A DNA stretch of 64,000 nucleotides, taken from the NCBI RefSeq assembly GCF_009901525.1, contig NZ_CP019288.1, positions 3,873,501 through 3,937,500 of the forward strand, written 5' to 3'. The notes under the pieces were generated by a model. The model did no database searches. It saw nothing but the letters and a program-made list of their open reading frames with translations, and was not told the DNA's origin. This DNA is from Kordia antarctica. GTDB taxonomy: Bacteria > Bacteroidota > Bacteroidia > Flavobacteriales > Flavobacteriaceae. Shown here in pieces: positions 1-64,000 of the stretch; positions within the stretch are counted from its first letter, which is position 1; each line of letters opens with the position of its first letter. The position numbers and the translations under genes are program-made.

Positions 1-680
1 TACAACTTTTTACACATTGTTGACCATTTTGTCAACAAATTTTGTAAGTCTTGGTCCAATTCAGCTACTTTTTTGCCTTCAGCTACTGTACGTACAATAA
101 CGCCAAAACCTTTCGGTTTGATACTAAGTACCAAACGTTTTAACCGGTCTTTTTCTTCCTTGCTTTCTATCTTTTGAGATATAGATACACGCTCCGAAAA
201 GGGAACAAGTACAATATATCGTCCTGCAATAGAAAGTTCAGAACTAATTCTAGGACCTTTGGTCGAAATTGGCTCCTTTACAATTTGAACAAGTAATGAT
301 TGATTGGCTTTAATTGCATCCATGATGCTACCATTCTTATCAATATTTGGTTCAAACGGAAAGTTTTTTAATGTATAATCTTTTAATTTACCTGTGCTTA
401 CACGTTTTATAAATTTCAATAAGGAAGGAAGTTGCGGTCCCAAATCATGATAATGTAAAAAGGCATCTTTTTCGTAGCCAACATTTACAAAAGCTGCATT
501 TAGTCCAGAAACGGGTTTTCTTATTTTGGCAAGAAATACGTCTCCAACAGCAAAATCGTTACTATCTTCTTCCTTATGTAACTCTATAAGTTTTCCATCC
601 TTTAGCAAGGCAAAATCAACTTCAGAGGAATTGGATCTAATGATTAATTCTTTATTCACTCTGATTTCATTTTTATCCAT
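1..680 (-). CDS. rng: Ribonuclease E/G family protein, N-terminal part (cut by window edge)
   Basis: About 226 residues of the N-terminus are visible; the rest lies beyond base 1. The start MDKNEIRVNKELIIRS and the following S1-like RNA-binding region (about residues 36-125, including GDVFLAKIRKPVSGLNAAFV and the KDAFLHYHDLG stretch) match RNase G of Bacteroidota. The catalytic DNase-I-like domain with its metal-binding acidic residues is expected in the missing part, so activity cannot be judged. It lies downstream of the small basic protein and HU genes on the same strand, an order common in this phylum. Known role of the family: endonucleolytic processing of 16S rRNA and mRNA decay in the cytoplasm. 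The ATG at 678-680 is the only start that fits. Confidence 0.93.
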   Translation of the reverse strand, partial: MDKNEIRVNKELIIRSNSSEVDFALLKDGKLIELHKEEDSNDFAVGDVFLAKIRKPVSGLNAAFVNVGYEKDAFLHYHDLGPQLPSLLKFIKRVSTGKLKDYTLKNFPFEPNIDKNGSIMDAIKANQSLLVQIVKEPISTKGPRISSELSIAGRYIVLVPFSERVSISQKIESKEEKDRLKRLVLSIKPKGFGVIVRTVAEGKKVAELDQDLQNLLTKWSTMCKKL

Positions 681-838
681 ACATAAATAAATGTACAGAT
701 GGATTAAACAATTTTCAACAGGTATTGTTTCTACCCAATAAAATATACATACGTGTAAGTTACCACAAGACAGTAGTGCTTACTTTGGTATGCAATTTTT
801 TTTCAAAGAACGTTTTGTTTTATGTTTATAATAAAACA

Positions 839-865
839 AAGAAGTAGTTTACTTAAAACTACTTC
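839..865 (-). terminator. Hairpin terminator overlapping the end of the small basic protein gene
   Basis: On the minus strand, GAAGTAGTTT (856-865) pairs with AAACTACTTC (841-850) around a five-base loop and is followed by a T-rich run into 831-840. The stem includes the stop codon of the 859-948 gene. It probably ends the HU / small protein transcript before rng. Confidence 0.75.
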
Positions 866-948
866 TTCTTGTGGCGATTAGCTCTTCTTCTCTTTTTACG
901 CTTGTGCGTAGCCACCTTGTGTCTTTTTCTTTTCTTACCACTTGGCAT
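859..948 (-). CDS. Very small, extremely basic ribosomal-type protein (29 aa)
   Basis: Reading from the ATG at 946-948 gives 29 residues beginning MPSGKKRKRHKVATHKRK and ending NRHKKK; about two thirds are Lys, Arg or His. It is too short for most gene callers. The same sequence type is conserved across Bacteroidota between HU and RNase G genes, and its composition is that of a small ribosomal protein buried in rRNA. It may be the small extra protein (bL38) described in Bacteroidota ribosome structures, but that link is from memory and not verified. It is preceded by the HU gene on the same strand and closed by a hairpin that overlaps its stop codon. Conservation plus position make a real gene very likely. 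Confidence 0.8.
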   Translation of the reverse strand: MPSGKKRKRHKVATHKRKKRRRANRHKKK

Positions 949-987
949 AATGCTCTATGTTTTTAAAATTAATAATTATTCTTTCAA

Positions 988-1278
988 TTACTTTACTTCA
1001 ACGTTGCTCTTTACTCCTTCAACAAAAACTTTTGCTGGCTTAAATGCTGGAATATTGTGAGCAGGAATTTTAATTGTAGTGTTCTTAGAAATGTTTCTAC
1101 CTGTTTTCTCAGCTCTTGTTTTGATGATAAAACTACCAAAACCTCTAAGATAAACATTGTCTCCACTCTCTAAAGAATTCTTCACTTCTTCCATAAAAGT
1201 TTCTACAGTTGCCTGTACTTCACCTTTTTCCATTCCTAATTTCTCTGAAATTTTTGCTACGATGTCCGCTTTCGTCAT
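988..1278 (-). CDS. HU-family DNA-binding protein (96 aa)
   Basis: Small histone-like protein of the HU/IHF superfamily, acting as a dimer that bends and compacts the nucleoid. The N-terminal helices (MTKADIVAKISEKLG and the helix to about residue 38), the turn GDNVYLRGFGSF (39-50) and the beta-arm with GRNISKNTTIKIPAHNIPAF (about 60-79, Pro at the tip region) are all in place. Length is normal for the family. It is transcribed divergently from mutY, with a TAnnTTTG promoter box about 40 bases upstream, and is followed by the small basic protein and rng. Which HU paralogue it is cannot be said. Confidence 0.95.
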   Translation of the reverse strand: MTKADIVAKISEKLGMEKGEVQATVETFMEEVKNSLESGDNVYLRGFGSFIIKTRAEKTGRNISKNTTIKIPAHNIPAFKPAKVFVEGVKSNVEVK

Positions 1279-1319
1279 TTTAATATATTTTATTTATTTT
1301 TTATAAAAATTAAGGGTTG

Positions 1320-1327
1320 CAAATATA
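1320..1327 (-). promoter_or_regulatory. Promoter -7 box of the HU gene
   Basis: The minus strand reads TATATTTG here, an exact TAnnTTTG box. It predicts a transcript start near 1314 and a leader of about 36 bases. No clear TTG element lies at the usual distance upstream. Confidence 0.6.
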
Positions 1328-1384
1328 TAATTAATTAGATAATATATATATTCTAATTGATTAAAATTTAACCATATAAAGATA

Positions 1385-1392
1385 TATTTTTG
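1385..1392 (+). promoter_or_regulatory. Promoter -7 box of mutY
   Basis: TATTTTTG matches TAnnTTTG and predicts a start near 1398, 12 bases before the mutY ATG. A TTG at 1357-1359 is 25 bases upstream, slightly farther than usual. Confidence 0.55.
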
Positions 1393-1409
1393 CGTATTAT
1401 TTTTATTTG

Positions 1410-2447
1410 ATGAACTTTTCCAAAGAAATTACACATTGGTATTTCCAAAATAAGCGCGATTTGCCGTGGCGAAAAACCAAAGATCCATACCGTATTTGGC
1501 TCTCCGAAATCATGCTGCAACAAACGCGTGTAGCACAGGGACTTCCTTATTATCAGAAGTTTACAGAAGAATTTCCAACCGTGTACGATCTGGCGAAAGC
1601 CGAAGAATCACACGTATTAAAACTTTGGCAAGGACTCGGTTATTATTCGCGTGCACGCAATTTACATTTCACCGCAAAAGATATTGTAAATAACTATAAT
1701 GGAGAGTTTCCAAACACGTATAAAGCACTTTTGAAGCTAAAAGGTGTCGGAGATTACACAGCAAGTGCCATTGCATCGATCTGTTTTGACGAAATTGAAC
1801 CCGTAGTTGACGGAAATGTGTACCGAGTTTTGGCGCGTTATTTTGATATTGATATACCTATTAATAGTACGGAAGGAATAAAAACGTTCAAAAAACTAGC
1901 TTTTGAAGTCATAGATCCTAAAGATCCTGCGAATTTTAATCAGGCAATTATGGAGTTTGGCGCAGTGCAATGCAAACCACAAAGTCCAAATTGTACAATA
2001 TGTCCGTTAGCTTCAAGTTGTTTAGGATTAAAAAATAAGCGTGTCGGAATATTGCCAGTCAAGCTGAAAAAAACAAAGGTCAAAAACCGTTGGTTCAACT
2101 ATCTTGTTGTGGTTTCAACCCAAGAACAAACGCTTCTGGAAGAACGTAAAGGAAAAGGAATTTGGCAAGGATTGTACCAATTTCCATTGCTTGAAACAAC
2201 AAAGGAAGTTGAAAACATTGAGAAGTATCAAGCTGAAATAGAAGAAATTATCAATATAAAAGACTTTTCTATTACACAATTCAACAAAAAAATAAAAGTA
2301 CACAAACTATCACATCAACACTTACATACCACATTTTGGATTGTAGAAACAGCGAATAGTCTAAAAAACGGAATATCTTTGCAGGAAATTAGAAAATATC
2401 CAGTACCAATTCTGATTGGAAACTTCATTGAAGAGTTCAATTTTTGA
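1410..2447 (+). CDS. mutY: A/G-specific adenine glycosylase MutY
   Basis: Base-excision repair enzyme that removes adenine mispaired with 8-oxoguanine. Visible features: LSEIMLQQTRV near residue 30 (catalytic Glu), helix-hairpin-helix LKLKGVGDYTASAIAS (about 108-123), VVDGNVYRVLAR with the catalytic Asp (about 135), and the [4Fe-4S] loop C-x6-C-x2-C-x5-C in CKPQSPNCTICPLASSC (about 193-209). A C-terminal NUDIX-like recognition domain follows. At 345 residues the protein has the usual length. An in-frame TTG sits one codon upstream at 1407, but the ATG at 1410 is preferred. First gene of a block mutY-ssb-gldE-gldD that is conserved in Flavobacteriaceae. Confidence 0.97.
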   Translation: MNFSKEITHWYFQNKRDLPWRKTKDPYRIWLSEIMLQQTRVAQGLPYYQKFTEEFPTVYDLAKAEESHVLKLWQGLGYYSRARNLHFTAKDIVNNYNGEFPNTYKALLKLKGVGDYTASAIASICFDEIEPVVDGNVYRVLARYFDIDIPINSTEGIKTFKKLAFEVIDPKDPANFNQAIMEFGAVQCKPQSPNCTICPLASSCLGLKNKRVGILPVKLKKTKVKNRWFNYLVVVSTQEQTLLEERKGKGIWQGLYQFPLLETTKEVENIEKYQAEIEEIINIKDFSITQFNKKIKVHKLSHQHLHTTFWIVETANSLKNGISLQEIRKYPVPILIGNFIEEFNF

Positions 2448-2458
2448 TGGTTTTTTAG

Positions 2459-2466
2459 TACATTTG
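2459..2466 (+). promoter_or_regulatory. Promoter -7 box of ssb
   Basis: TACATTTG is an exact TAnnTTTG box 23 bases before the ssb ATG, just after mutY. It suggests that ssb, gldE and gldD can be expressed independently of mutY. Confidence 0.55.
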
Positions 2467-2489
2467 ACTATACACAGAAATTTAAGAAC

Positions 2490-3011
2490 ATGAGCGGAAC
2501 ACTAAATAAAGTAATGTTAATAGGACACTTAGGTGATGAAGTAAAAATGCATTACTTTGAAGGTGGCGGTTGTATTGGGCGTTTTCCCATAGCAACAAAC
2601 GATTCATACACAAATAAGCAAACAGGCGAACGCGTTGTAAATACAGATTGGCACAATGTTGTTGTCCGTAACAAAGCGGCTGAAGTCTGTGAAAAATACC
2701 TTAGTAAAGGCGATAAAGTATATGTAGAAGGACGTTTGAAAAACAGACAATGGCAAGGTGAAGATGGAAATACTCGATATTCTACGGAAGTGCAAGTAAC
2801 CGATTTCACATTTTTGTCTACCAAGAAAGAAGCACAATCAAATGCAGCAGCGGCAAATAAACCAGCGGCTACTACAAATACGAATACAGATACAACAACA
2901 AATCATCAAGCTGCTGGACAACCAGCGCAACCTGTACAGCAACCGCAACAGCCGCAACAAACTGCGCCAGAAGCGTCGCAAGTTGAAGAAGAAGATGATC
3001 TACCATTTTAA
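2490..3011 (+). CDS. ssb: Single-stranded DNA-binding protein
   Basis: Binds single-stranded DNA during replication, repair and recombination. The OB fold spans about residues 1-110 (MSGTLNKVMLIGHLGDEV start, then TDWHNVVVRNKAAEVCEKYL and KVYVEGRLKNRQW). It is followed by a low-complexity linker rich in Ala, Asn, Thr, Gln and Pro (about 115-160) and an acidic tip ending EEEDDLPF, the expected partner-binding tail. Length 173 residues is typical. It has its own promoter box and stands 26 bases before gldE; the pairing with gliding genes is conserved in Flavobacteriaceae and does not imply a shared function. Confidence 0.97.
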   Translation: MSGTLNKVMLIGHLGDEVKMHYFEGGGCIGRFPIATNDSYTNKQTGERVVNTDWHNVVVRNKAAEVCEKYLSKGDKVYVEGRLKNRQWQGEDGNTRYSTEVQVTDFTFLSTKKEAQSNAAAANKPAATTNTNTDTTTNHQAAGQPAQPVQQPQQPQQTAPEASQVEEEDDLPF

Positions 3012-3037
3012 TCGAAATATAACTAACCATTTAAACT

Positions 3038-4339
3038 TTGGATCCAGAACCCAGTATACTACTATTTACAACAGCCTTTACAGGACTGATTATATTTAAA
3101 ATTGTTTTTTTTGGTATCTTATTATTTTGCTCTGCGCTCATTTCTGGAGCCGAAGTAGCACTATTTTCCTTATCGCAAACTGATGTAAACGAAGCGACAG
3201 CATCTGATTCTGCTCGCATGCGATTAGTCGCTAAATTACTTCGAAAACCTAAAAAACTATTAGGAACTATCTTAGTTGCAAATAACTTTATCAACATTAG
3301 CACCGTGCTATTATTTGCTTCGGTGAGCGATGTTTTCTTTTCAGGAATTACGACAATTTGGATTCGATTGGTCATAGAAATTGGTGTAGTTACCTTCTTA
3401 ATTTTACTCTTTGGAGAAATTTTACCAAAAGTATACGCAAGTAGAAACAAGCACAAATTTTCCGCAATGATGGCGTATCCATTGATTGTTTTAGACAAAC
3501 TCTTTACGCCAATTAGTGTTCCGATGAGTTATATATCTGGATTAATTCAGAAACGACTCGGAAAGCAACGTTCCCATCTTTCGGTAGATCAATTATCACA
3601 AGCATTAGAATTGACCTCTGAGCACGAAACTACCAAAGAAGAACAGAAAATTTTACAAGGAATTGTCTCGTTTGGAAATACAGATACCAAACAAGTAATG
3701 CAACCACGAATGGACGTATTTGCATTGCGAGAAGATATGAAATACAATGTAGTAATTCAAGAAATTGTCAAAAAAGGATATTCGCGAATTCCAGTATACA
3801 AAGATAGTTTGGACGATATTTCAGGAATTTTATATGTAAAAGATTTAATTCCGCACATTGATACTGCTGATTATGGATGGACAACGATACTTCGGAAACC
3901 TTATTTCGTTCCTGAAAACAAAAAACTAGACGACTTATTACGCGAATTTCAAGACAAAAAAATTCACTTAGCCATTGTAGTTGATGAATATGGCGGAACA
4001 TCTGGTTTAGTATCGTTAGAAGATGTAATTGAAGAAATTGTAGGCGATATTAGTGACGAATTTGATGATGAAGATTTAATTTACTCTAAAATTGATGATA
4101 AAAATTATGTCTTTGAAGGAAAAACGAATCTAAAAGATTTTTACAAAGTAATCGGATTGGTTGATACTTCCGAATTTGAATCACACAAAGGAGAATCTGA
4201 AACCATTGCAGGATTTGTATTAGAAATATTTAGAGGTTTTCCAAAAGTAAAAGATAAAATAAACTTCGGTGATTATACGTTTGCTGTGGAAGTAATAGAC
4301 AATAAACGTTTAAAACAAGTAAAAGTAACACTCAAATAA
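3038..4339 (+). CDS. gldE: Gliding motility-associated protein GldE (CNNM/CorC family)
   Basis: Inner-membrane protein with an N-terminal CNNM (DUF21) domain of about four helices (residues 1-175), a CBS pair (about 195-330, with MQPRMDVFAL and GYSRIPVYKD), and a C-terminal CorC/HlyC domain (about 345-430). Similar to magnesium/cobalt efflux proteins. In Flavobacterium johnsoniae GldE is linked to gliding and partly compensates for GldD defects. The start is a TTG at 3038 (reading LDPEPS, first residue Met); no ATG is available before the first helix. The stop codon overlaps the start of gldD by one base (TAATG), so the two are translationally coupled. Confidence high because of the gldD neighbour. 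Confidence 0.94.
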   Translation: MDPEPSILLFTTAFTGLIIFKIVFFGILLFCSALISGAEVALFSLSQTDVNEATASDSARMRLVAKLLRKPKKLLGTILVANNFINISTVLLFASVSDVFFSGITTIWIRLVIEIGVVTFLILLFGEILPKVYASRNKHKFSAMMAYPLIVLDKLFTPISVPMSYISGLIQKRLGKQRSHLSVDQLSQALELTSEHETTKEEQKILQGIVSFGNTDTKQVMQPRMDVFALREDMKYNVVIQEIVKKGYSRIPVYKDSLDDISGILYVKDLIPHIDTADYGWTTILRKPYFVPENKKLDDLLREFQDKKIHLAIVVDEYGGTSGLVSLEDVIEEIVGDISDEFDDEDLIYSKIDDKNYVFEGKTNLKDFYKVIGLVDTSEFESHKGESETIAGFVLEIFRGFPKVKDKINFGDYTFAVEVIDNKRLKQVKVTLK

Positions 4340-4905
4340 TGAAGATAATCAAATATATAAGTATCACATTCGTTCTTAGTATGCTATTGATTTCTTGTGA
4401 TGGAGAAGTGTTGCCCAAACCAAAAGGATTTCTAAGTTTAGAATATCCAACGGCAAACTATACCAAAGTACAATCAGATTGTCCGTTTACATTTGACAAA
4501 AACGAAATTGCGTTGATTGTTCCAAAGAAGAAAAAATGTTGGATAAATTTAGAATATCCTGCGCTTAACGGAACCTTGCATTTATCATACATTCCGATTA
4601 ATGGAAATTTAGATAAATTACTAGAAGATGTGCAAAAACTTACCTACGAGCATGCTGTAAAAGCAGACGCTATAGATCCAACTATCTATGACAACAAAGA
4701 ACAAAATGTCTACGGAATAGTCTATGAAGTAGAAGGAAATGCAGCTTCGCAAGCACAATTTTATGTCACTGACAGTACAAAACATTTCCTAACAGGTTCA
4801 TTATACTTTAACGCGAAACCAAATTACGATTCCATTTATCCAGCGGTTGTATATATCAAAAAAGACATTCGTACGTTGATTGAATCTTTACAGTGGAAAG
4901 AGTAA
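4339..4905 (+). CDS. gldD: Gliding motility lipoprotein GldD
   Basis: Exported lipoprotein of 188 residues: signal helix MKIIKYISITFVLSMLLIS followed by the lipobox Cys at residue 20 (LLISC). The mature part contains PKGFLSLEYP near the N-terminus and CPFTFDKNE, as in GldD of F. johnsoniae, where it is required for gliding and for T9SS-dependent secretion. Its exact biochemical role is not settled. Overlaps the end of gldE. No paralogous gld gene or other T9SS machinery gene is nearby. Confidence 0.95.
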   Translation: MKIIKYISITFVLSMLLISCDGEVLPKPKGFLSLEYPTANYTKVQSDCPFTFDKNEIALIVPKKKKCWINLEYPALNGTLHLSYIPINGNLDKLLEDVQKLTYEHAVKADAIDPTIYDNKEQNVYGIVYEVEGNAASQAQFYVTDSTKHFLTGSLYFNAKPNYDSIYPAVVYIKKDIRTLIESLQWKE

Positions 4906-4924
4906 GTTATTAGCAGCAAATAGC

Positions 4925-4957
4925 TAAAAAAAGAAGCCGTCATTACAACAGCTTCTT
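4925..4957 (-). terminator. Terminator of the RiPP precursor gene
   Basis: AAGAAGC (4931-4937) and GCTTCTT (4951-4957) form a stem that can extend inward by three pairs. On the minus strand it is followed by a run of seven T (4925-4931). It lies between convergent gldD and the 4980-5240 gene and serves the latter best. Confidence 0.75.
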
Positions 4958-4979
4958 CACTAATTTAGTTAGGTTGTTT

Positions 4980-5240
4980 TTAGCATATAAATCCTGAAGG
5001 ACAGCCAGCAAACGAACAATCTATAGTTCTAATGCAACCACTATCTAAAGTCTTTACACAATCAATGCGTAATGTCGGACAAGCACCAAATGTTGGACAG
5101 TTAAATCTTGTTGGACAGTTGAGCGCAGTTGGACAAAAAACGGTAACAAGTGTTCCACCGCTAACTTGATTTCCTTCTAAATTTGACACAACTTTTTTGT
5201 TCAATGTCAATTTCTTTAAACTTTTTTTCTTTTTTTTCAT
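4980..5240 (-). CDS. Lanthipeptide-type RiPP precursor with six-residue CPT repeats (86 aa)
   Basis: Short peptide with a Lys-rich N-terminus and a leader of the Bacteroidota class I lanthipeptide (pinensin-like) type: LKKLTLNKKVVSNLEGNQVSGG, split here as LKKLTLNKK then VVSNLEGNQVSGG, with the double-Gly at residues 28-29. The predicted core (30-86) holds nine Cys, at 36, 42, 48, 54, 61, 69, 75, 80 and 86, and eleven Ser/Thr. Four consecutive CPT units occur with exact six-residue spacing (CPTALN, CPTRFN, CPTFGA, CPTLRI). No LanB/LanC, protease or transporter is near, so modifying enzymes must be elsewhere if they exist. Family call is by leader similarity; product structure is unknown. It is followed by a good terminator. 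Confidence 0.8.
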   Translation of the reverse strand: MKKKKKSLKKLTLNKKVVSNLEGNQVSGGTLVTVFCPTALNCPTRFNCPTFGACPTLRIDCVKTLDSGCIRTIDCSFAGCPSGFIC

Positions 5241-5349
5241 GGTTGTTAAATTTTTAAATGGTTTATATTTATTTTACCGTTACGTAACAGTTTTACAAAG
5301 TTCTCTTTAATTAATCGATTGATAGACAGCTTTATGGATACTTTTTTAA

Positions 5350-5384
5350 AGTGTTTTTCCTAATTTTGAATAAGGAAAAACACT
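5350..5384. repeat. Perfect 12-bp inverted repeat between divergent genes
   Basis: AGTGTTTTTCCT (5350-5361) and its exact complement AGGAAAAACACT (5373-5384) flank an 11-base spacer. It lies between the start of the RiPP precursor (minus) and the serine hydrolase (plus). It could be an RNA hairpin or a protein-binding site; nothing decides between them. Confidence 0.6.
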
Positions 5385-5415
5385 ATTGAAACGTATAAAC
5401 TAAATTTCATTTTAA

Positions 5416-5423
5416 TATATTTG
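5416..5423 (+). promoter_or_regulatory. Promoter -7 box of the serine hydrolase gene
   Basis: TATATTTG, exact match to TAnnTTTG, 20 bases before the ATG at 5444. A TTG at 5386-5388 is 27 bases upstream, too far for a standard -33 element. Confidence 0.55.
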
Positions 5424-5443
5424 AAGTTCGAAAATCATTTGTC

Positions 5444-6787
5444 ATGAAAAAAGCCTTAAAAATTTCACTCGTTATCATTGCGATTCTTGCAATTGTTGTT
5501 GCGTTTAATTATTCGCGACTAAACATTATCTCAGGATATTCTGCTAAAAATATGAGTTCGTCAGTCTTTGTTGCTGGAAGAACTGCCGAATTTACCGATA
5601 AGACAGATAATAATTTTGGACCTGTAAATATTGCAGTAGATGTTGTGAACGAAGCTACAAAATCAGCTTCGGCATCTGTATACGGTTTCATGGAACGAAC
5701 TGCTGTGTACAGAAAAGGCTTAGGAAGTGTTCTCATTGATGATGAGTATGATGTTTCTAAAGAGACACCAATACCATATCGTACAAATATTGCGCGGATG
5801 TCGTCATATCCATACGGAAATATGGAGCAAAAAGATACTACATTTTCAAATGTTGATTACGATAAAATAAATAACGCTGTTAATTACGCTTTCGCGAAAG
5901 AAAACGGAGAAGATCTCAAAAAAACACGCGCTGTTTTAATAATCTACAAAGATCAAATACTGGCAGAACAATATGCAGATGGATTTAATAAAGACTCTAG
6001 AATCTTAGGTTGGTCCATGACTAAAAGTTTGATAAGTACAATGTATGGAGTCTTACAATATCAAGGAAAACTCAATGTTTGGGACAAAGCACCAATAGAA
6101 GCCTGGAAAAGCGATGAACGTAACGCAATCACAATTCACAATCTATTACAAATGAATAGTGGTTTAGAATGGGAAGAAGATTATGGTAAAATATCTGACG
6201 TAACCAAAATGTTATTCTTAGAAAAAGACATGACCAAATCGCAAGTTGAAAAACCGTTGGTTGGAAAACCCAACGAAACTTGGTATTACTCTTCAGGAAC
6301 TTCCAACTTGCTATCAGGAATCTTGCGCAAGCAATTCAAAAATCATCAAGAATACTTAGACTTTCCGTATGTAAACTTTATTGACAAAATAGGAATGCAT
6401 TCTATGTTGATTGAAGCTGATATGGAAGGAAACTATGTAGGTTCATCATATTCTTGGGCAAACACGCGCGATTGGGCAAAATTCGGATTGCTATACTTAC
6501 ACAGAGGAAACTGGAATGGCACCCAAATATTTGATGATTCTTGGGTAGATTATATTACCAAGCCAACACCAACTTCAGACGCACGTTACGGAGCACACTT
6601 TTGGCTAAACGCTGGCGGATTTCACCCAGATGTACCAAAAGACATGTATTCGGCAAACGGTTATCAAGGACAACGTGTATATATCATTCCATCAAAAGAC
6701 TTAGTTGTAGTTCGTTTTGGATTAGCCGGAAGTGACGGCATAGATTTCAATAAATTCCTAAGTGAAATTTCTTCAGCAATTGAATAA
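5444..6787 (+). CDS. Membrane-anchored serine hydrolase, beta-lactamase class C fold
   Basis: 447 residues: one N-terminal membrane helix (about 5-22), a linker domain to about 135, then a beta-lactamase-related domain. The nucleophile motif is SMTK (Ser191, Lys194) in GWSMTKSLIST, and the second motif is WYYSSGTSNLL, with Tyr as general base, as in 6-aminohexanoate-dimer hydrolase and EstB-type esterases. A GYQGQRVYI stretch lies where the third motif is expected. The family includes esterases, peptidases and amidases; the substrate cannot be predicted. It is a single gene with its own promoter box, probably periplasmic and attached to the inner membrane. Confidence 0.88.
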   Translation: MKKALKISLVIIAILAIVVAFNYSRLNIISGYSAKNMSSSVFVAGRTAEFTDKTDNNFGPVNIAVDVVNEATKSASASVYGFMERTAVYRKGLGSVLIDDEYDVSKETPIPYRTNIARMSSYPYGNMEQKDTTFSNVDYDKINNAVNYAFAKENGEDLKKTRAVLIIYKDQILAEQYADGFNKDSRILGWSMTKSLISTMYGVLQYQGKLNVWDKAPIEAWKSDERNAITIHNLLQMNSGLEWEEDYGKISDVTKMLFLEKDMTKSQVEKPLVGKPNETWYYSSGTSNLLSGILRKQFKNHQEYLDFPYVNFIDKIGMHSMLIEADMEGNYVGSSYSWANTRDWAKFGLLYLHRGNWNGTQIFDDSWVDYITKPTPTSDARYGAHFWLNAGGFHPDVPKDMYSANGYQGQRVYIIPSKDLVVVRFGLAGSDGIDFNKFLSEISSAIE

Positions 6788-6827
6788 TTAACGTGAGTTC
6801 AATCTAACTTTGTATATATATAATCCA

Positions 6828-6942
6828 TTGTGCATTTTGAATTCAAAAGTATAATGAAGCGTCAGTTCGAGTGATTTTGAGGCACGAAAAATCGTATCGA
6901 GAACCTGTTTCGTGTAAAAAATTCTATTCTCCTATACAAATT
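6828..6942. repeat. Dispersed repeat family A, truncated copy
   Basis: From TGTGCATTTT through GCGTCAGTTCGAGTGATTTT and ATCGAGAACCTGTTT to ATACAAATTT this stretch is nearly identical to 61371-61510. Unlike that copy it lacks the closing CACTCGAATTGACG arm, so it appears truncated. It sits 40 bases after the serine hydrolase stop codon. Confidence 0.75.
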
Positions 6943-7142
6943 TCGTTTAATTTCAAACATATGTTTTAATATGTAAAACATTTTCAGCTATTTAATGCTT
7001 CTTTGTATACATAAGTATGCTATTAATTTGAACAACTTCTTGTATAATACAGAATATTTTTAAATTTCTCAATTCCCATCTCATTAAATTACAACATATT
7101 ACAATTTAATTATAACATTTTACATTATATTTATGTAATATG

Positions 7143-7174
7143 TTTGTATAATTTAAACATATGTTTTACATTTG
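7143..7174 (+). promoter_or_regulatory. Promoter of the DUF2589 cassette, with palindrome in the spacer
   Basis: TTTG (7143-7146), a 20-base spacer, and TACATTTG (7167-7174) form a complete Bacteroidota promoter; the start is expected near 7180, giving a leader of about 135 bases. The spacer contains the perfect 12-bp palindrome AAACATATGTTT (7155-7166), directly abutting the -7 box. An identical palindrome lies exactly 200 bases upstream. The position suggests a repressor operator. The leader begins with a hairpin, ATTCTTT / AAAGAAT, at 7182-7198. Confidence 0.7.
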
Positions 7175-7314
7175 CAATGTTATTCTTTCGAAAAGAATAT
7201 AATTTTAAGCTTAAAATGACGTAGAAAACAGTTCGCTACTATTTTTTACAAACCAAGGAGAAAGCCGAAAATCCTTTAAAAAAGAGTAGGTTCAAAATTT
7301 TAATTATTACAATT

Positions 7315-7851
7315 ATGCCAGTAAATCCAAATGAAATAGCTAACATCAACTTTAGTGCGATGTTAGGGAAGCCATTAACAGCAGTTATTGACGCGCAAGC
7401 CGCAGCAGCTTTATCAACAGTAGATTTTATCAACGCAGTTGGTCTTGATGATACAGGAAATGTCAAAAATGTTACATTCAAGTACATGAAAGATGTTGAA
7501 GGACTAGCAACAGAAGTAACATTGACAACACCTTTGTTAACCATTATTCCAATTCCGTATTTACGAGTTGCAGACACTACAATTGATTTTAATGCAAAAA
7601 TCTCTAGTGTTACACAAGTAGAAACGACAACTGATCACAAATTAGCATTAAGTGTTGATTTGAAATTACGTTGGGGATTTGGAAGATTAAACTTCAACGG
7701 TAGTTATTCTTACCAAAAGAAATCTCGTTACTCTGATGAGTCTACACGTACGTACAGTATGAATATTAGAATTCACGCAGTGCAAGACGAAATGCCAGCA
7801 GGTATGAGTAGAGTTTTAGATATTCTTGAAGAAGCTATCACACAAGCTTAA
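7315..7851 (+). CDS. DUF2589 family protein
   Basis: 178 residues, no signal peptide or membrane segment. The N-terminal half has the DUF2589 signature: FSAMLGKPLTAVIDAQAAAA (about 12-31) followed by STVDFINAVGLDD. The second half has alternating beta-like stretches (VTFKYMKDVEGLATEVTLTTP; LALSVDLKLRWGFGRLNFNG). The family has no established function. It is the first gene of a three-gene cassette and has a strong promoter and a long leader. A stable UUCG hairpin follows its stop codon, so it may be made in excess over the next two genes. Confidence 0.8.
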   Translation: MPVNPNEIANINFSAMLGKPLTAVIDAQAAAALSTVDFINAVGLDDTGNVKNVTFKYMKDVEGLATEVTLTTPLLTIIPIPYLRVADTTIDFNAKISSVTQVETTTDHKLALSVDLKLRWGFGRLNFNGSYSYQKKSRYSDESTRTYSMNIRIHAVQDEMPAGMSRVLDILEEAITQA

Positions 7852-7871
7852 ATCTTAGTTCACTAAACAAA

Positions 7872-7901
7872 TTAGGGAAGCCTCTTCGGAGGTTTCCTTA
7901 A
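7872..7901 (+). promoter_or_regulatory. Intercistronic 13-bp hairpin with UUCG loop
   Basis: Left arm 7872-7884 and right arm 7889-7901 (core GGAAGCCTC / GAGGTTTCC) close a TTCG tetraloop, with two G-T pairs. No T run follows, so it looks like an mRNA 3'-end stabiliser or partial terminator between the first and second cassette genes rather than a full terminator. Confidence 0.75.
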
Positions 7902-7920
7902 CCTAAAAACAAACAAAATC

Positions 7921-8697
7921 ATGATTTTATTAAAAGACTATATAGGGAAGATTTACAAGGAAATAACAAATGCCAAAGTACAATCTGATATTGAAACGTT
8001 AGTTATAGCGAATGAATATGCCAACAATCCTATGTTAAAGCATTTTTCAGTTCCAAATATTCGTATTAAAAATATGGAACTTACTATTCCTGTTGCTGTT
8101 GATGCCACACAATCAACTTCACGTCCGTACACAGAGAGAGAAGTGAAAACAGCATTCATCGTCGCATTTAATGCCAGTTTTTTGTCTTTTTACCCTGACA
8201 AACAAGACACTTTGGATTCATTGGCAATAGATGTTGCACAAGCAGCAAGTGGAAAATCAACCGCAGCTGCATCCGAACTAAAAACAGCAAATACGCCTAG
8301 TGAAGAAGCTGCACCAACTGCTGATAGTCCAGACAGTACAAAAACTGCGGATGGTTCAACACAAACGACTGCAAGTTCAGAATCAACTCAAAAATATGAG
8401 ACGGCTGTAAATAAAGTAGCCTATGGCTTTGCAGAAGTAAGTTACCGATTTGTTGATACATCAATTCCTCAGGATGCTTTCTATGCAGTAATGATTCCGG
8501 AAGTTGAAAGTAGATTGGCACAACGACCTTTAGAAATTCAAGAACTTCCAGTAATTATTGAAACACAAAAATTAAAGTTGATTAACGATCCAGCAAGCAT
8601 GATTAACATCAAAGTAAGTATTACAGATGATGCGATGGAATGGACAACCGATATTGATGAAAACGGCGAAACTAGACAAGTTTTAAACTACGAATAA
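7921..8697 (+). CDS. Unknown protein, second gene of the DUF2589 cassette
   Basis: 258 residues, not recognised. It begins with MILLKDYIGKIYKEITNAK, then SVPNIRIKNMELTIPVAVDA (about 41-60), a segment resembling DUF2589-associated proteins. A low-complexity Ala/Ser/Thr/Glu linker spans about 100-160, and the C-terminal region has beta-rich FAEVSYRFVDTSIPQDAFY and VIIETQKLKLINDPASM. No signal peptide, membrane helix or catalytic motif is visible. It lies 69 bases after the DUF2589 gene and 57 before the third gene, same strand. A structural or binding role inside the cell is a guess. Confidence 0.75.
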   Translation: MILLKDYIGKIYKEITNAKVQSDIETLVIANEYANNPMLKHFSVPNIRIKNMELTIPVAVDATQSTSRPYTEREVKTAFIVAFNASFLSFYPDKQDTLDSLAIDVAQAASGKSTAAASELKTANTPSEEAAPTADSPDSTKTADGSTQTTASSESTQKYETAVNKVAYGFAEVSYRFVDTSIPQDAFYAVMIPEVESRLAQRPLEIQELPVIIETQKLKLINDPASMINIKVSITDDAMEWTTDIDENGETRQVLNYE

Positions 8698-8754
8698 ACC
8701 CACGTTGCTTATTATACTATCTAATATATAGTAAGAACAATAAAATACAAACAG

Positions 8755-9291
8755 ATGAAAACAAGTATTATAGAAAAAAACACCTTCTTTGAAACGTCAC
8801 TTTTTAAAGTTGGATTGATTTCTGAATTGCTTCGTTCCAAATCTTTCCGCTTCTTTGCGGAGATTGAACGTTGGCTTTTAGAAAATCAAGAAGTATTAAA
8901 ACAGTTTGGGTTTGTAGAATCGAGTCGGATGAGCATTTTACAAAATCAAATGTTTGTGTCAAAAAACAAAGATGTTCCGCAAAAAAGAAAACATCAATTT
9001 ATAATTGGAGCCAATTGCTTGGAAGTTGCTCATGATGTATTGGCACATTTACATGAACCTATCAAAACTAAAGTTGCACAAGGTAGAGAAACCATTCAGC
9101 AAATCTTAATAATGATAAAAGATCATCCAGAATATCAACAACAAAATGACGAGAGCTTTAATCAATTTATCAAAAATATGTGGCAGCAATTGCGACAAGA
9201 TCCGCAATTTGCTTCCATTGCAATACAATTACAAATAGTACTTCCTGAGGTAGATATTCACAGAATTCTTGCGGAAGAGATTGAATTGTAA
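8755..9291 (+). CDS. Unknown helical protein, third gene of the DUF2589 cassette
   Basis: 178 residues, not recognised. The sequence is predicted to be almost entirely helical and rich in Gln, Glu and Ile (for example RETIQQILIMIKDHPEYQQQ), without signal peptide or membrane segment. The start MKTSIIEKNTFFETSLFKVG is the only reasonable one. Same strand and spacing as the two preceding genes, so probably one transcript. It ends just before an inverted repeat that separates it from the converging sufD. Confidence 0.7.
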   Translation: MKTSIIEKNTFFETSLFKVGLISELLRSKSFRFFAEIERWLLENQEVLKQFGFVESSRMSILQNQMFVSKNKDVPQKRKHQFIIGANCLEVAHDVLAHLHEPIKTKVAQGRETIQQILIMIKDHPEYQQQNDESFNQFIKNMWQQLRQDPQFASIAIQLQIVLPEVDIHRILAEEIEL

Positions 9292-9318
9292 TCTTTTAAA
9301 AGTCAAGAATAGATACAA

Positions 9319-9392
9319 TTGTCAAATTGAGCACAGTCGAAATGCTTTGATAATCGAGATTTAATGTTTCTCGACTGCGCTCGAAATGACAA
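9319..9392. repeat. Palindromic dispersed repeat between convergent genes
   Basis: Arms starting TTGTCA and ending TGACAA are nearly complementary over about 25 bases; the right arm contains CTCGACTGCGCTCGAAATGA, the left GAGCACAGTCGAAATG. The same GAGCG(C/G)AGTCGA core recurs at 29895, 39980-40020 and 49796. It is probably a 3'-end hairpin for both flanking genes. Confidence 0.7.
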
Positions 9393-9442
9393 TAAGTAAG
9401 CCTTTTTAGAAAGCCTCTTTTATTAATTGATCTTTCCTTTTT

Positions 9443-10762
9443 TTACAAATCGAATCCTAAATTAACACCTAATTTCTGAGCGATTAATTTATTGATTCGA
9501 GTTTTAATGGCGTTTATCTTCACGCTTTCTAAAACGTTATTAGCAAAAGCATACGTAAGTAATGCTTTTGCTTCCTTCTTAGGAATTCCGCGCGTTTGCA
9601 TATAAAATAAAGCATCTTTATCCAACTGACCAATAGTACAACCATGTGAACATTTTACATCATCTGCAAAAATTTCAAGTTGAGGTTTGGTGTTAATCGT
9701 AGCTTTATCGTCTACTAAAATATTATTATTTGCCTGGAATGCGTTTGTCTTCTGTGCTTCCTTTTCTACTACGACTTTTCCGTTGAAAACTCCCGTAGAA
9801 CGATCTGCAAAAATACCTTTATAATCTTGGTGACTTTCACAATTTGGTTCAATATGATGCACCAATGTATTATGATCTACATGTTGTTTATCACCAATAA
9901 TCGTAATTCCTTTTAAAGTAGAATCTATATGTTCTCCTTTTTGGAAGAATTGCAGATTGTTGCGAATCAGTTTTCCACCAAAAGAAAATGTATGTACAGA
10001 AGCACGACTGCTTTGCTTTTGAGAAACATACGTATTATCAATCAGAGAAGCTTCTTGGTTATCATTCTGAATCTTGTAATAATCAACAATAGCGCGCTTA
10101 TTTGCGAAAATTTCGGTTACCGAATTTGTCAATACTACATTTGATGTCAAACTTTGATGACGCTCAATAATTTGTACGTGTGAATTCTCGTCAACGACAA
10201 TTAAATTACGTGGTTGTAACATTAAAGTTGCTTCATTTCCAGTAGAAAAGTGAACAATTTGAATTGGCTTTGTAACTACTTTATTCTTAGGAATATGAAT
10301 GTATGCGCCTTCCGAAGCAAATGCGGTATTTAATGCCGTTAAACTGTGATCAGATTTTGCAGCTTTGTTGTAATATGAATCAACAATAATTTTATACTTC
10401 GGCTTGTTCAATGCAGAACTCATCAGGCAAACATCAATTCCGTCATGTGTAGTTTCAGAAAGGAAAGAACTATATTTTCCGTCAATAAATACAATTTTAT
10501 ACGTATCAATATCGTCAATGAAATATTTCTTTACTTCCTTAAATTCTACGGCGGTTTCTTGTTTTGGAGAAATACAATAATCATGCTTCAACAAAGCATT
10601 TAGTGATGTATATTTCCAATCTTCTTCTTTTTTAGTGGGAAATCCTTTTTCTTGAAACGATTGAATCGCATCGTTACGAATATCATTCAAGTGTTTTGAT
10701 TCATCGTGCAAACGATCTTCAAAAACCATAAAGGATGACAATAATTTATCTTTTAACTCCAT
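9443..10762 (-). CDS. sufD: Fe-S cluster assembly protein SufD
   Basis: Scaffold subunit of the SufBC2D complex that builds iron-sulfur clusters in the cytoplasm. 439 residues with the beta-helix core and the conserved C-terminal part CSHGCTIGQLDKDALFYMQT followed by RGIPKKEAKALLTYAFA, as in SufD/SufB. The N-terminus (helical, with EDWKYTSLNALLKHD) is typical of SufD. It lies 24 bases after sufC on the minus strand and is the last gene of the operon here; the cysteine desulfurase gene sufS, usually next, is missing and the converging DUF2589 cassette follows instead. Confidence 0.96.
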   Translation of the reverse strand: MELKDKLLSSFMVFEDRLHDESKHLNDIRNDAIQSFQEKGFPTKKEEDWKYTSLNALLKHDYCISPKQETAVEFKEVKKYFIDDIDTYKIVFIDGKYSSFLSETTHDGIDVCLMSSALNKPKYKIIVDSYYNKAAKSDHSLTALNTAFASEGAYIHIPKNKVVTKPIQIVHFSTGNEATLMLQPRNLIVVDENSHVQIIERHQSLTSNVVLTNSVTEIFANKRAIVDYYKIQNDNQEASLIDNTYVSQKQSSRASVHTFSFGGKLIRNNLQFFQKGEHIDSTLKGITIIGDKQHVDHNTLVHHIEPNCESHQDYKGIFADRSTGVFNGKVVVEKEAQKTNAFQANNNILVDDKATINTKPQLEIFADDVKCSHGCTIGQLDKDALFYMQTRGIPKKEAKALLTYAFANNVLESVKINAIKTRINKLIAQKLGVNLGFDL

Positions 10763-10786
10763 GTGTGTCGTTTTAAAAATCGATCC

Positions 10787-11539
10787 TTAAATAGTCGCTT
10801 CTTGTTTAATCCAGTCGTATCCTTTTTCTTCCAATTCTAACGCCAATTCTTTCGTTCCCGACTTTACAATTTTTCCGTCATGTATAACGTGTACAAAATC
10901 TGGAATAATATGATCTAACAAACGTTGGTAATGCGTAATTACAATCACAGCGTTGTCTTTGCTGCGTAATTTATTCACGCCATTGGCAACAATTCGCAAC
11001 GCGTCAATATCCAAACCAGAATCCGTTTCGTCAAGGATGGCTAATTTTGGTTCTAACATTGCCATTTGGAAAATTTCGTTCCTTTTCTTTTCTCCACCAG
11101 AAAAACCTTGGTTTAGCGAACGTGACAAAAACTTTCTATCAATTTCTAATAATTCCGCTTTCTCGCGAATTTTCTTCAACATTTCGCTAGCTGGCATATC
11201 TGCTTCGCCTTTTGCTTTGCGTGTTTCGTTGATTGCTGTTTTAACAAAATTTGTCACAGAAACTCCAGGGATCTCTACAGGATATTGAAACGATAAAAAT
11301 ACGCCTTCGTGTGCGCGCTCTTCGGCAGAAAGGTCTTCAATATTTTTACCATTCAAGAAAATTTCTCCATCTGTAACTTCATATTCATCTTTTCCTGCAA
11401 TAACAGCAGACAACGTACTTTTTCCTGATCCGTTTGGTCCCATGATCGCATGTACTTCTCCTGCGTTAACTTCAAGGTTGATTCCTTTCAGAATTCCTTT
11501 TCCTTCAATACCTGCGTGTAGATTTTTTATGTGTAACAT
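10787..11539 (-). CDS. sufC: Fe-S cluster assembly ATPase SufC
   Basis: ABC-type ATPase of 250 residues that energises the SufBC2D scaffold. Visible motifs: Walker A GPNGSGKST (about 35-43), Q-loop FLSFQYP, signature FSGGEKKRNE (about 147-156), Walker B LAILDETDSGLD (about 168-179) and the switch His in VIVITHYQRLL. Starts with MLHIKNLHAGIEGKGILKGI. It is preceded by an unrelated lipoprotein gene (11568-11999) that separates it from sufB, and followed closely by sufD. Confidence 0.97.
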   Translation of the reverse strand: MLHIKNLHAGIEGKGILKGINLEVNAGEVHAIMGPNGSGKSTLSAVIAGKDEYEVTDGEIFLNGKNIEDLSAEERAHEGVFLSFQYPVEIPGVSVTNFVKTAINETRKAKGEADMPASEMLKKIREKAELLEIDRKFLSRSLNQGFSGGEKKRNEIFQMAMLEPKLAILDETDSGLDIDALRIVANGVNKLRSKDNAVIVITHYQRLLDHIIPDFVHVIHDGKIVKSGTKELALELEEKGYDWIKQEATI

Positions 11540-11567
11540 TCTAACTATGTGTTATATTTTAATCGAA

Positions 11568-11999
11568 TTATTGATTGTTTTTGATGATAATAGTACCATC
11601 TTGATTTTCGTTTGGCTTTTGTACAGAAACAATTTGTTTAATTTCTATAACTTCTTCCCAAGCATCTTTTATAGGATTTGGTTTCCGTACGCCTCTAATA
11701 ACGACAGGAATCATATTGTGGTCTTCGTTCTTAAATTGTTTGCATTGTTCGTTTAATGCCAACATTTGATCGTCCACAACAACACCATACATTTTACTTC
11801 CAGCAGTTTGAAATACAGCAGCTTTTTCACTTTCTAAGTATAAAAACATTCCTGAAAATGTTTCAAATTCATTTCCAACAGTTACTGATTCTGTGTATCC
11901 TAATTTTTCTTCTCCTGTCTCTGTCTCGTTTGACTTAGCGTCGTTTTTACAGCTTACTATTAGTAAACATATTGCGAATACGAAATAGATTTTTTTCAT
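11568..11999 (-). CDS. Lipoprotein inserted between sufB and sufC
   Basis: 143 residues with a signal peptide MKKIYFVFAICLLIVSC (lipobox LIVSC, Cys17), then an acidic spacer. The mature part (GNEFETFSGMFLYLESEKAA, later MYGVVVDDQMLALNEQ and EEVIEIKQIVSV) has the look of a small beta-barrel, somewhat like an OB-fold or NlpE C-terminal domain, but the family is not certain. It is on the same strand, 28 bases before sufC and 24 after sufB, so it is co-transcribed with the suf genes. A direct role in Fe-S assembly is unlikely for an exported protein. Confidence 0.75.
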   Translation of the reverse strand: MKKIYFVFAICLLIVSCKNDAKSNETETGEEKLGYTESVTVGNEFETFSGMFLYLESEKAAVFQTAGSKMYGVVVDDQMLALNEQCKQFKNEDHNMIPVVIRGVRKPNPIKDAWEEVIEIKQIVSVQKPNENQDGTIIIKNNQ

Positions 12000-12023
12000 G
12001 TTTAATTGTATTTGTGTGATTGA

Positions 12024-13472
12024 TTATCCTACCGAACCTTCTAATGAAATTTCTAATAATTTTTGTGCTTCTACGGCAAATTCCATTGGCAACTTGTTCA
12101 ACACATCTTTACTGAAACCGTTTACAATTAAGGCAATTGCTTTTTCGGTATTAATTCCACGTTGGTTGCAATAGAAAATTTGATCTTCTCCAATTTTACT
12201 TGTCGTTGCTTCATGTTCTATTTGTGCAGATTTGTTTTTTACTTCAATATATGGAAATGTGTGTGCGCCACATTTGTTTCCCATCAATAGAGAATCACAT
12301 TGAGAAAAGTTACGCGCATTATCTGCTTTTGAAGCAACTTGTACTAAACCTCTATAACTGTTTTGTGATTTTCCAGCAGAAATACCTTTGGAAATAATTG
12401 TACTTCTGGTATTTTTTCCAAGATGAATCATCTTAGTTCCTGTATCCGCTTGTTGATAATTGTTTGTGACAGCAATTGAGTAAAATTCCCCAACCGAATT
12501 GTCACCTTTCAAAATACAACTTGGATATTTCCATGTTACTGCCGAACCTGTTTCTACTTGTGTCCAAGAGATTTTCGCATTCTTTTCACACAATCCTCTT
12601 TTGGTTACAAAATTAAAAACACCACCTTTTCCTTCAGCGTTTCCTGGATACCAGTTTTGAACTGTAGAATATTTAATTTCTGCATCATCCATTGCAATGA
12701 GTTCTACAACAGCCGCATGCAATTGGTTTTCATCTCGCGATGGCGCTGTACAACCTTCTAAATAACTTACATAACTTCCTTCATCAGCAATTAAAAGCGT
12801 ACGCTCAAATTGACCTGTCCCAGCTTGATTGATTCGGAAATACGTTGATAATTCCATCGGACAACGAACGCCTTTTGGAATGTAACAGAATGAACCATCT
12901 GTGAAAACCGCCGAATTTAATGCCGCATAGAAGTTATCTTTGGTAGGAACAATAGTTCCCATATATTTTTTGACTAATTCAGGATGTTCTTGAATTGCTT
13001 CAGAGATAGGGCAGAAAATAATTCCTTTTTCTGCTAATGTCTTTTTGAATGTTGTTGCCACAGAAACTGAATCGACTACAATATCAATAGCGACACCTTG
13101 CATTTTTTTCTGCTCATCAATAGAGATTCCTAATTTTCTGTACATTTCCAATAACTCAGGATCTACATCGTCCATTGTTTTATTTGGATCTGCTTTTTTA
13201 GGAGCTGAATAATACGAGATTGCTTGAAAATCGGGTTTTGTGTAGTTTACATTTGCCCAAGCTGGTTCTTCCATTTCTGACCAAACTTTAAACGCTTCTA
13301 AACGCCAATCAGTCATCCATTTTGGTTCATTTTTCTTTTTAGAAATTGCTTTCACAATATCTTCATTAAGTCCAATGGGAAATGTATCACTTTCAATATC
13401 TGTATAAAACCCGTACTCGTATTCTTTCGTTTCGAGCTCTTTCTGTAATTCTTCTTCGGTATACTTACTCAT
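12024..13472 (-). CDS. sufB: Fe-S cluster assembly protein SufB
   Basis: Core scaffold subunit of SufBC2D, 482 residues. Characteristic segments are visible: [20 protein letters not shown], then [18 protein letters not shown], [20 protein letters not shown] region (here [13 protein letters not shown]) and the C-terminal [13 protein letters not shown]. The start is taken as the ATG at 13470-13472 ([10 protein letters not shown]); an upstream TTG at 13490 overlaps the inverted repeat of the preceding element and is less likely. It is separated from sufA by the four-helix-bundle element at 13482-13945. Confidence 0.96.
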
Positions 13473-13481
13473 TCTTTCTTT

Positions 13482-13945
13482 TTTGTTCAAAGTTTAAAGT
13501 TCAATATTTAAGGTTGCTTACTCTTGTATTTGCTACCTTTCATTTCACTTTTTGACAAATAATTTATAAATGCGCTTATTTTTTTACTTAATACAAGTGT
13601 TGCTGTTTGTAATGTTTCAAAAGTTTCACTTGTAATATATTTTCTATCTACAACTCTATACAATTGCGATCTTGTTTCGCCACAAGAAGCTTTTGCAATT
13701 GATAAGAATTGTATAAATTCTCTATTTCCATTTCGTTCAAATCCTTCGGCAATGTTGTCCATAACGGAACCTGAAGAAGAATTAATTTGATTGTAAAGCT
13801 TGTAGTCGGTTTTTAAATCACTTTGTTTTGCAATTTCAAAGATGTTTTGACAAAGTATTCGAGATAGTTTCCAAATTTCTAAATCTTCAAACTGTTTTAT
13901 AGTTGCCATTTAACCTTGAACTTTAAACATAGAACTTTGAACAAA
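13482..13945 (-). repeat. Intervening-sequence-like element: four-helix gene bounded by inverted repeats
   Basis: The 34-base ends 13482-13515 and 13912-13945 are imperfect inverted repeats: both contain TTTGTTCAAAG, TTTAAAGTTCAA and GGTT in the same order, with two offset six-base gaps. They tightly enclose the 13508-13909 gene and fill the whole space between the sufA stop and the sufB start. In the mRNA the arms could pair and put the gene in a loop, as in intervening sequences of 23S rRNA. Confidence 0.7.
13508..13909 (-). CDS. Four-helix bundle protein (23S rRNA intervening-sequence protein family)
   Basis: 133 residues, all helical, of the family encoded by 23S rRNA intervening sequences. 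Diagnostic segments: [20 protein letters not shown] (about 7-26), [20 protein letters not shown] (about 43-62) and [20 protein letters not shown] (about 66-85), then the last helix. Homologues form pentameric bundles with a basic surface; the biological role is not known. It sits inside the suf operon between sufA and sufB, bounded by inverted repeats. It ends on TAA within the left arm. Probably a selfish or hitchhiking element rather than an Fe-S factor. Confidence 0.88.
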
Positions 13946-13947
13946 CA

Positions 13948-14277
13948 TTACAAAGAAAACGATTCTCCGCAACCACAAGTTCGTTGTGCATTTGGGTTAT
14001 TGAATACAAAACCTTTTCCGTTCAATCCACCAGAAAATTCTAGTGTGGTTCCTACGAGATATAAAAAGCTTTTTTTATCTACAATAATTTTGACGCCATT
14101 GTCTTCAAAAATTTTATCTTCTACTGCGTGACTTTTATCAAATGTAAGATCGTACGAGAGTCCGGAACATCCGCCACTTTTTACGCCTACACGAACATAA
14201 TCGTTGATTGCGTCAAAACCGTCATCTGTCATGAGTTCGACTACTTTTTTACGGGCTGTTTCTGAAACTGTTATCAT
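13948..14277 (-). CDS. A-type Fe-S carrier (IscA/SufA/HesB family)
   Basis: 109 residues. The three cluster-binding cysteines are present: one in SGGCSGLSYDL (about residue 36) and two in the C-terminal RTCGCGESF (about 100-102). Accepts clusters from the SufBCD scaffold and passes them to target proteins. First gene of the suf operon, directly preceded by a promoter box (minus-strand TATCTTTG at 14303-14310). Its stop codon is 2 bases from the intervening element. SufA is the natural name given the operon; IscA-type assignment by sequence alone is not possible. Confidence 0.93.
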   Translation of the reverse strand: MITVSETARKKVVELMTDDGFDAINDYVRVGVKSGGCSGLSYDLTFDKSHAVEDKIFEDNGVKIIVDKKSFLYLVGTTLEFSGGLNGKGFVFNNPNAQRTCGCGESFSL

Positions 14278-14578
14278 TTTTTATTCTATTTATTTCAATA
14301 TGCAAAGATATGCTATTTGCCGCTTTTATTGAAGAAACCTAACATTTATATAACATATAACATGATAGAATTTGTTGATAAGAGAATTTTGATTGATTTT
14401 TTGGTGAGATTGTGTGGAATTTAAAAACATAGAATGCTTTCTCAACTAATTTAGAATTGTGCTTTAAGTGAAATTTTTTGATTTTTTTTGATGATAATTG
14501 AGCCACCTATTCTGAAAATAAAAAAGCAAATTAGAAAGAATAACGAAACTTTAAGTTTGAAAAACATTCGTTAAGAAA
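14278..14578. other. 301-base intergenic region with the suf promoter
   Basis: Contains the suf promoter box close to 14303 and otherwise AT-rich sequence with no hairpin, repeat or short gene that I can support. It separates the divergent-free pair sufA (start) and the 14579-15553 gene (end), both on the minus strand. Confidence 0.5.
14303..14310 (-). promoter_or_regulatory. Promoter -7 box of the suf operon
   Basis: The minus strand reads TATCTTTG, matching TAnnTTTG, 26 bases before the sufA ATG. No typical TTG is found 17-23 bases upstream. No obvious IscR-like or Fur-like palindrome was recognised nearby. Confidence 0.55.
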
Positions 14579-15553
14579 TTATTTTAAGTGATACATTTTA
14601 AATTTCCCATCACTTATTAAGAATACGCCTTTCATCTCAAATCCTTTATAACCAAAGTAATCTAAACTTTCGTATGTGAACATTTGTAATATAGTTGAGT
14701 TGTTGTTATTGTCCGTAAACCAATTAGAAAAGCTATAAGGTTTCTTAAAACGATACACTGATGTCAACGTGTTGTTTTTTAGTTCTCCAATATGTGTAGT
14801 TTTTGAATCGTTGTAAATAACCATCAATTTATCGTACATTCTAAAGCTTTTGTATAGTTCGAATTCAGATTTAAAAAATGATTCCACGCCTTGATTTTCT
14901 TTTTCAAGATAACTTCTATCAAATGTGAGTTTAGATTGATAAAGTTTTGTTGGGTCTTTAATAATTAAAATTTCATGTTTATTAGTTAATAAATATCCTT
15001 GTTCTACTTTTAAGAAATTGAAATTACAAGAAGAAGCAAATTCATATACTTTGTTGTCTTTTTTATCCTTAAAATAGATTGAAGCGCCCCATTCTCCATT
15101 GCAATTAGGATAAATAATGAAGTCAGCATCTTCATAAATATTAATATCTTTTTTTGGTATTTTATTAAAATCAGCCACGAATTTTTCAAGCAGAAAAGTT
15201 TGTTTTTCAAATGCATGTTCTTGCACCATGTATAAGCGTTTGTCATTTACTCTTAAGTCGCAATAAAACATGGAAACTGCTTCTTTTGACAAAAATACAT
15301 TTTCAATAAATTTACCATTGCTATCATAAATTTTCATTGATTTGAATGTTCCAGTTGTATTTTTTCTATCGGTACTAAACAGTAGGTATAAATTATCTTT
15401 AAAAAAAGCTACTTCTCTCAACCAGCCATGATTTGATATGTGAAGTGTATCAGTTTCAATAGTGATTTCTTGACCAAAACATGCAGTTAGTGAAGTTATA
15501 ACAATAATGAAAATTAGTTGATTGATTTTCTTTTGAATTTTTTTTAATTGCAT
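14579..15553 (-). CDS. Exported lipoprotein of unknown function (324 aa)
   Basis: The N-terminus is basic (KKIQKKINQ) followed by a hydrophobic helix and the lipobox LTAC (LIFIIVITSLTACFG), so the protein is probably a lipoprotein. The mature part consists of repeated short beta-strands with aromatic residues (VAFFKDNLYLLFST; MVIYNDSKTTHIGELKNN), suggesting a propeller-like fold, as in 6-bladed propeller proteins of Bacteroidota. No catalytic motif is recognised. It is a single gene on the minus strand with no obvious partner. Confidence 0.7.
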   Translation of the reverse strand: MQLKKIQKKINQLIFIIVITSLTACFGQEITIETDTLHISNHGWLREVAFFKDNLYLLFSTDRKNTTGTFKSMKIYDSNGKFIENVFLSKEAVSMFYCDLRVNDKRLYMVQEHAFEKQTFLLEKFVADFNKIPKKDINIYEDADFIIYPNCNGEWGASIYFKDKKDNKVYEFASSCNFNFLKVEQGYLLTNKHEILIIKDPTKLYQSKLTFDRSYLEKENQGVESFFKSEFELYKSFRMYDKLMVIYNDSKTTHIGELKNNTLTSVYRFKKPYSFSNWFTDNNNNSTILQMFTYESLDYFGYKGFEMKGVFLISDGKFKMYHLK

Positions 15554-15990
15554 TGAGTTTAGTTTCTTAAAATTACAAGAATATTTTTTACGACCAAATT
15601 CTAAACACTATTTCATTTCCCAAAACCCGCGCAAAGGATAGCAGTGAAAATCTCAGAGCGGAGCGAAGAATTGCAACAAATAACACTTCGACTTTACTCA
15701 GTAAACACCTGATGCCAAATTTTCTTGGCGATGCGCCCAAATTAAAAATTATAAGAATTTATATCCACTGACAAAGCCAGTATTCGCACGTGTTTTGAGG
15801 AAATAATTGATGCGGAAATTACTACTCAGTATTTTTACCTAGTTTAGTAAAATAGGTAGTTTCTACATAGAAAATATTATAATAGTATCATACATTTGTC
15901 ACGTAATCAAAAAAGCATATTTGATTGTAAAAAACGAAACAATAAAAATCCCCTTACTAGAAATAGTAAACATTAAAAAACTTTAAAAGC
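15554..15990. other. 437-base intergenic region between divergent genes
   Basis: Holds a G+C-richer patch at about 15620-15740 (including CCCGCGCAAAGGATAGCAG and GAGCGGAGCGAAG) that does not look coding, and the promoter box of the next gene at 15891-15898. The remaining sequence is AT-rich without supported features. The GC-rich patch resembles intergenic sequence recurrent in Flavobacteriaceae genomes, recalled but not verified. Confidence 0.5.
15891..15898 (+). promoter_or_regulatory. Promoter -7 box of the LamG/T9SS protein gene
   Basis: TACATTTG, exact TAnnTTTG match, predicts a start near 15904 and a leader of about 87 bases. No clear -33 TTG. Confidence 0.5.
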
Positions 15991-17010
15991 ATGAAACAAA
16001 TTTACATTTTAGTAGCCTTATTTTTTATCAGTGCAATAAACGTACATGCACAAGCTATAGATCCAGCATTGTGTTATGATGGAGTAGATGATTTTTTTAA
16101 TATTCCAAACAGCGGAAATGGAGTACTCGGTACAAACTCAGATAATAACAGTTTTACGATTGAATTTTGGACGAGAGATGACAATGGAGTAGGAAAACAT
16201 TATTTTTCAAAACATAGTAATTCAACAATAAGAAAAGGATACTTTATTGAGCGTACAGCTACAGGTACTGTAGTGGCTGGAATAGCAAATAATTTGAATA
16301 GTTGGTCTACTGTTACTGGCACAACAGTAATAAATGATGCTAATTGGCATCATATAGCATTTACATATAATGCAAGTAATTCTCAAATTAAATTATATAT
16401 TGATGCTACTTTAGAAGCTACCTTAACGGGAGGATTTACACCTGTATTCGATGATTCCGTAAGTGCTAGAGTAGGCGGTTCGGAATATTATAATTCCTAT
16501 TTTTCAGGTGCTTTTGATGAAGTAAGAGTCTGGAATTCGGTAAGAACAATCGCTGAAATTGCAGCCAATAAAAACCAAGCGGTTGCAACGGCTCCTAGTG
16601 ATTTGATTTTAAATTATAGATTTGCTGATGGAACAACTCCTGAAGCAGATAATAGCTGGACTTCTATCATATTAGATTATTCAAATAGTGGTTCGCATAC
16701 AAACATCTTTAACTTTGCCAGAATGGGAACTTGTTCTAACTGGGCTAATAGTGTTGATAATGGAACTTTGTCAGTTGCTACTTTTACTGCTGGAAATGAA
16801 TTTAGTTTGTACCCAAACCCAGCAACTAATGTTTTAAAAGTTAACGGATTGACTTCAATAGAAAATTATACAATTTATAACACAATTGGAGCTGTCATAA
16901 ACAGTGGAAGTATCGGTAATAATGAAGAAATAAATGTTAGTTCCTTAACGAATGGTTTATACTTTTTGAAATTTGAAAATAGCAACGCTATTAAGTTTAT
17001 TAAAAAGTAA
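15991..17010 (+). CDS. Secreted LamG-domain protein with T9SS sorting tail
   Basis: 339 residues: signal peptide (MKQIYILVALFFISAINVHA), a LamG/concanavalin-like domain of about residues 35-205 (FTIEFWTRDDNG, WHHIAFTYNAS, ARVGGSEYYNSYFSGAFDEV, typical of the laminin-G-like fold), and a T9SS type A tail (FSLYPNPATNVLKVNG ... SLTNGLYFLKFEN ... KFIKK). The tail directs export through the type IX system and attachment to the cell surface. Ligand unknown; LamG domains often bind polysaccharide or protein. It is followed by a strong bidirectional terminator. Confidence 0.9.
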   Translation: MKQIYILVALFFISAINVHAQAIDPALCYDGVDDFFNIPNSGNGVLGTNSDNNSFTIEFWTRDDNGVGKHYFSKHSNSTIRKGYFIERTATGTVVAGIANNLNSWSTVTGTTVINDANWHHIAFTYNASNSQIKLYIDATLEATLTGGFTPVFDDSVSARVGGSEYYNSYFSGAFDEVRVWNSVRTIAEIAANKNQAVATAPSDLILNYRFADGTTPEADNSWTSIILDYSNSGSHTNIFNFARMGTCSNWANSVDNGTLSVATFTAGNEFSLYPNPATNVLKVNGLTSIENYTIYNTIGAVINSGSIGNNEEINVSSLTNGLYFLKFENSNAIKFIKK

Positions 17011-17042
17011 TCAGATAAGAAATAGTTGATCACAAGAAATTT

Positions 17043-17095
17043 AAAAATAGTAATTAAGTAGAAATGTACGTTTCATCTTAATTACTATTTTTTTT
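17043..17095. terminator. Strong bidirectional terminator between convergent genes
   Basis: AAAAATAGTAATTAAG (17043-17058) and its exact complement CTTAATTACTATTTTT (17077-17092) form a 16-bp stem. A second small stem GAAA / TTTC closes the loop, and a T run follows on the plus strand. It serves both the LamG gene (plus) and the cytochrome c peroxidase gene (minus). Confidence 0.9.
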
Positions 17096-17103
17096 GGTCT
17101 AAT

Positions 17104-18174
17104 TTAAAACTCCGAAAACCGCTCATCAAAAACAAAATCAGCGTCCGTTAGTGTTTTGAGGAAATCAATAATGCGTGCTTTTTCTTCATTGGTCATAGGA
17201 ATTCCGAGTGTTCCATCCGCTTGACGGAAAATATCATCTAAGTTTTCAGTATCCGAAATTCCGCTTCGGTAATGTTCCAAAACTTGTTCTAAATTTTGAA
17301 AACGTCCGTCGTGCATATATGGAAAGGTAACTTCAATATTTCGCAAATTTGGCACTTTGAATTTGTAATTATCTTCCGAAAGTCCTGTAACACGTGCGCG
17401 TCCAATATCGTTGAATTCTGAATCGATTGCCAAACCGTTATTGCGATATGATTGATCTGTAAATAAATCAGTTGCATGACAAGAAGCACATTTTTGACCG
17501 AACAATTCCATTCCTTGCGCTTCGTTTGCCGTTAAGGTTACGTTTCCTTCATTACGACGGAATTTATCGTATTTACTATTGGAAGAAACCATCATAATCA
17601 TAAATTGGGACAATGCTTTTAAGATATTTTCTGAGTTAATTTCACCATTTTCAAATGCTTCACGAAACAATCGTGGATACTCTGGATGTGATTGTAATTT
17701 TGCGATTACGTTTGTAAATGTCTCGTTCATTTCCAATTCATTCGTAATCGGAATAATTGGTTGCAAGTCTAAATGCATTGCTGCGCCGTCCCAAGTAAAT
17801 TCGTTCTGAAACGCCAAATTGTGCAACGGTTGCGCGTTTCTGCTTCCCAAAGCGCCATCAACTCCGTGACTTATAATATGTGTGTGATGTGTAAAAGCAA
17901 ACTCTTGAATGTGGCAAAATCCGCAAGCAACCACATTATCAGAAGCCATTCTACCTTCGTAAAATAAACGTCTTCCGAGTTCAAAACCTGTTTCGGTTGG
18001 TGCATTTCCTTCCACATCATAAATTAATGGCGGAAAGTTGGAAGGAATTGTAAATTCAAGACGCACATTGCTAAACTCGCCAGCTTCTTCCACAGGAATT
18101 TCTTCGTACGGTTCGTTTTTGCAGGAAGCGAGTAAAAACACAAATAAGATATATGCGTAATAATTAAATTTCAT
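17104..18174 (-). CDS. Di-heme cytochrome c peroxidase (MauG/CcpA family) lipoprotein
   Basis: 356 residues starting MKFNYYAYILFVFLLASC, a lipoprotein signal with Cys18; an upstream in-frame ATG at 18223-18225 would bury this signal and is rejected. Two c-type heme sites are present: CGFCH (followed by IQEFAFTHH) and CASCH (followed by ATDLFTDQSYRNNG). C-terminal segments VPNLRNIEVTFPYMHDGRF and LEQVLEHYRSG are family hallmarks. Members reduce hydrogen peroxide or carry out long-range oxidation of partner proteins in the periplasm. Partner is unknown; an MbnP-like protein is encoded far away at 48908. Confidence 0.93.
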   Translation of the reverse strand: MKFNYYAYILFVFLLASCKNEPYEEIPVEEAGEFSNVRLEFTIPSNFPPLIYDVEGNAPTETGFELGRRLFYEGRMASDNVVACGFCHIQEFAFTHHTHIISHGVDGALGSRNAQPLHNLAFQNEFTWDGAAMHLDLQPIIPITNELEMNETFTNVIAKLQSHPEYPRLFREAFENGEINSENILKALSQFMIMMVSSNSKYDKFRRNEGNVTLTANEAQGMELFGQKCASCHATDLFTDQSYRNNGLAIDSEFNDIGRARVTGLSEDNYKFKVPNLRNIEVTFPYMHDGRFQNLEQVLEHYRSGISDTENLDDIFRQADGTLGIPMTNEEKARIIDFLKTLTDADFVFDERFSEF

Positions 18175-18338
18175 AGCAATTGCTAAGGTATCAAATGTGA
18201 GATGATGATACAAGAAACTTAACATTTTAGCTGATTTTGAGAAAAATAGAATGTTTTTTATGAAAAATCATACAATTTGTAGGACTTAGCATGCTTTTGT
18301 TTGAAGTAGTTTTGAAATGAATCAAAAACTTATAAATC

Positions 18339-18545
18339 ATGAAAAAACAAAATTTAAAAACAGGACTCAACTTAAAGAAACAATTAGTTTCTAATTTAAC
18401 AACAGACGAGGTTTCTGGTGGTGTTGCAAGAAGTACTATAGCTTTTTTAACTTGTCGAACTTGTAATAGATCGTGTGTTGGCGTTTGTGGGACTTTTGAA
18501 ACATTAACACGATGCAATGTAGGTTGTGTTTCTATGATGTGCTAA
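18339..18545 (+). CDS. Second lanthipeptide-type RiPP precursor (68 aa)
   Basis: The leader MKKQNLKTGLNLKKQL then VSNLTTDEVSGG ends in a double-Gly at residues 27-28 and aligns with the leader of the 4980-5240 peptide (LNLKKQLVSNL against LTLNKKVVSNL; both end VSGG). The core (29-68) has seven Cys at 39, 42, 46, 50, 59, 63 and 68 and eight to nine Ser/Thr, in CxxC-like spacing, unlike the six-residue repeats of the other peptide. No modifying enzyme, protease or transporter lies nearby. It is followed by a terminator and, convergently, the response regulator gene. Likely a RiPP precursor; modification type is inferred from the leader only. Confidence 0.78.
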   Translation: MKKQNLKTGLNLKKQLVSNLTTDEVSGGVARSTIAFLTCRTCNRSCVGVCGTFETLTRCNVGCVSMMC

Positions 18546-18568
18546 ACATTTGGTTTTGCAAAATAAAG

Positions 18569-18625
18569 CTCACAGTTTACAACGTATAATTTTTTAGGTT
18601 TATAACGCGTATGCTGTGAGTTTTT
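18569..18625. terminator. Terminator between the RiPP precursor and the response regulator
   Basis: CTCACAG (18569-18575) pairs with CTGTGAG (18614-18620), with further partial pairing inside, followed by five T (18621-18625) on the plus strand. The T run reaches the stop codon of the converging minus-strand regulator gene. Confidence 0.7.
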
Positions 18626-19250
18626 ATATCATCTTTTTCTCGTTTGCCAATTGTATCGCTTCTGCTTTTGAATTGACATGCAATTTCTGGTAAATGTTTC
18701 GAATGTGTGTTCTGACTGTCGTTTTAGACACAAATAATTCTTCTGCAATTGTGCTATATGTTTTGCCTTTCGCGAGAAGCGTCAACACTTCTTTTTCACG
18801 TTTGGACAACGTAGTATCTTGATGATTTAGCTGAAAAGATTCCACCACCATTTTCGCAATTTTATTACTCATTGGCGCGCCACCTTTTTTTAAATCTCCC
18901 AAAGCTTTATTGAGTTCTGGCAAACCTAAACTTTTGGTTAAATATCCGCATGCGCCAGCTTTTAAAGCTTCAAAAACCATATTGCTATCTTCAAAAACGG
19001 TGACAATAATAAGTTCAGTTTTTGGGAATTGTTGTTTAATGATTTTTGTGCCGTCAATTCCGTTTATGCCAGGTAAACCAATATCCATTAATACAATATC
19101 TGCGTGATTTCCTGATTTAAAATCTTCCAAAGCAGTTTCAAAACAACCGTACGCGCCTAATAGAAAATAACCGTCTAATTGTTGAATGTACGCAGCAATA
19201 TTTTCTCTGAAAATAGTATTGTCTTCAATGATGGAAATGTATTTTTTCAT
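18624..19250 (-). CDS. LuxR/NarL-type response regulator
   Basis: 208 residues: receiver domain (about 1-120) with the phospho-acceptor Asp in ADIVLMDIGLPGING, a Thr/Lys switch region (LIIVTVFED; GYLTKSLGLPEL), and a C-terminal helix-turn-helix of the LuxR type (LSKREKEVLTLLAKGKTYST, then VSKTTVRTHIRNIYQKL). Its ATG overlaps the stop of the upstream kinase gene by four bases (ATGA), so the two are co-expressed and form a two-component system. The target genes are not known. Confidence 0.94.
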   Translation of the reverse strand: MKKYISIIEDNTIFRENIAAYIQQLDGYFLLGAYGCFETALEDFKSGNHADIVLMDIGLPGINGIDGTKIIKQQFPKTELIIVTVFEDSNMVFEALKAGACGYLTKSLGLPELNKALGDLKKGGAPMSNKIAKMVVESFQLNHQDTTLSKREKEVLTLLAKGKTYSTIAEELFVSKTTVRTHIRNIYQKLHVNSKAEAIQLANEKKMI

Positions 19251-22036
19251 AATTCGTCGGTGTTGTAAAGTTCTTCTTTTAAATTGAGTGTAAATGTGTA
19301 AAATACGCCTGCTGATTTTTCAACACGCATTTCGGCATGAATCATTTCCATGCGTTTCTGAATGTTTTTCAATCCGTTTCCGTTGGTTGCCGTAATTTTG
19401 TCAATTCCGATGCCGTTATCTTGAATTTGTATGGTAAATATATAATTGTCCAAATTGGCTTTGAAAACAACTTTTGTCGCGTGCGAATGTTTTATAATAT
19501 TAGCCAAGATTTCTTTGTAAGCCAAAATGATATTTCTACTTTTCACATACGATATGTCAATTGGAACGATGTCTACTTCAAGATACAAAAAGTCTATTTC
19601 ATCAAAAAGATCGAAGAAATTTTCGCCATAATCACGTAGATATTTACACAAACTTTCTATGTTATTATTTTTAGGATTTAATGACCAAACAAAGTCTTTA
19701 GCGGTGTGATATATTTCTTTGGAAAGCGACGAAATTTTGTCAATTTTGGGCGAAGCTACTTTTCTACTGAGTTTTAAATTGTTAGATAACGCAATGACTG
19801 AAGCAATTTTGTTTCCGATTTCATCATGAAAATCACGCGCTATTTCTTCGCGAAGATGTGCTACTTTATGTTCTAAAAAAATACGCTGATTTATTTCGTT
19901 TGATAATAGTTCATTTCTGCGTTTTATCACGCGCAAGCGATTCCATAAAAATCCTAACAGCAGACACACAATTGCAATGAAAATAAAAACCTTGATAATA
20001 GTAATTTGATACCATTTTGGTTGAATTTTGAATTGAAACGTCTCAGGAATTGACCAATTGCTATTCATATGTTTTCCACGAAAAGAAACGCTGTAATTTC
20101 CAGGCTTTAAGTTGCTCATTTCGAGTTGTGTAAATTGTAATTTTTTCCAGTTAGCATCATTTATTTTGTATTCAAAAAGTACGGCTTCTGGAAAATGGTC
20201 TACAAAACTTTTAAAGTGAATTTGCACGTAATCATTCTGAATGTGTTTTTTGTAAATTTCAATTCTTGGTGGTAGTGTAATATCTATTAAATCTGGATTG
20301 AACTCCATAATTCCATTTCCAGAAACACTCCAAATAATTCCTTTTTTATCTTGATAGAAACTGTAAATATTATCGGAATTTGTACCGTTTTTGCTATTAA
20401 AATGAAACGTATATGAATCTGTAAGTATCCAAAATCCTTTGTTGGTTCCTATGTAAATTCGATCTTTAGTATCTACAAAAGTTGCGTTGATATAAATGTC
20501 ATCTTCTGTAAAAAGTAATGGTTTTATTTCTTTTTGATTGTATGTAAATACTTCATATGGCGTTGCAATAACGAGTTCATTTTTGTGTTGAATAATATTT
20601 TTAATTACTTTTTGAGCGAAGAAATTCTGCAGTGTAGTATCTGGAATTCGTTCCCAAATATCGACATTGTTTTTCATGAATTTTTTGACACCATTTTGTG
20701 TTCCGATATAGATGAAGTTGTTAAAATAAATTCCCGCATTTATTTTTTTATCCTGCGCACTATATTGAGTGCAAAAAATGTTTTCTCGAGCGCCATTATG
20801 ATATCGACTAAACCAATATTTAGAATGAAATATGGTGTCATTCTTTTCAGCGAAAATAATATTATCAACTCGTGAAGCTGTAATTTTTTTTAGCGATTCG
20901 TCATACAAATTGTCATGAGAAGAGAAATAGCGTTTGTTGTCAAATTCAAAAATTGTATTAAGTCGAAACGGGTTTTTTTGTTGCACAAATGTATCTTTTT
21001 CTTGAAGTGTATACGAAACATTTTCCGTTGCAAAAACCATATTTCCTGCATCATTTTCATAACTAAATTTTGCAATAGGAATTTGATAATCAGTCTTTTG
21101 GTACGATTTTATGAATGACGGAAATAGTTTGTAAAATCCGTTGCCATACGTAGCAATATAAATGGTTTCTTGATCGACGAAAATTTCGCTGATACCGTTT
21201 TTAATAGTTAATAAGGTTTCAATGTTGGTGATTTTTGAGTGCGATTCGTCAAAAGTAATTTTATAAATACTATTATATTCTGCACGATGTTTTAGTTGCA
21301 CTAAAATTTGTTGTTTTTTGTAAGGAACAATCCGCGTAATTGTATACGGTTTTTCAAATGTATGTGTGCTGTTTTGCGAAAGATCATCTTTTGCAGACCA
21401 CGTTAAATTCCCTTCACGATCGCCAAAAAATAGAAAATTCTCAATACTATTAATAGCTTCAATTGTTGAGGTTGTTTCGTACTGAAATGTTTCTTCTTTT
21501 GTGCCTTTCCAGTTATACGCAGAAACCGTTTTTCCTTCACTTATGTAAATAGAAGAAGTATCGATAGCAATACGTCTATTTTTATTGACTTTTTCCCAAT
21601 TGATAATCGTATCAATTTTGTTTGCAGCGTTAAAACTTAACAGCGCAAAACGTTGATATGTATTATAAATAAGACACTTATTTTTGTATTTCAGAATTCT
21701 GTTGATCCGCGCAGGATATACATTTTTAATTTCTTCATTTTCTATTGATAAAATACCGTCTAACCAAGAACCAATATATAAAGTTTCATCGTTTTTATTG
21801 AGTAATGAAACAGGATACCGAATTTCTTTTTTATTGCGAATCTTGAAATGAATGCCATCAAACGTAACCAAACCGCCATCAGTTGCCACATAAATTTCTT
21901 CTTGAAACTTCTCAAAAGCAAACACGTAATTATCGGGCAAACCATTTTCAACAGTAAAATGTTGCTTAGTCCAATATTGCGCGTGTACAAAGCAACAACA
22001 AAAGACACAGAAAATACTTGTGATGGTTTTTTTCAC
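19247..22036 (-). CDS. Sensor histidine kinase with N-terminal propeller repeats (two-component)
   Basis: 929 residues. Signal peptide (MKKTITSIFCVFCCCFVHA), a long periplasmic region of beta-propeller repeats (for example RIYIGTNKGFWILTD and GIIWSVSGNGIMEFNPD), a Y_Y_Y domain (about 610-675, EYKINDANWKKLQFTQLEM, NLKPGNYSVSFRGKH), one membrane helix (about 685-705), then a HisKA_3 dimerisation domain with the phospho-His in REEIARDFHDEIGNKIASV (His near 735) and an ATPase domain (NIIKHSHATKV; DNGIGI; NGLKNIQKRM). It resembles SusR/HTCS-like sensors but passes its signal to the separate LuxR-type regulator. The ligand, often a glycan for such receptors, is unknown. Confidence 0.92.
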   Translation of the reverse strand: MKKTITSIFCVFCCCFVHAQYWTKQHFTVENGLPDNYVFAFEKFQEEIYVATDGGLVTFDGIHFKIRNKKEIRYPVSLLNKNDETLYIGSWLDGILSIENEEIKNVYPARINRILKYKNKCLIYNTYQRFALLSFNAANKIDTIINWEKVNKNRRIAIDTSSIYISEGKTVSAYNWKGTKEETFQYETTSTIEAINSIENFLFFGDREGNLTWSAKDDLSQNSTHTFEKPYTITRIVPYKKQQILVQLKHRAEYNSIYKITFDESHSKITNIETLLTIKNGISEIFVDQETIYIATYGNGFYKLFPSFIKSYQKTDYQIPIAKFSYENDAGNMVFATENVSYTLQEKDTFVQQKNPFRLNTIFEFDNKRYFSSHDNLYDESLKKITASRVDNIIFAEKNDTIFHSKYWFSRYHNGARENIFCTQYSAQDKKINAGIYFNNFIYIGTQNGVKKFMKNNVDIWERIPDTTLQNFFAQKVIKNIIQHKNELVIATPYEVFTYNQKEIKPLLFTEDDIYINATFVDTKDRIYIGTNKGFWILTDSYTFHFNSKNGTNSDNIYSFYQDKKGIIWSVSGNGIMEFNPDLIDITLPPRIEIYKKHIQNDYVQIHFKSFVDHFPEAVLFEYKINDANWKKLQFTQLEMSNLKPGNYSVSFRGKHMNSNWSIPETFQFKIQPKWYQITIIKVFIFIAIVCLLLGFLWNRLRVIKRRNELLSNEINQRIFLEHKVAHLREEIARDFHDEIGNKIASVIALSNNLKLSRKVASPKIDKISSLSKEIYHTAKDFVWSLNPKNNNIESLCKYLRDYGENFFDLFDEIDFLYLEVDIVPIDISYVKSRNIILAYKEILANIIKHSHATKVVFKANLDNYIFTIQIQDNGIGIDKITATNGNGLKNIQKRMEMIHAEMRVEKSAGVFYTFTLNLKEELYNTDEL

Positions 22037-22086
22037 GGAAGAAACAGTTAGTTTCCTTAAAAATAATGATTTAGTTAGACATCAAG

Positions 22087-22103
22087 TACTACAAAATGTA
22101 GTA
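22087..22103. promoter_or_regulatory. Palindrome upstream of the kinase-regulator operon
   Basis: TACTACA-AAA-TGTAGTA is a perfect 7-bp inverted repeat about 50 bases before the kinase start codon. It overlaps a near-match to the promoter -7 box. Candidate operator or small hairpin. Confidence 0.4.
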
Positions 22104-22200
22104 TTTTGAATGCTTTCATTGTTGATTTTCACTTGTCATTATCTCAAAATATTGAAAAGCCGAAATCTTTGAATGTTTATATTTTGGATTGATAATAAAA

Positions 22201-22755
22201 TTAAGGTGTTTCTCGAACTCCTTCTAATATTTCAGAATCTACCTTTTGTTCACTATCTGAAGATTTGTGCAACACAGAAATAGCTCCTGTAGATTCTAAA
22301 ACAACCGCCAGCACTTGACTGAATTGTGACACGTTTGCTTCACGGAGTTTCGCCATTAATTGAGATTTTTCAATTCGTGCTTTTTTTAGATTTTCATCTA
22401 ATATTTCGCTTCCTTTCATTAATAATAATGGCTTATTTGAGATAGCCGAACTCAACGCTGGAAATTTTTTCTGTAAGGTTGAAAAAATATACGTTAATCC
22501 CAAAAGACTAGCAATTGCAACTGAACCATGAACTATGGTTGTGCTTGATGTTAATGTAGAAGATAAAATGCTTCCAATGGCAATTGTAAACGCAAAATCA
22601 TAAGCTGTAAACTTCGCAAAAGAACGCAAACCAATTATTCTGGTTAATAAAATAACAACTATAAATAGCAGTAAACTTCCTAGCATGGTTTCCACAAGTG
22701 GATCTTTAATATTGTATATCCAGTCCATAGTTTTTAAAGTGTTTATGAATTTCAA
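22201..22755 (-). CDS. DUF421 (YetF-like) membrane protein
   Basis: 184 residues: three N-terminal membrane helices (MLGSLLLFIVVILLTRIIGL; FAFTIAIGSILSSTL; VAIASLLGLTYIFSTL) followed by a small cytoplasmic domain with KPLLLMKGSEILDENLKKAR and the helix SQLMAKLREANVSQFSQVLA, ending VVLESTGAISVL. This is the YetF/DUF421 layout. Function in the family is not established. An alternative start is the Met at residue 10 (22728). Single gene. Confidence 0.88.
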   Translation of the reverse strand: MKFINTLKTMDWIYNIKDPLVETMLGSLLLFIVVILLTRIIGLRSFAKFTAYDFAFTIAIGSILSSTLTSSTTIVHGSVAIASLLGLTYIFSTLQKKFPALSSAISNKPLLLMKGSEILDENLKKARIEKSQLMAKLREANVSQFSQVLAVVLESTGAISVLHKSSDSEQKVDSEILEGVRETP

Positions 22756-22931
22756 AGTTAATTTTTAAAGATGATTAATTGTATCTCATACAGCGTTACT
22801 TTTAACTCATTATAATTTTCATATTCGTAATTATAGTAAGAGAAAAAACCACCACACAGAAATCGCTTTCCGTGCAGTGGCAAATCAAGCATGAGAATGC
22901 TTCAACATTTCTAATACTATATTTAGATTAG

Positions 22932-22951
22932 ACTCCGCTCTTCAGCGGAGT
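22932..22951 (-). terminator. Hairpin after the repeat-bearing serine hydrolase gene
   Basis: ACTCCGCT (22932-22939) and AGCGGAGT (22944-22951) form a perfect 8-bp GC-rich stem with a CTTC loop, 57 bases beyond the stop of the 23008-24975 gene. There is no clear T run, so the function may be mRNA protection rather than termination. Confidence 0.55.
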
Positions 22952-23007
22952 TAACTCAACTTACAGTTTTGAATTCACCTAAAAAGGTTTTTCAAAACAG
23001 AGTTTCG

Positions 23008-24975
23008 TTAAAATAAATCTAAGTTTGGCCAAAATTTAATTGCTTTAATTCCATCTTCCATTGCTTTTTCTAAATCATTTCTGTGCGATTCTTTATCACT
23101 TTCTCTAAAGTTTGTTAAGATGATATAACTAATTCCATTCCCTTTCTTTTTAAGCAATGTATTTGTTCCTGTCATTACGCCGCCATGTGTCCAAGTGCTA
23201 CCAACTACTGTCCAACCTTTTGCATAGTTTCCACTTACAGCTGATTTTGTAGCCATTTTAGTTACCGTAGTTTTTTTGAGAATATCTTTTTTTGAAGGAT
23301 CACCATCTACATGAACTATGAATCGCATCATGTCTACCGCAGAAGCAATCCAACCGCCATGACTGTCCATTTTATTCATTTGTAATTCATACGGTTTATC
23401 TTTTGAATAATAAACAACTTCTCTGTACGCACGTTTCTTTTTTTCCAATGCGCCAATTTTCATGTCTGTGATATTGCATGGTTTTAAAATATGCTTTCGT
23501 ACATATTTTTCATAACTCATTCCTGTTTTCACTTCAATAATTCTTCCTAGAAGACAATATCCAAAGTTAGAATACTGCCAGTAAGATCCTGGTTTGTGCG
23601 TTGGGTTTGTGTTATCTAAGACTCTTTTAATTAGTTTGTTAAAACTCTCTTTTGTTCTAAGCGACATAGGATCGCCCAAAGCATCTTTATCTTCTGGAGT
23701 TGTGTTGTTATCCCATGAATCTCCACCAGCTGTATGCATTAATAATTGTTTTACTGTAATTGCTTTTTCGCGCGCATTGTATTGTTTGGTACCATACTTT
23801 TCCCCTAGAATTTTATTCTTCCCAAAAACCTTATCATTTAGTTTTAATTTTTTCTGTTCTACCAATTTCATAATAGCGACTGCTGTGATAGGTTTTGAAA
23901 TACTTGCCAATCGATATTGACTCGTTGCAGACGCAATTATTTTATCTTCTTTATTTCCATAACCATATCCTTTTGCGTAGACTAGTTTTCCATCTTTTAC
24001 AATTCCGATAGCCACTGACGGAAGCTTGTACTCTTTCATTACTTTGCTAATTTTAGCGTCCAATTGGTTTATATCACTACTTTTCCAAGTCGTTACATTT
24101 TTAAAAGCTGCTGCATAACCTGCCTCATTTCCTGCATCGTGTCCGCTTACCGAAATTGGCACATATCCTTGATAGTAATGATTCTCCACTTCTAATTGAT
24201 AATTTTTAGGATTCATGTCATGACGCGCACTAAATTGTCCAAGCCCTTTTTCCAGAATGCAGGCGTAGTAGACTTTATTTTGCACATCATAACTGTCAAC
24301 CTGTGCTACATGATAACCTTGTTTCCAATAGGTTGCAACCGTTTCTTGGTATTGTTTGCTCGTTAATCCATGACGTGTTACAACTCCTAAAGAACTTGCT
24401 TTTTGCCAAATACCAGCATAGTATGCTTTCCCGTTAACTCCGTAACCGCTAATGTGTACCAAACGGAAGCCATCTTGTTTATTCTTTTGAAATTCGGCAG
24501 TATATTCTGTTCCGGTCATTCGGTGACGCGCTCGCAATCCGCTGGTGCTTTGTTTGTTCCAAATAGCTGCATACCGATCTTTATTTCCATCAGAATATCC
24601 ATCAACATGAATTAAGCGATAGCCATTTTTATGATTTTTTGTTACCTCGTTTTGGTATTGATCTGATGTTAGATTATGACGTAGAATTAAGGTCGATGTT
24701 TCTCCTTTTTTCCATAGAGCTGCAAATTTTATTTTTCCGTTTACATAATAACCATCCACATAAGTTAGTTTGTAACCTGCATTGTGAAAATTGGTGACTT
24801 CCGTTTGATATTGCGCTGACGAAAGTGCATGGCGCGCTGCGTAATCACTCGGGGTTTTCGGAGCAAATAGTGTTGCTTCGTTTTTGGCGCTCTCGCCTTT
24901 TTTTGTTCCTGCAAAGGAAAATGCAACTAAGAGTATCATTCCCCATAATGCCAATTTAGTTTTTGTATTCATCAT
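23008..24975 (-). CDS. Secreted serine hydrolase with five N-terminal tandem repeats (BTRD1) and beta-lactamase domain
   Basis: 655 residues: signal peptide, then five copies (about 45-290) of a 50-residue repeat with the pattern ARH-x-(L/M)-(S/T)-x-x-x-Y-Q ... GY ... VDGY ... YAAIW, the bacterial tandem repeat domain 1 found in polyglycine-hydrolase-like proteins. The C-terminal half (about 300-650) is a beta-lactamase class C type domain with SISK (in RLASISKPITAVAIM), YSN (in YWQYSNFGYCLLG) and HGG (in WTHGGVMTGTN). Family members are D-amino-acid peptidases, esterases or endopeptidases; substrate not predictable. Start may be the first or second Met. Promoter box at 25002-25009. Confidence 0.9.
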   Translation of the reverse strand: MMNTKTKLALWGMILLVAFSFAGTKKGESAKNEATLFAPKTPSDYAARHALSSAQYQTEVTNFHNAGYKLTYVDGYYVNGKIKFAALWKKGETSTLILRHNLTSDQYQNEVTKNHKNGYRLIHVDGYSDGNKDRYAAIWNKQSTSGLRARHRMTGTEYTAEFQKNKQDGFRLVHISGYGVNGKAYYAGIWQKASSLGVVTRHGLTSKQYQETVATYWKQGYHVAQVDSYDVQNKVYYACILEKGLGQFSARHDMNPKNYQLEVENHYYQGYVPISVSGHDAGNEAGYAAAFKNVTTWKSSDINQLDAKISKVMKEYKLPSVAIGIVKDGKLVYAKGYGYGNKEDKIIASATSQYRLASISKPITAVAIMKLVEQKKLKLNDKVFGKNKILGEKYGTKQYNAREKAITVKQLLMHTAGGDSWDNNTTPEDKDALGDPMSLRTKESFNKLIKRVLDNTNPTHKPGSYWQYSNFGYCLLGRIIEVKTGMSYEKYVRKHILKPCNITDMKIGALEKKKRAYREVVYYSKDKPYELQMNKMDSHGGWIASAVDMMRFIVHVDGDPSKKDILKKTTVTKMATKSAVSGNYAKGWTVVGSTWTHGGVMTGTNTLLKKKGNGISYIILTNFRESDKESHRNDLEKAMEDGIKAIKFWPNLDLF

Positions 24976-25001
24976 TTTGATTTTTAAAATTTATAACGAT
25001 G

Positions 25002-25009
25002 CAAACCTA
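25002..25009 (-). promoter_or_regulatory. Promoter -7 box of the repeat-bearing hydrolase
   Basis: Minus strand TAGGTTTG matches TAnnTTTG, about 27 bases before the start codon; a TTG lies 16 bases upstream of it. Confidence 0.5.
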
Positions 25010-25047
25010 GTGTTGACAAAGGTTTCAAGTGTCCCGAATTGTTGAAA

Positions 25048-26727
25048 CTAAAGGAATTGGGACTTGTATGGGTGTTTTTCCCGAAAGGTCGTGGGTGACA
25101 TTCCTGTGTGTTTTTTGAAAGAATTGTAAAAAGCAGACTTTGAATTGAATCCAGCTTCTAATCCAATGGACAATACAGGATATTCTATAAACGCAGGATG
25201 CGATAATTTTAATTTTACTTCTTTGATTCGGTAACTATTTACAAAATCGGAAAAGTTTTGTCCGCTTAATGCATTGATTACTTGCGAAAGATAATTTGCA
25301 CTAATATTAATCTCTTGAGAAAGGGTACTGAGTTTTATTTCAGGGTTTCGATAGCGTTTTTTTTCTTTCATTAATGAGCAAACTTCTTTGTAATAGCAAT
25401 TATCATCCGAAATACTCAACCCTTTTTTCAGTTGTAATTGAAGCAACTTCTTTTCTGTCAATTTTGCAATGAGTTGAAATAGATACAAATGATTTTCTGT
25501 AAAGAAATTACACTGAGAATGTTCCGCATCCAACACACCTTTTAATTTCCCTTCTACATAAATCGGAACTGCCAATTCAGACAATCGCGCTTTATCATCT
25601 ACAATATAACGCTTGTCTTTGCGCGTATCTTTGATGAGTTCGTAGTTTCCCGTTTTGGCAACACTTCCTACGATTCCTTTTCCAACAGGGATTTCTTTGG
25701 GTTCGTGTATTTCAAATCCATCTTGTTTTTTATTTCCAAAAGCAGCTTCTTGGTGTAAAACTTGTTTTTTTTCATCCAACAGATACAACACACAATCTTC
25801 TAATTGTAATTTGGAAATACAGTTTTCTAAAATATCCCACAGCACTTCTTTTGTTTTGTTTATTTCGAATAATGACGTTGCAAAATAACTTAAAATTGCA
25901 ATGACTTGCGATTGGTTTCTCTGTAAAACAGCTAAAGCCGAAGGTTCAAATAATTCATCCAAACTAGATAGATTAAAAGCCGTTTGTTCGTCTACTTTTT
26001 CTTTTTGAATGTACTGTAAATGCGAGATACTTTTCATATAAAACACATAATAACACGCCAAATACGCAATCCACAACGGATAATAGGTATCGTTTCCACT
26101 AACATTGACATTGGTTTTTATGTATAAAAGTGTTAGCAACCAAAAAACACTTAATAGAATTAACGTCATGTACATATTTTTTAACCATTTCGTTTTACGA
26201 AGTACAAAATCATATGACATTTTGCCTAAGTCTTTTTCGTATTTTTTGATGCTGCTGTAATTCCAAACTCCAATGACAAATGTGAATAATAGTGCTAAAT
26301 TTTCATTCCATTCCATACGAATATTTCCAACCGTTTCTCGGGATAAAATAGCATAATCCACAAAAACATTGATCTTCACAACTGTGTAAATTAAAAAGAA
26401 TGCCGCAAACGGAATAAGTAAATAATATTTGTATTTTTTGAAGAGTTTTTCTTTTTGAAGATACGCGCAAGTAAACGCTGTAAAGATAACTGGTGCCAAA
26501 AATTCGAACGGAGTTACCAATAATGCGAGCACTCTGTATTTTCGGGTAAAGCCAATGTCAAACGAAATATATTGTAGAATTGCAACTGCTGTAATGATGA
26601 GAAACCAATTGAAATAACGCGTGGTTTTGTCCTGTATTTTTTTAGTGAATATGCGATAAAGCACCAAAACTAAAAGCCCGATTGCGCCAATAAATATGGT
26701 TGTGTTATATAAATTCCAATGTAACAT
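25048..26727 (-). CDS. Membrane-bound AraC-type regulator with GAF domain
   Basis: 559 residues. About seven membrane helices occupy residues 1-240 (ends near CYYVFYMKSISHL), a GAF-type sensor domain lies at about 270-425 (VLWDILENCISKLQLEDCVL; GIVGSVAKTGNYELIKDTRK; LAVPIYVEGKLKGVLDAEHS), and an AraC helix-turn-helix pair at about 450-555 (LSQEINISANYLSQVINAL; LEAGFNSKSAFYNSFKKHTG; MSPTTFREK). Such membrane AraC regulators couple an envelope or small-molecule signal to transcription; the ligand is unknown. A perfect 8-bp inverted repeat abuts its start codon and may be an autoregulatory site. Single gene. Confidence 0.9.
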   Translation of the reverse strand: MLHWNLYNTTIFIGAIGLLVLVLYRIFTKKIQDKTTRYFNWFLIITAVAILQYISFDIGFTRKYRVLALLVTPFEFLAPVIFTAFTCAYLQKEKLFKKYKYYLLIPFAAFFLIYTVVKINVFVDYAILSRETVGNIRMEWNENLALLFTFVIGVWNYSSIKKYEKDLGKMSYDFVLRKTKWLKNMYMTLILLSVFWLLTLLYIKTNVNVSGNDTYYPLWIAYLACYYVFYMKSISHLQYIQKEKVDEQTAFNLSSLDELFEPSALAVLQRNQSQVIAILSYFATSLFEINKTKEVLWDILENCISKLQLEDCVLYLLDEKKQVLHQEAAFGNKKQDGFEIHEPKEIPVGKGIVGSVAKTGNYELIKDTRKDKRYIVDDKARLSELAVPIYVEGKLKGVLDAEHSQCNFFTENHLYLFQLIAKLTEKKLLQLQLKKGLSISDDNCYYKEVCSLMKEKKRYRNPEIKLSTLSQEINISANYLSQVINALSGQNFSDFVNSYRIKEVKLKLSHPAFIEYPVLSIGLEAGFNSKSAFYNSFKKHTGMSPTTFREKHPYKSQFL

Positions 26728-26750
26728 TTAGGTAGGTTTAGTTACCTAAA
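26727..26750 (-). promoter_or_regulatory. Inverted repeat abutting the AraC-type regulator start codon
   Basis: TTTAGGTA (26727-26734) and TACCTAAA (26743-26750) are exact complements with 8 bases between. It covers the last base of the start codon and the ribosome-binding region, so a protein bound here or a hairpin in the mRNA would control expression. Confidence 0.5.
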
Positions 26751-27023
26751 GATACATTAAAATGCTTTTAATCGCTTGATTTTGTTTTAGTTGGTTGAGA
26801 ATATTGTGTGAGTTGGTGATTTGGGTGAGTTTTCTGAGAAAGGTTTTCAATATGAATTTTATTTATTCATCATTTTTTAGATAAAACTAATTTCGAAAGG
26901 GAATTATTAGTTTTTAACATTATTTAAAGGGTAATTTTGGTTTTTAATGTGCTAAATCAAATACACTTAATAAAAAGTAATTTTCTTAATGAAAGCTTCT
27001 ATTGCACATCGCAAGAGTAACAC

Positions 27024-27521
27024 TCAATTCTTATGCGTACTAACAATCCGTGTCATTTGCCAATTTCCATTGTCGTTTTTCCAGATAGTAACAAACTTAC
27101 TCGGAATGGATTTCGCACTCGGTTCTTGATTATTATAAAACTTGTGTTCGCCCATTTGCACAGCACCATAACCTGCAATTGGATACACTTCAACAGTTCC
27201 ATCGATTAGTGTTCGGGTAACTTTTCCGCAGATGTTATTTTTCATCGCTTCCATAATTTGCGTTTTAGAAGTTGATAATCCGCCTTTATCATGAAAAAAC
27301 TCAATGTCTTCTGAAAGTAATTCGTTTTGAGTTTCTAAATCGCAGGTATTGTATGCGTCAAAAAAGCGTTTGTCTAAGTCTACAATAGTGTTGTATAATT
27401 CTTGATCTACAGGAATGTATGTTGCTTTTTTTACAACAGTTACCTCAGATTTTGCTCTAATTGACACACAAGAAATTGTGAATATTCCTAAAGCGAGGAC
27501 TAAAAGTAATTTTGATTTCAT
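27024..27521 (-). CDS. Lipoprotein with DUF4440 / NTF2-like fold
   Basis: 165 residues. Signal peptide MKSKLLLVLALGIFTISC with lipobox Cys18. The mature part is of the NTF2-like type: DLDKRFFDAYNTCDLETQNE, SEDIEFFHDKGGLSTSKTQI, and the C-terminal strand pair KFVTIWKNDNGNWQMTRIVS. This fold is used by many small enzymes and binding proteins; here no catalytic residues stand out. Single gene downstream of nothing obvious on the same strand. Confidence 0.82.
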   Translation of the reverse strand: MKSKLLLVLALGIFTISCVSIRAKSEVTVVKKATYIPVDQELYNTIVDLDKRFFDAYNTCDLETQNELLSEDIEFFHDKGGLSTSKTQIMEAMKNNICGKVTRTLIDGTVEVYPIAGYGAVQMGEHKFYNNQEPSAKSIPSKFVTIWKNDNGNWQMTRIVSTHKN

Positions 27522-27623
27522 GATATATTGTTTTTTGAATGCTATTTAATAGACAACAAAGTTTCTTATTTGTTACACCAACAAATAAGAACCAGTTTTT
27601 CACAATATATAATCATTTGCTAT

Positions 27624-29078
27624 TCAGATCGCATGAATCATCTCCAAAATAGAAGGCACATTCACTTTTTCTTGCTTTTTGGAAGCTTCTAATAATGATT
27701 TTGTTTGCTGTATTGCTGCTTCATCAATTATATCCACATTCTGTAAAAGATATAATTTTAAGCCATACACATTCACATATCCTGAACACAAAAGTTGCGC
27801 TTTATTAATCTCAACCAAAGCTTCGGCATACCTTTTTTCTTCTCTTAATAATAGAGCTCTCAAATATGGAATTCGATAGTCTTGTAAACCTAATTCTTCG
27901 CATTGTTGTAAAGATTCAAACGGATTGCCGGCAGGCTTTCTATATCCGCCATTATATTTTATTTTTCTGAGATAAATAGCTTTCGCTAGATGCAACTTAG
28001 CTTCATACGGATATAACGCTAAAAGTACTTCCAATCGTTCATATTGTTTGGCTGCTTTTTCAGATAATCCTTGCGTTGGATCTCCAAATCCTTCGAGTAA
28101 ATTTTCGATTTCTAATGAAACATTTTCATACTCGTTTGTACCATAAATCTTTGATAGCAACACAAAATACCTTCCGTATGCATACGTTTCAAAATAGTGT
28201 CCATATGTGTTTTTTGGGATAAAAGGAATGACTTTTTCTATAATCTCTTTTGCTTTTTTATAATTACCTGTTTCATAAAAATAAACTGCAATTTCATACA
28301 ATTTGTCCAATCCATATTGTAACGATTTTTTAATTGTATATGAATGACTTTGTTGATGTTTTTGTGATCTTTTTTGCTCCTTTTCAAAAAAGAGTAAATC
28401 ATTTTTTGCAATACATTTCAAATACGTAACCAAACGTTCTTCTTGTCGAGAAGCTTTTAACAATTGTATTTTTTCTGTCTGAAAATAATCGCTACTTCTG
28501 TTGCTATATTTTTCATAAACGAATGGTTTATTAATATCTTCTTTCGGTGTGACTAAATCTATATAAAACAATGCTATTTCATAATTCTCCAGTGAATAAT
28601 TTTCGCCTGTGTTGTAGTAATATGCCGCGATTGACAAAGATATTTCTTGCTTTAATTTATAAGCGGGATTATGTTTCAATGCAACTAGATAATCATCCAA
28701 AGCATATTCACGATATCCTGTTACGTAAAAAAGTTGTCCTCTTTTAAAATAAAAATTAGCTAAGGAAATAGTTTTCATTTTAATCTTAATAGAAATTTGA
28801 TTCGCAATCAAATAATTTAAGTCTTCCAAAATATAATATGGATATTCAAAACCGCGCTGTTGAAATCCTTCAAAGGTTTTTCCTTTTGCATATAAATTAA
28901 AATGAGGATCGAAAGTGAGTTCCAAACGTTCCCAAATAAGTGACACATTATTTGGATCATTTTGCAACGCTTTTTCAATTTTTAGCAATTGACTTTTACG
29001 CATTGCGAATTGATCTCCAGGTTGCGCATTTGCAAATGTGATGATCCATAAAAAGCAGCTCAAAAAAAGAAATTTCAT
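27624..29078 (-). CDS. Exported TPR-like repeat protein (484 aa)
   Basis: Signal peptide MKFLFLSCFLWIITFANA, then an all-helical protein with tetratricopeptide-like repeats, for example YALDDYLVALKHNPAYK (near 135), IAVYFYETGNYKKAKEIIEK (near 270) and EEKRYAEALVEINKAQLL (near 425). Repeats of this type mediate protein-protein contacts; no enzyme domain is visible. The promoter -7 box (minus-strand TATTTTTG, 29099-29106) lies 20 bases upstream. Same strand as the hydrolase gene 29174-29869, which ends 95 bases before it. Confidence 0.75.
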   Translation of the reverse strand: MKFLFLSCFLWIITFANAQPGDQFAMRKSQLLKIEKALQNDPNNVSLIWERLELTFDPHFNLYAKGKTFEGFQQRGFEYPYYILEDLNYLIANQISIKIKMKTISLANFYFKRGQLFYVTGYREYALDDYLVALKHNPAYKLKQEISLSIAAYYYNTGENYSLENYEIALFYIDLVTPKEDINKPFVYEKYSNRSSDYFQTEKIQLLKASRQEERLVTYLKCIAKNDLLFFEKEQKRSQKHQQSHSYTIKKSLQYGLDKLYEIAVYFYETGNYKKAKEIIEKVIPFIPKNTYGHYFETYAYGRYFVLLSKIYGTNEYENVSLEIENLLEGFGDPTQGLSEKAAKQYERLEVLLALYPYEAKLHLAKAIYLRKIKYNGGYRKPAGNPFESLQQCEELGLQDYRIPYLRALLLREEKRYAEALVEINKAQLLCSGYVNVYGLKLYLLQNVDIIDEAAIQQTKSLLEASKKQEKVNVPSILEMIHAI

Positions 29079-29098
29079 GTTAGCGTATTTTAGGTTTC

Positions 29099-29106
29099 CA
29101 AAAATA
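29099..29106 (-). promoter_or_regulatory. Promoter -7 box of the TPR protein gene
   Basis: Minus strand TATTTTTG, matching TAnnTTTG, about 20 bases before the start codon at 29078. No convincing -33 element. Confidence 0.45.
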
Positions 29107-29173
29107 CGACGGAGTTTTCAATAGTGAAAGTTAGAATGCGTGAACTACCTTTTTGAATGAGTGAAGGATAAAT

Positions 29174-29869
29174 TTATATAAAAAATTGAAGAATGGTGTT
29201 TCTTACCAAATCAGGCATTTCTAACGGAATCATATGTCCGCAATTTTTCAACACTGTAATCGTAGCTTTTGGTAAACGTTGTTGTGTGTTTTTTACATGA
29301 TTAATATTGACCAAAGCATCTTCTTTTGAAGCGATAATGTGAATTTTAGTTTCTATATTTTTCAACTCGTGGGTTAAATCTACTCGTAGTGAAGTTGCTT
29401 TCAGTTGTCTAATCAAAACCTCTTTTCCCAACTCAGCATCCATGTCTTTAATAACTTGAATCAATTCGTTATTTTGATGATTCTTCGGATGTAAAAACTG
29501 CAATGCACGCGCATTGGAAATTCCTTTATAAGTATGTTTCTCTAGAAAATGAATTGTGCTTTTTCGGAGTTGCAACTCTTTTGCGTCCAAACCATTTGCA
29601 GAAGCTGCAATCATGATCATTTTTTCAATCCTATTTGGATTAGAAACCGCAAAATGCATCGCCGAATATGCGCCCATCGAAAACGCAACTACACATGCGT
29701 TTTCTTCAAGAGTTTCATTCAACAAAGCATCTATCTCATTAAAAGAATTTGCCGAAGTTGTATCAATAAAAACACATTCAAAACGTGGTAATTCGTCACA
29801 AACAAAATCCCACAATTGCGCTGTACACATTGTTCCCGAAAGGAAATAGAGTTTTTGTTTTTTTTGCAT
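29174..29869 (-). CDS. Alpha/beta-fold hydrolase (231 aa)
   Basis: Cytoplasmic alpha/beta hydrolase. The nucleophile elbow is VAFSMGAYSAMHFA (Ser near 67, in FSMGA), the acid is probably the Asp in IIASKEDALVN (near 188), and the base the His in NCGHMIPLEMP (near 212). The lid region is short. It begins MQKKQKLYFLSGTMCTAQLW, where the GT motif replaces the usual HG oxyanion loop. Substrate unknown; small esterases and MenH-like enzymes have this size. It lies between the BNR-repeat protein and the TPR protein genes on the same strand. Confidence 0.85.
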   Translation of the reverse strand: MQKKQKLYFLSGTMCTAQLWDFVCDELPRFECVFIDTTSANSFNEIDALLNETLEENACVVAFSMGAYSAMHFAVSNPNRIEKMIMIAASANGLDAKELQLRKSTIHFLEKHTYKGISNARALQFLHPKNHQNNELIQVIKDMDAELGKEVLIRQLKATSLRVDLTHELKNIETKIHIIASKEDALVNINHVKNTQQRLPKATITVLKNCGHMIPLEMPDLVRNTILQFFI

Positions 29870-29916
29870 TTAGGTATCTTTCATTTCGTTTTATCGAGCG
29901 CAGTCGAGATGCTATA

Positions 29917-32775
29917 TTACTCAATCACCAATTTCATAACATCTTTTCCGCCATTTCCAGAAACTTCAATTCTGTATGTTCCTTTTGGTAAATAATATGC
30001 ACCGTTTTTCTTTTTTGGAATTTCTACATCGTCATTCATTCCAACATATTTTTTACGTCCTTTTGACGTGATACTTAAATCGTATGTAAATGTGTTAAAT
30101 CCCGCGTCAGCGTCAATTTTAAATTCATTCAGAACAATTTTATCATCTTCTGTTGATACTTTTGCAGTAAATTTCCCAGCTTTTTTCGTGTGGAAATCAA
30201 TGTGTTCAGCCGGAACATTTGGTTCTAACCATTTGCTCCAAGTTGATCCCCAAGATGAACGATACCGCACATTTTTCATTGCAAAAACATGAACATCTTT
30301 ACTCTTAATAGTTTCATCAACTTGTTGTAAAACAGCAATATTTGCTTTATAAATAGAACGTCCATGTGTTCCTAAAAGCAAGTCTTTAGCTTGTTTTTGA
30401 ACTACAATATCATGAACGGCAACATTCGGCAATCCACCTTGAAATGGTTGCCACGAAGTTCCCTTGTCTAACGAAGCATACGCGCCAATATCGGTTCCTA
30501 AATACAATACGTTTTCGTTTTCAGGATCTTCTTTAATCACATTTACTGGCGAATTCGGAACAGAATTTCCAATGTTTTTCCACGTTTGTCCGTAATTATC
30601 AGACATGTACACATAACTTGTAAAATCGTCCCAACGATAACCATTTAAGGTAATAAACACACGTTCTTTTTTGTGTGAAGAAGCAATAACGCGCGTTACC
30701 CACAAATCTTTTGGCAATCCGTTTGAAACATTTTGCCAATCGCCACCGCCATTTTTCGTAACATGAATCAATCCGTCGTCACTTCCAACATATAATAATC
30801 CAAATTGAAAAGGCGATTCTGAAATGCTTGTCAACGTTCCGTAGGCAACATTTCCTTTTCTTCCACCTTGCGTTAAATCGTTTGAAATAGTTGTCCAATC
30901 GTCTCCTTTATTGAGCGATCTGTGTAATTTATTTCCACCTAAATATAAAATATCTTGATTGTGAACTGACAAATGAATCGGCGTTTGCCAATTAAATCTA
31001 TAAGGAGATTCGCCTAATTCATGTTTCGGTTGAATATAAGCTCGTTGTCCGCTTTCACGATCAATTCTATAATAATTTCCAAACTGATAACCTGTATACA
31101 CAATATTCGGATTGCGCTTATCTACTTGAACTTGCATTCCGTCGCCGCCCATAATTCGCTCGTACGGATATTGTCCTTCTTCATGCCATTTTACAGACGC
31201 TTTATAATTGCTTGAACCTATCCAAACGCCATTATCTTGCAATCCGCCATACACTTTATAAGGTGTTTGTTCATCTGCGTAAATCGCGTAAAACTGTCCA
31301 ACGGCCGGCGTATTACACTTAATCCAATTTTCTCCATTATCATACGAAATATTCACGCCGCCATCATTTCCGTTAATCAAATGATTTGGATTGTTTGGAT
31401 TTACCCAAAGCGAATGATGATCTACGTGGACGTTTTGTCCGTTGATCGATTTATATGTTTTTCCACCATCTTCTGAACTCAAAATTGGAACACCTGCAAT
31501 ATAAATTTGATTTTTATTTTTTGGGCTTACGCGAATCAACCCGAAGTAATATCCATACGAATATACCAAATCATCTAAATAACCTTCGTGAGTTTTATCC
31601 CAAGATTTTCCACCATTTGTAGTTTTGAAAACTTGCGCGCCAATTACAGGCGTATCAAACAATAAAGAATTTGCATCTTCTAAATATTTCGATAAATCAA
31701 CAGGTTTAATAGTTCCGCTTCTTAACAATTGCTTTACGTTTTCAGCTCTGTATTTTTCCTGAAAACCATTCGTTTTCAAGTAGGTATTTAGTTCCTTATC
31801 TGTTAAATTTAAAAACGTTTCCGATGACATTGTTTTAAAATCGTCTTTTGTCAATGCTTTGGAATCGCTCTCTTTTTTCTTTTTGTCTTCGCGTCTAAAT
31901 TGACTGTCATGAAACGCATATACAGTTTCATCATCGTACACTGCCAATCCAATTCGTCCAACGCCTTCACCAACTGGAAAACCTGATTTCTCATTAATTT
32001 TATTCCACGTTTGCCCTGCATCTGTACTTTTATAAATTGCCGAATTAATTCCGTTTCCGACAAAATTCCATGCTTTCCGATCGCGTTCCCAAGAAGAAGC
32101 ATATTGCACATTGAAGTTATTTGGCGCAACGGCTACATCTACAATTCCTGTATCGCTATTTACAAACAATGTTTTGTTCCATGTTTTTCCGCCATCGGTC
32201 GTTTTGAAAATTCCACGTTCTACATTTGCTGAATATAAATGTCCTAAAACTGCAACTACAAGTTCATTTCCATTGTTTGGATTAATCACGATTCTACTAA
32301 TATGATGCGAATCGAGCAAGCCCATATTTTCCCAACTTTTTCCGTTGTCGGTACTTTTTAAAATTCCGATTCCGGCATATGAAGAACGAGAAGAGTTATT
32401 TTCTCCAGTTCCTACCCAAATTGTTTTTGAAGTCCAATCGACAGCAATATCTCCAATATTTTGTGTTGGCGAACTGTCTAAAACAGGTTCAAATGTAGTT
32501 CCGTTATTTTTTGTGTACCACAATCCACCAGAAGCATATGCAACGTAAAACTCGGTAGTATTGTTTGGATTTACGTCTAAATCTACCACACGACCACTCA
32601 TAACAGTTGGTCCAATATTGGTAAATTCAATATTTTTTACAGTTGAATTTTGTGTAAGTGTTGCTTTCTGATTTAATGCTTCTTGCACTTTCGCTGCCGA
32701 AGTAGGATTGGTTTGCGCAATACTAAATTGCAAGAAAAATATAGAAAATACGAATAGGAAAAATTTAGGTTTCAT
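29917..32775 (-). CDS. Large exported BNR/sortilin-type propeller protein (952 aa)
   Basis: The start is taken as the ATG at 32773-32775 (MKPKFFLFVFSIFFLQFSIA, signal peptide); an upstream ATG at 32826 adds 17 residues before the signal and is rejected. The protein is filled with BNR/Asp-box repeats of the sialidase/VPS10 type: STDNGKSWENMG, TTDGGKTWNKT, STDAGQTWNKI, TTNGGKSWDKT, SSEDGGKTYKS, NKGDDWTTIS, KNGGGDWQNVS. This suggests two stacked beta-propellers, as in WD40/YVTN/BNR-like proteins. No T9SS tail is recognised; the C-terminus (KGTYRIEVSGNGGKDVMK) may be a small beta domain. Function unknown; carbohydrate or protein binding is likely. Confidence 0.87.
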   Translation of the reverse strand: MKPKFFLFVFSIFFLQFSIAQTNPTSAAKVQEALNQKATLTQNSTVKNIEFTNIGPTVMSGRVVDLDVNPNNTTEFYVAYASGGLWYTKNNGTTFEPVLDSSPTQNIGDIAVDWTSKTIWVGTGENNSSRSSYAGIGILKSTDNGKSWENMGLLDSHHISRIVINPNNGNELVVAVLGHLYSANVERGIFKTTDGGKTWNKTLFVNSDTGIVDVAVAPNNFNVQYASSWERDRKAWNFVGNGINSAIYKSTDAGQTWNKINEKSGFPVGEGVGRIGLAVYDDETVYAFHDSQFRREDKKKKESDSKALTKDDFKTMSSETFLNLTDKELNTYLKTNGFQEKYRAENVKQLLRSGTIKPVDLSKYLEDANSLLFDTPVIGAQVFKTTNGGKSWDKTHEGYLDDLVYSYGYYFGLIRVSPKNKNQIYIAGVPILSSEDGGKTYKSINGQNVHVDHHSLWVNPNNPNHLINGNDGGVNISYDNGENWIKCNTPAVGQFYAIYADEQTPYKVYGGLQDNGVWIGSSNYKASVKWHEEGQYPYERIMGGDGMQVQVDKRNPNIVYTGYQFGNYYRIDRESGQRAYIQPKHELGESPYRFNWQTPIHLSVHNQDILYLGGNKLHRSLNKGDDWTTISNDLTQGGRKGNVAYGTLTSISESPFQFGLLYVGSDDGLIHVTKNGGGDWQNVSNGLPKDLWVTRVIASSHKKERVFITLNGYRWDDFTSYVYMSDNYGQTWKNIGNSVPNSPVNVIKEDPENENVLYLGTDIGAYASLDKGTSWQPFQGGLPNVAVHDIVVQKQAKDLLLGTHGRSIYKANIAVLQQVDETIKSKDVHVFAMKNVRYRSSWGSTWSKWLEPNVPAEHIDFHTKKAGKFTAKVSTEDDKIVLNEFKIDADAGFNTFTYDLSITSKGRKKYVGMNDDVEIPKKKNGAYYLPKGTYRIEVSGNGGKDVMKLVIE

Positions 32776-33186
32776 AGCTAGTTTTGGTTTAATGTTGGAA
32801 ATTAGGCATTGTTGCAAACTTGGCAAAATTTTGGTTGATTTTTAACTATTTTTAGACTTGCTTAGACTTCTTGGATTGTTAGACTTGTTAGAAACGTCTT
32901 TGTAAACTATAACGTAATTTTTCATCAATGAATCTACAAGCGTCAGATTGAGTGATTTTTCGACGAAAGGAGAAAAATTGTATCGAAATCTATTTAGAAA
33001 AGCTAGTTTTTAGTTTACGTCATTTTGAACCATGTGCTGAACTTGATTCAGTATCAATTCAGAATCACACAAAAAACATACGTATTGTTATGCGAAGCTG
33101 AATCAAGTTCAGCTTGACGAAACATCTCGGAATGATTATTGATAGTATTTTAGTGGCGATATTGCTAAAATTAAAACTTTAACACC
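32776..33186. other. 411-base intergenic region with dispersed repeats
   Basis: Contains half of a family A repeat (32939-32995, CGTCAGATTGAGTGATTTT) and a family B element (33017-33119, with GCTGAACTTGATTCAG and CTGAATCAAGTTCAGC). No gene is seen before the small gene at 33187. Confidence 0.7.
33017..33119. repeat. Dispersed repeat family B, copy 1
   Basis: Bounded by ACGTCATTTTGAAC and AGCTTGACG, it carries GCTGAACTTGATTCAG (33036-33051) and the complementary GCTGAATCAAGTTCAGC (33097-33113). The same layout occurs at 37860-37944 and 51908-51975. Confidence 0.75.
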
Positions 33187-33345
33187 ATGGCAAACAACAA
33201 AGAACACAACAGAGGTCAAACAGACAAATCGAACGGAAAGTACAAGCCTGGAGGATCTTTTTTAGATTTTTTTGGAACTAATTCTCAACTAAGAAAAGTT
33301 GACAGAGACAGAAGTCAATACGATAAAGGTTGGAATAATAAATAA
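33187..33345 (+). CDS. Small hydrophilic protein (52 aa)
   Basis: ATG at 33187 opens a 52-codon frame: MANNKEHNRGQTDKSNG, then KYKPGGSFLDFFGTNSQL and RKVDRDRSQYDKGWNNK. It is strongly charged and rich in Asn, Asp, Lys and Gly, with one short hydrophobic patch (GSFLDFFG). No signal peptide. Very short and unknown, but the sequence is not low-complexity noise, and small proteins of this type recur in Flavobacteriaceae. The gene stands alone between a repeat-rich region and the Crp/Fnr regulator gene, whose start is 122 bases downstream. Confidence 0.55.
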   Translation: MANNKEHNRGQTDKSNGKYKPGGSFLDFFGTNSQLRKVDRDRSQYDKGWNNK

Positions 33346-33466
33346 TATTTTTTAAGCATATATAATAAGAAATCAAAAGGTAATGGTATTTAACTATTAT
33401 CTTTTTTTAATACCCAAGTTTTACAAATCAAAATAGTTCGTATTTTAGAACCATACTTTATAATGT

Positions 33467-34051
33467 ATGACCATTTCCACCAAAAATTTTGAATCCTATT
33501 TAAAAACCATCATTCAAGATGCTTCTTTGAATGCTGCCATTCCTGAGATTTTGGAAGCGTTCAATTATTTACATTTAAAAAAGAATACACTTTTTGTAGA
33601 AGAAGGCAAGGTTTGTCAATATTTCTGTTTTATTGAAAGCGGCATTTTGCAACATAATATTATGGTTTTGGGTGAAGAAAAAACAACTTATCTCGCATTG
33701 AAAAATTCCGCCACAGCGGCATTAAAAAGCTTTATACACAAAATTCCATCACGCAAAAATATAAAAGCAATTAGCGATTGTGATTTGTTTGTAATTACTC
33801 AAAAAGACTTTCAACATTTACTAAAAAACAACAAAGCATTCAATCGATTTTACTATAATTTAATAGAAAATCAAATTTACCGTATTGACGATTATCGCAT
33901 CGATTTATTGACCTTAACACCTGAAGAACGCTACCAAAAATTACTTAGCAACGAACCAAAATTATTAAAGGAAGTTCCATTACATTATTTAGCTTCTTTT
34001 TTAGGAATTTCGTCACGACACATGAGTCGAATTCGGAAGAATGTTTTTTGA
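33467..34051 (+). CDS. Crp/Fnr family transcriptional regulator
   Basis: 194 residues: cyclic-nucleotide-binding-like beta roll (about 25-115, with KKNTLFVEEGKVCQYFCFIE and GILQHNIMVLGEEKTTYLA), a connecting helix, and a C-terminal helix-turn-helix (LHYLASFLGISSRHMSRIRK). The usual cAMP-binding Arg is not obvious, as in many Bacteroidota members, so the effector is unknown. Probably a single-gene unit. It is followed by low-complexity repeats (34090-34150). Confidence 0.9.
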   Translation: MTISTKNFESYLKTIIQDASLNAAIPEILEAFNYLHLKKNTLFVEEGKVCQYFCFIESGILQHNIMVLGEEKTTYLALKNSATAALKSFIHKIPSRKNIKAISDCDLFVITQKDFQHLLKNNKAFNRFYYNLIENQIYRIDDYRIDLLTLTPEERYQKLLSNEPKLLKEVPLHYLASFLGISSRHMSRIRKNVF

Positions 34052-34089
34052 AAGTTTATAAGTTTATGAAAAATGTTCAATAGTATTAA

Positions 34090-34152
34090 ATTATGATATT
34101 TTCAAATTGACACATTTTCAAATCATCAAATCAAAACATTATCAAATCAAAT
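34090..34152. repeat. Low-complexity repeat family D (TTTTCAAAT units), left copy
   Basis: Units such as ATTTTCAAATTGACAC and ATTTTCAAATCATCAAATC follow each other. Inverted counterparts (GATTTGAAAATTTGAAGATG) lie at 37745-37785, on the other side of the T9SS gene, and direct counterparts at 38235-38262 and 38430-38490. Confidence 0.65.
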
Positions 34153-34278
34153 AAGTAGACAATCTTACCACTAAAACTATCTGAATTCCATATTTTTACA
34201 ATTGACTCATCGAAATTACCAAGATGAAGTTCAACTTTTTGCCTCGATCTTATTGTATTACCAGACAAAATATACGTT

Positions 34279-37200
34279 ATGAAAAAATTACTATTTCTAA
34301 TCGTATTGCTTTTTGCAATCGTTGGATATTCACAATCTCCAAATCCAAGTATTTCAAATCAATTATACAAAGAAGCTCCAAATTGGGCAAAGTTGATGTA
34401 CGCGGAAAACCCGAATGCAAATACAATTGATAATTTATACGCTACCTATTACAAAACGAATCCGTACGTAAAATCATTTCATACACAATATTATAAAAGG
34501 TGGCGCAGAGCAATCAATCCGTTTCTAAACGCAGATGGTTTTTACGATGCTACAAAAAAAGAACAATTGCGAGAAGCAATGCGAACGTTAAGAAATACGC
34601 AAACCAATAATCCAGAAATTGGGAATTGGTCACCAATTGGACCTTTTGAAAGTTACCGAGAAGGTGGAACCGTTTTGAGCGGCGCACAAACCAATGTGTA
34701 CAGTATAAGTAAATGTTTGGCAGTTCCAAATACGTTGTATTGCGGAACAGAATCGGGCGAAGTTTATAAGACAATAAATGGCGGCGATACATGGACAAAT
34801 GCTTCTAAAACTTTAGTAACAACACTTGCACCACAAGCCGTAATTGCAAATGGAGGAATCAGCGCAATTGCAGTACATCCTACAAATCCTGATATTGTAT
34901 ATGCAGGCGCAGGAAGCGAAGTTTTCAAAACTACAAATGGCGGAACGTCTTGGACAGTAGTTTTTGATAGTAATATTGCGTTGTTTGGATATATTGATAA
35001 TCCGGCGGAAATATATATTAATCCAACTACTCCAGAAACTATTCTATTGGCAGGAAAAGCAGGTGTTCATAGAACTACAAATGGCGGAACTTCTTGGGTT
35101 AAAGTATTAACAAACGAGAGTTTTGATATCAAAGCACAACCTGGAAATCCAAACACATTATATACTGTACGACGTAATACTTCTACAAATACACATCAGT
35201 TTTTAAAATCTACCAATGGTGGAAGTACGTGGATTATACAAAATGTAGGCTGGTATGCTTCTTCGGATGCAAATAGAAGTGTTGTTGGCGCACGAATTGC
35301 CGTTAGTGACGCAGATCCGTTAAAAGTATATGCTTTTTTAATTGGAGATTCGAAAGCTGGCGATAACGGATTTATAGGAGTTTACAGAAGTGATAATGCA
35401 GGAGTTTCATGGACAAATACTATGGGGTATGATGGCGCGCCATATACTGCAACACACCCAAATATATTAAATTCTGATTTTGGTGGCGCTGGCTTTAACC
35501 AAGGATTTTACAATTGTGCAATTATGGGTTCGAACGCTAATGCAGATGAAATTTTGGTTGGCGGAATTGGCATGTGGAAATCTACCGATGGCGGACAAAC
35601 GTTTACGTGTGTTTACAATTATGGTTGCGGAAGTTACAATCCAATGCACGTAGATATGCAAGATTTTAGAGCATACGGAAATGAATATTGGGCAACTACG
35701 GATGGCGGAATTTTTAAGTCGAGTGATATGTTCAGTTCACAACCCGAATTTAAAATGAATGGCGTTCATGGAACTGATTTTTGGGGGTTTGGCTCTGGCT
35801 GGAATCGTGATTTATTAGTTGGCGGAACGTTTCATAATGGAGTAGATGTCTACGCAGAAGGTTTTCCTTTCGGAACTTTCTTAGATTTAGGTGGCGGCGA
35901 ACCTGCTTCGGGTTATGTAAATCCTGGAACAACACAAATTTACTCAACAAATATTGGAGGGAAGTTTATTCCAAATACATTAAGTGGAGCTGTTATGAAT
36001 GCTTCCATGGGATTAGCGCCAACGGAAGAACCTTGGTTTGCACAATCGTCCGAAATGGAATTTCATCCAAGCTGTTACAATCATGTGTATTTAGGAAACT
36101 CCAATCAACTATTTAAAAGTGTGGATAGCGGCGCAAGTTACTCAGCAATCTATACAGCTGTAGCAAATAGTACGGTATTGGGAATTGAAATTTCTCGTAG
36201 AAATACAGATACGATGTATATTGTAGTTCGACCAAATTCGGGAACTCCTTATTTAGTGAAAACTACGGATAATTGGGCAACCAATACAACAATCACACTT
36301 CCAAATGTAGCGACAACACTTGCGTTGATAAGTTTGGATCCTGAAAATGACGAAACTATTTGGTTAGCGTTTCCGCGAGGCGACAATGGTAATAAAATGT
36401 TTAAAAGTATTAATAGTGGAACTTCTTGGACAAATGAAACTTCGAGTGAATTAGACGGACAACACATCCAAGCAATGACAACAATTGGCGGAACAGATGG
36501 CGGCGTTTATGTGGGAACAAGTATGTCGGTATATTATAAAAATAATACGATGGCTTCTTGGACACTTGATAATAGCAATTTGCCAGTAACAGTTGGCGCA
36601 AATGATTTACGTCCATTTTACAGAGACGGAAAAATACGATTGGCAACCTACGGAAAAGGAATTTGGGAAAGCAATTTATTTGATACTCCAACACGACCTG
36701 TTGCCAAAATTATGGTGGATAAATTAACCGCTACATGCGCAGGAGATATATTTTATTTTGATGATTATTCTATGTTAAATCATACTTCGGCGACTTGGGC
36801 TTGGACATTTCAAAATGGAAACATTGCGACTTCTTCGATGAGAAATCCTGAAGTGAATTTTACTTCTACGGGAACTCACACGGTAACATTAACCGTTACA
36901 AACGCCGCAGGAATTTCGGATAGCGATACGATTACTGTAAATGTTGAAGCATTGACAAATACTGAATTGGAAGAAGATTTTGAAGTTGCATTTGTTCCTG
37001 ATGGTTGGACGCAAGAAGCTACAGGAAACATTTCATGGGCATACGAAAATACCGTTGGCGGTTTTGGACTAAGTACAAATTCTATGTTTGTAAATAATTA
37101 TGTGACTTCGCAAGTAGGATTGCATTGTGATATTATTGCGCCATTAAATATGTTAAACTTAACTGCTGGCGACGCTACATTAACGTTTGATGTTGCATAT

Positions 37201-37737
37201 GCTTTATATTCCGCAGCATATCCTGATGCATTAGAAATATTGATTTCTGATGATTGCGGGACAACGTGGACTTCGGTTTATAACAAAGTTGGAAGTAATT
37301 TAGCAACAGCGCCAAATACAACAAGTCAGTTTGTGCCAACAGCAACACAATGGCGACAAGAATCTATTGATCTTTCTTCATATATCGGAAACGAAAATGT
37401 ACAAGTTAAGTTCAGAAATATCAACGCATACGGACAAGCTTTGTATGTAGATAATATTAACTTAGGAACTACACTTGGCGTGAATGATGTTGCTTCTGAA
37501 GCACTAACATTCTACCCAAATCCTGTAAAAAATAATGCTTCTGTCTTTCTAAAAAGCACAAAAAATTCAGCCATTAAATTTTCATTATACAACATTCAAG
37601 GAAAACTAATCGGAACAGTTTTTACACAGACAAACAAAGCAATTCCGACACAACAATGGAGTTTAAGCGCTGGTGTATATTTATACAATATCAGATCGAA
37701 TGATAAAATTAAAAAAGGAAAATTGATTGTGTACTAA
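34279..37737 (+). CDS. Large T9SS substrate with BNR repeats and PKD domain (1152 aa)
   Basis: Signal peptide (MKKLLFLIVLLFAIVGYSQS), then BNR/VPS10-type propeller repeats (TINGGDTWTNAS, TTNGGTSWTVV, STNGGSTWIIQ, STDGGQTFTCV, SINSGTSWTN), a PKD domain (about 810-895, SATWAWTFQNG, TGTHTVTLTVTNAAG), a jelly-roll-like region (about 900-1060) with DDCGTTWTSVYNK, and a T9SS type A tail (LTFYPNPVKNNASVFL ... FSLYNIQGKLIG ... LSAGVYLYNI ... KGKLIVY). It is probably exported to the surface; the function resembles other WD40/YVTN/BNR-like adhesins or exo-sialidase-like proteins, but no active site is proven. Confidence 0.92.
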   Translation: MKKLLFLIVLLFAIVGYSQSPNPSISNQLYKEAPNWAKLMYAENPNANTIDNLYATYYKTNPYVKSFHTQYYKRWRRAINPFLNADGFYDATKKEQLREAMRTLRNTQTNNPEIGNWSPIGPFESYREGGTVLSGAQTNVYSISKCLAVPNTLYCGTESGEVYKTINGGDTWTNASKTLVTTLAPQAVIANGGISAIAVHPTNPDIVYAGAGSEVFKTTNGGTSWTVVFDSNIALFGYIDNPAEIYINPTTPETILLAGKAGVHRTTNGGTSWVKVLTNESFDIKAQPGNPNTLYTVRRNTSTNTHQFLKSTNGGSTWIIQNVGWYASSDANRSVVGARIAVSDADPLKVYAFLIGDSKAGDNGFIGVYRSDNAGVSWTNTMGYDGAPYTATHPNILNSDFGGAGFNQGFYNCAIMGSNANADEILVGGIGMWKSTDGGQTFTCVYNYGCGSYNPMHVDMQDFRAYGNEYWATTDGGIFKSSDMFSSQPEFKMNGVHGTDFWGFGSGWNRDLLVGGTFHNGVDVYAEGFPFGTFLDLGGGEPASGYVNPGTTQIYSTNIGGKFIPNTLSGAVMNASMGLAPTEEPWFAQSSEMEFHPSCYNHVYLGNSNQLFKSVDSGASYSAIYTAVANSTVLGIEISRRNTDTMYIVVRPNSGTPYLVKTTDNWATNTTITLPNVATTLALISLDPENDETIWLAFPRGDNGNKMFKSINSGTSWTNETSSELDGQHIQAMTTIGGTDGGVYVGTSMSVYYKNNTMASWTLDNSNLPVTVGANDLRPFYRDGKIRLATYGKGIWESNLFDTPTRPVAKIMVDKLTATCAGDIFYFDDYSMLNHTSATWAWTFQNGNIATSSMRNPEVNFTSTGTHTVTLTVTNAAGISDSDTITVNVEALTNTELEEDFEVAFVPDGWTQEATGNISWAYENTVGGFGLSTNSMFVNNYVTSQVGLHCDIIAPLNMLNLTAGDATLTFDVAYALYSAAYPDALEILISDDCGTTWTSVYNKVGSNLATAPNTTSQFVPTATQWRQESIDLSSYIGNENVQVKFRNINAYGQALYVDNINLGTTLGVNDVASEALTFYPNPVKNNASVFLKSTKNSAIKFSLYNIQGKLIGTVFTQTNKAIPTQQWSLSAGVYLYNIRSNDKIKKGKLIVY

Positions 37738-37859
37738 GTATTCGATTTGAAAATTTGAAGATGTTTTAATTTGAAAATGCGTTGCGCTATTACAAAATGT
37801 GAAATGTTGTGTGTTATCGCTTTCGCTGAAATGTACTCAGTGTAAAATTTTATAAAGTG

Positions 37860-37944
37860 CGTCATTCTGAACTTGATTCAGAATCACATATAACTAAAGA
37901 CCAAGAGTGTGCTCATGAGACCCTGAATCAAGTTCAGGGTGACG
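37860..37944. repeat. Dispersed repeat family B, copy 2
   Basis: CGTCATTCTGAACTTGATTC (37860-37879) near one end and CCCTGAATCAAGTTCAGGGT then GACG near the other form inverted arms around a short unrelated loop. It lies about 120 bases after the T9SS gene and may act in 3'-end formation. Confidence 0.75.
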
Positions 37945-38000
37945 AGAGATTATAAGTGAAAAACAAAAAAAACATTTGTGTATTCGTGACAAAAAATGGT

Positions 38001-38389
38001 ATTGCTTCGAAGTACTTCTCGATACATCCTGAAACAAGTTCAGGACACTCGAAGCGACGGTTGTAGTATCTAACAAGAAGAATTTCAAATAATTTTCAAA
38101 TCGTCAGATTGAGTGAAATTCTGAAAGAATTTAGTATCGAAATCTACTGTGAAACGGAATTAATTTTAGAATACTGTTCAATTTGTGATATGTTGACAGA
38201 TTTTATTATTGAGCAGTATTGAACCATTATCAAATCTTCAAATCGACACATTTTCAAATTAACTTTTTTTCAATCAAACAAAACACCTTATTGCTTCAAA
38301 ATACTTCTCGATACATCCTGAAACAAGTTCAGGACACTCGAAGCGACGTTTGTAGTATCTAACAGGAAGAGTTTCAAATAATTTCAAAA
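38001..38389. repeat. Duplicated 100-base intergenic unit
   Basis: 38001-38100 and 38290-38389 are nearly identical: both contain CTTCTCGATACATCCTGAAA, CAAGTTCAGGACACTCGAAG and TTGTAGTATCTAACA. The following sequence TTTATTATTGAGCAGTATTG also recurs (38202 and 38390), so a larger segment was duplicated and then partly lost. Confidence 0.75.
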
Positions 38390-38541
38390 GTTTATTATTG
38401 AGCAGTATTGAACAATTATCAAATTGAATTTTATCCTCAAACTGACACATTTTCAAATTGACACATCTTCAAATCATCAAATTGAATACATTGAAATTAA
38501 AAATTCCGCCATTTGGCTACGTAATTCTTTTTTTGTTTGAT

Positions 38542-38549
38542 TATTTTTG
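38542..38549 (+). promoter_or_regulatory. Promoter -7 box of the aminopeptidase gene
   Basis: TATTTTTG matches TAnnTTTG and lies 25 bases before the ATG at 38575. The nearest TTTG upstream (38512-38515) is 26 bases away. Confidence 0.45.
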
Positions 38550-38574
38550 AAAGAATTCAATTAAAAATACGAAT

Positions 38575-39864
38575 ATGAAATACCAACCGATAGATCGCAA
38601 TTTGTTTAGTAAGAATAGAAAGAATTTCATGGCGCAAATGAAACCAAGTAGTTTGGCTGTGTTTAATTCGAATGATATTTACCCAATTAGCGCAGATAGC
38701 ACAATGCCTTTTGAGCAGCACAGAGATATATTTTACCTCAGTGGCGTAGATCAGGAAGAAAGTATTTTGGTATTATTTCCCGATTGTCCAAAAGAGAAAC
38801 ACCGCGAGATTTTATTCCTAAAAGAAACCAATGAACATATTGCCGTTTGGGAAGGCGAGAAGTTAACCAAAGAAGCTGCGTTGGCTTCATCAGGAATTAA
38901 AACGGTGTATTGGTTGAAAGATTTGGAAAAAATTATGTTTGAAATCATGACGCAATCTGATACTGTTTATATAAATACCAACGAGCATTATCGTGCAAAC
39001 GTAGAAACAGAAACCCGCGAAGATCGTTTCACAAAGTGGTTAACAGCCAAATATCCTGCGCACAGCGTTGCGAAAAGCAATCCGATTTTACAACGTTTGC
39101 GTTCTGTAAAAGATAAAACGGAAATCAATTTAATACAACGTGCATGTAATATTACCGAAAAAGGATTTCGCAGAATTTTAGGTTTTGTAAAGCCTGGCGT
39201 AATGGAATACGAGATTGAAGCTGAGTTTATTCACGAGTTTTTACGAAGTCGTTCCAAAGGATTTGCGTACACGCCAATTGTGGCTTCTGGAAATAACGCA
39301 AATGTGTTGCATTATATTGAGAACAATCAAGAATGCCAAGCGGGCGATTTGATTTTGATGGATGTTGGTGCCGAATACGCCAATTATAAAAGTGATATGA
39401 GTCGTACGATTCCTGTTTCGGGAAGGTTTACGCCAAGACAAAAAGAAGTCTACAATGCGGTAAATCGTGTGAAGAATGAAGCGACAAAAATGTTGGTTCC
39501 AGGAACGGATTGGGCTGAATATCATGTTGAGGTTGGAAAGTTGATGACTTCGGAATTGATCGGTTTAAAATTGATTGACAAAACCGATGTGAAGAATGAA
39601 GATCCAGATTGGCCAGCATATAAAAAATATTTCATGCACGGAACTTCGCATCACATGGGACTTGATACACACGATTACGGAATTTTGACCGAACCAATGC
39701 AAGCAAATATGGTATTTACCGTAGAACCAGGAATTTACATTCCCGCAGAAGGTTTCGGAATTCGATTGGAAGATGATGTTGTCATTCAAGAAAGTGGCGA
39801 ACCATTTAATTTAATGCGTAATATTCCGATTGAAGCAGACGAAATTGAAGAGTTGATGAATTGA
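38575..39864 (+). CDS. pepP: Aminopeptidase P family protein (Xaa-Pro aminopeptidase)
   Basis: Cytoplasmic metallopeptidase removing an N-terminal residue that precedes proline. 429 residues: an N-terminal creatinase-type domain (about 1-165) and the pita-bread catalytic domain. The five metal ligands are visible: Asp in LMDVGAEYANY, Asp in YKSDMSRTIP, His in HGTSHHMGLDTHD, Glu in FTVEPGIYIP and Glu in GIRLEDDVVI. The start MKYQPIDRNLFSKNRKNFM is typical. Single gene; followed by low-complexity sequence and a family A repeat before the converging AbiH gene. Confidence 0.95.
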   Translation: MKYQPIDRNLFSKNRKNFMAQMKPSSLAVFNSNDIYPISADSTMPFEQHRDIFYLSGVDQEESILVLFPDCPKEKHREILFLKETNEHIAVWEGEKLTKEAALASSGIKTVYWLKDLEKIMFEIMTQSDTVYINTNEHYRANVETETREDRFTKWLTAKYPAHSVAKSNPILQRLRSVKDKTEINLIQRACNITEKGFRRILGFVKPGVMEYEIEAEFIHEFLRSRSKGFAYTPIVASGNNANVLHYIENNQECQAGDLILMDVGAEYANYKSDMSRTIPVSGRFTPRQKEVYNAVNRVKNEATKMLVPGTDWAEYHVEVGKLMTSELIGLKLIDKTDVKNEDPDWPAYKKYFMHGTSHHMGLDTHDYGILTEPMQANMVFTVEPGIYIPAEGFGIRLEDDVVIQESGEPFNLMRNIPIEADEIEELMN

Positions 39865-39952
39865 TAGTTGGTTGCTTGTTGCTAGTTTTTGGTTGCTGGT
39901 TTTTAGCTTCTTGCCTTTAGCTTTTGGGTTTTTGTAATTACGAAGCGTCGGT

Positions 39953-40113
39953 TCGAGTGTTTTATCGAAATGTGTTACATTGAGCGGAGTCGAAATGTGT
40001 TACATTGAGCGAAGTCGAAATGAAATGAAGATAAAATGTATCGAGAATCAATTTGATTTCAAAGGCATTCTCGATATACTTTTCCTTTCAGTCAAAGCAC
40101 TCGAATTGACGAG
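39953..40113. repeat. Dispersed repeat family A, complete copy between convergent genes
   Basis: Outer arms CGTCGGTTCGAGTG (39956-39969) and CACTCGAATTGACG (40098-40111) face each other; an inner pair TATCGAGAAT / ATTCTCGATA lies at 40039-40076. In between, ACATTGAGCGGAGTCGAAAT and ACATTGAGCGAAGTCGAAAT repeat the core of the 9319-9392 element. Located between pepP and the AbiH gene, so it can serve as a shared 3' end. Confidence 0.75.
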
Positions 40114-40122
40114 TTTCAAATA

Positions 40123-41346
40123 TCATTTCACAAGCTTCGGCAACTGAATCTGTGGCATCGGCTCACACAACGTTTTCTCAACAATTTTAGTTCGCATGAG
40201 TTTTTTATCATTAAAATGCCTAGAAATATTTTGAATGATTTCGGTGTAATTATCACTTCCGTCTTCTTTTTGATGATAAAACACTTTAATAGAACGACAA
40301 TTTTCATGCTCAAAAATAGTGTTTAGTAATGTTCTATCGGATAAACCACAAGAATGTCCCATAATAACAACTTGAAACTTTTCGTAATCAACAAAACGTA
40401 AAACATCTTTATAATATGAGTTTTGCACATATTGAAACGATTTAAAATATTTTAAATATTCGTTATCGTCCATATCTTCAATCAACTTATAATCTTCATC
40501 CATTTCGTCTCCGAAGCCGAATACAATATTTTCATTGAGTTCTCCGTGAATGTGATTTATATCAATATTAAATTTGGTCAACTTTCTAGATTTTACGTAC
40601 TCATTAAAAGTAGGTGTATAGTTGAAATTCAATATTTGTGTTTCTGTTGAACTTGATTGAGTGTGTGATCTTGAATCAACTTCCATAAGTTTTTCAATTT
40701 CTGTAATATCTTCTTCAATTGAAAATTCCTCGGCTAACATCAAAATTCTATCTAAACTTTCATAAGGTTTCAAAATACGCAATAAACTATTACTATCTTC
40801 GATTGACCAATTATAAGCTTCAACCACATTCTTTTGCAGATATTTTTCTAACAATTGCTTTACTTGTTCAAACTCTCTGTGAAGTTTTAAAACGTCTTCT
40901 TTCTTATGACGAGCTAGTAGTTTTTCATCTTTACAGATGTTTTTTAATGCTTGATAATATTCATTCTCTACATCTACCCAATTTTGAATGGATTGTGTTT
41001 TGTTTAATTCTTTGAAAAATTGATTTTTGAATTTGAATAAAATCGTTTGATTATCATAATTCTGAGCTCGTCCTTTTTGAGAAAAACAATACTTATCTAA
41101 TTCATAAACACGAAAATTTCGCTTTAAATAATTATGAATATTATTTTCAAAATCTTTAAAATTTGTTACTTCTCTTTTGCTAAAATGATCTTGATTTAGT
41201 GGATGTATATAGACTAATTCTTTCACCAACTCATCTTCAAAATCATCCTTCAAATCACGCCAAAAAGCATCCATGAAATTGTTATACGATGTTGGCAATC
41301 CGTGTGCCAAATCAAATCCGTTTCCTGCAATGATTAGTTTGTTCAT
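40123..41346 (-). CDS. AbiH family protein (abortive infection type)
   Basis: 407 residues. The N-terminus MNKLIIAGNGFDLAHGLPTS then YNNFMDAFW is the AbiH hallmark (nucleotide-binding-like glycine motif). Further family segments are ILNFNYTPTFNEYV, HIHGELNENIVFGFGDEMDE and VVIMGHSCGLSDRTLLN. AbiH was found as a phage abortive-infection factor in Lactococcus; many homologues exist in Bacteroidota, with unproven roles. Its ATG overlaps the brnQ stop codon by four bases (ATGA), so it is translated as part of the brnQ operon. It ends close to a family A repeat shared with pepP. Confidence 0.88.
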   Translation of the reverse strand: MNKLIIAGNGFDLAHGLPTSYNNFMDAFWRDLKDDFEDELVKELVYIHPLNQDHFSKREVTNFKDFENNIHNYLKRNFRVYELDKYCFSQKGRAQNYDNQTILFKFKNQFFKELNKTQSIQNWVDVENEYYQALKNICKDEKLLARHKKEDVLKLHREFEQVKQLLEKYLQKNVVEAYNWSIEDSNSLLRILKPYESLDRILMLAEEFSIEEDITEIEKLMEVDSRSHTQSSSTETQILNFNYTPTFNEYVKSRKLTKFNIDINHIHGELNENIVFGFGDEMDEDYKLIEDMDDNEYLKYFKSFQYVQNSYYKDVLRFVDYEKFQVVIMGHSCGLSDRTLLNTIFEHENCRSIKVFYHQKEDGSDNYTEIIQNISRHFNDKKLMRTKIVEKTLCEPMPQIQLPKLVK

Positions 41347-42716
41347 GCTTGCTTATTTTTCTGAACCAAACCAACAACCAAAAACGTCAAAAACGAAGGT
41401 AAAACCCAACCGAAATCTGCTGTTCCTAACGAAATCGTTTCGCGGAAAGCTATTAAATAAGGATTTTCAGGAAAGAAATGCGTCAACATATCTAAAATAC
41501 CTCCTAACGAAATCGTTTCGCGGAAAGCGACTAATAAATTATTTGTTGGGAAGAAATGCGCCAACATATCTAAAAACCCAAAGATAAACGTTACCAAAAC
41601 TACAGCTCTAAAAACCAATGGTGTTGCGTATTTTGTTGGAGCAATGTTTAAAAAGATCAACACAATCGCAATTGGATAAATGAATTTCAACACAGGACCA
41701 GCAATCATATATATATAATGAAAGCCTAATTGTCCAATTATAATTCCGATCAAACATGCAATAATCGCCGTAATTGTATATGCATTTTTAGAATTGTTAA
41801 ATAATCCTTTAAAGTAATCGGCTGTTCCTGTGGTAATTCCGACAGCAGTCGTAAAACACGCCAAAGCCACTAAAACACTCAGAAAAGCAGTTCCGATATT
41901 TCCTAAAGTTGCCAAACTAATTCCACGAAGTAAGTTTGCGCGTTTCATATCATTACTCAAACTTAAATCTATATCAACTTCACTACTGAAATATGAACCG
42001 AGCAATATTAAACCTGCATACATAACGAACAATCCAAAACCTGCAATCCAACCCGATTTTGCAATGAGTTTTTTCTTTTCTTCGAAAGAAGTAATTCCTT
42101 TTAAGTTCAACGAAATGATAATAACGCCACCAATTACAATTGCGCCAATCGCGTCAAACGTTTGATAACCAACTTCTAATCCTGTGAATAAAGGCGTTGT
42201 AAATTCCGAAGCTTTTATCGCTTCATGCGGCATCAATAATCCGATTCCGATAATTGCCAATAAAATTAAAACGATCAAAGGCGTTAAGAATTTTCCAAGA
42301 AAGTTTAAAATTTTAGATCTATTCAACACAAAAACTAATACCAACGCAAAATACAGACTACTTGTCAACAATGCATTTGTGCCAAAGTTGGGAAATATAG
42401 AAATTTCGTGTGTTGCTGCGGCAGTTCTCGGTGACGGAATTGTTACTGAAATGATATAAATAATAATGCAAAATATACTGCTAAATAACGGCGAAACTTT
42501 CTTTCCGAAATCAAACATAGAACCTTGCAATCGCGCATGCGCCAAAATTCCAAAAATAGGAACTACAACGGCTGTAATCATAAATCCGAGCGTAACCCAA
42601 AACCATTGATCGGTTGCTTGATAGCCTAATAATGGCGGTAATAGTAAGTTTCCTGCTCCGAAAAACATAGAAAATAACGCAAAAGAAGTAATGAAAAGTT
42701 CTTTATTTTTTGACAT
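41343..42716 (-). CDS. brnQ: Branched-chain amino acid transporter BrnQ with an internal 26-residue duplication
   Basis: Sodium- or proton-coupled uptake of Leu, Ile and Val across the inner membrane. 457 residues, about twelve membrane helices, starting MSKNKELFITSFALFSMFFG with the conserved GAGNLLLPP. The start is the ATG at 42714-42716; it overlaps the end of the upstream gene by 14 bases. Near the C-terminus a 78-bp DNA segment is tandemly duplicated, giving LDMLAHFFPTNNLLVAFRET-ISLGGI followed by LDMLTHFFPENPYLIAFRET-ISLGTA. This adds a copy of the loop/helix before the last membrane segment. The frame is intact, so a functional protein is likely. Confidence 0.93.
   Translation of the reverse strand: MSKNKELFITSFALFSMFFGAGNLLLPPLLGYQATDQWFWVTLGFMITAVVVPIFGILAHARLQGSMFDFGKKVSPLFSSIFCIIIYIISVTIPSPRTAAATHEISIFPNFGTNALLTSSLYFALVLVFVLNRSKILNFLGKFLTPLIVLILLAIIGIGLLMPHEAIKASEFTTPLFTGLEVGYQTFDAIGAIVIGGVIIISLNLKGITSFEEKKKLIAKSGWIAGFGLFVMYAGLILLGSYFSSEVDIDLSLSNDMKRANLLRGISLATLGNIGTAFLSVLVALACFTTAVGITTGTADYFKGLFNNSKNAYTITAIIACLIGIIIGQLGFHYIYMIAGPVLKFIYPIAIVLIFLNIAPTKYATPLVFRAVVLVTFIFGFLDMLAHFFPTNNLLVAFRETISLGGILDMLTHFFPENPYLIAFRETISLGTADFGWVLPSFLTFLVVGLVQKNKQA
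41425..41580 (-). repeat. 78-bp tandem duplication inside brnQ
   Basis: Two copies, starting at 41425 and 41503, share CCTAACGAAATCGTTTCGCG and GGAAAGC at one end and GAAATGCG(T/C)CAACATATC at the other. The middle has diverged by several substitutions, so the duplication is not very recent. Confidence 0.85.
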
Positions 42717-43275
42717 GTGAAGTTTTTTTAATTCCAACAATTATCAAACTGACAATCACGTATAGAATTCCGAAAATAATATTGATAAATTTTATGGTAG
42801 CAGTTGCAAAAGCTAATGTTGACCAATGAGATTGCAAATCGCCATAAAAAAGTTGAAGCAGCGCAAAGTTTTCAACTGCGTCTAAAAAAACGGCGAAAAT
42901 GACCATTCTTAATAGTACAATTCCAAGTCTATAACCTAAATTTTCAGGCTGTTTCCACACAATTCTCGCCGTACGATGTATAATTAAACATAACAAAAAA
43001 CCATATGCAAACATAAAAATATAATCGAACCATAAACTCCATGCTGCGGAATTCATTGCACCTTCAGTTGCTTGCCAAGAATTCAAAATTTTGGTGGAAC
43101 AATCGAGCGTGGATGCCAATTCAAACGAAATAATTCCTAGTGGCGCAACATCATTTTTGAGTAATGTATCAAAATGAATCATGCAACTTGCTGCCAACAG
43201 AAAGATTAAAAAGGCTATTAATAAAAGCCTCTTTTCGGAAGCATTGGAAAGTTTTTTGAAAGGAGAAGTGAACAT
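42703..43275 (-). CDS. Membrane protein of unknown function, first gene of the brnQ operon
   Basis: 190 residues from the ATG at 43273-43275 (MFTSPFKKLSNASEKRL). Five or so hydrophobic segments: LLLIAFLIFLLAASCMI, YIFMFAYGFLLCLIIH, LGIVLLRMVIFAVFLDAVEN and a C-terminal pair ending VIVSLIIVGIKKTSH. No family is recognised. It overlaps the brnQ start and is divergently oriented to the 43324 hydrolase. A longer start at 43329 would overlap that gene's promoter and is less likely. Confidence 0.75.
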   Translation of the reverse strand: MFTSPFKKLSNASEKRLLLIAFLIFLLAASCMIHFDTLLKNDVAPLGIISFELASTLDCSTKILNSWQATEGAMNSAAWSLWFDYIFMFAYGFLLCLIIHRTARIVWKQPENLGYRLGIVLLRMVIFAVFLDAVENFALLQLFYGDLQSHWSTLAFATATIKFINIIFGILYVIVSLIIVGIKKTSHVKK

Positions 43276-43285
43276 TTTTGGTTTC

Positions 43286-43319
43286 TTGTTTTTTAACCAA
43301 TGAAAGATACATATTTTTG
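43286..43319 (+). promoter_or_regulatory. Promoter of the alpha/beta hydrolase gene
   Basis: TTG (43286-43288), 23 bases, then TATTTTTG (43312-43319) match the Bacteroidota consensus. The transcript start would fall at or just next to the ATG at 43324, implying a leaderless mRNA; the in-frame ATG at 43300 would lie inside the promoter and is therefore rejected. Confidence 0.5.
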
Positions 43320-43323
43320 CGAG

Positions 43324-44106
43324 ATGCAACAGTTTGTGACCTGTAAAAATATAGAAATCGCCTATACGGTTTCGGGAAAAGGAAATGCGTTGGTATTATT
43401 ACACGGTTTTTTGGAGACAAGTTCCATGTGGAAATCATACGTAAAAAATCTCTCTAAAACCCACAAAATCATTACGATAGATTTGTTAGGTCATGGAAAA
43501 ACGCCATGTTTGGGTTACATTCACACGATGGAAGAGATGGCAGAAACTGTTTTTTCTGTGTTGAAGGAACTCAATTTGCGCAAAATTCATATTGCAGGAC
43601 ATTCTATGGGCGGTTATGTTGCGTTGGCTTTCGCCGAAATGTACCCGGATTATGTAAAAGGGTTGTGTTTAATAAATTCCACAGCAAGAGCAGATAGTAC
43701 GCAACGAAAAATAAATCGTGATCGCGCAATAAAAGCTGTAAAATACAATCACAAACAATTTATCCGTTTGGCAATTTCGAATTTATTCAGACCGAAAAAT
43801 CGTAAAATCTTCGCTGAAAGCATCAAAGAAGTCAAAAAAGAAGCATTAACAATTTCTTTACAAGGAATTGTAGCTGCTTTGGAAGGTATGAAAATACGAG
43901 AAGATCGGGAAGTATTGCTTCATTTTTCACCCTATAAAAAAATGATGATTATTGGAAAGCGTGATCCAATTTTAGTCTACGAAGAATTAATAGCGCAAAC
44001 ACAAAACTCAGAAGTTGAGGTTCATGTGTTTCCTGATGGACATATGAGTCATATTGAAAACGAAGCTGAACTTTTGAACTCACTTAGGTTATTCTTGAAA
44101 ATTTAA
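43324..44106 (+). CDS. Alpha/beta-fold hydrolase (260 aa)
   Basis: Starts MQQFVTCKNIEIAYTVSGKG. Oxyanion region LVLLHGFLETSSMW, nucleophile elbow IAGHSMGGYVALAFA (Ser in HSMGG, near 91), acid Asp in MIIGKRDPILVYEEL (near 216) and base His in FPDGHMSHIENEAELL (near 240-243) complete the catalytic triad of an alpha/beta hydrolase. It looks cytoplasmic. Such enzymes include esterases, haloperoxidase-like and MenH-like hydrolases; substrate unknown. Transcribed away from the brnQ operon. Confidence 0.88.
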   Translation: MQQFVTCKNIEIAYTVSGKGNALVLLHGFLETSSMWKSYVKNLSKTHKIITIDLLGHGKTPCLGYIHTMEEMAETVFSVLKELNLRKIHIAGHSMGGYVALAFAEMYPDYVKGLCLINSTARADSTQRKINRDRAIKAVKYNHKQFIRLAISNLFRPKNRKIFAESIKEVKKEALTISLQGIVAALEGMKIREDREVLLHFSPYKKMMIIGKRDPILVYEELIAQTQNSEVEVHVFPDGHMSHIENEAELLNSLRLFLKI

Positions 44107-44295
44107 AAGGTAAGAAAATACATTTTACACTTTAAAGAATTTAAAATTTTATGTGAAAGAATCAATTTTGATCTAAACCATTCAACTTTAGAAAACACGT
44201 CATTCGTCTAAAAAATAATGCTTTTAATCGGATAAATAGGAGTATTTGTGTATATTCGGAGTGCCCAAATAAATCAATTAACCTACTTAACCGCT

Positions 44296-44535
44296 ATGAA
44301 TACTATGAGCATAAAAACTACTTTTTCCCTTGGAAAGTTATACTGCAATTTTTTCGGTCATCGCTACCGAGTTACAAAAAAAATCACTTCACACGTAAAT
44401 GAATATCAATGCATGTTGTGCAATTGTGAAGCTACTAATCATAATGAAGGGAAAATTACTTCGTTAACACCACAATTAAAAGAAATCAACGAAACGTTGG
44501 TTACTTTCCACAACAAGAAACATCACGCTTTTTAG
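44296..44535 (+). CDS. Small protein with one CxxC, phage-like (79 aa)
   Basis: Read from the ATG at 44296 (MNTMSIKTTFSLGKLYCNFF); an upstream GTG/ATG-like start at 44248 adds an improbable extension. It has the segment GHRYRVTKKITSHVNEYQ followed by CMLCNCEATN, with Cys residues spaced as half of a zinc ribbon, and resembles the short prophage proteins of the DUF1660 type. No phage genes surround it. Confidence in the family is low; the coding call rests on the sensible composition and start. Confidence 0.55.
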   Translation: MNTMSIKTTFSLGKLYCNFFGHRYRVTKKITSHVNEYQCMLCNCEATNHNEGKITSLTPQLKEINETLVTFHNKKHHAF

Positions 44536-44915
44536 TTAATTATGAATTCGGAATTATAAATTTTGAATTTACTGTGTTCAGATTAAAATAGTACGATCAT
44601 TTTTTCTATGAAGTCATTTCTTTTCTGAAGTATAGAAAAGGTTTTGCGTTAAAAATTTTCGAAGCCTTGGAGAAAATTTAGCAAAAGTTTTTCGGTTTTA
44701 GTTTTCCAAAGAGAAAACTAAAAATACCTGCCAGAAAAGCGCATTTTCTTTTGTTTCTTTTCTTTGTGCGAGCAAAGAAAACGAAAATAACATATAAATT
44801 AATGAAGTTCTGAAGTCAAAATTTAATTGATTCACAAAATTTCTCTATCATCGTTAAGGCGAATTCATTTTCAACTGAAAACCGCACACTGAAAACTGAG
44901 ACTGAAAACCGAAAA
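44536..44915. other. 380-base intergenic region with three hairpins and short tandem repeats
   Basis: Between the small gene and the end of thiL (minus). Three consecutive perfect stems lie at 44696-44723, 44733-44749 and 44758-44781. Three copies of ACTGAAAAC occur at 44874-44909, just beyond the thiL stop. No gene is seen. Confidence 0.7.
44696..44781. repeat. Cluster of three perfect hairpins
   Basis: Stem 1: TTTTAGTTTTC / GAAAACTAAAA (44696-44723). Stem 2: AGAAAA / TTTTCT (44733-44749). Stem 3: TTTTCTTTG / CAAAGAAAA with loop TGCGAG (44758-44781). Possibly a structured RNA 3' end or a dispersed element; a function cannot be assigned. Confidence 0.65.
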
Positions 44916-45971
44916 CTACTGTTGTTCCTCTTCCATAGCATTCCAGCCTTGCGCTTTTAATGGAATCTTTGTGTTGGCTCTTGTCACCAAATGAATTCCT
45001 TCGCGCGCTTCGGTCATGTGACCAATAATAGTAAAGTTTGGATTTGCTTTAATTTTTGGAAAATCTTCTTGACTCACCGTAAAAAGTAATTCATAATCTT
45101 CGCCGCCGCTTAACGCAACCATTGTACTATCTAGCTTAAATTCTTCACACGTAGAAATCACTTGCGGATCTAACGGAATTTTATCTTCATACAAATTACA
45201 ACCAACTTCCGATTGTTTGCATAAGTGCATAATTTCGGAAGACAAGCCATCGCTAATATCAATCATAGACGTAGGTTTTACATCTAAATCATGGAGTAAT
45301 TTTGAAATATCTTTTCGAGCTTCAGGCTTTAACTGACGTTCAATAATATAAGAATACATGTCCAAATCTGGCTGATTATTTGGATTCACTTCAAACACAG
45401 ATTTTTCACGTTGTAATACTTTCAATCCTAAAAATGCGCCACCAACATCGCCTGTTACTACTAACAAATCGTTGTCTTTTGCGCCATTTCTATACGTAAT
45501 ATTTTCTTCTTCAATTTCGCCAATCGCGGTAACGCTAATCAATAATCCTTTCGTAGAAGAAGAAGTATCGCCACCAACAACATCAACCTTATAAACCTCA
45601 GAAGCCATCTGAATTCCTGCGTACAATTCTTCCAACGCTTCTAACGGAAAACGATTGGAAACTGCAATGGAAACAGTAACTTGTGTAGCCGTTGCATTCA
45701 TTGCATAAATATCAGATAAATTCACAACAATTGCTTTGTAGCCCAAGTGTTTAAGTGGCATATAACTCAAATCGAAATGAACGCCTTCTATCAACAAATC
45801 GGTAGAAACTACTACTTTTTTCGATTTAAAATCCAGTACTGCGGCATCATCTCCAATTCCTTTTACTGTAGAACTTTGTGTAATCTTAAAGTTTGCTGTC
45901 AAATGGTCAATCAATCCAAATTCTCCCAAACTCGCTAAAGATGTTCGCTGTTCTCCTTTGTCTTTTAACAT
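44916..45971 (-). CDS. thiL: Thiamine-monophosphate kinase ThiL
   Basis: Last step of thiamine diphosphate synthesis: phosphorylates thiamine monophosphate with ATP. 351 residues with the AIRS-like fold. Family segments: GIGDDAAVLDFKSKKVVVST (metal- and ATP-binding Asp pair, about 43-62), GVHFDLSYMPLKHLGYKAIV, NLSDIYAMNATATQVTVSIA, VGGDTSSSTKGLLISVTAIG and MIDISDGLSSEIMHL. The start MLKDKGEQRTSLASLGEFGL is normal. Single gene; no other thiamine genes are in the window. Confidence 0.96.
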   Translation of the reverse strand: MLKDKGEQRTSLASLGEFGLIDHLTANFKITQSSTVKGIGDDAAVLDFKSKKVVVSTDLLIEGVHFDLSYMPLKHLGYKAIVVNLSDIYAMNATATQVTVSIAVSNRFPLEALEELYAGIQMASEVYKVDVVGGDTSSSTKGLLISVTAIGEIEEENITYRNGAKDNDLLVVTGDVGGAFLGLKVLQREKSVFEVNPNNQPDLDMYSYIIERQLKPEARKDISKLLHDLDVKPTSMIDISDGLSSEIMHLCKQSEVGCNLYEDKIPLDPQVISTCEEFKLDSTMVALSGGEDYELLFTVSQEDFPKIKANPNFTIIGHMTEAREGIHLVTRANTKIPLKAQGWNAMEEEQQ

Positions 45972-46250
45972 GTTGCAGTAGTATTTATTTAAGTTAAAAT
46001 TGTATTTTAGTCATAGTTTTTAGCCTCGACTATTTGAAAACGCAAAATTAGCCAAAAAAATGACACATATTGCACGAAACCTACGCTTTATCAAAGCGCG
46101 CTATTTCGTTCCTATGTCAATCACAAACATAGTTACTACATATTTTAACCGTATTAATAGTTCTTTTTTTGAAGACTAAAAGAAATTAACATCAATCTAT
46201 TTTGCCAATTTAACGCGAACTAAATTCCAATAGCAACCAAAAATCCCATC

Positions 46251-47513
46251 TTGAAAATGAAAAAATATAGGTACTTCATAACTTTAGCTGTTGCGATTGC
46301 TTTTTTTAGCGCATGCGCGAATGATGACCATGCACCAATTCCAACGGAGCCAATTCCAAATTCCATTGCGTTTCCAGATGCAATTATTTGTGAAAATGGT
46401 TTTGCTGGACAATATCCATGTGATGGTTATGATTTAATGGGACACATTCCGTTAAGTGTTTTTGGCGCATCAAGAGGAAATGATTCTTGGGGTTGGACAG
46501 ATCCGCAAACAGGAACAGAATATGCACTCATCGGAACGAACGAAAACACTTGTTTTCTAGACATTACAGATCCGACAAATCCAATATACTTAGGAAATTT
46601 ACCAACAGCAACCGTTGCGAGTTCGTGGAGAGATGTGAAAGTATATAACAATCACGCATTTGTTGTAAGTGAAGCGCCAGGACATGGAATGCAAGTTTTC
46701 GATTTAACACGTTTGCGAAATGTAGTAAATGCTCCAGAAATATTTACTGCGGATGCATGGTATGATGGTTTTGGAAGCGCGCATAATATTGTGATCAATG
46801 AACAAAGCGGATTTGCATATGCAGTTGGCGCGATGACTCTTGATGATTCTACGACTTCTTTTAATGGTGGACCACATTTTGTAAATATTCAAAATCCTAC
46901 AAATCCAATAGCGGCTGGCGGATATTCTGATGATGCCTATTCACACGATGCACAAGTGGTGACGTATAATGGACCAGATGCGGAACATGTTGGAAAAGAA
47001 ATTTTACTTGGAAGTAACACCAATGAAGTTGTCATTATTGACATTTCTGACAAAAATAATCCAATTCAAATAGCAACCATTGCGTATGCAGATATCGGTT
47101 ATACGCATCAAGGTTGGTTTACGGAAGATCAACGTTATTTTATAGTAGGCGACGAATTGGACGAATTAAACTTAGGATTCAACTCGCGAAGTATTGTATT
47201 TGATTTGCAAGATTTGGATAATCCTTCAGTGAAAATGACTTACATAGGTCCAACAGTAGCAATTGATCACAACGGTTACGCAAAAGGAAACACGTTTTTC
47301 TTATCTAATTATACGGCTGGTGTTCGCATGCTAGATATTTCAAATATTGACGGAAATCAAATTCAAGAAATTGGGTTTTTCGATACATTCCCAACAGATA
47401 ACGAAACTACTTTTAACGGCGCTTGGAATGCATATCCATACTTTGAAAGTGGAAATATTGTGGTTAGTGATATCAATTCAGGATTGTTTATCCTTCGAAA
47501 AAGTACTGATTAA
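46251..47513 (+). CDS. Choice-of-anchor B family protein (propeller, lipoprotein)
   Basis: 420 residues: lipoprotein signal MKKYRYFITLAVAIAFFSAC (read from the second Met), then a beta-propeller region with repeated NPIYLGNLPTATVASSWRDV, HAFVVSEAPGHGMQVFDLTR, NVVNAPEIF and VVIIDISDKNNPIQIATI motifs typical of choice-of-anchor B / LVIVD repeat proteins. First gene of an operon with the 47520 and 48908 genes (6 and 2 bases apart). Probably attached to a membrane face outside the cytoplasm. No enzyme activity predicted. Confidence 0.88.
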   Translation: MKMKKYRYFITLAVAIAFFSACANDDHAPIPTEPIPNSIAFPDAIICENGFAGQYPCDGYDLMGHIPLSVFGASRGNDSWGWTDPQTGTEYALIGTNENTCFLDITDPTNPIYLGNLPTATVASSWRDVKVYNNHAFVVSEAPGHGMQVFDLTRLRNVVNAPEIFTADAWYDGFGSAHNIVINEQSGFAYAVGAMTLDDSTTSFNGGPHFVNIQNPTNPIAAGGYSDDAYSHDAQVVTYNGPDAEHVGKEILLGSNTNEVVIIDISDKNNPIQIATIAYADIGYTHQGWFTEDQRYFIVGDELDELNLGFNSRSIVFDLQDLDNPSVKMTYIGPTVAIDHNGYAKGNTFFLSNYTAGVRMLDISNIDGNQIQEIGFFDTFPTDNETTFNGAWNAYPYFESGNIVVSDINSGLFILRKSTD

Positions 47514-47519
47514 CTCATC

Positions 47520-48905
47520 ATGAAAAAGAACATTTATTTCATACTATTTTTAACGATTTTGCTGGCTTTTTTCTTTAGCTGTTCCTCTGATGATGGAACT
47601 TCTGCTGAAACTCCAAATCCTAATATCACAGGTTTTCAAGGCGAAATCGATTGGCTGAAAACCTTTGGCGGCTCGGAAGAAGATACTGCGCAAGATATTA
47701 CCAAAACTGCTGATGGCGGATTTGCAATTGTTGGTTTTACCAAAAGCATTAACGGCGATATTACCGATCATACTTCTGAACAAAATGATTATTGGGTTGC
47801 ACGATTGGATGCTGACGGAAATGTACTTTGGAGCAAAACGTATGGCGGAACTGCTGATGATCGTGGCGAAGCAATAAAGACGACAACCGATGGCGGATTT
47901 ATCATTACAGGATATAGTAGAAGTGGCGATGAAGACGTAAATTCCAACAACGGTTTTTACGATCAATGGATTGTAAAATTGGACGCTGGCGGAAACATTC
48001 AATGGGAAAAAAGTTTGGGTTTCTCTGGAAGCGATCAAGCATTTGACATTATTCAAACGAGTGACGGCGGTTATTTTACCACAGGATTTTTAGATATTAC
48101 TGCTTCTGGCGGACAAGGAAGTTTTGGAAGACAAGATGCTTCTAACGTAAGTTTTACAAATCCAGAACATGGCGTTGGCGAATATTGGTGTCACAAATTA
48201 GATGCAAGCGGAAACATTACCTGGAGTCGCTATTTTGGCGGAACAAATAATGACAGATCGTATGCAACCTTAGAAACAAATGACAATAACTTTATCATTG
48301 CTGGTTCGTCTGAAAGTGATGATTTTGACATTACAAATAGCAACGGAAGTTATGATTTTTGGGTTGTGAAAATAAGCAACACGGGCGATTTGATTTGGCA
48401 ACAATCTTATGGCGGAACAGGAATCGAAATTGGTTATGACATTGCCAAAACTACCGACGGAAATTATGTTGTAGTTGGCGATACTAGAAGTTCCGATGGC
48501 GATATTTCTAACTTAAAAGGTGCTGCTGATTTTTGGGTAATAAAAGTTAGTGATACAGATGGTTCTCTAATTTGGGAACGAACTTTTGGAGGAAGCGATT
48601 TTGAATCGGCAAGAGCAATTACAAACTTACAAGCTGGCGGATTTGCCATTGCTGGAAGTGCCAAAAGTAATAACGTTGATGTAAATTCTAATTATGGTCA
48701 AAATGATTTTTGGGTGATTAAAATTAGTGAAGATGGAAATTTACTTTGGGAGAAAAACTTTGGCGGTTCACAACTCGATATTGCGTACGGAATCATAGAA
48801 ACGAACGACGAAAAATTAGTCGTTGCAGGAAATACACAAAGTACTGACGGCGATATTAGCGTGAATAAAGGCATTAAAGATGCGTTACTTATAAAAATAA
48901 AATAG
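47520..48905 (+). CDS. Lipoprotein with tandem beta-propeller repeats (461 aa)
   Basis: Lipoprotein signal MKKNIYFILFLTILLAFFFS with Cys21. The rest contains seven or so 50- to 65-residue repeats of the pattern W-x-K-x-(F/Y)-GG-(S/T) ... DGGF-x-(I/V)-x-G-(F/Y/S) ... DFWVVKIS-x-x-G-(N/D)-L-x-W, for example LKTFGGSEEDTAQDI and WSKTYGGTADDRGEAI. This is a propeller of the delta-60/PQQ-like repeat type. No active-site residues were recognised. Middle gene of the three-gene operon; likely a surface or periplasmic structural or binding protein. Confidence 0.85.
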   Translation: MKKNIYFILFLTILLAFFFSCSSDDGTSAETPNPNITGFQGEIDWLKTFGGSEEDTAQDITKTADGGFAIVGFTKSINGDITDHTSEQNDYWVARLDADGNVLWSKTYGGTADDRGEAIKTTTDGGFIITGYSRSGDEDVNSNNGFYDQWIVKLDAGGNIQWEKSLGFSGSDQAFDIIQTSDGGYFTTGFLDITASGGQGSFGRQDASNVSFTNPEHGVGEYWCHKLDASGNITWSRYFGGTNNDRSYATLETNDNNFIIAGSSESDDFDITNSNGSYDFWVVKISNTGDLIWQQSYGGTGIEIGYDIAKTTDGNYVVVGDTRSSDGDISNLKGAADFWVIKVSDTDGSLIWERTFGGSDFESARAITNLQAGGFAIAGSAKSNNVDVNSNYGQNDFWVIKISEDGNLLWEKNFGGSQLDIAYGIIETNDEKLVVAGNTQSTDGDISVNKGIKDALLIKIK

Positions 48906-48907
48906 CG

Positions 48908-49666
48908 ATGAAAAATATAGTATTTATATCCGCTCTCATAGTATTGATAATTGCTTCATCGTGTAAAAGCGATGAAAACGCATTAGAAACTTCTGCGGTT
49001 ACAATTACATTTGACAATCGTATTTCAGCGAGTCAAGATTTAATTTTAGGCACAACTACATTCGTCAATCAAAACAACGAGACAATTTTGACAAATGAAT
49101 TGAAATATATCATTTCTAATATTGCGTTGATTCAAGATAACGGAACCATTTTCGAATATCCAACAGCCAATTCGTATTTTATCATTAATGAAGAAGATGC
49201 AAGCAGTTTAACTCTAAATTTGACAGGAATTCCTCTTGGAAATTACACACACATTTCGTTCGGAATTGGCGTTGACCAAACCAAATATCCGTTAGATGGC
49301 GGCGTTTTAAATTTTGTGCCTCAAGCGGATGAAGCTGGCATGTTATGGAATTGGGCAGCAGGTTATAAATTCATCAAATTTGAAGGAACTTTTACGCCAC
49401 AAGGCGGAACAGAAAGTCCATTTGCCATTCACGTGGGAAGTCACGGAATGACGTTGGATAATTATAAATTTGTAACACTTCCACTTACAAGCCCAATTAA
49501 TGTAGCCACAGGAAATACAGCTTCTATAAACGTAAAAGCATTTGTAAAAAACATTATTGACGCAACCAATCAAATAAAATTAGAAGATACAAGCGACATT
49601 CAAGTTGATCCTGTAAATGCGCCAAAAATTGCTACAAATTTGGAGGGTGTTTTTCGTGTGGAGTGA
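48908..49666 (+). CDS. MbnP-like copper-associated lipoprotein
   Basis: 252 residues: lipoprotein signal MKNIVFISALIVLIIASSC, then the MbnP-type domain with TITFDNRISASQDLILG, NELKYIISNIALIQDNG and the characteristic MLWNWAAGYKFIKFEG then HVGSHGMTLDNYKFV. In methanobactin systems MbnP binds copper after oxidation of a Trp by the di-heme enzyme MbnH. Bacteroidota encode many MbnP-like proteins next to cytochrome c peroxidases; here no such gene is adjacent (the nearest is at 17104). It is the last gene of the operon. Copper binding is an inference from the family. Confidence 0.86.
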   Translation: MKNIVFISALIVLIIASSCKSDENALETSAVTITFDNRISASQDLILGTTTFVNQNNETILTNELKYIISNIALIQDNGTIFEYPTANSYFIINEEDASSLTLNLTGIPLGNYTHISFGIGVDQTKYPLDGGVLNFVPQADEAGMLWNWAAGYKFIKFEGTFTPQGGTESPFAIHVGSHGMTLDNYKFVTLPLTSPINVATGNTASINVKAFVKNIIDATNQIKLEDTSDIQVDPVNAPKIATNLEGVFRVE

Positions 49667-49707
49667 TTGGTTTTATTTTCATTTGTTGAATTTACTTAGT
49701 TCATTAA

Positions 49708-49754
49708 ACAAACAGCTAACCGCGAACTTGAAAAAAGTTCTCGCAGGGACGTTT
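49708..49754. repeat. Dispersed repeat family C, copy 1
   Basis: CCGCGAACTTG-AAAA-AAGTTCTCGC hairpin core (49719-49744), preceded by AACAAACAG-like sequence and followed by GGGACG. Copies 2 and 3 lie at 52061-52110 and 52161-52207. Together they bracket the NACHT gene. Confidence 0.75.
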
Positions 49755-49910
49755 ATAATTAATTGTAGAGTAAAAGATTCGAAACTTTACACTAAGCGGA
49801 GTCGAAGTATAACTTCACATATGAAGCTAAAAAATACCCTTTACGGAAAACCGCATTGTATAGTTGTAATCTTTGTCTTAAATTTAGAGTTGTAGAAAAC
49901 GATAAAAAAC

Positions 49911-51881
49911 ATGGACACTTCCCAAGAATTACTTATTGCTAACTTAGTATATCCTATTGTAAAAGATTTGGTATTACCTAAAATACAAGCTGTATTCAAA
50001 AAAAACCCTAAAATAAGTGTTAAGAAAGAAAGTGTTGAAGAACAATTAAATTTATACTTAACACAACGTTACACTAAGTTTTTGACTATTGATACATTGG
50101 TGTTTCCAAACATGCAAACAGCATTAGAAATATTATACCAACCATTGACTATAAGTTGTTGGGAAGGAGTTATTGGGGAAAACATTGCAATAAAAATTGA
50201 TAGTTATCCAAAAGAATTATTACCTAATTATGCGAGAGTTATCATAGAAGATACCGCAGGAATGGGAAAATCTACTATTACGAAAAAGCTGTTTCAGTCT
50301 ATTATTGAGCAAAAAGCAGGAATTCCTGTATTAATTGAATTAAGTCAAATAAAAAAGAAGAATAGTATTTTAAAGGAAATACAAAACCAAATGTCTCCTA
50401 TTGGAAAAAAACTAAGTCAAGACATACTGTTAAAATTAATAAATGAAGGTAATTTTATATTTCTGTTTGATGGCTATGATGAAATTGCGTTGGACGATAG
50501 AGATTTTACCATAAAAGAATTACATCGTTTTATAGAAAAAGCTGGAGACAACTATTTCTTAATTACATCAAGACCTGAAGATTCGTTGACTTCCTTTGGC
50601 GATTTTCAAAAATTTCATGTAAATCCACTCAAGAATGAAGAAGCGTATGAGCTTTTAGAAAAATATGATACGTATGGACACAATAAAATAGCAGAAAGTT
50701 TGATCGAACAGCTAGAAGAAAGTGATGATTCATTACAAGAATATCTTAGTAACCCTTTCTTGGTTTCTTTGTTGTATAAATCCTATGAATATAAAAAGGA
50801 TATTCCTGTAAAGAAAACTCAGTTCTATCAAAAAGTTTATGACGCACTATTTGAGGCACATGATTTATCAAAAGTAGGCTATCTGAAAAGAGAAAAATAC
50901 AGCAAATTGCATACAGATGATTTTGAACGTGTGTTAAGATATATAGGTTTTTTTACGTCAAAAGCTAATAAAATTGAATATGATAAAAATAGTATCATTC
51001 AATTTATAGAAAAAGCGAAAAGGCAAACCACAGATTTAAAATTTAAAGCGAGTGATTATTTAAAGGACTTATTAAAAACCGTTCCATTGTTTAAAAAAGA
51101 AGGGAATAATTATAAATGGGCACATAAATCATTACAAGATTATTTTGCTGCGAAGTTTATTTGGATTGATGCTAAAGAGAGTAGAATTGATATATTAATA
51201 AAAATCTTTCATGATGAACAAAACCAACGTTTTTACAATGTATTGTTACTCTATTTTGAATTGGATCGAAAAGGTTTTGAGCATACAATATTGAAATTGC
51301 TTTTAATTGAATTTAAAAAATTTATACATGATCATGATCATTATAATTATTTATCCAAAGAAGAACATAAAATAGAAAGAATCGAAAAAACCTTTGCAAA
51401 AGAGTCAATAGTTATAATGATATCAAAAGCTAGTGATTATAAAAAAGGTGCTTCTGATGTATATCGTAAATACGTGAAAAAAACAAATAAATTGAATTCA
51501 TTCACAGAAGATCAATCAGCACAACTTTATAAATCACAAAATCCAAACAGATATATTTTTACAGTTATTACATATAACATATACTTGGCAGTGATATTAA
51601 GGTTGATAAATGAAGTTTACCCTAACTTGACACGAAAACATTTTTCTACTGAATATATTTCTACGATTTGTAAAATAAGAGAAGGTAATATATATACTTT
51701 AGACGATAAAAGATCAAATGTTTTGAATAAAGAAGAAAACTTTAAGTTTGTTAATGATGTTATTGGAAACTCTAACTCTAGGCGTAGTTTAAAATATTAT
51801 GAATGTTTATCTAAATTAAAAGAACTAGAAAAAAACGATTCCGAAGCAGAGAAAAATGAATTGTTAGATTGGAAATACTAA
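49911..51881 (+). CDS. NACHT-domain STAND NTPase, probable anti-phage sensor
   Basis: 656 residues, no signal peptide. N-terminal helical region (about 1-100, LIANLVYPIVKDLVLPKIQA), NACHT NTPase with Walker A EDTAGMGKST (113-122), Walker B FIFLFDGYDEI (182-192) and sensor FLITSRPEDS (about 216-225). A winged-helix end follows with WAHKSLQDYFAAKFIW (about 402-417), then an uncharacterised C-terminal region (about 420-656). No known effector domain (nuclease, TIR, protease) is visible at either end. Bacterial NACHT proteins of this size defend against phages. The gene stands alone, has higher AT content than its neighbours, and is bracketed by family C repeats. Confidence 0.88.
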   Translation: MDTSQELLIANLVYPIVKDLVLPKIQAVFKKNPKISVKKESVEEQLNLYLTQRYTKFLTIDTLVFPNMQTALEILYQPLTISCWEGVIGENIAIKIDSYPKELLPNYARVIIEDTAGMGKSTITKKLFQSIIEQKAGIPVLIELSQIKKKNSILKEIQNQMSPIGKKLSQDILLKLINEGNFIFLFDGYDEIALDDRDFTIKELHRFIEKAGDNYFLITSRPEDSLTSFGDFQKFHVNPLKNEEAYELLEKYDTYGHNKIAESLIEQLEESDDSLQEYLSNPFLVSLLYKSYEYKKDIPVKKTQFYQKVYDALFEAHDLSKVGYLKREKYSKLHTDDFERVLRYIGFFTSKANKIEYDKNSIIQFIEKAKRQTTDLKFKASDYLKDLLKTVPLFKKEGNNYKWAHKSLQDYFAAKFIWIDAKESRIDILIKIFHDEQNQRFYNVLLLYFELDRKGFEHTILKLLLIEFKKFIHDHDHYNYLSKEEHKIERIEKTFAKESIVIMISKASDYKKGASDVYRKYVKKTNKLNSFTEDQSAQLYKSQNPNRYIFTVITYNIYLAVILRLINEVYPNLTRKHFSTEYISTICKIREGNIYTLDDKRSNVLNKEENFKFVNDVIGNSNSRRSLKYYECLSKLKELEKNDSEAEKNELLDWKY

Positions 51882-51907
51882 AAATTCGTGACTAAAAAAC
51901 AACACAA

Positions 51908-51975
51908 CGTCATTCTGAATTTAGTTCAAGATCACATAACAGTGAGTGAGATGCTGAATCAAGTTCAGCATGACG
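51908..51975. repeat. Dispersed repeat family B, copy 3
   Basis: CGTCATTCTGAATTTAGTTC near the left end and ATGCTGAATCAAGTTCAGCA then TGACG at the right end form inverted arms, close to the end of the NACHT gene. Confidence 0.7.
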
Positions 51976-52060
51976 TATTTCGACTTCGTTTGGATATTAA
52001 ATGATAAGATATTGTACTTCAATAAGTTCAGTAACCAATTCGGCATGACAAACAGTTCAT

Positions 52061-52207
52061 CCAACAAACAGATTGCCGCGAACTTGAAAAAAGTTCTCGC
52101 AATGACGTTTCAAAAGAATAAATGGATTGTTTGTTAAGCACGGAATTACGAACAGTTTACCCAACAAACAGATTGCCGCGAACTTGAAAAAAGTTCTCGC
52201 AATGACG
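52061..52207. repeat. Dispersed repeat family C, copies 2 and 3
   Basis: Two direct repeats exactly 100 bases apart, each CCAACAAACAGATTG then CCGCGAACTTG-AAAA-AAGTTCTCGC then AATGACG, able to form a stem-loop. Copy 1 is at 49708-49754. Confidence 0.8.
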
Positions 52208-52325
52208 AAAGTATCTAAATTCCTCTACCAAAATACTAAGAGCGACAGCGATACTAAAAGCGCAGCGCGTCTAAGAAGTCTAAAATAAGATACTGAATCA
52301 AGTTCAGCATCGGTAAGTAACTTCG

Positions 52326-53291
52326 TTACTTACCGATATGAAACAAAGCATTCCCTTGATTCACAACCGCTTGGTGATTAATGCAAAACACAAAACCATC
52401 ATATGGCGCTTTCACTTCTTTGTGATACGTAGCAAACGGATTCGTTACCAAACCTAAGACATCGCCTTTTTTAATAGAGCATCCGTTGAGTACTTGCGGG
52501 ACAAACATTCCTGCGGTTGGTGCGCGCAACCATCTATGTGAAGTGAGTAAATGTGTTTCTTTTCGTTCAATTAATATTGGATCAATTTTGTCAATCATTT
52601 TCATAAATTTCATGACATTCAAAATACCTTGCACACCTTCTTTAATGGCGTATTCGTCAAAACGCATACTTTCGCCACCTTCATACACAATAATCGGAAT
52701 ATTCATATTAAATGCTGTTTCTCGAAACGATTTCTCAATCAATGAAGTTGCAAAATAAATTGGCGCATTAAAAATTTCGGCAAGCTTTTTACTTTCAGGC
52801 ATTTTTTCTGTGAAACGAATTTGCGGATGGTTATTTCGTTGCGAGCCACCAGTATGTAAATCAATTCCAAAATCGATTTGTGGCAAAATTTCATTCGTTA
52901 CATGATACGCAATTCTTGTGGCAAGCGAACCTCTATTTACACCAGGAAAACTTCTATTTACATCTTTTCCGTCAGGTACTTGTCGTGAAAAATGAATAAA
53001 TCCAAAAACATTTAATAATGGTAACACAATCACAGCACCACTTTTTATTTTATAACAGCCTTCAAATAACATTCTTCTGATAATTTCCACACCATTTATT
53101 TCATCGCCATGCAAACCACCTTGCACTAATAGCGTCGGACCTGGTTTTTCAGCGTTACAAACATAAATTGGGATTTCAATAAGTGTTCCTGTTGGCAAGC
53201 GATCAATCGGAATTTTAATCCATTTCGCTTCGCCAGGTTTTACCGTTTCTCCGTTTATTGTAATAATTTTATTTTCCGAATTTTCGAACAT
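52326..53291 (-). CDS. Succinylglutamate desuccinylase/aspartoacylase-type metallohydrolase
   Basis: 321 residues. Zinc ligands are visible: His and Glu in LLVQGGLHGDEINGVE (about 55-70) and His in FGIDLHTGG (about 145), with the Arg-containing loop DVNRSFPGVN typical of the family. The C-terminal part (about 260-320, APYDGFVFCINHQAVVNQGN) is a barrel-sandwich domain. It overlaps the upstream rimK-type gene by 23 bases, same strand, which suggests a joint role, as in RimB/RimK systems that trim or add amino acids to a peptide tail. The acyl substrate is not known. Confidence 0.9.
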   Translation of the reverse strand: MFENSENKIITINGETVKPGEAKWIKIPIDRLPTGTLIEIPIYVCNAEKPGPTLLVQGGLHGDEINGVEIIRRMLFEGCYKIKSGAVIVLPLLNVFGFIHFSRQVPDGKDVNRSFPGVNRGSLATRIAYHVTNEILPQIDFGIDLHTGGSQRNNHPQIRFTEKMPESKKLAEIFNAPIYFATSLIEKSFRETAFNMNIPIIVYEGGESMRFDEYAIKEGVQGILNVMKFMKMIDKIDPILIERKETHLLTSHRWLRAPTAGMFVPQVLNGCSIKKGDVLGLVTNPFATYHKEVKAPYDGFVFCINHQAVVNQGNALFHIGK

Positions 53292-54162
53292 TCTTTTCTA
53301 AGTATTTAATAATTTCTCCAGCAATATTCACTTTTGTATGCGATTCAATTCCTTCTAATCCCGCAGACGAATTGGCCTCAATCACCAAAGGTCCACGTTT
53401 GGAACGAATAATATCTACGCCGCAAACAGGCAAATCAAGTACTTTTGCTGTTTGAAGGGCAATCTTCTTTTCATAACCTGTCAGCGTTACCGATTCCGTT
53501 TTTCCGCCGCGATGCACATTGCTTCTAAAATCTTCATCTGTACTACTTCGCATCATGGAAGCCACAATTTTATTCCCAACAATATACACGCGAATATCTT
53601 GTCCGTTGGCTTCTTCAATAAATTCTTGCAGAATAATATTCACATTCATAGTATACAACGATTCAATGATCGATTTTGCAGATTTTTCACTTTCGGCAAT
53701 CATCACGCCCAATCCTTGCGTTCCTTCTTGTAGTTTAATTATTATTGGCGCGCCACCAAGCAATTCTATATGTTGTTTAATGTTTGAAGTATCTTTTGCA
53801 AACAACGTTTTCGGAATCGGAATGCGCTTTTGAGCCAATAGTTGCATCGTGCGCAATTTGTTTCGAGAACGAATAATTCCTGCCGATTTTGCCGTTGTAA
53901 ATGCGCCATTCATTTCAAACTGTTTCGCAATTGCCGCGCCATGTTGTGTCACGGAAGTTCCAATACGCGGAATAATAGCATCTACGCCGTTTGTAATGTT
54001 TTCGGGACCTGCATAAATTTGTGATTTGGCTTCATCACCAAGAATTACAGCACATTTTGTATGATCTATAATGCGGACATGATGTCCTTTTTTTGCGGCT
54101 TCGTGATAGAGTCTATTCGTGGAATAAATTCGAGCGTTGATGGAAAGAATATAAATATTCAT
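53269..54162 (-). CDS. rimK: RimK-type ATP-grasp ligase
   Basis: 297 residues with the three parts of an ATP-grasp ligase: the N-terminal ILSINARIYSTNRLYHEA, the lysine/glycine loop PIIIKLQEGTQGLGVMIAE (about 135-153), DIRVYIVGNKIVASMMR, and the C-terminal LPVCGVDIIRSKRGPLVIEA then NSSAGLEGIE (metal-binding Glu and Asn). RimK adds glutamate residues to the C-terminus of ribosomal protein S6 in E. coli; homologues act on other substrates. It is followed directly, with overlap, by an aspartoacylase-type gene. The target in this organism cannot be told from sequence. Confidence 0.9.
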   Translation of the reverse strand: MNIYILSINARIYSTNRLYHEAAKKGHHVRIIDHTKCAVILGDEAKSQIYAGPENITNGVDAIIPRIGTSVTQHGAAIAKQFEMNGAFTTAKSAGIIRSRNKLRTMQLLAQKRIPIPKTLFAKDTSNIKQHIELLGGAPIIIKLQEGTQGLGVMIAESEKSAKSIIESLYTMNVNIILQEFIEEANGQDIRVYIVGNKIVASMMRSSTDEDFRSNVHRGGKTESVTLTGYEKKIALQTAKVLDLPVCGVDIIRSKRGPLVIEANSSAGLEGIESHTKVNIAGEIIKYLEKNVRKFGK

Positions 54163-54398
54163 TGGTGCAGGTTGAAGTAATAATTCTTAAAAATAAGTAA
54201 ACTTTCTTAGTTTAAAAACGCATCTTGTATTAAAATACTGTAATTGCTTGATTTTTCACAATGATTGACACTTCTTTTACATTTTTTTCACAGTAGTTAG
54301 CTGAGATGAACTTAGTTTTACCAATAAATAAAGTTTACATTTCCTTTAAGGTCTTTTGAAATAAATTAAGTTCTTTCTAGGGATTTCATTCAATGATT

Positions 54399-54406
54399 TA
54401 TATTTG
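54399..54406 (+). promoter_or_regulatory. Promoter -7 box of the outer-membrane protein gene
   Basis: TATATTTG, exact TAnnTTTG match, 22 bases before the ATG at 54428. It overlaps an alternative upstream start at 54404, which argues for the later start. No -33 element at standard distance. Confidence 0.55.
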
Positions 54407-54427
54407 CAAATTAAACGAAACTACATT

Positions 54428-55660
54428 ATGCCAAAGTCTATATTATTAGTTGCACTAATGCTCATTTCTTCTCTTGCTGTTTCGCAGGAAAAGTTAAATG
54501 ATAATCTCAAAATTTTTCTCGATTGTAATAGATGCGATCACACATACATTAAACAAAATCTTAGCAATGTTCAGTTTGTAAGAGATCAAGGTCTTAGCGA
54601 TGTTCATTTATTCTTTTTAATACAGGCAAACGGAAGTGGTGGACGTTTATATGAAATTGATTTTATTGGTAAAAATCAGTTTGAAAAAATAAACTATAAG
54701 TTGAAATTTTCTACTAATACAGACATGACGAGTGATAACGTCCGAAATGAAATTCTAAAACATATAAAAATTGGTCTTGTTCGGTATTGGATAGAAAATG
54801 GAAACTTAGCTGGTGTAACAGTTACGGTTCCTAGCGCAGAAAACGAACCAGAAGTTGTTGAAAAAGACGCTTGGAACTTTTGGGTATTTCGATTGGGTGC
54901 AAATGGTAATTTTAATGGTGAAGAAACCAATAAATCTAGCAATTTAAATTTCAATGTTTCTGCCAAAAGAGTCACGGAGAAAAATAAATTTTCATTGAGA
55001 GCGAGTTTTGGCGAAAACAAATCGACCTTTACTTTTGACGGGTCTGATATTGTAGCAGTTAACAACAGTAAATCATTAAATGTAAGTGATGTTTTGAGTA
55101 TTAATAGTCACTGGTCTTATGGTATTTTTGGAAGTATTGGAACTTCAACTTATCGAAATTATAAGTTGTTTTGGCGATTGCGACCTGCAATAGAGTATAA
55201 TTTCTTTAAGTATGAACAATCTGCAAAAAAACAACTCATTCTATCGTATCGAAATGGATTGGTTTTTAACGATTATATAGAACGCTCTGTTTTTGGCGAG
55301 GACAAAGAACTCGTATTTGAGCATTCGTTATTATTAGGTGGAAGTATTCGTCAAGAATGGGGAAATATAAATGGAGAAGTATCTTTTAATCAGTACTTGC
55401 ATGACACGACACTAAATTCTCTAGGCTTTTATGTGGGCGCTAATGTTAGAGTATTTAAAGGATTCAATGTTAATATTGGCGGAAATTATAGAATTACTAG
55501 AAACCAAATCAATCTACCAGGTGGCGATGTATCACTTGAAGAGCTATTACTTCAACAACAACAACTACAATCAGGATACAACTATTGGGTTTCCATTGGC
55601 TTCAGTTACTCCTTTGGATCAATCTACAATTCTATTGTTAATCCTAGATTCAATTTTTAA
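54428..55660 (+). CDS. Probable outer-membrane beta-barrel protein (410 aa)
   Basis: The ATG at 54428 gives a clear signal peptide (MPKSILLVALMLISSLAVSQ); the upstream start at 54404 lies in the promoter. A short N-terminal domain with two Cys (DCNRCDHTYIKQ, about 25-36) is followed by a barrel-like region with alternating strands (FSLRASFGENKSTFTF, WSYGIFGSIGTSTYRN, VNIGGNYRITRNQ) and ends YWVSIGFSYSFGS-IYNSIVNPRFNF, a C-terminal aromatic typical of outer-membrane strands. A Gln-rich stretch (LEELLLQQQQLQSG) sits near the end. No specific family recognised. Single gene. Confidence 0.75.
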   Translation: MPKSILLVALMLISSLAVSQEKLNDNLKIFLDCNRCDHTYIKQNLSNVQFVRDQGLSDVHLFFLIQANGSGGRLYEIDFIGKNQFEKINYKLKFSTNTDMTSDNVRNEILKHIKIGLVRYWIENGNLAGVTVTVPSAENEPEVVEKDAWNFWVFRLGANGNFNGEETNKSSNLNFNVSAKRVTEKNKFSLRASFGENKSTFTFDGSDIVAVNNSKSLNVSDVLSINSHWSYGIFGSIGTSTYRNYKLFWRLRPAIEYNFFKYEQSAKKQLILSYRNGLVFNDYIERSVFGEDKELVFEHSLLLGGSIRQEWGNINGEVSFNQYLHDTTLNSLGFYVGANVRVFKGFNVNIGGNYRITRNQINLPGGDVSLEELLLQQQQLQSGYNYWVSIGFSYSFGSIYNSIVNPRFNF

Positions 55661-55700
55661 TTAAATCGATTCTAAATATACTTCAAAAGAATACCTAAAA

Positions 55701-55732
55701 TTTGTAGAGCTTCTAACGTAGCTGTATATTTG
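55701..55732 (+). promoter_or_regulatory. Promoter of the sdh operon
   Basis: TTTG (55701-55704), 20 bases, TATATTTG (55725-55732): a complete Bacteroidota promoter, 27 bases before the sdhC ATG, giving a leader of about 22 bases. One of the two best promoters in the window. Confidence 0.7.
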
Positions 55733-55759
55733 TATGACAAATAATTAATCAAAATTATA

Positions 55760-56452
55760 ATGAGCGGAATTTTAAATTCTTCGATTGGAAGAAAGTTTGC
55801 CATGGCACTTTCAGCACTCTTCCTAATGTTTTTCATCTTACAACACTTTGCAATCAATATTCTTTCTGTATTTAGTCCAAGCGCTTTCAATGAAGCGTCA
55901 CACTTTATGGGAACATTTTGGGCAGTACAATACTTGTTGCAACCCGTTTTAATTTTGGGTGTAATTTTTCACTTTGTGATGGGTTTTGTGTTAGAAATCA
56001 AAAATAGAAACGCACGAGAAGTGAGTTATGCGAAAAACAACGGAAGCGCAAATTCTTCTTGGACAAGTAGAAACATGATTTGGAGTGGAGGTTTTATCCT
56101 TGTATTCTTGGTCATTCACTTTATAGATTTTTGGATTCCAGAATTGAATGTCAAATTTATTAAAGGCGACATGTCAGGATTAATCAATCCAGATGTTGCA
56201 GATAGCGGATTTAGATATCATGAAGAATTAGTTCATAAATTTGAACCAATTTGGAGAGTTGCTTTATACTGTGTTGGATTTATATTCTTAGCATTACACT
56301 TATTACACGGATTTGGTTCAGCATTTCAATCAGTTGGAGCAAATAACAAATATACCAAAGCATTAAAAGGAGTTAGTAAAGTATATGCAATCGGAATTCC
56401 GGCAGGATTCATCTTTATTGCATTATTTCATCACTTCACTGGAACTCACTAA
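55760..56452 (+). CDS. sdhC: Succinate dehydrogenase cytochrome b subunit
   Basis: Membrane anchor of complex II that carries heme b and hands electrons to menaquinone. 230 residues with five membrane helices ([95 protein letters not shown]) and His ligands in QHF, FHF, IHF and LHLLHG. This fused five-helix form is typical of Bacteroidota fumarate reductase-type complex II. 14 bases upstream of sdhA. Strong promoter upstream. Confidence 0.96.
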
Positions 56453-56466
56453 AAAATATCAGAACT

Positions 56467-58479
56467 ATGGCTTTAGATTCTAAAACACCAAAAGGTCCAA
56501 TTGCAGACAAATGGACTAATTATAAAAATCACATTGACTTAGTAAACCCAGCAAACAAACGTAATATTGATATTATCGTTGTTGGAACTGGATTGGCAGG
56601 TGGTTCTGCAGCAGCTACTTTAGCAGAGCTTGGATATAATGTAAAAGCATTCTGTTTTCAAGATTCTCCGCGTCGTGCGCACTCAATTGCAGCACAAGGA
56701 GGAATCAACGCTGCAAAAAATTATCAAGGAGACGGAGATTCAACATATAGATTATTTTATGATACCGTAAAAGGTGGCGATTATCGTTCGCGAGAAGCTA
56801 ATGTATATCGTTTGGCTGAGGTTTCTGCAAACATCATTGACCAATGTGTAGCACAAGGAGTTCCTTTTGCACGTGATTATGGAGGCTTGTTAGATAACCG
56901 TTCGTTTGGTGGCGTTTTGGTATCCAGAACATTTTATGCCGCAGGACAAACAGGACAACAATTATTACTTGGAGCGTATTCTGCTATGAACCGTCAAATT
57001 GGTCGTGGTAAAATCAAAATGTACAATCGTCATGAAATGTTAGACGTTGTTAAGGTTGATGGAAAAGCGCGTGGAATTATAACACGTAACCTTATTACTG
57101 GAGAAGTTGAACGTCATTCGGCACATGCTGTAGTTCTTGGAACTGGTGGTTATGGTAACGTATTCTTCTTATCCACAAACGCAATGGGAAGTAATGTAAC
57201 AGCAGCTTGGAAAGCACACAAACGTGGCGCATACTTTGCAAATCCTTGTTACACACAAATTCACCCAACATGTATTCCTGTTTCGGGAGATCATCAATCT
57301 AAATTAACATTGATGTCTGAGTCTTTACGGAATGATGGACGTATTTGGGTTCCAAAACACATGAAAGATGTGGAAGCTATAAAAGCAGGAACTTTAAAAC
57401 CTAAAGATTTAGCAGAAGCAGATAGAGATTATTACCTAGAACGTCGTTATCCAGCCTTTGGAAACTTAGTTCCTCGTGATGTAGCATCTCGTGCAGCAAA
57501 AGAACGTTGCGATGCTGGTTACGGAGTTAATGCAACTGGTGAAGCAGTATTTTTAGATTTTGCTTCCGCAATACAACGCTACGGAAAAGAAACTGCGCAT
57601 GTAAAAGGATTGGATGAAAATGATGCAGCTTTAGTTAAAAAATTAGGACAAGAAGTCGTAAAAAATAAATACGGAAACTTATTCCAAATGTATGAGAAGA
57701 TCGTAGATCAAGATCCATACAATACACCAATGATGATTTATCCAGCGGTTCACTATACAATGGGTGGAATTTGGGTGGATTATAACCTAATGACAACCGT
57801 TCCTGGTTTATATTGTATTGGTGAAGCAAACTTCTCCGATCACGGTGCAAACCGATTAGGAGCTTCTGCTTTAATGCAAGGTTTGGCAGATGGATATTTC
57901 GTATTGCCATATACAATTGGTGATTATTTATCCGATGATATTCGTACAGGAACAATTTCAACAGATTCAAAAGAATTTGAAGAAGCTGAAAAAGAAGTAA
58001 AAGAGAAACTAAACTTTTTTGTTACCAATGAAGGAAAACATTCTGTAGATTATTTCCATAAGAAATTAGGGAAAATCATGTGGAATAAAGTTGGAATGTC
58101 TCGTAATGCACAAGGATTAACAGAAGCTATTGCTGAAATAAAAGCACTTCGTGAGCAATTCTGGAAAGAAGTGAAAGTTCCTGGAACAAACGAAGAATAC
58201 AACGAAGAATTAGCAAAAGCTGGTCGTGTAGCAGATTTCTTAGAATTAGGAGAATTATTTGCTAAAGATGCTTTACAAAGAGAAGAATCTTGTGGAGGTC
58301 ACTTCAGAGAAGAATCCGTAGAACTAGATGGAGAACAAAAAGGAGAAGCAAAACGTAACGATAAAGACTTTGCGTATGTATCTGCTTGGGAATACAAAGG
58401 AGAACCTAGTGATGCAGTATTGCACAAAGAAGAATTAGAATTCAAGGATATTGAATTAAAACAAAGAAGTTATAAATAA
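56467..58479 (+). CDS. sdhA: Succinate dehydrogenase flavoprotein subunit
   Basis: 670 residues. Covalent FAD site and dinucleotide fold at the N-terminus ([20 protein letters not shown], with the flavin-linking [12 protein letters not shown], His near 76), substrate-binding HPTCIP and the catalytic [18 protein letters not shown] then GAVF-like VFLDFA, the NHGANRLGA-type end [15 protein letters not shown]. The C-terminal domain ends KQRSYK. Oxidises succinate to fumarate in the citric acid cycle. It is followed, instead of sdhB, by three genes of other type; no terminator is seen behind it. Confidence 0.97.
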
Positions 58480-58509
58480 CATATTCAACTAACTAAAACT
58501 AAAAATACG

Positions 58510-58869
58510 ATGAACAATCTTGTAAAATTAAAATTAAAAAGAATCGATCCTGTAAAATATGCAGTAGTAGCAACAATAGTATACCTTATACTTTTACTGA
58601 TTATCTATGTGCCAATAATACTATTATTATCATTAGTTGGTGGAGCTTCTGATCTGTCAGCAGGAGCTGCAGTATTAGGCGGAGGACTTTTTGCAATAAT
58701 ACTTATGGTAATTTTTGCTGGAATAATAGTTTTCATTATAACGCTTATTGCATGTGCAATTTTAAATTTCGTTTTAAGAAAAACAGGTGGTATAGATATT
58801 GATTTTGAACAAGCAGGTTTGGACATTTCTCAAATTGGTGGGACACAACAGCCTAAGTTAAATCAATAA
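58510..58869 (+). CDS. Small membrane protein, DUF3566-like layout (119 aa)
   Basis: N-terminal KLKLKRIDPVKYAVVAT, then two or three hydrophobic segments (VYLILLLIIYVPIILLLSLV; GGGLFAIILMVIFAGIIVFI; ITLIACAILNFVLRKTGG) and a short acidic tail (DIDFEQAGLDISQIG). The order (basic start with a DP motif, hydrophobic pair, NFVLRxTGGIDIDFE end) resembles DUF3566 proteins. Role unknown. It lies 30 bases after sdhA and 45 bases before the ATPase gene. Whether it belongs to the sdh operon or to the inserted module is open. Confidence 0.72.
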   Translation: MNNLVKLKLKRIDPVKYAVVATIVYLILLLIIYVPIILLLSLVGGASDLSAGAAVLGGGLFAIILMVIFAGIIVFIITLIACAILNFVLRKTGGIDIDFEQAGLDISQIGGTQQPKLNQ

Positions 58870-58914
58870 AAAATTGTTGTGAATTCAACGGCTCAATACT
58901 CGTAATCTACAAAG

Positions 58915-60165
58915 ATGAAAGAGAAGCTTATCATTAAAAACTTTGGTCCTATTAAATCTGTTGATTTAGATTTAGGAAAAATCAATGTGCTTATTGGTGA
59001 GCAAGCTACAGGAAAAAGTACCATTGCTAAGGTGTTGAGTATTTGTAGGTATTTTTCTTATATAGTAAATTATTCAATAGATATTGAAAGTCAACATATC
59101 TTTCATAACAACGAACAATTTTATAAAGGATTAAAAGATTGGGGAATTGATGAGTATCTTCAAGATGCATCTGAATTTTTTTATGAAAATGAATTGTATA
59201 CATTCGAATTTAAAAATAAATTAATTACAGAGTTTGAAACTGTAACTACAACAGATGATCTTAAAAAAGAATACTATCAAACAGAAACAAGAATACATTC
59301 AAACTCAACTAATTTCACGAAACTTTTAAATGAGCTAGAAAGCCTCAAAAAAGATGAAGAAGTAAGTGATAAAGTGTCAGAAACTGAAATTTTTTATGCA
59401 AGTGGATGGACTCCAAACGAGAATTTTTATAGATTAAATGTAAAAAAGGTAATGGATAACCCGCTATTCATTCCTGCAGAACGAGGTTTTCAGTCCGTAT
59501 CAGTTAGTAAAGACTCACTTCTGTCAACTGCAATATTAGATGAACTAGCTAAAATTAATAGAATAGTAAGAGAGTATCGGACAGACATAGAAATTAAACC
59601 TTTAAGCTTAATTTTTAGAAATGAAAATGGATTAAGTAAAGTAAAAAAGATAGACACTAATGATTTTCATTATTTACATACTGGCGCAAGCGGTTATCAA
59701 TCCACTATACCAACTTTCTTAGCTATAAAGTATTACAGTGAAATTGAAAAACGAAAAAGAACAATCACAGTTGAAGAACCTGAGCTTAATCTATTTCCCA
59801 AAACGCAAAAAAAATTAGTTGAATTCTTTATAGAATCAATTAATCAGTCTAATAATAAATTCATTTTACCAACGCATAGTCCATACATCTTAACAACATT
59901 AAGTAACTTGATTTATGCACATAAAGTTGGTACAACAGATAATGGAAAGTTTGAAAAAGAAGTAAATGAAATCATTTCAAAAAAAGCATGGATTGATGTA
60001 AATGATATTTCTGTCTACTTTTTAAACAATGGGCAAGCTAAAGATTTAGTAGATGTTAAAGAATGCTTAATCAACTTAGATGATTTAGATAATGTATCAG
60101 AAACTATTAATAGTGAATTTGATGAATTGTTGAACATCGAAATGAAAAGCATTTCAGATGAATAA
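58915..60165 (+). CDS. AAA/ABC-type ATPase of the OLD/RecF-like class, within the sdh operon
   Basis: 416 residues. Walker A GEQATGKST (28-36) follows LIIKNFGPIKSVDLDLGKIN, the start of an ATPase of the overcoming-lysogenization-defect/AAA_15 type. The middle (about 40-250) is helical and rich in Glu and Lys (coiled-coil-like). ABC-type signature region TGASGYQS (256-263), Walker B ITVEEPELNLF (284-294) and switch His in LPTHSPYIL (319-327). There is no TOPRIM tail. It overlaps the next gene by eight bases. Such ATPases pair with a nuclease in several anti-phage systems; by context this is a candidate defence ATPase. It interrupts sdhA-sdhB. Confidence 0.88.
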   Translation: MKEKLIIKNFGPIKSVDLDLGKINVLIGEQATGKSTIAKVLSICRYFSYIVNYSIDIESQHIFHNNEQFYKGLKDWGIDEYLQDASEFFYENELYTFEFKNKLITEFETVTTTDDLKKEYYQTETRIHSNSTNFTKLLNELESLKKDEEVSDKVSETEIFYASGWTPNENFYRLNVKKVMDNPLFIPAERGFQSVSVSKDSLLSTAILDELAKINRIVREYRTDIEIKPLSLIFRNENGLSKVKKIDTNDFHYLHTGASGYQSTIPTFLAIKYYSEIEKRKRTITVEEPELNLFPKTQKKLVEFFIESINQSNNKFILPTHSPYILTTLSNLIYAHKVGTTDNGKFEKEVNEIISKKAWIDVNDISVYFLNNGQAKDLVDVKECLINLDDLDNVSETINSEFDELLNIEMKSISDE

Positions 60166-60592
60166 AGAAATAATTGACAATTGCAAAGAAACAGTTACAG
60201 ATAGAAACATTGTTTTAAGAGAAAAGAAAAGTATTTATAGAGCAATAAACAGAACCAACGAAAGTATATTAATATATAAAGTAGATGGTTGTATTTACAA
60301 ACCAAGTAATATTGAAACAAGATGTGATTATTTATTAAATGCAAATCAAAAATTATACTTTATAGAACTAAAAGGTTCTAATGTTCAAAAAGGATTAAGG
60401 CAAGTATTGATTTCAATTAATAATTTAGTAAAACATCTCAATAATAGTTCTGTAAATGCAAGAATAATTACAACAAGAGGTACAAAACCAAAAAGGTTAA
60501 ATACTTATAAAGAGTACAGAGATTTAATAAAGCTAATAGGAAAAGAAGGTATTGTGTTAAGTAATTCTCCTTTTCAAGAACATATAACTTAA
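60158..60592 (+). CDS. Small PD-(D/E)XK-like nuclease candidate, partner of the ATPase
   Basis: 144 residues, not matched to a named family. The central segment [20 protein letters not shown] has the D-x12-E-x-K pattern (Asp57, Glu70, Lys72) of PD-(D/E)XK nucleases, followed by VQKGLRQVL (Gln82), which fits the alpha-helix carrying a conserved Gln in many such enzymes. A basic patch [15 protein letters not shown] follows at 107-121. It overlaps the ATPase stop codon by eight bases, so the two are translated together. No signal peptide. The nuclease call rests on motif spacing alone. It ends only 13 bases before sdhB. Confidence 0.7.
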
Positions 60593-60605
60593 AAATAGCA
60601 AAGCT

Positions 60606-61355
60606 ATGAATTTAACGTTAAAAATTTGGCGTCAAAAAAACGCTAACGATAAAGGAAAAATGGTTGATTACAAAGTCAATGATATTTCTCCTGATATGTC
60701 TTTCCTTGAAATGTTAGATGTTTTAAACGAACAACTCATAAACAATGGAGGCGAAGAACCAGTAGCGTTCGATCACGATTGTCGTGAAGGAATCTGCGGA
60801 TCATGTTCACTTTATATCAATGGAGAAGCGCATGGACCAGATCGTGGAGTTACTACATGTCAATTACACATGCGTATGTTTAAAGATGGCGATACTATTT
60901 ACATAGAGCCATTCAGAGCAAAAGCATTTCCAGTAATCAAAGATTTAATTGTAGATAGAGGCTCTTTTGATCGTATTCAGCATGCGGGAGGATTTATTTC
61001 TGTAAATACCTCTGGGAATACCATTGATGCCAATGCAACTCCTGTAAACAAACACGATGCAGATACGGCTTTTGATGCCGCAACATGTATTGGTTGTGGA
61101 GCTTGTGTAGCAAGTTGTAAAAACTCTAGTGCAATGTTATTCGTTTCGGCAAAAGTATCGCAATTTGCATTATTGCCACAAGGACAAGTAGAAGCAACAG
61201 ATCGTGTATTAAATATGGTAAAACAGATGGACGACGAAGGATTCGGAAACTGTACCAACACTGGAGCTTGCGAAGTAGAATGCCCGAAAGGAATTTCGCT
61301 TGAAAATATTGCACGTATGAATCGTGAATACTTGTCAGCATCTTTCAAAGGATAA
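60606..61355 (+). CDS. sdhB: Succinate dehydrogenase iron-sulfur subunit
   Basis: 249 residues. Plant-ferredoxin-like [2Fe-2S] domain with [20 protein letters not shown] and TTCQLH (about 59-83), then [15 protein letters not shown] (about 162-176) and [15 protein letters not shown] (about 217-231) for the [4Fe-4S] and [3Fe-4S] clusters. Passes electrons from FAD to the quinone site. It is separated from sdhA by 2126 bases containing three other genes. It probably still depends on the sdh promoter, as none of its own was found just upstream. Confidence 0.97.
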
Positions 61356-61370
61356 CATACATTTACCCGT

Positions 61371-61565
61371 TGTGCATTTTAATTCAAAAGTATAATAAAG
61401 CGTCAGTTCGAGTGATTTTGAGGCACGAAAAATTTTACTTGTGTTGAGCTTGGTCGAAATATCGAGAACCTGTTTAGTGTAAAAAATTGCTATGCTCGAT
61501 ACAAATTTTACTCATTTTCAATCGTAAAATTCACTCGAATTGACGAATTTTATCAAAATGCATAA
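61371..61565. repeat. Dispersed repeat family A, longest complete copy
   Basis: Outer arms GCGTCAGTTCGAGTGATTTT (61400-61419) and AAAATTCACTCGAATTGACG (61525-61544) are inverted. Inner pairs include ATCGAGAACC with GCTCGAT, and the insert TTGAGCTTGGTCGAAAT repeats the core seen at 9319 and 39980. Another copy, truncated, is at 6828-6942. It starts 16 bases after sdhB. Confidence 0.8.
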
Positions 61566-61592
61566 AAGGGTTACATTTATAAAATTACACTT

Positions 61593-61623
61593 AAAATCCT
61601 GAGCAAATTGCTTGGGATTTTTT
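61593..61623 (+). terminator. Terminator after the sdh operon
   Basis: AAAATCCTGAGC (61593-61604) pairs with GCTTGGGATTTT (61610-61621) including two G-T pairs, loop AAATT, followed by a T run to 61623. It lies directly before the M28 peptidase gene, so it separates the two transcripts. Confidence 0.8.
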
Positions 61624-61648
61624 AATTAAATTGATCAAAAATAATCCC

Positions 61649-62569
61649 ATGAAATATATCATAAGTAACTTTATAATACTCTTACTTTTAATAAGCTGTA
61701 AACAAGAAACCAAGCCCGAAAACACAGAAACCAATCAAACAGAAACGATTGCGTATGACTTCAATGAAATCAATTTATTAAAGCACGTAAAAGAATTATC
61801 TTCAGATATATATCAAGGAAGAGAAACAGGAACGCTTGGCGCTACAAAAGCAAAAAACTATATCATTGGTGAATTCAAAAAACTAAACGTAAAACCGTTA
61901 GGAGAAAGCTTTGAACAAGTATTTCCATTACCTAAAAAATTAAAAGCTACACAAGGAGAAAATATAATTGGCTACATAAAAGGAAGCGAAAAAGCAGCTG
62001 AATACATTGTAATCACAGCACATTACGATCATGAAGGAATCAAAAATGGGAAAGTGTATAATGGCGCTGATGATGATGCTTCTGGAATAAGTGCGTTATT
62101 GGCTTTCGCCGAATACCTTCAGAAATATCCACCAAAGCATTCTGTACTATTAATCGCTTTTGATGCGGAAGAAAAAGGATTGTTAGGTTCGTATTACTAT
62201 ATAGAAAATTCCATCGTTCCAAAAGAACAATTAAAGCTTAACATCAACATGGACATGATAAGTCGTAGTGATAAAAAAGAACTCTATGCAGTTGGTCCAC
62301 AATACTATTCACAATACAAACCAATTATTGAAAACCTTGAAAAAAGTGGAGAAGTAACCTTACTAATTGGTCACAAAGAATGGACATATTCCAGCGATCA
62401 CGCAGGATTTCACACAGCAAAAATTCCATTCATTTACTTTGGTGTAGAAGATCACAAAGATTATCACAAACCAACGGACGATTTCGAAAACATTCATCCA
62501 ACGTTTTATACAAATGCGGTACAAACCATCATTTCGTTCTTCAAAGAAGTGGACAATCAGCAATTATAA
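61649..62569 (+). CDS. M28 family zinc peptidase, lipoprotein
   Basis: 306 residues from the ATG at 61649 (MKYIISNFIILLLLISC, lipobox Cys17); a TTG 18 bases upstream is less likely. Metal ligands of the M28 family: His and Asp in VITAHYDHEG, Asp in YNGADDDASGISALL, Glu pair in AFDAEEKGLLGS, Asp in NMDMISR and His in KDYHKPTDD. Releases N-terminal amino acids from peptides, here probably at the periplasmic or outer face. Single gene after a terminator. Confidence 0.93.
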   Translation: MKYIISNFIILLLLISCKQETKPENTETNQTETIAYDFNEINLLKHVKELSSDIYQGRETGTLGATKAKNYIIGEFKKLNVKPLGESFEQVFPLPKKLKATQGENIIGYIKGSEKAAEYIVITAHYDHEGIKNGKVYNGADDDASGISALLAFAEYLQKYPPKHSVLLIAFDAEEKGLLGSYYYIENSIVPKEQLKLNINMDMISRSDKKELYAVGPQYYSQYKPIIENLEKSGEVTLLIGHKEWTYSSDHAGFHTAKIPFIYFGVEDHKDYHKPTDDFENIHPTFYTNAVQTIISFFKEVDNQQL

Positions 62570-62667
62570 GTTCGCTAAAACGTTAAAATTGATAACAATC
62601 AGCGCCAATCTTCACATATAAATTATAATTTTTTGTTTCTTGGCGAGATATTTCTCAGAAACCTATC

Positions 62668-64000
62668 ATGCAACAACCGATTACTTTCTATACTTCACAA
62701 AAAGCAAAATTTGAAGCGGAATTAAAAATTCAACGACGAAAACTCAATCAATCAAGTATTGTACGTTTTGTTGTTTTTTTAAGTATTGCTTTCGCGATAT
62801 ATCTCTTCTTTGGACAATGGAATTATGTCATCATTTCATCAATTGTCGGAATGGGAAGCTTTCTATACTTAGTCTTTCGTCATGCGGATTTAGTCTATCA
62901 ACGTAACAAACTAAAAGCGTTAATTGAATGCAATCAGGTAGAAATTGATGTGCTCAATGGCGATCTTTCTAAATTGCCAACAGGCGAAGAATTCTTAAAC
63001 ACAGAACACTATTTCAGTTACGACATTGATCTATTTGGAAAAGCTTCATTCTTTCAATATCTAAACAGAGCAACAACGCGCGAAGGAAAAAATGAATTGG
63101 CTAAATTATTAGCGAGTAACAATATTTCAGACATTTCAACACGACAAAAAGCAATCCAAGAATTGGCTGAAAAAGCAGATTGGCGACAACATTTCTCAGC
63201 AATTGCATTACTCATAAAAGTAGAAACGACTTCAAAAAATATCACAGATTGGTTAAGCGATTACAAAAGTTTCATTCCAAAAATCATGCGGTATATACCA
63301 ATTATTTTTTCGTTGTTATCAATTGCAGTCGTCATATTATCATTTATGGGAATAATTTCATTTCTCTATCTCTTACTTTGGATAGGAATTGGTTTGGGAA
63401 TCACAGGAAAATTTCTAAAAAACATCAACAAATTATCGTTTCATACAAGCAAAGCGAAAGATACATTTCAGCAATACGGACAACTCTTAAATCGTATTGA
63501 AGAAGCAATATTTACGTCAAAAGGCTTGTTAGAAAAACAACGAAACATTCACAGCGATGTACAAAAAGCGTCCACACTTGTTAGAGAATTTTCAAAACGA
63601 ATAGATGCCTTAGATAACAGAAATAATATCTTGGTGGCAATCTTCTTAAATGGACTTTTATTGTGGGACATTTCAAAATCATATCAAATAGAAATCTGGA
63701 TTGACAAACACAGCCAAAAAGTAGCGCAATGGTTTGATGTGGTTACCTTTTTTGATGCGTACAACAGTTTAGGAAACTTTGCGTTCAATCATCCAAAATT
63801 TGTGTATCCAACAATTACGAAAAACGGAAACCAGGTTTTAGACGCCAAACAATTAGGACATCCATTACTGCGAACAAAAAACAGAATTGACAACGATTTC
63901 AACATCGGAAACTCAGAATTTTTCATAATTACAGGCGCAAACATGGCAGGAAAAAGTACATTTCTCCGAACGGTTTCGTTAAGTATTGTCATGTCAAACA
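62668..64000 (+). CDS. Membrane-anchored MutS-family protein, N-terminal part (cut by window end)
   Basis: 444 codons are visible from the ATG at 62668 (MQQPITFYTSQKAKFEAELK). Two pairs of membrane helices (VRFVVFLSIAFAIYLFFGQW and the following helix near 45-75; YIPIIFSLLSIAVVILSFM and LYLLLWIGIGLGITGKFL near 212-255) surround MutS core-type helices. The protein reaches the ATPase domain: HPLLR (near 394) and Walker A TGANMAGKSTFLR (near 426-438). This is the MutS-like DUF-type family of Bacteroidota that lacks mismatch-recognition domains; role unknown. The end lies beyond the window. Confidence 0.88.
   Translation, partial: MQQPITFYTSQKAKFEAELKIQRRKLNQSSIVRFVVFLSIAFAIYLFFGQWNYVIISSIVGMGSFLYLVFRHADLVYQRNKLKALIECNQVEIDVLNGDLSKLPTGEEFLNTEHYFSYDIDLFGKASFFQYLNRATTREGKNELAKLLASNNISDISTRQKAIQELAEKADWRQHFSAIALLIKVETTSKNITDWLSDYKSFIPKIMRYIPIIFSLLSIAVVILSFMGIISFLYLLLWIGIGLGITGKFLKNINKLSFHTSKAKDTFQQYGQLLNRIEEAIFTSKGLLEKQRNIHSDVQKASTLVREFSKRIDALDNRNNILVAIFLNGLLLWDISKSYQIEIWIDKHSQKVAQWFDVVTFFDAYNSLGNFAFNHPKFVYPTITKNGNQVLDAKQLGHPLLRTKNRIDNDFNIGNSEFFIITGANMAGKSTFLRTVSLSIVMSN

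Follow-up and report, generated by a model that had tools for sequence, protein, structure and literature searches.

A probable WonAB-like abortive-infection cassette carried between sdhA and sdhB in Kordia antarctica

The WonAB system of the Vibrio cholerae WASA-1 prophage couples an OLD-type ABC ATPase, WonA, to a PD-(D/E)xK protein, WonB (PMC12137116). It aborts infection by phage ICP1 and is also active against Vequintavirinae in Escherichia coli (PMC12137116; also PMC12409358). Defence requires K34, R182, E300 and H333 of WonA and K71 of WonB; the toxicity of WonB requires active WonA, and tRNA or rRNA has been proposed as its target (PMC12137116). WonAB has been assigned to a wider, uncharacterised family in which ABC-ATPase sensors are paired with nucleases (PMC12137116). 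A further point of reference is provided by the PDCs, which stem from a guilt-by-embedding survey and are mostly without validation (PMC12988326). For one of these, the PADLOC-DB 2.0.0 candidate PDC-M29, we found no papers.

We analyzed a window of 64,000 nucleotides (3873501-3937500) from the 5.5 Mb single-contig genome of Kordia antarctica, in which ORFs bear out the preliminary description of sdhC, sdhA and sdhB as intact with 2126 bp between sdhA and sdhB (sdhA ends at 58479 and sdhB starts at 60606, leaving a gap at 58480-60605). That description had placed a two-gene pair in the gap, which stands, and had missed a third gene, coding for a 119-aa membrane protein. The gap thus contains three ORFs, listed here with their flanks:

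56467-58479, + strand: sdhA, the upstream flank (ORF; 92% identity to the closest genus-mates)
58510-58869, + strand: 119-aa membrane protein (homologues in the sdhA-sdhB gap of other genera)
58915-60165, + strand: OLD-type ABC/AAA_15 ATPase of 416 aa, PDC-M29A, WonA-like (Pfam AAA_15, PADLOC PDC-M29A, invariant residues)
60158-60592, + strand: small probable PD-(D/E)XK nuclease of 144 aa, PDC-M29B, WonB-like (PADLOC PDC-M29B, family alignment, hhalign)
60606-61355, + strand: sdhB, the downstream flank (ORF; found in 149/149 genomes of the family sample)

The genes for the ATPase and the 144-aa protein overlap by 8 bases, and their GC content is 28.1% and 23.9%, whereas sdhA and sdhB have 37.6% and 38.3%. 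A promoter and terminator scan of the sdhA-sdhB interval, of a kind that covers Bacteroidota promoters poorly, returned nothing above chance. Just 5' of the ATPase start, GCTCAATACT at 58891-58900 is similar to the leader found ahead of sdhB in several genus-mates; insertion of the cassette may have taken place between this leader and sdhB.

To place the gap in context, we compared the sdhA-sdhB spacing in the genus and, with 140 further genera represented by a single genome each, across the family. The small protein is absent from all 10 other genomes of the genus, in which the two genes lie 10 to ~80 bp apart, with one exception of 493 bp that holds an ORF of the four-helix-bundle type. The gap is at most 117 bp in 121 of the 140 genera and longer in the other 19, where it contains a membrane protein of the 119-aa type (6 genera), four-helix-bundle ORFs resembling 23S rRNA-IVP (~10 genera, as judged visually), isolated other ORFs or nothing that is clearly an ORF; the ATPase pair was found in none of the gaps surveyed across these genera. 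The varied ORFs of the long gaps point to the sdhA-sdhB gap as a slot that takes passengers, and the absence of the pair from this locus in the 10 genus-mates and the 140 other genera indicates that it is not part of SDH. This spacing survey upholds the earlier claim that the pair is inserted. Four-helix-bundle ORFs (23S rRNA-IVP-like, by eye) were seen in the gap at L033, L082, L084, L097, L129, L148, L161, L164, L168, L177 and L195, and a gap of 2554 bp (L155) holds an ORF of 148 aa that looks glyoxalase-like, another of 530 aa and a membrane protein of the 119-aa type. The 119-aa membrane protein itself is an older resident of the gap in several genera: its homologues sit there in 6 of the 140 genera, each without the ATPase pair. 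Its gene was considered as a third component of the cassette and rejected, because it occurs without the pair in those 6 genera and is missing from the two other pairs found in the sdh slot (see below).

The larger protein of the pair carries the motifs GEQATGKST, VEEPEL and THSP, as first described, and has the layout of an ABC ATPase with Walker A K34, R190, Walker B E287/E288 and H-loop H321, a variable insert at about residues 46-185 and a C-terminal extension at about residues 324-416. K34, R190, E288 and H321 are invariant in 14 relatives. It matches Pfam AAA_15 (E 2.6e-19), and its best match among 77 PADLOC families is PDC-M29A (E 3.3e-42), followed by lower matches to AriA (E 2.5e-22), PD-T4-4_A (E 7.7e-20), PtuA-type proteins (E 7e-11) and GajA; profile searches also returned weak matches to RecF and RecN. 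PtuA chains are among the closest solved structures, and an AlphaFold model from a two-row alignment, with a pLDDT of 29, is too poor to be relied on. Within slots (see below) the insert is only 24-60% identical, against 75-98% for the first 45 residues; in the lysS slot, the ATPase without the insert is 84-98% identical and the insert 24-56%. Such hypervariability within a slot is as expected of a sensor under pressure.

The 144-aa protein is a probable PD-(D/E)XK nuclease, a fold assignment that draws on weak profile matches and a conserved residue pattern; it agrees with the original reading of the pair as an ATPase with a PD-(D/E)XK-like partner. The pattern D57-x12-E70-x-K72 with a downstream Gln82, already noted in the preliminary description, is real and is conserved in a family of 20 members, in which C9, C56, E70 and K72 are invariant and D43 and C45 almost so; D or E occupies position 57 throughout, and Gln82 is present in most. 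The conserved cysteines 9, 45 and 56, two of them invariant, make a metal site possible. There is no Pfam match to the protein itself, and in PADLOC it matches PDC-M29B (E 2.9e-9 and 3.9e-5; the match spans only residues 22-97 of 144) and PDC-M56B (4.6e-4). All 14 relatives scanned match PDC-M29B, and single family members show weak matches to HSDR_N_2, NERD, DUF2726 and SfsA (Cas4 in PADLOC), mixed with weak matches to unrelated families. Comparison by hhalign of the family with HSDR_N_2 gave an E-value of 0.0056 (for a single comparison) and a score of 23, with the D, ExK and Q in register; 20 column shuffles used as a control reached at most 16.5. AlphaFold, given an alignment of two sequences, returned a pLDDT of 40, too low for a usable model, and searching PDB sequences with the nuclease or its profile gave no credible match. 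Searches of Pfam, PADLOC and NCBIfam gave neither a TOPRIM/DUF4435 (AriB) match nor a PtuB or HNH match, in keeping with the earlier statement that the partner differs from those of PARIS and Septu.

The pair is patchily distributed, occurring in 8 of 397 Flavobacteriaceae genomes. Two further copies lie in the sdhA-sdhB gap: one in a Flavobacteriaceae MAG (L040, JAKITD010000024.1), with 67% identity in the ATPase and 61-62% in the nuclease, and one in a genome of another genus (L050, G598). The dN/dS values of the pair are 0.16 and 0.31, well under 1 with synonymous sites near saturation, and by this measure it is under purifying selection. These values, the matches to a known family and the relative in the same gap indicate that both ORFs are real and beyond chance. 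The preliminary description had proposed a search outside sdh loci, and there the pair is found directly behind lysS (L055, L056, L058; in L066 it lies 325 bp behind lysS), metG (L053, L054), dnaK (L059) and a glycosyltransferase gene (L061, L062, also L013), as well as on plasmids. These slot kin, and those behind sdhA, run in the same direction as the housekeeping gene and mostly start 10-110 bp downstream of it, which strengthens the earlier suggestion that expression of the pair is tied to the operon and makes co-transcription plausible. Other copies (L049, L051, L057, L060, L063, L064, L065) are oriented divergently to the neighbouring gene or lie at a greater distance from it.

The ATPase tree unites the three sdh-slot copies in a single clade (100/100) and likewise gives one clade each for the copies at lysS, metG, corA and the glycosyltransferase gene; on this tree, each ATPase clade keeps its own slot. 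Such fidelity may reflect an old insertion followed by many losses, or exchange through short flanks. Transfer of the cassette together with long sdh flanks was considered and is not supported: the identity of sdhA and sdhB to those of the MAG shows no increase near the junction, and it is a genus-mate that has the most similar flanks. Kin are also seen on mobile DNA, with a Persicobacter plasmid (L224) carrying the pair flanked by genes for a GmrSD restriction enzyme and an N6/N4 DNA methylase, a Bacteroides plasmid carrying it within a glycosyltransferase operon, and a further family copy on a gut phage-like contig; scans of viral contigs with the ATPase found no relatives. Microcystis phage Mic1 (L223:2495-3733) encodes an ATPase 42.8% identical to that of one glycosyltransferase-slot copy (L061), without a nuclease and adjoining a DNA adenine methylase; it may be an orphan, or may act as a decoy to counter such systems.

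The copy in the other genus (L050) departs from the remaining sdh-slot copies in its nuclease. Its ATPase shares 56-61% identity with those of the other two sdh-slot copies, and its nuclease only 16-17% with theirs; this nuclease groups with the lysS/metG class (split 97/95), and the p-AU of 0.0005 rejects a tree uniting the three sdh-slot nucleases. The presence of a different nuclease class within the sdh-slot ATPase clade means that the nuclease was probably exchanged in place. Along its ATPase, residues 1-280 are sdh-like (45-88%, vs 6-61% to others), and residues 316-385 are more lysS-like (54-62% vs 34-45%), a pattern suggestive of a joint exchange of nuclease and C-terminal extension; a tree of the extension alone, a short region, gave p-AU values of 0.30 and 0.53. 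Across 19 pairs, nuclease similarity tracks the C-terminal extension (partial r 0.47, 0/2000 permutations, in a test inflated by the relatedness of the rows), as against partial r values of 0.11 for the ATPase core and 0.16 for the insert. Such covariation is in line with the model for WonAB, where the extension serves as the docking site of the nuclease.

Together, these observations lead us to regard the pair as probably a WonAB-like abortive-infection cassette that is a passenger in the sdh operon. The anti-phage reading draws on the PDC-M29A/B matches, the counterparts of the WonA residues, the kin in a restriction locus, on plasmids and on a phage-like contig, the patchy distribution, the low GC, the variable insert, the covariation and the purifying selection; the preliminary proposal of a defence module is likewise supported as a probable one. 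In the mechanism that we envisage, the pair would be read from the sdhCAB transcript. By analogy with the modelling of WonAB, and in line with the covariation, the ATPase would dimerise through its ATP sites and hold the nuclease on its C-terminal extension. A signal made by the phage, probably met by the variable insert, would change the ATPase, upon which the nuclease would cut a needed host nucleic acid, perhaps the tRNA or rRNA proposed for WonB, and growth would be halted before phage production.

Three other readings were weighed. Two overlapping genes, with a small probable nuclease and a larger partner, distributed patchily and present on plasmids, would also suit a toxin-antitoxin addiction module, in which the ATPase would hold the nuclease in check and the pair would be maintained through the death of cells that have lost it, not through protection from phage; we consider this unlikely, as the dependence of WonB toxicity on active WonA (PMC12137116) speaks against a simple antitoxin role, and a hypervariable insert is not expected of an antitoxin. 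It is more improbable still that the pair is a horizontally spread OLD/RecF-type unit of nucleic-acid repair or maintenance without an anti-phage role: the weak RecF and RecN matches of the ATPase would agree with this, but the closest profiles are those of defence candidates and a kin pair lies inside a restriction locus. An accessory role in respiration, in which the pair would owe its place in the sdh operon to a part in, for instance, SDH assembly or quality control, is suggested by its position between sdhA and sdhB in three Flavobacteriaceae genomes and is already disfavored to the point of being barely credible, given the gaps without it in the 10 genus-mates and 140 other genera, the relatives beside lysS, metG, dnaK or corA or on plasmids, and the retention of the nuclease active-site pattern.

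In the window, no tight cluster of defence genes surrounds the probable cassette. A NACHT protein with a C-terminal SNaCT5 domain (PF22711, E 5.7e-46), of the bacterial NLR-like defence kind, is encoded 7 kb upstream of it (49911-51881, + strand), and an AbiH-family protein (PF14253, E 5.8e-27) 18 kb away (40123-41346, - strand). With a 4-base overlap between its start and the end of a gene for a branched-chain amino acid transporter (41343-42740), the AbiH gene is a further defence candidate placed immediately behind a housekeeping gene. Next to the suf genes (sufB-like ORF, 12024-13490) lies a gene for a 23S_rRNA_IVP protein (PF05635, E 1.6e-30; 13508-13909, - strand); like the sdhA-sdhB gaps, suf, another Fe-S housekeeping operon, thus has a passenger of the 23S_rRNA_IVP kind.

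More broadly, we tentatively raise the possibility, somewhat less likely than not, of a class of immune cassettes living as passengers inside or directly behind housekeeping genes (sdhA, lysS, metG, dnaK), in which ATPase clades stay faithful to their slots in different species or genera while the nuclease is exchanged in place along with the ATPase extension on which it docks; such a life would combine constitutive expression with updating by recombination at the slot. What is new here is the slot-faithful passenger life in housekeeping operons and the change of nuclease at a fixed slot. Most searches for defence genes target islands and mobile elements; if the proposal is true, this ATPase-nuclease family hides singly in core operons, where the neighbourhood gives no hint, and its slot-faithful clades would let the evolution of sensor, motor and effector be watched separately. 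Moreover, the different nuclease in one sdh-slot copy, together with the covariation, offers a direct test of sensor-effector matching of the WonAB kind.

Among known systems, PARIS (AriA/AriB) likewise has an AAA_15/OLD-type ATPase in AriA, but its partner is a TOPRIM protein and not a PD-(D/E)xK one; in Septu and retron-Ec78 (PtuA/PtuB), the PtuA-type ATPase matches that of the window, whereas the partner is an HNH nuclease. The OLD-ABC ATPase + Novel REase operons and PD-T4-4 (both named in PMC12137116) share gene order and domain kinds with the window pair; PDC-M29A is far closer than PD-T4-4 to the window ATPase, and PD-T4-4 differs in its inserts and C-terminal extension (PMC12137116). 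PDC-M29 likewise consists of two genes, an ATPase followed by a small partner, and is the best PADLOC match for both window proteins; by these profile matches the pair is a divergent member of this candidate family, its nuclease being a short divergent form matched over the middle only. The preliminary suggestion that the pair may be undescribed therefore does not hold, since PADLOC already includes PDC-M29, and WonAB, of the same anatomy, protects against phages (PMC12137116). Compared by published anatomy, WonAB is, like the window pair, a two-gene operon of an OLD-type ABC ATPase with a C-terminal extension and a PD-(D/E)xK partner, the latter a probable one in the window pair. By published positions, WonA K34, R182, E300 and H333 correspond to K34, R190, E288 and H321 of the window ATPase, with an E-to-H spacing of 33 in both, and the catalytic K71 of WonB corresponds to K72 of the window nuclease. 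The two differ in their setting: WonAB is borne by a prophage, whereas the window pair is a passenger of a housekeeping operon.
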